Source: a virus. Taken from it: 33,995 bases of DNA. Position 1 is the stretch's first letter. The number at the start of each line of letters is the position of its first letter. Made by a program: the position numbers and the translations under genes. The stretch spans positions 1 to 33,995 of IMG/VR virus record IMGVR_UViG_3300043444_000760, one strand, 5' to 3'. The notes beneath the pieces are model-generated. The model did not search any database. It was not told the DNA's origin and saw only the letters and a program-made list of their open reading frames with translations. Below, one piece after another: positions 1 to 33,995 of this stretch.

Positions 1-885
1 CATCTTTTCAAATTGTAAGTTGTTAAATTCTATGTTGTTGAATCCAATTCTAATGTAATCAACATCTTCATACAACTTAATTTTTAGCTCTTTAGCTTTC
101 TCTCCATACTTCTTGATTGCTTCACGAGCAAGCTTCTGGTTTGCATCAAAGATAGTAGTTTCTAGAACTTGATCAGTGGGAATCGCTATGCGCTCGGGAT
201 TCTTACACGCCCACTTTAAAGCTTGGATCAGAGTTTCTTTGATCTTAGTCTTCGGATGTTGAACCCATTTGATCGCTTTCGAAACGACCTCCTCTGAAAA
301 GGTTTTGCTTATCAAAACTTTCTCTGCTTCAGAGATTGCCACTTCCTTCAAACATGAAAAAACAACAACAGGGGCGTCAGCCCCAACAGGCTCCCCCTTG
401 GGGGCGGGGGGGGCTGTTGTTGTTGTTTCTTTTGTATTTGTTTTAGTCTTTGGTATAGGTCGGGCGATTTCGCCGTCACCATTTGGCGATTCCACCTTTA
501 CCATTTGGCGATTTCGCACAATGGTAAATTCAATTTCATTTTTGAACGAATACCAAAGAGTTCTGTCATATTTACTTTTGTTGTAATTTCCTTTGATTAG
601 GATATCTCTTGCCGTCAACTTGGAAATTATTCTTTTTACTTGATCTACACTGAAATAATAGAAATGGGCTGCTATCTGTTCGATAGTTTGGTAAGTCCAT
701 GTTCTTCCATCATGGAAATTGATCCCCAGTCTCGCGTTATGGTCGCACCAATATTGAAAATGATGGATAACGAGCGCTTCTTCTACCGAATATTTTTCCG
801 CTAGATCCGGGTCGAAAGAATGGGAACGGGAAAAAGTTTTGACAATATTTTCTTTTTCTTTGTGATTATTACCTTCTGTGGACAT
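1..885 (-). CDS. Replication initiator-like winged-helix protein (runs off left edge)
   Basis: An open frame of 295 codons starts at ATG 885 and has no stop before position 1. A TGAGG ribosome-binding site lies just upstream. The first ~120 residues (FDPDLAEKYSVEEALVIHHF, then QIAAHFYYFSVDQVKRIISK) look like the winged-helix N-terminal domain of phage replisome-organiser proteins. A Thr/Pro/Ala-rich linker follows, then a Lys-rich C-terminal part. If the window is circular, the gene ends 14 codons later at 33954. It is the last gene of the reverse early operon, after a Cro-like regulator. DNA repeats with a 22-bp period and GC-rich hairpins inside the gene suggest that it also contains the origin, as lambda O does. 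The replication role is inferred from domain type and context; no helicase or primase motif is visible. Confidence 0.7.
   Translation of the reverse strand, partial: MSTEGNNHKEKENIVKTFSRSHSFDPDLAEKYSVEEALVIHHFQYWCDHNARLGINFHDGRTWTYQTIEQIAAHFYYFSVDQVKRIISKLTARDILIKGNYNKSKYDRTLWYSFKNEIEFTIVRNRQMVKVESPNGDGEIARPIPKTKTNTKETTTTAPPAPKGEPVGADAPVVVFSCLKEVAISEAEKVLISKTFSEEVVSKAIKWVQHPKTKIKETLIQALKWACKNPERIAIPTDQVLETTIFDANQKLAREAIKKYGEKAKELKIKLYEDVDYIRIGFNNIEFNNLQFEKM
361..424. repeat. GC-rich nested hairpin cluster with a G8 run, inside the replication gene
   Basis: An outer inverted repeat AACAACAACAG (361-371) / CTGTTGTTGTT (414-424) encloses two tight hairpins. These are GGGGC-GTCA-GCCCC (371-384) and CCCCC-TT-GGGGG (393-404). 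Eight consecutive G follow at 406-413. This is a GC island in an AT-rich genome. It encodes the Thr/Pro/Ala/Gly-rich linker of the replication protein. It could extrude as a cruciform near the iterons, or it may only reflect linker codon choice. Confidence 0.6.
463..528. repeat. Three iteron-like repeats with a 22-bp period (candidate origin)
   Basis: The core GGCGATT starts at 463, 485 and 507, exactly 22 bp apart. The first two units also share a 3' ACCATTT. The third carries the inverted AATGGT in the matching region. Unit 1 contains GGCGA-TT-TCGCC. Because 22 is not a multiple of 3, the repeats fall in different codon frames of the replication gene, so the repetition is at DNA level and not protein level. 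Two helical turns per unit fits binding of an initiator on one face of the helix. Confidence 0.6.
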
Positions 886-912
886 AATAGCCTCAACAAT
901 TGGTTTTGTTAG

Positions 913-961
913 AAAGGCTTAATAGGTAGGACTACGAATCCAGCGACCCTGTTAAGCCTTT
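913..961 (-). terminator. Stem-loop between two reverse-strand genes, probable terminator
   Basis: AAAGGCTTAA (913-922) pairs perfectly with TTAAGCCTTT (952-961), and the stem can extend inward by a few pairs. On the forward strand it is followed by a run of T; on the reverse strand only by TTTCT. It lies between the small gene ending at 983 and the replication gene starting at 885, so it may attenuate transcription into the replication gene. The loop contains GGACTACGAATCC, which resembles a tRNA-Arg(ACG) anticodon arm. Confidence 0.5.
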
Positions 962-982
962 TTTTGTGTGAGCAAGAGACCT

Positions 983-1288
983 TTACCATACTTGCTCATC
1001 ACATTCTTCGTGTTCTTCTTCTTTTGCACAGATAATGTCGCTGTACTCCGAAAATCCTAAAGGTTTCACCTTCAGAAATCCACCTTCTTCTTCCGTAGTG
1101 ACAGCATAGCCTTTCAATTCTAAAAATCTTGTAAGAGTGTTACCTTCGCCACGCCATCCTCCATTGATCATGATCTTTTGACCATTCTTGTAATATTGAC
1201 ATAGCCAAAGATAGTGATCGAGAGCGGCTTCTCCATATTCTTCGATTTCGTCACAGCACTGCTCACAGATTTTCAGATCAAATCTCAT
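983..1288 (-). CDS. Hypothetical small acidic protein
   Basis: I do not recognise this 101-residue protein. The start is taken at ATG 1288 (MRFDLKICEQ), which overlaps the 3' end of the preceding gene by 11 bases, as is usual in this operon; a frame seven codons longer is possible. The sequence has an early CEQCC cysteine cluster, a central basic/Gly part (NGGWRGEGNTLTRFLELKGY) and an acidic C-terminus with two Cys. The central part could bind a nucleic acid or a partner, but no family can be assigned. It is co-transcribed with the Cro-like regulator and upstream of the replication gene, so it is probably expressed early. Confidence 0.6.
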   Translation of the reverse strand: MRFDLKICEQCCDEIEEYGEAALDHYLWLCQYYKNGQKIMINGGWRGEGNTLTRFLELKGYAVTTEEEGGFLKVKPLGFSEYSDIICAKEEEHEECDEQVW

Positions 1289-1589
1289 CAAAAATATCCC
1301 ATCCAACAAGTTCTATTTTCAATCGATTGCCTTTCTCAATAAAAGAGATAAGGCCCTCGGATGCCAAGAGCCTCAAGTTATGAAGAAACGATGCTGTGGA
1401 AAATAGAGTGCTGGATGGTATTTTGTCTCTTTCTATTTGCAAATAATTATTTGAATCCCTATGTTTCCAGAGATAGAGATATGTACATCCAGCTTTTGGA
1501 CAATGGGAAAGCACTTGCTCTAAATACGGATAGGGCGGATAATCCCACACCTGATTTGTAAGTTTTGTTGTTGGTGGCATGATTAACAT
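1278..1589 (-). CDS. Hypothetical protein, possible winged-helix
   Basis: This 103-residue protein starts at ATG 1589 behind AAGGG, giving MLIMPPTTKL; an in-frame start at 1640 would overlap the regulator and lacks a better site. The core PYLEQVLSHCPKAGCTYLYL, a basic KHRDSNN turn, and FSTASFLHNLRLLASEGLIS followed by a short beta-rich tail give a helix-helix-wing pattern like a small DNA-binding domain. This reading is by eye only. It sits between the Cro-like regulator and another small gene in the early reverse operon, so a regulatory or replication-accessory role is plausible. Confidence 0.6.
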   Translation of the reverse strand: MLIMPPTTKLTNQVWDYPPYPYLEQVLSHCPKAGCTYLYLWKHRDSNNYLQIERDKIPSSTLFSTASFLHNLRLLASEGLISFIEKGNRLKIELVGWDIFDEI

Positions 1590-1614
1590 TGTGTCACCCT
1601 TTTTTTTCAAAAAC

Positions 1615-1845
1615 CTACTTGCGTTCGTCTTTTTCATCAATCTGTTTTTGATTCTTCTTTACCCATTTTAAGGTATCTTCGAGCGTGACACATCCATCTG
1701 TTTCACGCGATATCTTGTCGGCCAAAGAGATACTTAAATCATATCCATTAATAATTTTTTGAAGTGTTTGTATGTTCATTTTTAGCTTTTTGGCCATATG
1801 CTTCTTGATGATTCCTTTAGACTTGATATATTCCTTTAAATGCAC
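1615..1845 (-). CDS. Cro/CI-type helix-turn-helix regulator
   Basis: A GTG start at 1845 is preceded by AGGAG at seven bases, giving a 76-residue protein. An upstream ATG at 2010 in the same frame would run back through the divergent gene and is rejected. Residues ~14-40 (KHMAKKLKMNIQTLQKIING) form a classic XRE-type helix-turn-helix. It is followed by LADKISRETDGCVTLEDTL, typical of small Cro or YdaS-like proteins, and a charged tail. As first gene of the reverse early operon, facing the recombination operon across an 93-bp control region, it probably acts as the Cro-like switch. With no integrase visible, lysogeny is unproven. Confidence 0.75.
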   Translation of the reverse strand: MHLKEYIKSKGIIKKHMAKKLKMNIQTLQKIINGYDLSISLADKISRETDGCVTLEDTLKWVKKNQKQIDEKDERK

Positions 1846-1938
1846 TCCCAATCTCCTATTTTGTTGGCAATAATATTCCAATATGTTAACATTCGAAGCA
1901 TATCTAAGCAACCTTTGCTTGGTGTAAGGAGAAAACTT
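1846..1938. promoter_or_regulatory. Divergent early control region with candidate operators
   Basis: This segment separates the reverse regulator from the forward recombination operon. A forward promoter candidate is TTGGCA (1864-1869), 17 bp, TAACAT (1887-1892). On the reverse strand TATTAT could serve as a -10 within the same stretch. Two symmetric elements are candidate operators: the perfect palindrome ATGTTAACAT (1883-1892), which overlaps the forward -10, and AAGCAA-CCT-TTGCTT (1906-1920). A strong AAGGAG ribosome-binding site (1926-1931) precedes ATG 1939. The assignments are by inspection. Confidence 0.5.
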
Positions 1939-2124
1939 ATGAATCAGATCAGAACCTACGAGGCTGAGGTACAGCCTAAAAAATCGCCAGCACTTGGCCT
2001 CAAAGTTCAAGCGCTTAACATTAAAGAAGCAAAAGAATTAGCAATCAAAACTGTAAAATCATGGGGATGGAATGTTCCTCTTAAATTGACAAACATTTGG
2101 GAGGTAAGCCATGAACCCAAATAA
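1939..2124 (+). CDS. Hypothetical small protein, first gene of recombination operon
   Basis: This 61-residue protein starts at ATG 1939, eight bases after AAGGAG. The track-length frame begins further upstream, but that part crosses the control region. The sequence (YEAEVQPKKSPALGLKVQAL, then NIKEAKELAIKTVKSWGWNV) is basic and probably mostly helical. I do not recognise a family. It overlaps the ERF gene by 14 bases, so the two are likely translationally coupled, and a recombination accessory or early regulatory role is possible. Confidence 0.6.
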   Translation: MNQIRTYEAEVQPKKSPALGLKVQALNIKEAKELAIKTVKSWGWNVPLKLTNIWEVSHEPK

Positions 2125-2701
2125 CTACCATAGTGAATCCATCACAAGTATTGCTCCGGCATTGATGCAAGCGCAGTATGATCTCGAATCAGCTTCAAAA
2201 GAATCACAAGCGCACAAGTACAAATACGCGGACCTTTGCTCAGTGTGGGCGGTGGCTAGGGAACCTCTCAAGAAAAATGGATTGTGTTTCACTAGTTCTG
2301 TTGTTTATCAGGATGGCGCTCCGTATCTGAGATCGATGTTGATCCACACAAGTGGCGAATACTTCATGAGCTACGTCCCTCTTCTCATGGGAAAACAGGA
2401 TATGCAAGCTTTAGGTTCCGCAATTACATACGCCCGGCGCTACTCGCTTTCATCGATGCTTGGAGTTATGGCTGACGATGATGACGGGAAAAAAGCTTGC
2501 GAGCCAGAAACAGCACCAAAAGCGGTACAACCAAAAATGATCAATCTTGACCAGATCAAAGAACTGACTATGCTAATTCAAAGTTTTGAGAAACCAGAAA
2601 ATGTTTACACTTGGATATATACCAAGACAAATGTGGATAGTATCAGCAAACTCACAGAATCTCAGTTTTTTAACATCATTGCAGGATTAAAAAAGGGATA
2701 A
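2111..2701 (+). CDS. ERF-family single-strand annealing protein
   Basis: This 196-residue protein has the ERF-superfamily signature. It begins with IAPALMQAQYDLESASKESQ, continues with YKYADLCSVWAVAREPLKKNGL, and has the core QALGSAITYARRYSLSSMLG, followed by the acidic DDDDG. ERF proteins bind single-stranded DNA and anneal complementary strands in phage homologous recombination. GGGAGG lies just before the start. The C-terminal ~60 residues are a separate, variable domain. It lies directly before an SSB and two genes before a YqaJ exonuclease, the usual two-component recombinase arrangement. This likely supports concatemer formation for packaging. Confidence 0.88.
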   Translation: MNPNNYHSESITSIAPALMQAQYDLESASKESQAHKYKYADLCSVWAVAREPLKKNGLCFTSSVVYQDGAPYLRSMLIHTSGEYFMSYVPLLMGKQDMQALGSAITYARRYSLSSMLGVMADDDDGKKACEPETAPKAVQPKMINLDQIKELTMLIQSFEKPENVYTWIYTKTNVDSISKLTESQFFNIIAGLKKG

Positions 2702-2704
2702 TAC

Positions 2705-3103
2705 ATGTCACTTATCACAGTAATGGGATTCCTCGGCAGAGATGCCGAGGTTAAAAATACACAGTCTGGAATCAAGATGCTTATCTTGAATGTAGCCACA
2801 ACTCACGGTAAAGACACAACGGTTTGGTATCGGATTGTATATTTCGGTGATCGCCATGACAAGATGATCCCATACCTTAAAAAAGGATCCGCTCTTGTGA
2901 TCGTTGGTGAATTGAAACCCCCTACAATCTACACATCTAATTCTGGTGAACAAAAGGTAAATCTTGAAGTAATTGCTGATAGCATACGATTTGCTCCTTT
3001 TGGAAAGAAGGACAAAGAAGAACCTGTAGCTCTCAAACCTCAAATGCAACAGCAAGAACAATACATTCAACAAGACATGGACTTTTCAGATCTGCCATTT
3101 TAA
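2705..3103 (+). CDS. ssb: Single-stranded DNA-binding protein
   Basis: This 132-residue protein is a compact SSB. Residues 1-105 form the OB-fold, starting TVMGFLGRDAEVKNTQSG and continuing with VWYRIVYFGDRHDKMIPYLKKGS and the YTSNSGEQKVNLEVIAD strand. A Gln-rich linker follows. The acidic tip DFSDLPF matches the C-terminal peptide that bacterial SSBs use to recruit partners. AAGGG precedes the start, three bases after the ERF stop. It would coat single-stranded DNA during replication and hand it to the ERF annealing protein. Confidence 0.93.
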   Translation: MSLITVMGFLGRDAEVKNTQSGIKMLILNVATTHGKDTTVWYRIVYFGDRHDKMIPYLKKGSALVIVGELKPPTIYTSNSGEQKVNLEVIADSIRFAPFGKKDKEEPVALKPQMQQQEQYIQQDMDFSDLPF

Positions 3104-3118
3104 TCTTGCACGAAAGAC

Positions 3119-3167
3119 GAAAACCTCCTATTATAGGTCTAGGCAAATAAACCAATAGGAGGTTTTC
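3119..3167 (+). promoter_or_regulatory. Hairpin sequestering the ribosome-binding site of the P63C gene
   Basis: GAAAACCTCCTATT (3119-3132) is a perfect 14-bp complement of AATAGGAGGTTTTC (3154-3167), with a 21-base loop. The downstream arm contains AGGAGG (3157-3162), the Shine-Dalgarno of the gene starting at 3168. When folded, the ribosome-binding site is completely paired, so translation should depend on unfolding by a protein, temperature, an upstream ribosome or an antisense RNA. The hairpin has no following T run, so termination is less likely. Confidence 0.75.
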
Positions 3168-4184
3168 ATGTCAAAGTCTATCCATAATCAAGTTACTCTT
3201 CAAGAGGTTGTTAGCAAAGCTGGAAAAGCAAGGGCAGCCAAGCTCTCTCCAGAGCGGAGAAGTGAAATTGCAAGAAAAGCGAGCGCTTCTAGATCCTGTA
3301 TGAAAGATTTACCTAGGGCTACTCATGAGGGAGTTTTAAAAATCGGAGACCTAGAAATTGAGTGTTCAGTGTTAAAGGATGGAACACGTTTAATTTCTCA
3401 AACTTCAATGTTAAAAGCATTTGGAAAATCAGCAATAGGAAGTTACGAAAGAAATAAAGCTAAAGAACTTACAGTCAAACTAGATGGGAAGGGGGAAATG
3501 CCTGTTTTTATTGCTGCTTCAAACTTACTTCCATTTATTGTTAACGACTTAAGTAAAGAGGGGGAGAAGATAAATTTTATTTCAAAATCAGGAGCAAAAA
3601 GCACTGGATACAGAGCAGAAATGATAATTATTGCATGCGACGCTTATCTTAAAGCTAGAGAAGCTGGAGTTTTAATGAAAAATCAACTTTCAATTGCCCA
3701 ACAATGTGAAATAATTGTTCGCTCCCTAGCTAAAGTAGGTGTTGTAGCTCTGATCGATGAGGTTTCAGGATATGAGAAAGAAAAAGAAAAGAACGAACTC
3801 CAAAAGCTTCTTGAGAAATACATCGTTGAAGAGCTCAGGCCTTGGACAAAGAAATTTCCAGACTCATTTTTTGAAAACTTCAAGAGAATGTACAATCTTC
3901 CAAATCTTAAGAGAACCCCCTCTTTCATTGGAAATTTTATAAACAAATTTATATATGATGAATTGGCACCAGGTGTTCTTGAAGAACTAAAACGAGTCAA
4001 TCCAAAAAATGATGATGGAAGGAGATTAGGATGTCACCATCAATTCCTTACTGAGGATTTAGGGTGTCCTGCATTAGAAAAACAAATATCCACAGTTAAT
4101 ACACTAATAAGAATTTCAGATAATAAAGAAGATTTTCAGAAAAACTATGATAAATTAAAAAAATCACAAACATCACAGGATTAA
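3168..4184 (+). CDS. P63C-domain protein
   Basis: This 338-residue protein ends with a P63C domain. WTKKFPDSFFENF (226-238) is followed by the NLKRTPSFIGNFINKFIYDELAPGVLEEL stretch (positions 245-274) and HHQFLTEDLG (290-299), the hallmarks of that family. The N-terminal ~50 residues are basic (KAGKARAAKLSPERRSEIAR). The middle carries an antirepressor-like region (ISQTSMLKAFGKSAIGSYER). P63C proteins are widespread in phages and mobile DNA but have no firmly established biochemical function. Here the gene stands between SSB and YqaJ. Its ribosome-binding site is buried in a 14-bp hairpin, so its synthesis is probably controlled separately from its neighbours. Confidence 0.82.
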   Translation: MSKSIHNQVTLQEVVSKAGKARAAKLSPERRSEIARKASASRSCMKDLPRATHEGVLKIGDLEIECSVLKDGTRLISQTSMLKAFGKSAIGSYERNKAKELTVKLDGKGEMPVFIAASNLLPFIVNDLSKEGEKINFISKSGAKSTGYRAEMIIIACDAYLKAREAGVLMKNQLSIAQQCEIIVRSLAKVGVVALIDEVSGYEKEKEKNELQKLLEKYIVEELRPWTKKFPDSFFENFKRMYNLPNLKRTPSFIGNFINKFIYDELAPGVLEELKRVNPKNDDGRRLGCHHQFLTEDLGCPALEKQISTVNTLIRISDNKEDFQKNYDKLKKSQTSQD

Positions 4185-4185
4185 T

Positions 4186-5055
4186 ATGAACAGATATTTT
4201 AATTTCATTGACGTTGAACAGAATACTCAAGAATGGTTGGACTTTAGAAAAAACTGTATCGGTGCTTCTGATGCTCCAATCATTATGGGTGTTTCCCCGT
4301 GGAAAACACCTTATGAGCTTTGGAAAGAGAAACGAAGCGAATCCAAGAACGAAACTAATTACGCTATGCGGCGCGGAACTGAAATGGAGCCAGAAGCCAG
4401 GGCTTACGCATCAGAGATGATAGGAGCCGATTTAAGGCCTGTTGTATGCCAGAGCACTATCTACCCATGGGCCATTGCTTCAATCGATGGTATGGACGAA
4501 GAGAACACGCTTGTCGTGGAAGTTAAATGCCCTGGTGAAATTGATCATAATATTGCACTCGGTGGTAACATCCCAGAGAAGTATTATCCCCAGATTCAAC
4601 ACCAGCTTTTTGTAACAGGTCTTCCTATGGCACTCTATTTTTCATATGATGGGGATGAAGGATGCCTTGTACGTGTTGATAGGAATGATGACTACATCAA
4701 AAAAATGATGATAAAAGAAGAAGAATTCTTCAATTCAATGCTTTCTGGAAATGCACCTGATATGACAGAAAAAGATTATGTTGAAAAAGGAGACGAAGAA
4801 TGGTTCGCATTGTCTACATCATTGATAAGCCTGAAGAATCAAATAAAATTGCTTCAGGAAAGGGAAGAGATCGTGCGAAGCCATCTCATCGATCTTGCAG
4901 GTGGTTTCAATTGCAGGGGAGCTGGAATAACAATGACATCGTACATCCGAAAAGGGAATATCGATTACTCAAAGATCCCACAGATCAAAGAGATTGATCT
5001 CGATCAGTATCGAAAACCGGATACTAAGACTTGGCGGATCTCTTACGAGGTTTAG
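4186..5055 (+). CDS. YqaJ-type viral recombinase exonuclease
   Basis: This 289-residue protein carries the lambda-exonuclease/YqaJ fold motifs in order: IGASDA (25-30), EMEPEAR (66-72), Asp101 in SIDGMD, the catalytic EVK (112-114), and QIQHQL (136-141). These make the two-metal nuclease core that resects double-strand ends 5' to 3' and leaves 3' tails for the ERF annealing protein. The C-terminal ~100 residues include a helical segment (LKNQIKLLQEREEIVRSHLI) and a beta-rich tail. It is the last gene of the forward recombination operon and starts one base after the P63C stop. Confidence 0.92.
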   Translation: MNRYFNFIDVEQNTQEWLDFRKNCIGASDAPIIMGVSPWKTPYELWKEKRSESKNETNYAMRRGTEMEPEARAYASEMIGADLRPVVCQSTIYPWAIASIDGMDEENTLVVEVKCPGEIDHNIALGGNIPEKYYPQIQHQLFVTGLPMALYFSYDGDEGCLVRVDRNDDYIKKMMIKEEEFFNSMLSGNAPDMTEKDYVEKGDEEWFALSTSLISLKNQIKLLQEREEIVRSHLIDLAGGFNCRGAGITMTSYIRKGNIDYSKIPQIKEIDLDQYRKPDTKTWRISYEV

Positions 5056-5146
5056 TTTTTGTTTCTTTGACAGGCACCTTGATTTCTTTCAATTTTTTGA
5101 TATTTTCTTGGATGCCTGTCTTATATTTAGGCCGGGGTGTGTTCAT
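5024..5146 (-). CDS. Small basic protein, convergent with the exonuclease gene
   Basis: A 40-codon frame starts at ATG 5146 with GGGAGAC just upstream. It encodes MNTPRPKYKTGIQENIKKLK and continues with ~40% Lys/Arg to a RKRSAKS end. It overlaps the last 32 bases of the exonuclease gene on the opposite strand. The composition suggests a nucleic-acid-binding peptide, but no family is known to me. It would be the most distal gene of the reverse late operon. Confidence 0.4.
   Translation of the reverse strand: MNTPRPKYKTGIQENIKKLKEIKVPVKETKTKPRKRSAKS
5069..5120. terminator. Inverted repeat in the convergent gap, possible weak terminator
   Basis: GACAGGCA (5069-5076) and TGCCTGTC (5113-5120) are perfect 8-bp complements separated by 36 bases. 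They lie just after the exonuclease stop and inside the small reverse gene. TTATATTT follows on the forward strand. The long loop makes this a weak terminator at best. Confidence 0.25.
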
Positions 5147-5170
5147 CTTTGTCTCCCATGAAATACATAA

Positions 5171-5371
5171 TTACTCCAATGAGGATGGCGAATCCACATA
5201 ATGTGATGGCAAGTTCCACCCTTTCTCCCTCGATTCTGGGGTTACATCAACGTCTTTTCCAGTTTCTATTAAAATAATCTCTTCGGAAGTCTCTTCTATG
5301 ATATTATCATGGCCAAGTATTAAATGACTGATACATCCTAAATAAATAACGATGATTAATAAAACCATCAA
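5171..5371 (-). CDS. Small putative lipoprotein
   Basis: This 66-residue protein begins MMVLLIIVIYLGCISH, a short hydrophobic stretch ending in a lipobox-like YLGC, so Cys13 could be lipidated. The rest is acidic then polar, with no recognised domain. It overlaps the upstream gene by four bases. Small lipoproteins near the end of a late operon are often outer spanins (Rz1-like) or superinfection-exclusion factors. The following text-book partner, an inner spanin, is not clearly present, although a single-membrane-span protein lies at 5602-5796. Function is therefore open. Confidence 0.5.
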   Translation of the reverse strand: MMVLLIIVIYLGCISHLILGHDNIIEETSEEIILIETGKDVDVTPESREKGWNLPSHYVDSPSSLE

Positions 5372-5574
5372 TTCTTTACCTTATTAGAGTTTTTATCTTT
5401 CCATGTGTAATATTTAACTTGATGCTTATAATCAACAGGTTTTAGCCCCTTCGATTCCATCATTTTATCAACTTCACGCATGACAGAAACAGTTTCAAAA
5501 TGACCGATACGTCTTTTTTTCTCTCTCTTCTCTTCTCGTTCTAGAAGTCGTTCACCATATTCTTCAGAATTCAT
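5368..5574 (-). CDS. Hypothetical highly charged helical protein
   Basis: This 68-residue protein starts at ATG 5574, overlapping the preceding small gene by ATGA. The first 25 residues (EEYGERLLEREEKREKKRRI) alternate Glu and Arg/Lys and should form a charged helix or short coiled coil. The C-terminal half is basic and ends in KNSNKVKN. No membrane segment or known motif is visible. The tight overlaps on both sides argue that it is a real late-operon gene. Confidence 0.5.
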   Translation of the reverse strand: MNSEEYGERLLEREEKREKKRRIGHFETVSVMREVDKMMESKGLKPVDYKHQVKYYTWKDKNSNKVKN

Positions 5575-5663
5575 TTCTTCTTTGGAATTTTAGATCCTGA
5601 TTCACGAGCTTTGTTGAGAGCAATCGCTATCGCTTGCTTTCGTGGTTTTGTTTTCATTTCCAT
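5571..5663 (-). CDS. Small basic phage peptide
   Basis: A 30-residue frame starts at ATG 5663: MEMKTKPRKQAIAIALNKAR followed by ESGSKIPKKK. The pattern KPRKQAIAIALNKAR resembles short, Lys-rich phage proteins commonly found beside virion genes, whose role is unknown. Its stop shares ATGA with the next gene start. It overlaps the 3' part of the membrane-protein frame 5602-5796. Confidence 0.55.
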   Translation of the reverse strand: MEMKTKPRKQAIAIALNKARESGSKIPKKK

Positions 5664-5796
5664 TTTGATGTTTTCCCCTACTGTTTTTTTCGACTTCCCA
5701 GATTTCAGCATCTTCCGACCTTGTCTTTAAATAGAGATATAAAATAAATGACGCACAACTAAAAAATATTATTAATGTTAAAAATACATACCACAT
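5602..5796 (-). CDS. Small single-pass membrane protein
   Basis: This 64-residue frame starts at ATG 5796, six bases after the fibre-like gene stop. Residues 1-24 (MWYVFLTLIIFFSCASFILY) form one strong transmembrane segment. An acidic then polar Ser/Lys/Asn-rich tail follows. The topology is compatible with an inner spanin or small holin-like protein, but it is too short to decide. No clear ribosome-binding site is visible and its last third overlaps the 30-residue gene, so the C-terminus is uncertain. Confidence 0.45.
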   Translation of the reverse strand: MWYVFLTLIIFFSCASFILYLYLKTRSEDAEIWEVEKNSRGKHQNGNENKTTKASDSDCSQQSS

Positions 5797-5802
5797 TTAT
5801 TT

Positions 5803-14766: not shown

Positions 14767-16961
14767 ATGTCCGTAATCCTTCCTGCCTTAGCAAAATAAA
14801 GGATGAATCCATTTAATTTAAACCCTTTTGAAGCGACTGTACTGTTTGTGATCTGATCAGAGCTTAAGTAGATTTTGAATCTGTGAAAGTTAGCCACAGC
14901 ACCACTGAAGACCCGTTTCTTCTTCCACATATCATCTGAAGGATTTAAGATAATCGATTGATAGGGTGTGTTTTCATCATTGATAAAAAAGTCTATTGTC
15001 AGATTGTAATTTGTGTCTGGCACACCTTCATCTGTCGGCCTGTCAAAATAGAAATCGATGTATCCTAAACGTGCCTGCTGCCCTTCTTTTACGTAGGGAT
15101 TGAAGTCAGTAGATAGCATTGTAAATCCACTCTGGACACCATTATCATTGGCAAACGATGGATATACCTCGAATATATTTCCGTTTTCATCTCCAAAAAG
15201 AGGAATTTTAGAACTTCCTTGCGAGTAAAAAGAAAGCCATGATTGATCATTGTTAAGATCATCCCATGTCCAATCTTTATTGTTTGCAGCGTTAAAATCT
15301 GCCCATGTCAGATCTGAACCTTGAAAATAGCTTCCAAAGCAAGTCGCATTGATGTTCCAGACACTAAAACTATTTTCTAGAAAATTCCAAACAAGCCATC
15401 TGTCACTGAAATCTGTTGATTCATTCACATTTGATGAATGACATAAAAACTGCTGGTTCTGTTCATCGAAACGGAATCCATTGACAATTCCAAATCGACT
15501 CTGATCCATATTGGTGATGACATAATCAATGATCTTGTCATCATAGCGCTCTACCTGAACACCATCACAGCGGATCAATCCTGTAGATCCCAATGAAGTG
15601 GAAAAATTCTGATAGCTGATAACACCATAAGGTGAATCATTACGTCTAGTATCATTAATTTTTTCCCAACGGTAAGGGACAAGATCAACTCCTGTGTAGC
15701 GAAGTCTCCAAGTTGATTCTTGAAAATATACAATCAGTTCATCTCGTACAAATTCAGCTCCAATAATCCATTCTGGTGTTGGAGCATCAATAAATCCACC
15801 CGCGCCTTGAATGTCGCTAAAGAAGTTTCCAGGATTATTAAGAGCTGAGTAGCGCGCTCTTTGGGGACGTACTGTAGACGCTTCAGTAGGACGTAAGATA
15901 ATCAATCGGTTTTTGTATACGAATGTAAATAAACCTGTTGATAGATCATTGACTGTTGGTGTCGCACTATTGAATGAAACAATCGGTTGATAGATGTTTG
16001 TTCCATCATAGACTGTCAAACGATCGGTATTATTGAGAATGTAAAGCTTTCCAAGATAGTTTGACGTATGGAAAAAAGCGTCAGTCGATGTCGTCCAGAT
16101 ATCCGCACCAGAGACATTCGTAATCTTAAAGTTCGTTGGATCCAGTTGTGCCATTTGCGTGTTGTCAAATACAACTGTGTTTTGACTTCCATCCGATGCC
16201 CAGAAATATTTGATTCCTTTGATCGGCTCTGATGTAGGTTGAAACTGCCATGTGGCCCAAATATCTTGATTCGCAGCGGCCGCAGGAACGACCGCACCGA
16301 AAGTAACGCTACCAACCCCTGTAGCGTAAGTGATAGACCCTGTCATGCCAGCTGTTCCGGGAACAAATGTTCCTGTTATTGCATCCGTAGATACATCACC
16401 GCTAGCACTTGTATTTTGAACAGAAAATGTATTCTCAATGTAAATGCTTTTTAGAATTATTGGAAGTGTTCCGGGAAGAGTAAAAGCATAAGGACCTACA
16501 GTTCCATTTCCAACAGCAATTCGTACTCCATAATCAATCCGAATAGGGGTATTGATATCTGGAGCTGCCGTGAAATTTAATACAATGGCGCCTGTTGCAT
16601 AGTTTATGGTTGAACCAGCAGCAATATTTGTACCAGCTATAGCACCCGCGCCATCATCTGTACCGTCAGTGATGACAGTTCCACCTTGCGTGTGAGTAAT
16701 TGTTAGAGATCTCTTTCCAACAGGAACAAAATCTAAAGTGGGTGTAAAAGCTGTTATTACTCCATTCCCAATCCCAACATGTTTGATCCCTACTTTCTCA
16801 GGAAATATTCCATATTTGTTATACCCATAACGTTTCTGAACCACTCCGCGGTAGGTAAAGCAATCTTCGAGATTTGTAAATGCTTCGTCCGGCTGAAGCC
16901 AAGGCTTTAAATAAGTGCTTATACCCGAAGAGAAAGGAGCAACCAAAAAGGGTTGGTACAT
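14763..16961 (-). CDS. Large tail (hub/nozzle-like) protein
   Basis: ATG 16961 overlaps the preceding stop as TGATG and gives 732 residues; a TTG one codon earlier is possible. The N-terminus (QPFLVAPFSSGISTYLKPWL, then DEAFTNLEDCFTYRGVVQKR) is a pattern seen in large tail proteins of podoviruses with P22-like heads, which close the tail tube (stabilisation or tubular-B-like). Much of the body is beta-rich with Trp/Asp-rich segments (WTWDDLNNDQSWLSFYSQGS). Its position after the adaptor and before ejection proteins fits a nozzle or hub. The exact family is not certain. Confidence 0.65.
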   Translation of the reverse strand: MYQPFLVAPFSSGISTYLKPWLQPDEAFTNLEDCFTYRGVVQKRYGYNKYGIFPEKVGIKHVGIGNGVITAFTPTLDFVPVGKRSLTITHTQGGTVITDGTDDGAGAIAGTNIAAGSTINYATGAIVLNFTAAPDINTPIRIDYGVRIAVGNGTVGPYAFTLPGTLPIILKSIYIENTFSVQNTSASGDVSTDAITGTFVPGTAGMTGSITYATGVGSVTFGAVVPAAAANQDIWATWQFQPTSEPIKGIKYFWASDGSQNTVVFDNTQMAQLDPTNFKITNVSGADIWTTSTDAFFHTSNYLGKLYILNNTDRLTVYDGTNIYQPIVSFNSATPTVNDLSTGLFTFVYKNRLIILRPTEASTVRPQRARYSALNNPGNFFSDIQGAGGFIDAPTPEWIIGAEFVRDELIVYFQESTWRLRYTGVDLVPYRWEKINDTRRNDSPYGVISYQNFSTSLGSTGLIRCDGVQVERYDDKIIDYVITNMDQSRFGIVNGFRFDEQNQQFLCHSSNVNESTDFSDRWLVWNFLENSFSVWNINATCFGSYFQGSDLTWADFNAANNKDWTWDDLNNDQSWLSFYSQGSSKIPLFGDENGNIFEVYPSFANDNGVQSGFTMLSTDFNPYVKEGQQARLGYIDFYFDRPTDEGVPDTNYNLTIDFFINDENTPYQSIILNPSDDMWKKKRVFSGAVANFHRFKIYLSSDQITNSTVASKGFKLNGFILYFAKAGRITDI

Positions 16962-17623
16962 CAACCACCTACAACCATAATCATTACGGTTAATGGATTT
17001 TCAAGATTTCCAGATCCATCGGAACATTGGATTTGAAAAGATGTTGTTGTTGGTACTGTTTGGTTTCTCACACTATATGTAAGCCCTGATGTTCCTGAGG
17101 CGTTTCTGTTTCCTGTAACAAATATACCATAATTAGCTGAAGGAACAGTTCCAGCCCCCATTGTGATTGTATACAGACCCGTTCCAGTTGTAGCGGCCGT
17201 CGCATTGAAAGCAAAGGTTGGAACGAGAGGTGTTGCACCGGGGAAGACAATCATTGCGCGAATGGGTGCCGCTGTAAGCTGCGTTTCAATAACCGATCCA
17301 TCATCGGCAGCCGATGCTGTTCCATTTTTAAAGAACAAAGCTTCGCGATATGTTGGCGTTGCCGCTCCGTTACTTTGTCTTTTAGTATAAGTAAGTCCAA
17401 TGTTATTCAGCGCCGATGCTGCAGGAGTGCCATCATTAAATGCTCCCGCTTGACGAATCCAATGAACAACTTTGTGATAACCATCATTTGTAGCTGCTGA
17501 AGCATTGAACTGATGATCTGCCGAAACTACAGTGTTGATGCGTGGCCACTGATTTGTAGAAACATCCCCTGGGAAGTTTCGAATTTTATCTGTGGTAAGA
17601 GGTAAAGTATTAGTATAAGTCAT
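16961..17623 (-). CDS. Structural protein, beta-rich
   Basis: This 220-residue protein starts MTYTNTLPLTTDKIRNFPGD and continues with IRQAGAFNDGTPAASALNNI, Thr/Ala/Asn-rich beta strands, and an Ig-like C-terminal domain (FQIQCSDGSGNLENPLTVMI). It is typical of phage virion proteins of unknown place, perhaps a tail or decoration component. It overlaps the large tail gene by one base and starts four bases after the adaptor gene stop, so the three are translated together. Confidence 0.6.
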   Translation of the reverse strand: MTYTNTLPLTTDKIRNFPGDVSTNQWPRINTVVSADHQFNASAATNDGYHKVVHWIRQAGAFNDGTPAASALNNIGLTYTKRQSNGAATPTYREALFFKNGTASAADDGSVIETQLTAAPIRAMIVFPGATPLVPTFAFNATAATTGTGLYTITMGAGTVPSANYGIFVTGNRNASGTSGLTYSVRNQTVPTTTSFQIQCSDGSGNLENPLTVMIMVVGG

Positions 17624-17627
17624 TTCA

Positions 17628-18512
17628 TCACCACTTTGGAACAGTTCGTTGATTAGAATACTGTTGCGTTGATCGGCTAGTTGCTAAATCCAAATATTTA
17701 TCATACTCTGGACGATACATGTTTACTTGGTCTAACTGCCCTCGTTGCCTAAAGATCTCCAAAGAAGCCCCATAAGCAATCACATAACCCCATTGAGTGA
17801 TCAAAGGTGTTTGATTAGAGTTTCCACCTTGAATGAATGCCGTCGGCATCATGTAGGCGCGCCCTTCAATCAAATAACTTTGATCTGGAATTGGCGAAAA
17901 TTGGATGTTTCCGTTGCCATCATAGTACATTGCCCGAGGCATACCATTGATGATAGGAGCTTCGGTAAGTAATATTGCCTGACCAGATGCGGGTGGGGAG
18001 TTGAATGTAATACTGTAGGCCCCAGAAGTATAATTGATGGTTCCAGAACCGCCCAAAGATCCTGTTAGCGTTCCATCTTCGTTATCGGAAAAAACTTCCA
18101 CATCATCGGTAAAAATTACCGATCCCGGAACAATCGGCACCGAAGGAGCGGTTCCAATAAACACCGTAGAAAATCCATCCCCAGATGTTGCTGTAGACTG
18201 GTTATATTGGTATTGAAAATCGCGAAGCCAGAGGCTTTGATCTTGATAATATAAAAGCCTGTTCCCATTGATGAAGAATTCAGGTTCCAATGAAACATAT
18301 GTATTAAGATCAAAAGTATACTCAACCTGATTTTGGAGAGTATAAAATCGATAATCTACTAGAAGACGAAATGGTTTACTCTCATCAGGAAGGACAAACC
18401 TATAAAATTTATTTATGTAATCATCAATAGTTGAGTCTGTAAGTTGCGACGTACTAGGCGAACCCGTGACGTTTCGGACAACTTGACGAATATCACCTAG
18501 GGTAAATGTCAT
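17628..18512 (-). CDS. Head-to-tail adaptor-like protein
   Basis: This 294-residue protein opens with MTFTLGDIRQVVRNVTGSPS and TIDDYINKFYRFVLPDESKP. It is a helical N-terminal domain like that of podovirus adaptor (gp4 / tubular-A) proteins, which dock on the portal ring. A middle beta domain (residues ~130-190) has a small inserted sandwich. The C-terminal part returns to helix (VIAYGASLEIFRQRGQLDQV). Location between the capsid gene and the large tail protein supports this. The assignment is by pattern and order. Confidence 0.65.
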   Translation of the reverse strand: MTFTLGDIRQVVRNVTGSPSTSQLTDSTIDDYINKFYRFVLPDESKPFRLLVDYRFYTLQNQVEYTFDLNTYVSLEPEFFINGNRLLYYQDQSLWLRDFQYQYNQSTATSGDGFSTVFIGTAPSVPIVPGSVIFTDDVEVFSDNEDGTLTGSLGGSGTINYTSGAYSITFNSPPASGQAILLTEAPIINGMPRAMYYDGNGNIQFSPIPDQSYLIEGRAYMMPTAFIQGGNSNQTPLITQWGYVIAYGASLEIFRQRGQLDQVNMYRPEYDKYLDLATSRSTQQYSNQRTVPKW

Positions 18513-18877
18513 TATTTAATCTCTTCCATTCTAAAACGATAATCTCTTCCTGTCTCTGTTGAGACACGTGATGTGAGTCCCGGAACTATTTCTTTGTCCG
18601 TGTTTGTGTATTTTGGCATTGAACATTGATTCTTGTAATATTCATACACTATGCGAGGGAGTGTGTATCTCTGCCCATCATAGAAAATTCCCTTGCATTG
18701 CCCTGCTTTAATCCAACGATCTTGCCAATCATATGGAACCTGCTGTCCTCGCTGCTCTTCATTGAAGAAGATAAATGTAACCGGTTCATATTGCTTAGGG
18801 TCTTTCGCGTCGATAACGTCTTCTTCGACAACGACTCTTTTTCTTACTTTAATTGTTTTCTGTTCGACTGCGGTCAT
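18512..18877 (-). CDS. Hypothetical protein beside the capsid gene
   Basis: This 121-residue protein has a basic/acidic N-terminus (IKVRKRVVVEEDVIDAKDPK) and a middle with EPVTFIFFNEEQRGQQVPYD. A Tyr-rich stretch (YDGQRYTLPRIVYEYYKNQC) follows. AAGGAG precedes ATG 18877. It overlaps the adaptor gene by one base. Position right after the capsid and FCCH-like protein suggests a head-completion or minor virion protein, but I know no family for it. Confidence 0.6.
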   Translation of the reverse strand: MTAVEQKTIKVRKRVVVEEDVIDAKDPKQYEPVTFIFFNEEQRGQQVPYDWQDRWIKAGQCKGIFYDGQRYTLPRIVYEYYKNQCSMPKYTNTDKEIVPGLTSRVSTETGRDYRFRMEEIK

Positions 18878-18893
18878 TGATACTCCTTAAAGA

Positions 18894-18911
18894 GGGAGGG
18901 TCTCCCCTCCC
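18894..18911 (-). terminator. Hairpin after capsid genes, partial terminator
   Basis: GGGAGGG (18894-18900) and CCCTCCC (18905-18911) form a perfect 7-bp stem with a 4-base loop between the FCCH-like gene and the gene at 18877. On the reverse strand it is followed by TCTTTAAGG, a short T-rich tract. It could lower transcription downstream of the highly expressed capsid gene or protect the upstream mRNA end. Confidence 0.5.
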
Positions 18912-18933
18912 ACAGATGACAAATGAGATAGAA

Positions 18934-19653
18934 TTATGCGCCGATATCACCAAGGGCTCTGCTATCATCTGATAGCGTGGCTTCCCAGTAGATAACGTCA
19001 CTATCAGCACCAATAACTGCTGTTCCGAATCTAATGCCAACGTCCGCGACGTTGATAGGAGGATATGGAACGCCAGCAGAATTTTGTGTGCGATATGCGA
19101 TACCTGAGGAAGCTGTGTAAGTGCCTGTGTATGCGCTTGTGTCAACAGCAAAACTAAACGTATTTGCTGTGACTTTAGTAATAGTGTATTCAGTTCCATT
19201 TAGATTTGCCCAGTCTGTTCCAGACGAACCGCGACAGAAACTGAATTTGAACTTATCTCCCGACGACCAGTTAGCAATTCCCTGCCCTGGAGTAAAACCA
19301 GGACCACGGAATGTAACAACGCCCGGATTTGCTTTAGTAATCGCTGTAACTTCCACGCCATATTGCGGGGTGTTATTCACGATTGTAAATCCGTTTGTTG
19401 TCTCAAGGGTTGACGAAAGATCGGTTGTTCCCCGTGTAATAAGGAGAGCCGAACCGTTTGCCATTCCCTTGAACCATTTCATCTCCAATGTTTTATCGTT
19501 GGTTCCATACTGTGTGTAGTTATATGCCTTAAAAGCAACGAGCGACAGGCTACCAGTACCGGTAACGGTAGAGATAGGAAGCTGAAGATCATAAGGAATA
19601 CCACTTCCACCTGAAGTGAAGGAACCTTGGATAACGAAAGTTTGTGTAGCCAT
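18934..19653 (-). CDS. Virion protein with E1-FCCH-like beta domain
   Basis: This 239-residue protein begins MATQTFVIQGSFTSGGSGIP. It holds ANPGVVTFRGPGFTPGQGIA, then GDKFKFS and LNGTEYTITKVTANTFSFAV, which is the beta-sandwich pattern annotated in many phages as ubiquitin-activating E1 FCCH-like (a fold label, not an enzyme). It lies directly after the major capsid protein and is probably a capsid decoration or minor head protein. GGAGAG precedes ATG 19653. Confidence 0.65.
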   Translation of the reverse strand: MATQTFVIQGSFTSGGSGIPYDLQLPISTVTGTGSLSLVAFKAYNYTQYGTNDKTLEMKWFKGMANGSALLITRGTTDLSSTLETTNGFTIVNNTPQYGVEVTAITKANPGVVTFRGPGFTPGQGIANWSSGDKFKFSFCRGSSGTDWANLNGTEYTITKVTANTFSFAVDTSAYTGTYTASSGIAYRTQNSAGVPYPPINVADVGIRFGTAVIGADSDVIYWEATLSDDSRALGDIGA

Positions 19654-19664
19654 GAGAGCTCTCC

Positions 19665-20639
19665 TTATGCTGCGGTTGAACGAAGATTTCTAATGAAAGC
19701 ATCGTTCAGAATCCTTGCAGCGTAGAAGACGCTAAAGGATACTGTTCCAAACTGGTTAGCTGGGTCGAGGGCACCCGCAGAGCCAAGGGGCTTAACGATG
19801 ATCGAACCATTTTGAGCGATAGCTCCATTGCTTTCGGTGACTGCATCTTTTCCGGAAAGGTGCATACACATATAAGCTTCACGACCAACAATGATGTTGT
19901 TGTAGATCGTTGGAGAACCTGTTGTGGTAGATCCTTGCGAGCTTCTCAGCCAACGAACGTTACCAACAGAACCCCATTCAGCATCAAGCCCATCACGCAC
20001 TGGATAGTTTGCTACTGAAATAAAACCATCGCAGTTCTGTAGATCTGTCAAGATTGCAGAGTTAATGAATCCGAAGAATGCGCTTCTAACAGGCTGTGTA
20101 CCAAACTTATTAACGCCTTCAATATACTCTGTGATCATCAAAGCATCTGCGCTATCAAGGGTTACCATTGCTCCATCGATGTCGGCACGAGTAAGCTCCG
20201 TAGGAGTGTTTCCGTTAACACCATTAGAACAGTTGGTAACGCTTGTTGTAGCCGCAAGAACGTCACGAGTAAGAGCATCAAGAGTTGTACCCATTTGGAT
20301 ACCGAGAAGCTCTGTAAAAGAGTTTAAGATTGGGTCATTAATAAGCATCTGCATCTGGTTGTCATACTTGATAAACGCGCCGTAGAACTGAATCTGAGAC
20401 ACGATATCGACAGCTGTCGCAGCTACTTCGGAAATAAGATCACCAGATGCTACTGGAGTTGTCGCGTTGGCAAGCCGCACATAACGACGGTGTACCATTT
20501 GACGACCAGAATTTTGCGGGAGAGCTTTCTTTACCGCAAATTTGTTGTAGATCAGATAGGGTCTTGCAATCATCAGCAAGAGTCTATCGAAGATCTGGTT
20601 TACCGCTGGAGGCAGTGTTGCGAGTGTTGTAAGAGCCAT
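19665..20639 (-). CDS. Major capsid protein, N4-gp56-like family
   Basis: This 324-residue protein has the features of the N4-gp56 major capsid family, with the HK97 fold. The N-terminus LPPAVNQIFDRLLLMIARPY and the segment RRYVRLANATTPVASGDLIS lead to ISEVAATAVDIVSQIQFYGA. A helix LGIQMGTTLDALTRDVLAAT follows, then RSAFFGFINSAILTDLQNCD and GFISVANYP near residues 190-215. The C-terminus has VSFSVFYAARILNDAFIRNL. It lies directly after the scaffold gene and near the portal, the usual head-gene order. Confidence 0.85.
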   Translation of the reverse strand: MALTTLATLPPAVNQIFDRLLLMIARPYLIYNKFAVKKALPQNSGRQMVHRRYVRLANATTPVASGDLISEVAATAVDIVSQIQFYGAFIKYDNQMQMLINDPILNSFTELLGIQMGTTLDALTRDVLAATTSVTNCSNGVNGNTPTELTRADIDGAMVTLDSADALMITEYIEGVNKFGTQPVRSAFFGFINSAILTDLQNCDGFISVANYPVRDGLDAEWGSVGNVRWLRSSQGSTTTGSPTIYNNIIVGREAYMCMHLSGKDAVTESNGAIAQNGSIIVKPLGSAGALDPANQFGTVSFSVFYAARILNDAFIRNLRSTAA

Positions 20640-20653
20640 TTAAATACCTTAAG

Positions 20654-21307
20654 TTAAGCTCTTGCTTTCGCCATCTGGAATACACTCCAAAGCTGATCAT
20701 CGCTCATGTTAGAATACTTCGCGTCTTCGTCATTGATCGCTACATTCTTTCGAGCCATCGCAGGTTGAGGACGGGAAGAGTTCTCTTGCATGCGCTCTGC
20801 GCCGCTCACATTTTGCTTTGCAAGTTTCTCTTGATGATATCGAGGAGAGGCTTGAGCAAGTTTGTAAGCAAGCTTATGCATCATCGGATTGTCTTTAATA
20901 GCTTCTGCAAGGTCAGGGTCATCCTGCAGCACATCGGGAAGGTACTTATTTATGGTGTCATTGTAATCACCATATTTTGATTTAATCTCAAGCTGCTGAA
21001 TCTTTTCTAGATATTGCTTTTGACGTTTGTCATAGTTTTCCATGACTTTCTTCAATTCGCCATATGTAGGAATGTCTTCATCACGGACTTGGCTTAAATC
21101 AAACTCTGGCTGTCTCTGCTGCATTGACTGTTCTTGCATCTTCTGTTGCTCAAACAATTTCATTTGCAGAAACTGATTTTGACGCTCTAAATTTTCCGTT
21201 TTATCCCTTAATGCCGCAAAGTTTATTTCTCTGTCATTATTGACCTGCTCCTTTGGAGCTTGAGCTTCAGCGACCTGCTCTGTTACGCCTGTATTTTCTT
21301 CGGTCAT
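20654..21307 (-). CDS. Scaffolding protein
   Basis: This 217-residue protein is acidic and Gln/Glu/Lys-rich with long coiled-coil-like helices (residues ~25-105: REINFAALRDKTENLERQNQ, then MKLFEQQKMQEQSMQQRQPE). It ends in a basic patch and DQLWSVFQMAKARA. This is typical of phage scaffolding proteins that guide capsid assembly. The start is ATG 21307 behind AGGA; a TTG one codon earlier is possible. It lies directly upstream of the capsid gene, the conserved order, and just downstream of a strong promoter. Confidence 0.78.
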   Translation of the reverse strand: MTEENTGVTEQVAEAQAPKEQVNNDREINFAALRDKTENLERQNQFLQMKLFEQQKMQEQSMQQRQPEFDLSQVRDEDIPTYGELKKVMENYDKRQKQYLEKIQQLEIKSKYGDYNDTINKYLPDVLQDDPDLAEAIKDNPMMHKLAYKLAQASPRYHQEKLAKQNVSGAERMQENSSRPQPAMARKNVAINDEDAKYSNMSDDQLWSVFQMAKARA

Positions 21308-21342
21308 CAATCATCCTGTGAGTGCGAGTCACTTTACGCGTT

Positions 21343-21361
21343 CAACTAAATTGTTTAGTTG
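21343..21361. repeat. Inverted repeat at the start of the head-gene transcript (candidate operator)
   Basis: CAACTAAA (21343-21350), TTG, TTTAGTTG (21354-21361) is a perfect 8-bp inverted repeat. It lies just downstream of the -10 of the reverse promoter at 21370-21398, so it covers about the transcription start. It may be a repressor site or a 5' mRNA hairpin that stabilises the message. Confidence 0.5.
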
Positions 21362-21369
21362 TTACATGT

Positions 21370-21398
21370 ATTAAAAATTTTATGGTGAATGTTGTCAA
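21370..21398 (-). promoter_or_regulatory. Sigma70-like promoter for scaffold, capsid and tail genes
   Basis: On the reverse strand TTGACA (21393-21398) is followed by 17 bp and TTTAAT (21370-21375), a near-consensus promoter. Transcription would start near 21363 and run into the scaffold gene. A perfect terminator lies immediately upstream, so head and tail genes form a unit separate from the portal genes. Confidence 0.75.
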
Positions 21399-21407
21399 TA
21401 TTTAATT

Positions 21408-21432
21408 AAAAAAAAGCGGCCTTTCGACCGCT
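21408..21432 (-). terminator. Rho-independent terminator of the portal operon
   Basis: AGCGG (21415-21419) pairs with CCGCT (21428-21432) in the hairpin read on the reverse strand as AGCGGTCGAAAGGCCGCT, and eight T follow. It lies nine bases after the stop of the gene at 21441. This is a textbook terminator separating the portal group from the head and tail group. Confidence 0.85.
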
Positions 21433-21440
21433 GGGGATTT

Positions 21441-21866
21441 CTAGACTCTATGGAAAGTCTGATCTGAAAGTGGGAGTTTCTCTGCGATACCAATATTCTC
21501 TGTGACTATCTCGTCAGATAGCTCTGAATCAGGAACAGGGATATCAAATGGTAAAGCCCAATAATGGGCATGGCCTGATTTGTGTACCTCGTAAATGATT
21601 TGACCCATCATTTGATTTTTAGGTTTTTTATCATCCACTTGCCAAAGTTCTCGAATCTTCTTGTTCTGAGGATCCCATTTAGCAGAGTAGATCACCCAAA
21701 ATACCGAAGGGCAATCAAGTTTACTCAGTAGTTCGTCAACAAGTTTTTCTAGTCGGTTTACAAACGACCAGCCCATTGCCTCTCTTACGTCTCCACGCTG
21801 CATCGCAAGGTTGAAGCGAAGATCAGTGTTGGGCTGTGTCATTGGCGGTGTTACAATCTTTCTCAT
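21441..21866 (-). CDS. Hypothetical protein of the portal group
   Basis: This 141-residue protein opens MRKIVTPPMTQPNTDLRFNL with a Leu-rich helix (NRLEKLVDELLSKLDCPSVF), then FWVIYSAKWDPQNKKIRELW. It ends acidic then basic. I do not recognise a family. It overlaps the previous small gene by ATGA and is the last gene before the terminator, so it is co-expressed with the portal. A virion-assembly or packaging role is inferred only from position. Confidence 0.6.
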   Translation of the reverse strand: MRKIVTPPMTQPNTDLRFNLAMQRGDVREAMGWSFVNRLEKLVDELLSKLDCPSVFWVIYSAKWDPQNKKIRELWQVDDKKPKNQMMGQIIYEVHKSGHAHYWALPFDIPVPDSELSDEIVTENIGIAEKLPLSDQTFHRV

Positions 21867-22090
21867 TGGAGGTAACTATACATCCTGTCGTTAGGCATGG
21901 ATTGACGAGCTAGTTTTTTTTCATCTTCTGTTTGCATTCCTCGAGACGAATAAATTTGATTGTCTTCGCCTTTGTCATCCCCATAATTTTGAGGGACTGA
22001 CTTTCCTTTTTTCTCGCCCATCTTTTTCCCTGCCCTCATCCGGGCGGAAGCAAGATATCTCTCTTCATCGTTTACGTTTAAATCATCCAT
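21863..22090 (-). CDS. Small hydrophilic protein with MPN-R tail motif
   Basis: This 75-residue protein is charged and probably disordered (EERYLASARMRAGKKMGEKK, then GDDKGEDNQIYSSRGMQTED). Its C-terminus has RQSMPNDRMYSYLQ. The neighbouring gene 22092-22298 carries QAMPNTRANDY, so the two share an (A/S)MPN-x-R motif. Small disordered phage proteins after the portal are often minor head or packaging factors. No start-site doubt; it is one base from its neighbour. Confidence 0.55.
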   Translation of the reverse strand: MDDLNVNDEERYLASARMRAGKKMGEKKGKSVPQNYGDDKGEDNQIYSSRGMQTEDEKKLARQSMPNDRMYSYLQ

Positions 22091-22091
22091 A

Positions 22092-22298
22092 TTAGCTCTC
22101 CATCGATTCGCGATGAACAGTCTTCATTTTTGGCTTATGTTTTTTCTGTTCTGGACCAGCATATTCTGTACAAATGTAATCATTGGCACGCGTATTTGGC
22201 ATCGCTTGTGCTTGAATTTTGCTTTCATCATTTCCGCGATCGGAATACTCTTGTTCTCCACCATTGGTAGAGTTTGGAGCTAAAGATTGATTCATCAT
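22092..22298 (-). CDS. Small hydrophilic protein sharing the MPN-R motif
   Basis: This 68-residue protein is polar and probably disordered (MMNQSLAPNSTNGGEQEYSD onward). It contains QAMPNTRANDYICTEYAGPE, which echoes the motif of the gene at 21863-22090. The C-terminus is Lys/His-rich. Its start overlaps the portal stop by four bases. It is likely a minor head or packaging component, inferred from context only. Confidence 0.55.
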   Translation of the reverse strand: MMNQSLAPNSTNGGEQEYSDRGNDESKIQAQAMPNTRANDYICTEYAGPEQKKHKPKMKTVHRESMES

Positions 22299-24247
22299 AA
22301 TGTTTCCCCTAGTTTAATTTCTGGTTGTTCCATGCTATCAAGAGTGGCAATATTATCAATAAACTTTTTAATGTTATCCATATCCATTCCCTCAAGCTCT
22401 TTTAAAGCTCTGGCTCTTTCGTATATGGCTTGGGCGCGATCTTCTGAAGCTTTTGCAAGCTTTTCTTGTGCTGAAGCGACTTTTACCTGTCCTTCTTTCA
22501 TCAAAAGTTCATTGATAACTGCTTTGTCCTGCATTTCTGCTTGCGCCATCATTTGCTGGGCTTGCGCTTGCTGCTGCTCTTCGGCTTCGATGTCTTTCAT
22601 GAGCTCATCTTTGCCTTGCATAGGCATTGCTCTCAAAATGGTCTTCCATGGAACAGGACCGCCCATCTGCTTAAATGTCATCAGTTGTTCAAAGAATAGC
22701 TGCTGCTGAGTCTCAGTAAGAGGCGCTTCAACACAAACCGCGTCATACTTCCCAAACTCCTTATTGTAAAATTCTGGAGTAGGTGCTTCTTTGCACACCT
22801 TCATAACTTTTTCAGGAGTCCAATTATTTTGAATGAGCTTCATCAAACGATTTCCGACAATCTCTTGTGATTGTCGAAGATTATCAAATAGATCCTGAAG
22901 GCTTATGAGACCAGCACCCTGTCGAAGCATTGAAAGCACACCAGCTTTTTGATCATCAGCTGCTCCAAGGAGCTCTTCGTTTACTCCGCAAACACGCATT
23001 ACGAGTTGATTGAAGAGCTGTTGTAATTCAAAAAGGCCGCCGGGAATAGAAGCGGCTGCAATTTGCCTAGCATCCATGTTGACGTCTGCGTTATCTTTGG
23101 CAAAAATAACACGGCCCTGGCCTGTTTTGTAGAAGTCTGCGTAGTTATCAAATTTGGATTTCTTGACGATCCATCCTGAATTGATCTGCGAATCAATGAA
23201 GTCTGTGATCTTTGAAATTCGTTTGTTGAATTCAATCTGAGGATCGCGAATGCATCGGATCATTGATTGCATCTTATACTGATAAAGATCGTACTCTGGC
23301 TCATAGACTGCTACAACTGGAATGAAAGGATATTCATTAAGGTTGTAAGGATCTTCATCTTCAGCGATGATTTCATTGTTGAGCAGCGCTGTCCATTTCA
23401 TGACAGGCTTTTGCTTCTTGTACCTCTTCACCTCCGGTAGATCGAGAATAGATTCAAAACGCTCACGATTTTTCTTCGTGAGCTCTATCTCTTGAAGAGT
23501 AAATGGATTGACTATGACTTCTACTTCTTTGTACTGCTGTTCCCAATACTCAGTGTAAGCCAATAAATTTTGAGACTGGAAGATTCTTTGTTGAGGAAGG
23601 AATGTAAAGAGGTCATCCCTCATATTTCCTTGCATCTTCATAATCTCGTCTTTCTTCTCAGGATAACGAGCGATCGCCTCTTCCTTCGACATGTAGGCTC
23701 TACGGATGATGTAGTCACAGTCTGAGAAGTCTTTTTTCGTCCAAAACGGGTCGCAAATGATGCTGTTCCATGGGAAGAAGTGCATTTTCACATCGCCATT
23801 CTGTGGATCAAATCGATAATCCATCTCAAGGCCAATGTACCCGATACCTGCTACTAGAGCCCCTTTAAAAGCATCTGATATAGCATAATGCCCTTGTCCA
23901 AACCGCATCGAGTGATAGAGACACTTTGTAAACTGATCTGCTGTCTTCTGGGAGCTATTCTCAATAGGCTGAGCTATCATCGAAAGACGGTGCTTACGCT
24001 GGTATCCTTGTACCATGTTCACACAAGAACGAGTCAGGTTGTAAACATAATCAGGACGTTGTTCTTGCTGAAGGTACCGCCTCTCTTCAGGTGTCCACTG
24101 ATTATTTAGATAAAATGATTGATCTCTGTAAGCTTCTACCCAAAATGCTTGCCAATTGATAAATGCCCTATTGTAGGCTGTGCGGATCTTTTCTTGAGGA
24201 GTTGCTGGATTTGGAGAAAAGAGATCGTTGGAGGCAAAAGGATACAT
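22295..24247 (-). CDS. Portal protein, P22-like
   Basis: This 650-residue protein is a large portal of the P22 gp1 type. Residues 60-100 carry PDYVYNLTRSCVNMVQGYQR and KHRLSMIAQPIE, and ~120-170 carry AISDAFKGALVAGIGYIGLE and FFPWNSIICDPFWTKKDFSD. Further along are YLYQYKMQSMIRCIRDPQIE-like and RISKITDFIDSQINSGWIVK segments. The C-terminal ~120 residues are a long Gln/Ala/Glu-rich helical barrel (EEQQQAQAQQMMAQAEMQDK). Twelve copies would form the DNA channel at one capsid vertex, where terminase docks. No strong ribosome-binding site is visible before ATG 24247. Confidence 0.85.
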   Translation of the reverse strand: MYPFASNDLFSPNPATPQEKIRTAYNRAFINWQAFWVEAYRDQSFYLNNQWTPEERRYLQQEQRPDYVYNLTRSCVNMVQGYQRKHRLSMIAQPIENSSQKTADQFTKCLYHSMRFGQGHYAISDAFKGALVAGIGYIGLEMDYRFDPQNGDVKMHFFPWNSIICDPFWTKKDFSDCDYIIRRAYMSKEEAIARYPEKKDEIMKMQGNMRDDLFTFLPQQRIFQSQNLLAYTEYWEQQYKEVEVIVNPFTLQEIELTKKNRERFESILDLPEVKRYKKQKPVMKWTALLNNEIIAEDEDPYNLNEYPFIPVVAVYEPEYDLYQYKMQSMIRCIRDPQIEFNKRISKITDFIDSQINSGWIVKKSKFDNYADFYKTGQGRVIFAKDNADVNMDARQIAAASIPGGLFELQQLFNQLVMRVCGVNEELLGAADDQKAGVLSMLRQGAGLISLQDLFDNLRQSQEIVGNRLMKLIQNNWTPEKVMKVCKEAPTPEFYNKEFGKYDAVCVEAPLTETQQQLFFEQLMTFKQMGGPVPWKTILRAMPMQGKDELMKDIEAEEQQQAQAQQMMAQAEMQDKAVINELLMKEGQVKVASAQEKLAKASEDRAQAIYERARALKELEGMDMDNIKKFIDNIATLDSMEQPEIKLGETL

Positions 24248-24382
24248 CTACAACCATTTTTTGAATTAAACCTACAAGTAAAATTTTTTAATGTCAACTG
24301 TTTGAAAAATATTTAACCTGGTTGAATTTTCTTTTGGTCAATGTTCTTTACGTGTTACATTTCTTACAAATATGTGGTGGCT
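24248..24382. promoter_or_regulatory. Divergent promoter region between portal and forward small-gene operon
   Basis: On the reverse strand TTGACA (24292-24297), 17 bp, TAGGTT (24269-24274) would drive the portal group. On the forward strand TTGGTC (24334-24339), 16 bp, TACATT (24356-24361) would drive the small genes. The reverse -35 matches consensus exactly and is the same hexamer as in the head promoter. The other boxes are partial. Nothing else is seen in this gap. Confidence 0.45.
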
Positions 24383-24574
24383 ATGACAAATGAGATGCTG
24401 AGTGAGATAGCAGAATTATCTTACATAAATGGCGAAGAAGAGTTGCTTAAGCAAGCGATACTCTTCTTAAAAGAACATAAGAAGCTAAGCACATCGTTTT
24501 TGATGAGAAAACTTCACATTTCTTATGCCAAAGCAAGCTTTTTAATGAAAAGAATTGAAGGTCAAGAATTTTAA
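24383..24574 (+). CDS. FtsK-gamma-like winged-helix protein
   Basis: The start is taken at ATG 24383, since the longer frame from 24341 would include the promoter. The 63-residue product (LLKQAILFLKEHKKLSTSFL, then MRKLHISYAKASFLMKRIEG) matches the FtsK gamma-domain layout, a small winged helix that recognises DNA. In FtsK it binds KOPS motifs; free-standing versions in phages are probably DNA-binding regulators. It is the first gene of the forward small-gene operon, and its stop overlaps the next start. Confidence 0.65.
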   Translation: MTNEMLSEIAELSYINGEEELLKQAILFLKEHKKLSTSFLMRKLHISYAKASFLMKRIEGQEF

Positions 24575-24828
24575 TGTCATGCATCATAAAGAGAACTTAT
24601 AAAAGCGGTCACATTGCTTATCAAGTTCAGTTTCGTAGAAAGGGTATGAAAACTTTCTCGTCATGTTTTTCTAATCGCTTAAGCGCAGAAACGTTTAGTC
24701 TTCTTGAAGCAGAATGGGTAAAAGATCCTGAAACATTTAAAAAACTGCATCTAGAAGGAGAAACCCTAAGAAGAGTCATTCGAGAGATTAAACGTAACGG
24801 AGAGGAGCCTTTGAAATTATATGACTAG
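24574..24828 (+). CDS. Small basic protein, arm-type DNA-binding domain-like
   Basis: This 84-residue protein has KRTYKSGHIAYQVQFRRKGM followed by KTFSSCFSNRLSAETFSLLE. That pattern resembles the N-terminal arm-binding or AP2-like beta-sheet domain of tyrosine integrases, but without a core-binding or catalytic domain. It could be a free DNA-binding factor or an excisionase-like protein. TAATG joins it to the previous gene, so the pair is coupled. Confidence 0.5.
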   Translation: MSCIIKRTYKSGHIAYQVQFRRKGMKTFSSCFSNRLSAETFSLLEAEWVKDPETFKKLHLEGETLRRVIREIKRNGEEPLKLYD

Positions 24829-25063
24829 CGTAACACCTGAAATGTGGAAAAATGCCAATCGGAAGTGGCATCGTACACCAAATGATCAGCTTATTGATTT
24901 GGATCGATTTGAGGAATTTTGGATTGAGCACATAGAAACTACGAATTATTACAAAGTTTTTGGAAAAGACATTTCCGAAATCGAATGGAATTTAATGAAA
25001 ACTGGTAGCAAGGAAGCCGCGCATTCCTACCTAGACGAGTTAGAATTAATTTTAAAACAGTAG
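24821..25063 (+). CDS. Hypothetical small acidic protein
   Basis: This 80-residue protein (MTSVTPEMWKNANRKWHRTP, then LDRFEEFWIEHIETTNYYKV) is Trp- and Glu-rich and overlaps the preceding gene by eight bases. No motif is recognised. It belongs to the forward early operon and is followed by an 84-bp gap. Confidence 0.5.
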   Translation: MTSVTPEMWKNANRKWHRTPNDQLIDLDRFEEFWIEHIETTNYYKVFGKDISEIEWNLMKTGSKEAAHSYLDELELILKQ

Positions 25064-25147
25064 ACTTTGATTATGGAAAGTAAATGATTTAGTTTGGACA
25101 TATAATTATTATTCTGTTGCGTTGAGTGATTTTAAAGGAAATAATAC
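25064..25147 (+). promoter_or_regulatory. Intergenic segment with possible -10 box
   Basis: A perfect TATAAT lies at 25101-25106 within ACATATAATTATTATTC, but no good -35 is found at the proper spacing. An AAAGGA ribosome-binding site precedes ATG 25148. An internal promoter for the downstream small genes is possible but weakly supported. Confidence 0.3.
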
Positions 25148-25477
25148 ATGAAAAACATCGTTGAAATTGAAATCGAGCAGCCGGAAACCGGCAGACTAAT
25201 GCATATGCTGTTCGACATCGAAAATGTGATCCTATACCAGGAAGTAAACTGTCTGCCAGAATCAATTATTCTTTGTGCGATGTTTGATAATGAAATTATG
25301 ATGGAGGGTCTAGTTGGTAAAAAAGATCAACAAGTAAAAAAACAATTTTTAAAGGTTGACTGGCTTCTCGAACAACTCGATCCAGAACTCCGTGAAGCGT
25401 TGCAAACAAGAAAAGATTATGAGATATCACAACTAGAATACTATCGAGAAAAATATAGAGAACAAGAAAATGAATAA
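25148..25477 (+). CDS. Hypothetical protein
   Basis: This 109-residue protein begins MKNIVEIEIEQPETGRLMHM, then has DIENVILYQEVNCLPESIIL and a charged helical C-terminus (QLDPELREALQTRKDYEISQ). The N-terminal half is beta-rich. AAAGGA precedes the start by nine bases. It is not recognised, and its C-terminus overlaps the next gene by eight bases, so it is part of the same operon. A regulatory or host-takeover role is inference. Confidence 0.55.
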   Translation: MKNIVEIEIEQPETGRLMHMLFDIENVILYQEVNCLPESIILCAMFDNEIMMEGLVGKKDQQVKKQFLKVDWLLEQLDPELREALQTRKDYEISQLEYYREKYREQENE

Positions 25478-25628
25478 GTACATGATCCTAACCCTCATTA
25501 TCTGCCTTATGCTTATAAGCCTATTTGCTGCGATGTGCAGCCGTTTTGATATTGCTGTATGGTTTACCTTTCTTTGTAGTCTAATTTTCCCCATATCTAA
25601 TTTCTTGAAGGATTTCGATGAGTCTTGA
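25470..25628 (+). CDS. Small membrane protein
   Basis: A 52-residue frame starts at ATG 25470: MNKYMILTLIICLMLISLFA then AMCSRFDIAVWFTFLCSLIF and a short acidic tail. Two hydrophobic segments, residues 4-23 and 28-42, suggest a two-pass inner-membrane hairpin. A similar size and topology occur in holins and in small phage exclusion proteins. It overlaps both neighbours, which supports it as a real gene. No lysis partner is nearby. Confidence 0.55.
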   Translation: MNKYMILTLIICLMLISLFAAMCSRFDIAVWFTFLCSLIFPISNFLKDFDES

Positions 25629-25923
25629 AGTGGCATTCAATGCACCGGATATTTGCACATGGGTAAACCTCCACGAATTTGTCGATGACGGCAATTATTT
25701 CCAGTACCGCCATGCTATCACAGAGATTGATGTAAGAATCCGGCAAGCTTGGCAACATAGACAATCCCACGTCGATGTTGAAATTGGTCAATTAGGTCGG
25801 CAGACGCTCGCATTGATTTTACGCAAACATCCGATGACACGATTAATTCTGATTCCTGAAACTGAAGCTCAGATACTGCGTGTTCCCCTTCGCGAACATC
25901 CTAGAGTAGGACTATCTCAATGA
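25618..25923 (+). CDS. Hypothetical protein
   Basis: This 101-residue protein starts at ATG 25618 behind AAGGA. It contains DDGNYFQYRHAITEIDVRIR and a basic C-terminal half (LGRQTLALILRKHPMTRLIL) rich in Arg and His. A folded alpha/beta domain is likely. No family is recognised. It overlaps the membrane-protein gene and the next zinc-binding gene. Confidence 0.55.
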   Translation: MSLEVAFNAPDICTWVNLHEFVDDGNYFQYRHAITEIDVRIRQAWQHRQSHVDVEIGQLGRQTLALILRKHPMTRLILIPETEAQILRVPLREHPRVGLSQ

Positions 25924-26135
25924 CAGAGGATCTATATGAAAAAATAGCAAATAAACATTGTCCCGACTGTCTTGCACCTCACAACGAAGATTTTTGTGAT
26001 CCAAGGAATATGATAGGAGGAATGTTTCATTGCGCTGAGTGTGGACAGATGCAGCTATGTGGGGTTGCGCATATTTTATGCCAGACATGCAATGGTACAG
26101 GTTATATTAAGGAGTTATTACCATGTACCTATTAG
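25920..26135 (+). CDS. Cys-rich zinc-binding protein
   Basis: This 71-residue protein starts at ATG 25920, overlapping the previous stop as ATGA. It has several Cys pairs: CPDC (residues 14-17), an FC at ~25, FHCAEC (37-42) and ILCQTC (53-58), the last followed by NGTGY. Two zinc ribbons or a DnaJ-like CxxCxGxG hint are possible. Small zinc-ribbon proteins of phages often bind RNA polymerase or nucleic acid. Function unknown. Confidence 0.6.
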   Translation: MTEDLYEKIANKHCPDCLAPHNEDFCDPRNMIGGMFHCAECGQMQLCGVAHILCQTCNGTGYIKELLPCTY

Positions 26136-26707
26136 CCGCACCGTTTGCCCTCACTCTTTATCTCTGCTGCTATCGACAGCCAACTGCCACGATTCGCCGT
26201 GAAGTGAAGCTCATGTGGATTGCTACGATTCTTTTGCTTGCCCTCAAGCTCTTCTATGGCGTTGCCATGGCAGATGAGTTTGATGGTGATTGGGACGATG
26301 ACGAGATCGCCTGGAATTGTAACAAGCGTTATCTAAGCGATGCTGAGCGTGACCGCATTTTCAGAGAACTTCAGTGGACTACACTAAAATCAATCCAGAA
26401 GATGGAAGAAGCCAAGACCGTTCTAAAAGAAGTAAAGGGATCGAAGTCAGTCACGATCGTGATCGAAGCGGCAATTGAGTCATGCATCGTAACTCTTCCT
26501 ATCACCGACCTACGAGCAAAAACAATTACGATTTGCCTCTCGATTATTGCTAAATATATCTCCAGTGGTTACACGAATTTTAAAAAATGCTACGAGTGCG
26601 TAATAGAGGCTAAAGCTCTAGCTCTCAAAGCCGATGATTTGCAAGACCAACTGTTCTATGATGATGGACGGGATGATGATCAAGATGAGGAGGTAAACGA
26701 TGCCTGA
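26123..26707 (+). CDS. Membrane protein with acidic tails
   Basis: This 194-residue protein starts at ATG 26123 behind AAGGAG. Two hydrophobic segments lie at the N-terminus: residues 1-17 (MYLLAAPFALTLYLCC) and ~30-48 (LMWIATILLLALKLFYGVA). A very acidic stretch (DEFDGDWDDDE) follows. The soluble part contains SVTIVIEAAIESCIVTLPIT and KTITICLSIIAKYISSGYTN, moderately hydrophobic, and ends in DDGRDDDQDEE. It may sit in the host inner membrane. No family is recognised. Confidence 0.6.
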   Translation: MYLLAAPFALTLYLCCYRQPTATIRREVKLMWIATILLLALKLFYGVAMADEFDGDWDDDEIAWNCNKRYLSDAERDRIFRELQWTTLKSIQKMEEAKTVLKEVKGSKSVTIVIEAAIESCIVTLPITDLRAKTITICLSIIAKYISSGYTNFKKCYECVIEAKALALKADDLQDQLFYDDGRDDDQDEEVNDA

Positions 26708-26942
26708 TATCACCATGTGTCCCGGCTTTGACTGCAAACATCGAAACGAGTGCTATAGATACCACGCTAAACCGGATTCGCATTGGCAGTCGTATAGATT
26801 CGAAAATATGTGCGACAACGATGAATACCACTCTTATCTGTCGATTGCACACAGTGCGACTAGGATCGTGACTGTAGAAGAGGTTGAAGAAAGATGGCGC
26901 AATATGAATACACAAAACAATCAACACAATATTGAGTTATGA
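26700..26942 (+). CDS. Cysteine-cluster protein
   Basis: This 80-residue protein begins MPDITMCPGFDCKHRNECYR, with Cys at 7, 12 and 18 and another at about 38. Such a C-x4-C-x5-C cluster with nearby His suggests a zinc or iron-sulphur site. The C-terminus is polar. AGGAGG precedes ATG 26700. It overlaps both neighbours. Not recognised. Confidence 0.55.
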   Translation: MPDITMCPGFDCKHRNECYRYHAKPDSHWQSYRFENMCDNDEYHSYLSIAHSATRIVTVEEVEERWRNMNTQNNQHNIEL

Positions 26943-27190
26943 GAATAACATTTAATAAAAATTCAGTCATTGTTCACGACCCCATCAATCCATTTTTAGT
27001 GCGTCATCTTTTCAAAATGTGTGAAATTCACTTCAATTGTAAAAAAAAATATTTGATGATGGATTTTGAGCAAGCGCAAGCTGAAAATGCGTCACTTTTG
27101 ATTAGAAAAAGTACGAAAGAGGATCGTAAAAGGCAACGCGCTCTCGAGGAATTAGCGAAACAGACGCAAGAATTGGACATGAATTACTAA
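26939..27190 (+). CDS. Hypothetical basic protein, last gene of the forward operon
   Basis: This 83-residue protein starts ATG 26939, overlapping the previous stop. The first half is beta-like (FNKNSVIVHDPINPFLVRHL). The second is a charged helix (RKSTKEDRKRQRALEELAKQ). No family is recognised. It ends just before a hairpin that faces a reverse gene. Confidence 0.5.
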   Translation: MRITFNKNSVIVHDPINPFLVRHLFKMCEIHFNCKKKYLMMDFEQAQAENASLLIRKSTKEDRKRQRALEELAKQTQELDMNY

Positions 27191-27225
27191 TTTCACCGCG
27201 TGACATACTAGAAAACACACCAGAA

Positions 27226-27256
27226 TTTCTACCAGTCTGGTAGGTTTTGGTAGAAA
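27226..27256. terminator. Overlapping hairpins in the convergent gap
   Basis: CTACCAG-T-CTGGTAG (27229-27243) is a perfect odd palindrome. TTTCTACCA (27226-27234) can instead pair with TGGTAGAAA (27248-27256). The two structures exclude each other. They lie between the forward operon end (27190) and the reverse gene end (27265), so a bidirectional terminator is likely although no long T run follows. Confidence 0.5.
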
Positions 27257-27264
27257 ATTGGTAT

Positions 27265-27489
27265 TTACTCAATCTCTCCGTGCGCAATTGTGCAAATATC
27301 ATTGAGAAGCTCATTCAATGTGCGCAATTTATTGTGCAGTTCTTCCCGATTCTCTGCATCGTCAAAATAAGTCACAAACCAATCAATGCTATGCTTGCTT
27401 TCGCATCGTGAGATAATGTCTTCCCACTCCTGCCAAGCGCGGATCTTTTCGTAAATGATCCCTAAATCTTCAACTCTTTCACGTTTCAT
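27265..27489 (-). CDS. Hypothetical small protein after terminase
   Basis: The start is taken at ATG 27489 (MKRERVEDLG), giving 74 residues; a longer frame to 27516 overlaps its neighbour. The sequence (IYEKIRAWQEWEDIISRCES then FDDAENREELHNKLRTLNEL) is charged and helical. No family is recognised. It is the last gene of the reverse packaging operon. Confidence 0.5.
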   Translation of the reverse strand: MKRERVEDLGIIYEKIRAWQEWEDIISRCESKHSIDWFVTYFDDAENREELHNKLRTLNELLNDICTIAHGEIE

Positions 27490-27512
27490 AAAACCGTCCC
27501 CTGGCATGCCGA

Positions 27513-27716
27513 TCAATATAAATCATTACAGGGGAAACCATTGTAATAACATCCCTCTATGATTTTCTCATCTTTCACTCTCCAAACCTGCTTCAAATAA
27601 CTACATTCTTCACAAAATCCCTGAGGAGGAGGGGAATAGCAATTGAATGGTTTACATAGACTCAGGGATTTTATACATTCTTCACAAAGTAAAAGCGTTT
27701 TACATTCGTCTTGCAT
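27513..27716 (-). CDS. Small Cys-rich protein
   Basis: The start is ATG 27716, four bases after GGAGG, giving 67 residues. Cys pairs in CEEC, CKPFNC, FCEEC and YNGFPC suggest zinc binding. Starting further upstream at 27788 would read inside the terminase end. It overlaps the terminase stop by 17 bases. Role unknown. Confidence 0.55.
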   Translation of the reverse strand: MQDECKTLLLCEECIKSLSLCKPFNCYSPPPQGFCEECSYLKQVWRVKDEKIIEGCYYNGFPCNDLY

Positions 27717-29487
27717 GCTGCCTCCATAATGAATCGGCTTCTGTTTGTGTGATTGTCTGTGTTTCATTAGCACAAAAGTCAATGCCACAACAGAGATAGC
27801 GAAGGGCGTCTGAATTGCTTACTAAAAAATTATTTGCATAATAACAGTGATCATCCTCTATCTCTAGATCGTAAGTTTCGTGATATTCTAGATTTTTCGA
27901 TTCCGCATTCTTTAGAACAAGTTTTCTGTAATGCGTATTTATTGATGATATATTTTTTTGAGCATATTCTACATTCTCTTTCTTCTGAATCGATCCCAGA
28001 TTTATATCTTGATCTTGTTTTACACTTATTTGAGCAGTATTTTTGATGGTAGACAGTTCCGATATATTTTTTTTCGCATTGTTCACAAATTTTTGGTAAT
28101 TTATTTTTTCCAAAATTTGTTTTTTTTGCATGTTCTCTATGCCATTCAATTCCCTCATCGCTAGAATGCCATTTTTTGGCATATTGCATGGCAATAAGAA
28201 TTGATTTTCTAGATATATCTTTTTTTTCGTTAGATCTACTATGAAGTTTTGAATGTTCTGAAGCAGATATAAGCTCAAGATTTTCCATTGAATTATTTTT
28301 TCCATTACCATCTTTATGGTGTATATGGAAATTTTTTGGTATTTCTCCTTTGTTTTTTGTCCAAATTGCTCGATGAAGCGCTGAAAAAGGCCTAGATTTT
28401 GTAGTGGTTGTTCTATAATATTTTCCATCCCATCGATATTTATATCCATCGTATATAATTGATTTTTCATCATCTGATATAAGAAATTCTCCTTGAATCC
28501 TATATTTTGTATCGATGATTTTAATCCAAATAATTTCTTGCATAAATTTAAATCCTCTAAACGATATGGTGTTATATCATACCGCAGGGAATCTGCACAT
28601 ATCAACCCTTTGTTAGTAAAAAACTCATGCTCTGGAGTACATATAACACAGTCATTTTTATATCTTACCTCTTTCAAAAAACATGATTTTTTTTTATAAA
28701 TATTCTTTACTCTTCTGTTTCCATTAGGCGTTACAACATAATCTCCTTTATTTATTTCGCTAATATTTTTATTTCCATTTATTGTTAGTATTTTTGTTTT
28801 GTTTATAAAACATGCATGAGAGTGCTCATTATGATCAGGCTTTCCCGACCACATACCACGGCTTCTATCCCACATTTGGGAATAGGATTCTATGTGTTTC
28901 ACGAGCTGAAGAACTGCGTCTGTATTGCTGAAGTAGATACGAGGAAACATATTTCTAACACAATCGATTCCATCTGATATCGATAAGTTCTGAGTGAGAA
29001 TGAAATTGATACCAAGCTTTGCTGCTGTATCGATTCTGCTAATGCCTGTGCTGTATTCATGTTGTGCGATATCATGCGGCGCAAGATGTGTGCCATAAAT
29101 ATAAGGCTTATCCTTGACCATCTTAACATAATCAGCGAGTGATTTACCCGTTCCTTCGACAAAATCGATGATATGGATTTCTCTTCCTAAAATCTGAAAC
29201 ATAATAATGGAGGTGGAATCTCTGAAACCAAGGTCCCATGCTGTGTGAACCTTTGATGTTCGATCATAAGGGATGTGTATAATGCGTTTCTGTGCTCTTG
29301 CAACACTGATTTGGGAGGCGTAGTAGAGGCCGTCCATGTTGACTTCGAAAGCTTCGTCCGGTGTAGACGGGTATTCTTTTTTTACTGAATCGCCTAGCAT
29401 CTCGTATTTTTTTGTGTACCAGAGCTTTTGTCCTTCTGTGAGTTTTATCCCTTTAGATTCGATCTCTTTGAAGTATTCATCAAGCAA
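27700..29487 (-). CDS. Large terminase, nuclease part, interrupted by an intein
   Basis: This 595-residue ORF starts at TTG 29487, eight bases after AAGGA. Residues 1-225 are the start of the large-terminase nuclease domain: LTEGQKLWYTKKYEMLGDSV, KKEYPSTPDEAF, HTAWDLGF (first catalytic Asp in WDLG) and PHDIAQHEY. At SHA (223-225) an intein begins (226-558). After it the extein resumes with SDALRYLCCGID. Splicing would give SHA-SDALRYL, the conserved active-site motif, whose Asp is catalytic. The ATPase domain is encoded separately upstream (29480-30190) in another frame. The nuclease cuts concatemeric DNA during packaging. Confidence 0.85.
   Translation of the reverse strand: MLDEYFKEIESKGIKLTEGQKLWYTKKYEMLGDSVKKEYPSTPDEAFEVNMDGLYYASQISVARAQKRIIHIPYDRTSKVHTAWDLGFRDSTSIIMFQILGREIHIIDFVEGTGKSLADYVKMVKDKPYIYGTHLAPHDIAQHEYSTGISRIDTAAKLGINFILTQNLSISDGIDCVRNMFPRIYFSNTDAVLQLVKHIESYSQMWDRSRGMWSGKPDHNEHSHACFINKTKILTINGNKNISEINKGDYVVTPNGNRRVKNIYKKKSCFLKEVRYKNDCVICTPEHEFFTNKGLICADSLRYDITPYRLEDLNLCKKLFGLKSSIQNIGFKENFLYQMMKNQLYTMDINIDGMENIIEQPLQNLGLFQRFIEQFGQKTKEKYQKISIYTIKMVMEKIIQWKILSLYLLQNIQNFIVDLTKKKIYLENQFLLPCNMPKNGILAMRELNGIENMQKKQILEKINYQKFVNNAKKNISELSTIKNTAQISVKQDQDINLGSIQKKENVEYAQKNISSINTHYRKLVLKNAESKNLEYHETYDLEIEDDHCYYANNFLVSNSDALRYLCCGIDFCANETQTITQTEADSLWRQHARRM
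27814..28812 (-). other. Intein in the terminase nuclease active site
   Basis: This 333-residue in-frame insertion starts with Cys226. Block A is CFINKTKILTINGNKNISEI, followed by KGDYVV. Block B is CTPEHEFF, with Thr and His in the usual places. The C-terminal blocks are YDLEIEDDHCYYANNFLVSN and Ser as the +1 residue. The penultimate residue is Ser rather than the usual His. Between blocks B and F the frame is open for about 240 codons but has a low-complexity Lys/Asn/Ile/Gln-rich sequence. It is the shifted-frame reading of an HNH endonuclease gene. Base composition is visibly more AT-rich than the surrounding terminase. Confidence 0.88.
27851..28543 (-). CDS. HNH homing endonuclease nested in the intein in another frame
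   Basis: This 230-residue ORF lies wholly inside the intein, in a different frame from it. It starts at ATG 28543 behind AGAGG, ten bases upstream. The N-terminus has the phage HNH layout: YRWDGKYYRTTTTKSRPFSA, LHRAIW, then HIHHKDGNGKNNSMENLELI (residues 73-92), with the H-H-N metal and catalytic motif. Residues 153-174 (CEQC...CSNKC) and 191-213 (CRIC...CSKEC) form two zinc fingers, which probably bind target DNA. Such enzymes cut intein-less alleles and spread the intein. The final codons overlap intein block F. Confidence 0.85.
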   Translation of the reverse strand: MQEIIWIKIIDTKYRIQGEFLISDDEKSIIYDGYKYRWDGKYYRTTTTKSRPFSALHRAIWTKNKGEIPKNFHIHHKDGNGKNNSMENLELISASEHSKLHSRSNEKKDISRKSILIAMQYAKKWHSSDEGIEWHREHAKKTNFGKNKLPKICEQCEKKYIGTVYHQKYCSNKCKTRSRYKSGIDSEERECRICSKKYIINKYALQKTCSKECGIEKSRISRNLRSRDRG

Positions 29488-30190
29488 GAATCACATCCTT
29501 TTCGAGTGTGTACATGGGTTCTTTGTACCAAGGGAGGAAGAAAAGCTTCCAGTCCATATTTGTTAGGGGTTCTCCTTTGAGCTGTTTTTCTTGACAACGT
29601 TGGACCATTTCGAAGAATTTTCCCTCTCGTCCTTCGGCTGTGGACTCAATTGTGATGAACTGTCCGGATTGTACGGTATTGAGAGCTCCTGAGACGATCT
29701 CTTCTGCCTTTTGCGGTTGCCATCGACATATTTTCCCAAATTCCGAAACATGCAATAGTTGAAGAGTACCAGAACGCAGGCTTGTGCCAACCCGATATAC
29801 TGAACCATTTTCAAATCGCAACTCATTCGCGTTGTCTCTCCTCGCTGGGGAAATTTCTTTAATTATAGGGTGAAGGTTATCATATGCAAATTTGACTTTG
29901 TCTTGAAAGATTTCAAGGGAATTCTTTTGAATATCAGCAACGATTGCAGCATTGATGTTACAATTCCACAGGCACATATCAAGAAAATATATAGCAAATA
30001 GAGTGGTAATACCAAGCTGACGAGCTTTAAGAATGATATTGAAGTAGTGAAGATTCTCGAGAATCTCTTTCTGGGCCCAATTAGGTTCAAATTTAACCTT
30101 CTGCCCTTTCTTGTTCTTGATCCAATAGAGGTTGTGCAATCTCCAATTTCGGTTCAAAAGTTTGATCTTCTGGTCTGAAGAAAGGATCAT
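29480..30190 (-). CDS. Large terminase, ATPase part
   Basis: This gives 236 residues from ATG 30190; an ATG at 30253 in frame is an alternative and neither has a clear ribosome-binding site. NLYWIKNKKGQKVKFEPNWA leads into the ATPase domain of P22-like large terminases: the degenerate Walker A KARQLGITT (55-63), Walker B LLHVSEFGK (145-153) and motif III ITIESTAEG (179-187). It ends FFLPWYKEPMYTLEKDVILA, then TGA. The continuation LDEYFKEIESKGIKL lies in the +1 frame of the next ORF, overlapping by 8 bases. So ATPase and nuclease are encoded as two ORFs. It overlaps the small terminase gene by ~98 bases. Confidence 0.85.
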   Translation of the reverse strand: MILSSDQKIKLLNRNWRLHNLYWIKNKKGQKVKFEPNWAQKEILENLHYFNIILKARQLGITTLFAIYFLDMCLWNCNINAAIVADIQKNSLEIFQDKVKFAYDNLHPIIKEISPARRDNANELRFENGSVYRVGTSLRSGTLQLLHVSEFGKICRWQPQKAEEIVSGALNTVQSGQFITIESTAEGREGKFFEMVQRCQEKQLKGEPLTNMDWKLFFLPWYKEPMYTLEKDVILA

Positions 30191-30698
30191 ATGCGAGAGG
30201 ATTTCGAGTGTTATCAAAAAGTTCTTTAAAAGAATTGATGTCGATCTTAACATCTGGAAGTTTATCGGGATCTTTTTGAGATAACCAGATTTTACCTAGC
30301 CAAATACCCATTGCCGCATTTCTTTCTGACATTTTTAATTGATTTAAACGCAATTTAATTTTTGCCGCACCAGAACTTCTATTTTTAAGTTCCTCAAATC
30401 CTATACCATATTTCTCTTTAATTCTTCTGTTTAATGTATCAACTGAAACATAAAAAGATCCTGCTATTTCTTCGCATGTTGCACCGATATCAATCCAATA
30501 ACGAATTTGATCAAAGTTTATTTCTTTTGCTGGAAGTCGGTCATCACATGGCACGACCATAGGAATCTTTCTTCTTCCTCTTTTTCTTGTGCCTACTAAA
30601 GGATCTTTACTTTTTCGAATTCTTTTAGGGGGAGGAGGGCGAACTTCACCTTTCTTTGGTCTTCCACGCTTATGTTTTATGGGAACTTCTTCGGTCAT
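30093..30698 (-). CDS. Small terminase-like DNA-binding protein
   Basis: This 201-residue protein starts at ATG 30698, overlapping the methyltransferase stop as ATGA. A basic, Pro-rich N-terminus (KHKRGRPKKGEVRPPPPKRI) contains an AT-hook-like RGRPKK. It is followed by a helix-turn-helix (IRYWIDIGATCEEIAGSFYV, SVDTLNRRIKEKYGIGFEEL). The C-terminal part is helical, ending EPKLEIAQPLLDQEQERAEG. Small terminases recognise the packaging site and hand the DNA to the large subunit. The position directly before the ATPase ORF supports this role. Confidence 0.75.
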   Translation of the reverse strand: MTEEVPIKHKRGRPKKGEVRPPPPKRIRKSKDPLVGTRKRGRRKIPMVVPCDDRLPAKEINFDQIRYWIDIGATCEEIAGSFYVSVDTLNRRIKEKYGIGFEELKNRSSGAAKIKLRLNQLKMSERNAAMGIWLGKIWLSQKDPDKLPDVKIDINSFKELFDNTRNPLAYDPFFRPEDQTFEPKLEIAQPLLDQEQERAEG

Positions 30699-31927
30699 TC
30701 TGCTTCACCATTTCTTGTGATAGAATACTCTCTATTGTTTTTGATCATGAAGTTTTTCCAACGATTGATAATTACATCGCAATATGCGGGTGAAAATTCT
30801 ATTCCATAACAGATACGATCTGTTTTTTCTGCTGCGATGAGTGTCGTTCCAGATCCGAGAAATGGATCGTAGACTCCCTGGCCTTCTTCTGTATTGTTTC
30901 TGATTGGGCGTTCCATACACTCGATAGGCTTTTGTGTAGAGTGGGATGTTCTTTCATCTTCGTTTTGAGATTTACCGAAACAGTTGAGGTTCCCGATTTC
31001 CCACAGAGTGCTTTCTTTTCTTGATCCCTGCCAATTGTGTTTACATCCTTTTTTAGCTGCATACCAGCATGGCTCGTGCTGCCAATGATAATCGCCACGC
31101 GATAGAGCGAAATGCTGTTTCGACCAGATGATTTGTGAGATTATTTCAAATTCTGCTTCTTCAAGACTTTTTTGAACTTCGGAACAGTATTTTCCAGCAT
31201 GCCACACATACGCGACTGATCCTGGGAAAAGATGCCATGCCAGAGCCCAGTTTACTTTGTCATCATTTTGTACAACACCATTGGCTTTTTGCCCTTTTCC
31301 TGCCGCTCCTCTCCAAGACGGATCATAGTTCACTCCATAGGGAGGATCTGTCACCATTAGTATCGGTTCGGCACCGTCAAGACATTGAGAAACTGTATCG
31401 GGTAGGGTTGAATCGCCGCATACTAATCGATGATTGTTAAGAATGATAACATCACCAAGTTTGGTGATTGCATCTTTATCATCGCATGGAGAGAGAGTGC
31501 CATCATCTTCATCTTCTGTAGGCTCAACCTGAGTAACATCATCTGGATAGAAAAGATCCTTTTCCATCATACCCATATCGAGAAGTTCTGATGGATCGTA
31601 TTCATTGGCCAGAATATCCCAATCGAATTCCCCGTGATGGATATTATCTTGCACCATACGAGTTCGGATCTGTTCTTCTGTCGCTGTCGTGATGATACAT
31701 GGGACAGTTTCCCATTTTAGATGCTTGGCGGCTCTGTAACGTTGATTTCCAGCATAGATGAGGTATTTATCGCCAATTGCTTTTACAAGGCATGGGCGGC
31801 ATGTAAAGAATCCAGGATCTTCGCTGATGGATTTAACAAGTTTGTTGAATTGATTTTTATCGATCTTACGAGGGTTTTTCTCATAAGGTTCAAGGAGTTT
31901 GATATTGATATCTGTAATCTTTGACAT
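30695..31927 (-). CDS. ParB-like/DNA methyltransferase fusion protein
   Basis: The start is ATG 31927 with GAGG just upstream, giving 410 residues; 31 extra N-terminal codons in the frame are not needed. Residues 1-130 are a ParB/sulfiredoxin-like domain with GNQRYRAAKHL (60-70). Residues 180-400 form the methyltransferase, with the catalytic DPPY (194-197, TDPPYGV), a central HEPCWYAAKKG region and the AdoMet-binding DPFLGSGTT (354-362). Motif order (DPPY before FxGxG) puts it in the beta class, probably N6-adenine or N4-cytosine. Such fusions in phages likely protect DNA from host restriction. It precedes the small terminase by overlap. Confidence 0.85.
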   Translation of the reverse strand: MSKITDINIKLLEPYEKNPRKIDKNQFNKLVKSISEDPGFFTCRPCLVKAIGDKYLIYAGNQRYRAAKHLKWETVPCIITTATEEQIRTRMVQDNIHHGEFDWDILANEYDPSELLDMGMMEKDLFYPDDVTQVEPTEDEDDGTLSPCDDKDAITKLGDVIILNNHRLVCGDSTLPDTVSQCLDGAEPILMVTDPPYGVNYDPSWRGAAGKGQKANGVVQNDDKVNWALAWHLFPGSVAYVWHAGKYCSEVQKSLEEAEFEIISQIIWSKQHFALSRGDYHWQHEPCWYAAKKGCKHNWQGSRKESTLWEIGNLNCFGKSQNEDERTSHSTQKPIECMERPIRNNTEEGQGVYDPFLGSGTTLIAAEKTDRICYGIEFSPAYCDVIINRWKNFMIKNNREYSITRNGEAE

Positions 31928-32038
31928 AGCACCTCTTTTTTTCAAATTAAAATATTCTTGAATTGCAATCAATATTTTATGTTTGTCGCCGTGGTTTTTT
32001 GTGTTATAATTATGGCACATAACTGGAAGGTTTCATAC
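31928..32038. promoter_or_regulatory. Divergent promoter region, methyltransferase and forward small genes
   Basis: Forward: TTGTCG (31983-31988), 16 bp, TATAAT (32005-32010), then GGAAGG (32025-32030) before ATG 32039. Reverse: TTGATT and TAATTT with 17 bp could serve the methyltransferase operon. AAAATATT (31949-31956) and AATATTTT (31971-31978) make an inverted repeat, with palindrome ATTGCAAT (31962-31969) between them; this could be an operator. The assignment is by eye. Confidence 0.5.
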
Positions 32039-32251
32039 ATGGATATGAGAGAGATTGAGTATGATGAATTGAGATCTCAAATAAATAATTTAAGGCGTGG
32101 ATTATTTGCGAGATTTGGCGAGCTATCGAAAGAGGTTTTGAACCAAAAGTTAGAAATTGAGCTGCTTCGATCTCAAGTGAATGAGATGAGAGGTGAACAA
32201 AAAGAGAATTGGTCTTATAACAATAGTGAAAGATTATTTTACATATCGTGA
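32039..32251 (+). CDS. Small coiled-coil protein
   Basis: The start is ATG 32039 behind GGAAGG, giving 70 residues (MDMREIEYDELRSQINNLRR onward). Heptad-like Leu/Ile spacing and many Glu/Arg suggest a coiled coil. The longer frame from 31958 would read through the promoter. No family is recognised. Its stop overlaps the next gene start. Confidence 0.5.
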   Translation: MDMREIEYDELRSQINNLRRGLFARFGELSKEVLNQKLEIELLRSQVNEMRGEQKENWSYNNSERLFYIS

Positions 32252-32559
32252 GGATTATGAGGATTGAAGTACAAGATTTCTACCCGCATTTGAATATAAA
32301 AAAGGGTGATAAGGCGATTGGGACGATGCACATTTATTTACCCGACGAAGGCTTTGATATTCGAGGGATTTCGGTAAAGAATAAGGGAAGGAATAAGTTT
32401 TTCTTTTCAATTCCATACAAGAAAGGGTGGGATTTTGAAGAAAAGAGGGATGTTTTTTACCCATGCTTTACATTTACAGATCTTGATAAGCAAAAAGATT
32501 TCATAGCATCGCTTGTTGATATTGGCACAAAATTCATGCTGAAGGTAATGTACAAATAG
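32248..32559 (+). CDS. Hypothetical SpoVG-like small protein
   Basis: This 103-residue protein starts at GTG 32248, overlapping the previous stop, or at ATG 32257. The sequence (IEVQDFYPHLNIKKGDKAIG, then LPDEGFDIRGISVKNKGRNK and FFFSIPYKKGWDFEEKRDVF) has the beta-rich SpoVG-like pattern of a small nucleic-acid-binding domain seen in some phages. This is a pattern match only. It faces the RusA-like gene, ending eight bases from it. Confidence 0.55.
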   Translation: MRIMRIEVQDFYPHLNIKKGDKAIGTMHIYLPDEGFDIRGISVKNKGRNKFFFSIPYKKGWDFEEKRDVFYPCFTFTDLDKQKDFIASLVDIGTKFMLKVMYK

Positions 32560-32566
32560 GTCCTTA

Positions 32567-32923
32567 TCATTGGGGTTGGATATCTATTTCAACCCCGTAT
32601 ATTTTTTCTTTTCTTTGAGCATATTTCCAAGTAAATCTTTTGTCACCGTCTGCTTGTCCTGGAGCTTTTCCGGGTAGGATGAGATCTGCGATGATATCCC
32701 GAATGGCTTTGAAGCTGTAGATCAAGTTGTCTTCATCCCAATCTCTAAGTCCGATCTTTGTAAGTGTTACAGTGCATGGGAGAGTAATTTCTGGCCTATC
32801 CGCTTTCCATGTGAGCGTGATGATTTTCTGCTGCCGCTTGTTACGCTTATGCTTGACAGCCCAGTGGTCTCTGGCATTGCCTTCGTTGATCAAGACTATA
32901 GGAAAGAATTTCTTGTATGTCAT
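32567..32923 (-). CDS. RusA-like Holliday junction resolvase
   Basis: This 118-residue protein has the RusA layout. After a basic N-terminus (NARDHWAVKHKRNKRQQKII), residues 55-110 include LTKIGLRDWDEDNLIYSFKA and IRDIIADLILPG, then ADGDKRFTWKYAQRKE. The Asp residues in DWDEDN and ADGDKR are likely metal ligands. RusA enzymes resolve four-way junctions, which fits the ERF/SSB/YqaJ module and concatemer packaging. ATG 32923 has no clear ribosome-binding site; a TATCAT -10-like box overlaps the start, so leaderless initiation is possible. Confidence 0.8.
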   Translation of the reverse strand: MTYKKFFPIVLINEGNARDHWAVKHKRNKRQQKIITLTWKADRPEITLPCTVTLTKIGLRDWDEDNLIYSFKAIRDIIADLILPGKAPGQADGDKRFTWKYAQRKEKIYGVEIDIQPQ

Positions 32924-33051
32924 GATAAGATGTTAACGCTTTGTGACAAACAAAACAACAAGATCTTTTAAATGTTATGTTTGTGTTATTTTTGTGACAT
33001 TAATTCATCATCTTGCTAAGATACTGGTATCGGTTAACCAAGGAGTACCAG
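32924..33051. promoter_or_regulatory. Divergent region with direct repeats and a forward promoter
   Basis: Forward: GTGACA (32994-32999), 17 bp, TAAGAT, then AAGGAG before ATG 33052. TTTGTGACA occurs twice in direct orientation at 32940-32948 and 32991-32999, 51 bp apart; the second overlaps the forward -35. Reverse: TTGTCA, 16 bp, TATCAT leads to the RusA start. The repeats may be regulator-binding sites. Confidence 0.45.
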
Positions 33052-33246
33052 ATGGATTGGACACAAGTTTTAGTGATCTTAGGAACAAATATGGGTTTGT
33101 TTTTGTGGAACAGAAGTGAATCGAGAACGGATATCAGGCATATGGATTCGAAGCTTGAATCAACAAGAGAGTTGGTGAGGGCGATTCATGATGAGATGAA
33201 AGATTTTCATAACAGACTCTGTAAAATCGAAGAAAACAGGAGATAA
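33052..33246 (+). CDS. Small membrane-anchored helical protein
   Basis: The start is ATG 33052, seven bases after AAGGAG, giving 64 residues; the frame from 33013 is longer but lacks a site. Residues 1-16 (MDWTQVLVILGTNMGLFLWN) are a membrane segment. The rest (SESRTDIRHMDSKLESTREL onward) is a charged helix. The topology fits a holin-like or spanin-like protein in the lysis region, but many small phage proteins share it. A zinc-ribbon gene starts two bases later. Confidence 0.55.
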   Translation: MDWTQVLVILGTNMGLFLWNRSESRTDIRHMDSKLESTRELVRAIHDEMKDFHNRLCKIEENRR

Positions 33247-33247
33247 C

Positions 33248-33415
33248 ATGAAATGCGACATTTGCCGTCAAAAACACACAGAGATGTATGACGCGAAAAC
33301 AAAAATGGGGCCTTGGGGTTTCTTGTGCAAAGATTGTTTTTTTGCATTTGGTGTAGGATTAGGGTTGGGCAAGGGAACTAAATTAAAACAAGATGAGAAG
33401 GAGAAAGGAAAATGA
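33248..33415 (+). CDS. Small zinc-ribbon protein
   Basis: A 55-residue frame starts at ATG 33248 behind AGGAG: MKCDICRQKHTEMYDAKTKM, then GPWGFLCKDCFFAFGVGLGL and a Lys-rich tail. CDIC (3-6) and CKDC (27-30) form a classic zinc ribbon. It shares ATGA with the next gene. Its function is unknown; such proteins often bind nucleic acid or RNA polymerase. Confidence 0.6.
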   Translation: MKCDICRQKHTEMYDAKTKMGPWGFLCKDCFFAFGVGLGLGKGTKLKQDEKEKGK

Positions 33416-33618
33416 AAAATTTATTTATTCTAGCTATAGCAGGGGGAACCCTGCTTGTTGGATGCTCAGAAACAGTGGTGAATCCACAAAAAAAAGTGGA
33501 AATACCTCAGACGATGACAATCCGCCATGATGTTTATGTTCATCATTCAGGATCGATGGATGTAAAAATTTCTGGTGCTTATGGAAGTGATGTGAAGGTT
33601 GAGGTTAAGACAAAGTGA
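33412..33618 (+). CDS. Small lipoprotein
   Basis: This 68-residue protein begins MKNLFILAIAGGTLLVGCSE: a Lys/Asn, hydrophobic core and a lipobox LVGC, so Cys18 is the predicted lipidated residue. The mature part is beta-rich and polar (PQTMTIRHDVYVHHSGSMDV). It could be an outer spanin or a surface-exclusion lipoprotein. It ends the forward cluster, which includes a membrane protein, but no endolysin is seen nearby. Confidence 0.6.
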   Translation: MKNLFILAIAGGTLLVGCSETVVNPQKKVEIPQTMTIRHDVYVHHSGSMDVKISGAYGSDVKVEVKTK

Positions 33619-33666
33619 TCACCCCATTTCTTAAACTCAATTAGAAGCCCCACAATCCATTTTCTT

Positions 33667-33704
33667 GTCAAAAGGTGTCAAAGTACCACCGGACACCTTT
33701 TGAC
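33667..33704. terminator. Perfect 13-bp inverted repeat between convergent genes
   Basis: GTCAAAAGGTGTC (33667-33679) and GACACCTTTTGAC (33692-33704) are perfect complements separated by 12 bases. It lies between the forward lipoprotein gene and the reverse 59-residue gene. No T run follows, so it may be a strong hairpin blocking converging transcription or a protein site rather than a standard terminator. Confidence 0.5.
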
Positions 33705-33718
33705 GCAACCTACCCACC

Positions 33719-33898
33719 TTAAAATGCGAAATAAGCCCCATCCTGATCATTGTTCACTTGTTCTATTTCCATAAGTCCTGATTCCGCGATCTTTTGAAGA
33801 GTTTCATAGTATCTTGCCATGTACTTTGCCATCTCTTCCTTACCACGTCCAATCTCTTCAATCTCTTTAAAATATTGACTTTGCATCTCAGTTGTCAT
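33719..33898 (-). CDS. Small acidic helical protein
   Basis: A 59-residue frame starts at ATG 33898 behind GAAGAG and stops at 33719. MTTEMQSQYFKEIEEIGRGK continues as a charged helix (EEMAKYMARYYETLQKIAES) to a QDGAYFAF tail. No family is recognised. It follows the replication gene end (33954) on the reverse strand. Confidence 0.55.
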   Translation of the reverse strand: MTTEMQSQYFKEIEEIGRGKEEMAKYMARYYETLQKIAESGLMEIEQVNNDQDGAYFAF

Positions 33899-33926
33899 AA
33901 ATTCTCTTCGTATGTGTGATTTTTTA

Positions 33927-33947
33927 CCCCGGCTGCGTTGGCCGGGG
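33927..33947 (-). terminator. GC-rich hairpin after the replication gene
   Basis: CCCCGGC (33927-33933) pairs with GCCGGGG (33941-33947), loop TGCGTTG. It lies between the reverse replication-gene stop (33954) and the small gene starting at 33898. A-rich rather than T-rich sequence follows on the reverse strand, so it may act as an mRNA 3' stabiliser or weak terminator. Confidence 0.45.
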
Positions 33948-33953
33948 CCGGTT

Positions 33954-33995
33954 TCATTTCAACTTCAAGTCTGAAAGATAATGGTTTAACATCTT
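33954..33995 (-). CDS. C-terminal end of the replication gene (window ends join)
   Basis: Read on the reverse strand from position 33995, the frame is AAG ATG TTA AAC ... and stops at TGA 33956-33954, encoding KMLNHYLSDLKLK. It follows directly in frame from codon 295 of the gene at 1-885, so a circular join gives a 308-residue protein. If the shared hexamer catctt at both ends is one copy, the protein is two residues shorter and still in frame. It is therefore probably the end of that gene. Confidence 0.6.
   Translation of the reverse strand, partial: KMLNHYLSDLKLK

Follow-up and report, generated by a model that had tools for sequence, protein, structure and literature searches.

The window analysed here, a viral contig of 33,995 bp from IMG/VR, carried on its minus strand a gene for the large terminase subunit (TerL) that was interrupted by an insert of 999 bp, directly 5' of the nuclease motif S-D-A-L-R-Y. 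The features of the terminase gene and of the insert were as follows:

27700-29487, minus strand: C-terminal part of the TerL ORF, interrupted by the intein (phrog_2472, E 3e-47; aligned to TerL of Pseudomonas phage PS-1 with the intein removed)
27814-28812, minus strand: intein of 333 codons, from Cys1 to Asn333 and followed by Ser+1 (Intein_splicing, E 1e-5; contiguous empty site in comparison with PS-1)
28546-28812, minus strand: N-terminal Hint splicing half, residues ~1-89 (TIGR01445, E 2e-4; pLDDT mostly >90)
28627-28638, minus strand: intein block B, T-P-E-H, residues T59-H62 (T59 and H62 invariant in 44 relatives)
27814-27882, minus strand: C-terminal Hint splicing half with blocks F and G, residues ~311-333 (TIGR01443 above its curated cut-off; pLDDT ~95)
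27796-27813, minus strand: first residues of the C-extein, S-D-A-L-R-Y, the nuclease motif of TerL into which the intein is inserted (PS-1, with an empty site, has H-G-S-D-A-F-R-Y)
29480-30253, minus strand: N-terminal part of TerL, in a frame different from that of the C-terminal part (alignment to PS-1)

The terminase-frame ORF (27700-29487) was stop-free across the whole insert (27814-28812), as the sequence-only reading had stated for this 999-bp intein, and it bore the marks of an intein: C-F-I-N at the start, T-P-E-H in block B, Y-D-L...A-N-N-F-L-V-S-N at the end and a serine at position +1. Blocks A and B with Cys1 and T-x-x-H, and blocks F and G with the terminal Asn, were all present in a frame open with that of the host gene; the insert was matched by Pfam Intein_splicing (E 1e-5) and by NCBIfam intein_Cterm (above its curated cut-off). 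Residues C1, T59, H62 and N333 were invariant in an alignment of 44 intein relatives, of which 42 matched Intein_splicing. Once the insert was removed the host protein was contiguous, and aligned without gaps to PS-1 TerL across H-A/S-D-A-L-R-Y (H-G-S-D-A-F-R-Y in PS-1; the slash marks the insertion point). The intein frame being continuous, the window did not hold a fractured split intein. A group I or group II intron was rejected as an explanation for want of any Rfam match in the insert region; between positions 27500 and 30500 no known RNA family was found at E values up to 1. Upstream of the intein, near 29,480-29,510, the TerL gene contained a frameshift which did not affect the intein or the endonuclease gene within it: the alignment to PS-1 TerL (one ORF) stopped at residue 227 and restarted at residue 236 in the other frame. 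This frameshift may be a real mutation or a sequencing error, and the terminase copy of the window may be non-functional or mis-sequenced.

A second ORF, complete and in a frame other than that of the intein, lay within the insert:

27851-28543, minus strand: HNH homing endonuclease ORF of 230 aa, in the -1 frame relative to the intein, the intein frame being HNH+1 (HNH_3, E 3e-15; phrog_15471, E 1e-36; model pLDDT 92.5)
28250-28381, minus strand: HNH_3 catalytic domain, HNH residues 55-98 (Pfam; invariant residues in 53 relatives)
28022-28087, minus strand: first zinc-finger-like unit, C153, C156, C170 and C174 of the HNH (four cysteines invariant in 53 relatives)
27905-27973, minus strand: second zinc-finger-like unit, C191, C194, C209 and C213 of the HNH (sequence and alignment)
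28554-28558, minus strand: AGAGG, possible ribosome-binding site of the HNH ORF (sequence; Shine-Dalgarno (SD) enrichment in the family)
27851-27876, minus strand: last codons of the HNH ORF, shared with block F of the intein, Y-D-L-E-I-E-D-D (sequence; stop positions in the family)

A 230-residue HNH with its own ATG and an AGAGG site had been proposed at this place, and both signals were found: the ORF ran from 28543 to 27851 on the minus strand with an ATG and a TGA, and AGAGG lay at 28558-28554, 10 nt from the ATG, which is a long spacing. The profile searches suggested earlier as a check were positive for each part (HNH_3 at E 3e-15 for the endonuclease, and the Intein_splicing and intein_Cterm matches given above for the intein). 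Residues H75, H76, D78, N83, N84, N88 and H97 were invariant in 53 HNH relatives, and the protein had two C4 zinc-finger-like units. The HNH_3 match, the catalytic residues (invariant H75, H76, N84 and H97) and the DNA-binding elements (four invariant Cys) mark it as a putative HNH homing endonuclease, encoded outside the intein frame and not as a canonical in-frame endonuclease. In a 342-aa ORF elsewhere in the family (L130:237-1262), several C4 zinc-finger units were repeated one after another downstream of the HNH endonuclease. The stop codon of the window HNH was located 12 residues ahead of the terminal Asn of the intein, so that its last codons overlapped block F, in agreement with the sequence-only reading. 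Of 81 overlap loci, 66 had the HNH stop inside blocks F and G, among the final 22 residues of the intein, most commonly 18.3 residues from the intein end. To judge by this position, the commonest stop probably corresponds to the conserved Tyr-Asp or Tyr-Asn codons of block F (TAT-GAY, TAT-AAY), which in the HNH frame would give TGA or TAA.

In the structure predicted for the intein frame, residues 1-90 and 311-333 were modelled with high confidence and the overlapped residues between them with low confidence. The top Foldseek match of this model was the gp41-1 intein (E 9e-7), the closest solved inteins being gp41-1 and others including NrdJ-1. The HNH encoded by the same DNA was modelled with a pLDDT of 92.5; its profile matched I-HmuI (PDB 1U3E) alone among solved structures, and Foldseek gave only a weak match of the model to I-HmuI (E 0.06). 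I-HmuI is the solved relative of the HNH profile, but it is an intron-encoded homing endonuclease, and no RNA family was detected in the window region searched.

An out-of-frame HNH insertion lacking a splicing domain has been described in a phage methylase as the ShiLan domain (2025, PMC11855218). It resembles the present locus in that an HNH/zinc-finger endonuclease is encoded in another frame, the host frame is open and homing is inferred; its HNH occupies the third frame of the host gene, a register which, by description, matches the main one observed here (PMC11855218). It differs in its host gene, in the lack of a splicing domain and in that the insert is thought to be retained (PMC11855218), whereas the window contained the out-of-frame HNH together with a recognisable intein. 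The ShiLan precedent gives some ground for supposing that the insert of the window is never spliced either and remains in the terminase, which we regard as very unlikely: the Hint blocks, Cys1, T-x-x-H, the terminal Asn and Cys/Ser+1 were nearly invariant, and both Hint halves were modelled confidently. TerL, in addition, is normally essential.

Single-sequence scans of viral contigs with the window HNH and the window terminase as queries gave no close relatives. An alignment of HNH homologues was used as query against viral contigs and prokaryote genomes, and every forward frame was then searched, across any stops, for the N and C blocks of an intein. Where an HNH was flanked by intein blocks on one open frame, this frame was HNH+1 in 77 loci, HNH+2 in 5 and that of the HNH itself in none. 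A second scan, with the intein C-terminus/TerL junction as query and no HNH criterion, found the HNH at +1 in 74 of 80 loci, in frame in none, and no HNH in 6; seeded only from overlap-type inteins, it was biased towards this intein clade. Taken over both scans, which shared a few contigs, the arrangement was present in ~150 viral and microbial loci, many of them related. The alternate-frame endonuclease in a terminase intein was borne out by these counts, neither scan having yielded an in-frame homologue of the kind that would have told against it; it was real but not a unique case, the window being one member of a large family. Overlap loci occurred in many phages, and also in bins of bacteria and archaea; among the sources were Tetrasphaera phage TJE1, Acinetobacter phage Highwayman and Rhodobacteraceae phage MD07, whose loci were annotated only as terminase, as well as the fecal-sample contig MT838676.

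The same survey bears on the possibility that sequencing or assembly frameshifts had broken an ordinary intein with an in-frame HNH. The window contig does have a frameshift elsewhere in its terminase, and an in-frame HNH_3 intein is known: phage vB_AphaS-CL131 has in its dCTP deaminase a canonical HNH intein, for which self-excision was shown (PMC6293099). That intein is similar to the present one in its combination of a Hint domain with HNH_3 (PMC6293099), and we checked that its HNH_3 lies in the intein frame, unlike the window HNH. Against an artefact, however, stood ~150 loci in which the blocks flanking the HNH were intact and the HNH was never in frame, those in the genomes of the isolates TJE1 and Highwayman among them, together with a codon footprint and an avoidance of stops (see below) that require long-term selection on both frames. 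This explanation was refuted by the family data and is left with almost no probability.

Most of the 82 overlap inteins used one of three neighbouring insertion points within the TerL nuclease motif H-x-x-D-A-x-R-Y, and Cys1, the terminal Asn and Cys/Ser at +1 were each present in 81 of the 82. Insertion at the most conserved TerL motif, combined with a patchy distribution, is suggestive of homing. Some overlap-type inteins were located outside the TerL nuclease motif (L120, L086, L092, L077 and L131), some of them in apparent Walker-B or other segments.

Around 19 loci were split: an ORF for TerL-N and IntN ended at a stop and was followed by a free HNH ORF and then by an ORF for IntC and TerL-C. 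A free ORF of this HNH family separated the two halves of a TerL intein in L028, L035, L122, L006 (Lactobacillus phage CL2), L160 (Vibrio phage 1.238.A) and others; the pieces in CL2 and Vibrio phage 1.238.A were annotated separately as terminase, HNH or hedgehog/hint, the Vibrio case being judged from its annotation. The connection to fractured split-intein loci drawn from the sequence alone was well founded in this respect. Fractured genes, as cited in PMC10448857 (Dassa et al. 2009), combine split inteins with a free-standing endonuclease. On that description, their endonuclease is a separate gene between intein halves, an arrangement in which the HNH family studied here also occurs in TerL, whereas the inteins of the overlap loci are undivided and share their coding DNA with the endonuclease gene. 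In the remaining HNH genes an intein was not detected, and several of these free-standing genes adjoined an intein-less TerL.

The arrangements were clustered on the HNH tree (22 changes vs. 43.5 when shuffled), and the HNH+2 register formed one clade (L069, L073, L075, L076 and L094). The window HNH grouped with L105 and L115; the nearest HNH found was 45% identical to it, and no very close relative appeared in the scans. Cophylogeny between HNH and intein blocks was moderate (Mantel r 0.30, P 0.001), with the same nearest neighbour in 18 of 77 loci, a result compatible with exchange of the HNH between inteins.

With respect to the way in which the HNH is translated, SD matches of at least 5 nt were found ahead of 35% of the intein-internal HNH starts, vs. 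6% of matched windows. A -1 programmed ribosomal frameshift, producing a TerL-IntN-HNH fusion in place of a protein with its own start, would suit the main register, where the HNH is read at -1 relative to the intein, and slippery-type heptamers were most numerous in the right phase (20, vs. 17 and 7 in the other phases). These heptamers were, however, scarcely enriched over the second phase, SD-like sites were enriched ahead of the internal starts, the +2-register clade would require the opposite shift, and the split loci encoded the same HNH as a separate ORF; frameshifting appears improbable as the route.

The absence of stops from the intein frame was compared with chance expectation. When the HNH protein and its codon usage were fixed and synonymous codons were shuffled, the intein frame contained a mean of 5.5 stops and was free of them once in 20,000 shuffles (P about 5e-5 for the openness of both frames); a null model based on base composition gave 8.2 stops and never zero in 5,000 trials. 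The earlier claim of an overlap open beyond chance was upheld, and its figure of about 11 expected stops was somewhat high. An alternative would be coincidence, in that the +1 frame frequently happens to be stop-free in HNH genes that are AT-rich and Lys-rich, and fewer stops were indeed expected in the +1 frame than in the +2 frame (5.4 vs. 17), which may explain the predominance of +1. Control homologues (free-standing or between split inteins), however, had 1-13 stops in +1, and no free-standing homologues were found with an equally open +1 frame at the same rate. In control loci without an open intein frame the ratio of observed to expected +1 stops was 0.85, compared with none observed in overlap loci, and zero stops went with flanking intein blocks even at 60-69% G+C. 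Given these controls, the shuffle null and the avoidance of stop-making silent changes described next, coincidence was rejected and can scarcely be credited.

Substitution rates were obtained from 12 disjoint close pairs of overlap loci. Changes synonymous in the HNH and nonsynonymous in the intein occurred at 0.042 per opportunity, and HNH-nonsynonymous changes at 0.0043-0.0047, irrespective of whether they were silent in the intein frame; these rates amount to ~10-fold purifying selection on the HNH and leave the overlapped residues of the intein practically unconstrained. HNH-silent changes creating a stop in the intein frame were not observed at all (0 vs. 5.5 expected, P 0.004), while in control loci stop-making silent changes occurred at the normal silent rate (0.042) with no avoidance. 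A corresponding footprint was present in codon usage: Leu, Ile and Val codons ending in TA accounted for 13% in overlap loci vs. 31% in controls, and Met followed by a codon beginning with A was found in 0 of 140 cases vs. 38 of 115. Among more divergent sequences the HNH frame had the same position-specific pattern as control genes, and conservation of the overlapped intein-frame residues was negligible (identity 0.260 vs. 0.251 in a dummy frame). In these comparisons the overlap is asymmetric, the HNH being kept for its amino acids and the intein frame kept merely stop-free, and joint constraint on the same bases by the two proteins is largely limited to the vicinity of block F. The dual coding proposed from the sequence is to be refined in that, across most of the overlap, amino-acid selection acts on the HNH only; the proposed comparison of substitutions in both frames found constraint in the HNH frame and, in the overlapped intein, nothing beyond the avoidance of stops.

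The HNH was also lost with the intein frame maintained. In L232 and L239, in comparison with L229 and L230 (inteins with HNH), an in-frame deletion of 522 bp (174 codons) between 8-bp repeats had removed the HNH and left a mini-intein, in frame and of 137 residues in the measured span, the flanks of the contigs being ~98.7% identical. In L084 the HNH frame had two stops and the intein frame was intact. Loss of the HNH with retention of the intein frame fits a requirement for splicing and an expendable HNH.

Taken together, the locus is very probably a selfish, cis-splicing TerL intein that homes by means of a separately translated, internally started HNH in the overlapping -1 frame. From the sequences we infer splicing, HNH translation, cutting and homing as follows. 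The terminase mRNA would be read in the host frame straight through the insert, and the two Hint halves (residues 1 to ~90 and ~311 to 333) would fold together across a long, probably unstructured linker. Excision by the standard Cys1/Asn/Ser(+1) route would then give an uninterrupted TerL nuclease motif. The linker DNA would also be read in the -1 frame, from the intein-internal start, to give a separate HNH/zinc-finger homing endonuclease, which may cut intein-less TerL genes of co-infecting phages and cause the whole intein to be copied in.

The usual picture of an intein is that of a splicing domain with the endonuclease in the same frame; in this intein clade a separate, overlapping endonuclease gene appears to be the rule and not the exception. 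A bioRxiv preprint by Gosselin et al. (2025, 10.1101/2025.01.02.630785) reportedly deals with actinobacteriophage inteins of 'non-canonical architecture', and may describe the same one. It is cited in PMC11855218 for overlapping reading frames in actinobacteriophages, and, as far as that citation goes, its subject is these phages, whereas the loci analysed here are spread over many phages and also over prokaryotic bins, both bacterial and archaeal. The present arrangement combines features of the known ones, as a cis-intein with a separately encoded, overlapping endonuclease. We are inclined to think, with some reservation, that the TerL inteins of uncultivated viruses usually carry an out-of-frame HNH, as an old overlapping pair in which the expendable linker is a second gene and is selected for stop avoidance only. 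If so, split, full and mini-inteins would have a natural way of passing into one another; a single HNH family links inteins that are intact, split or reduced to mini-inteins with endonucleases that stand free. The locus offers a clean case of same-strand overlap under asymmetric selection, for amino acids in one frame and for mere openness in the other, and the single 'terminase' label in TJE1, Highwayman and MD07 indicates that annotation pipelines hide it. A stop-free linker of ~200 residues that evolves almost freely suggests tolerance of insertions and splitting, which bears on split-intein engineering.

Other features were noted elsewhere in the window. A ParB-like domain fused to a DNA methyltransferase (phrog_498, E 1e-113) was encoded at 30695-32020 on the minus strand, just upstream of the probable terminase small subunit, and an Erf-like single-strand annealing protein and a RecE-like exonuclease (2111-2701 and 4186-5055, plus strand) constituted a phage recombination pair.
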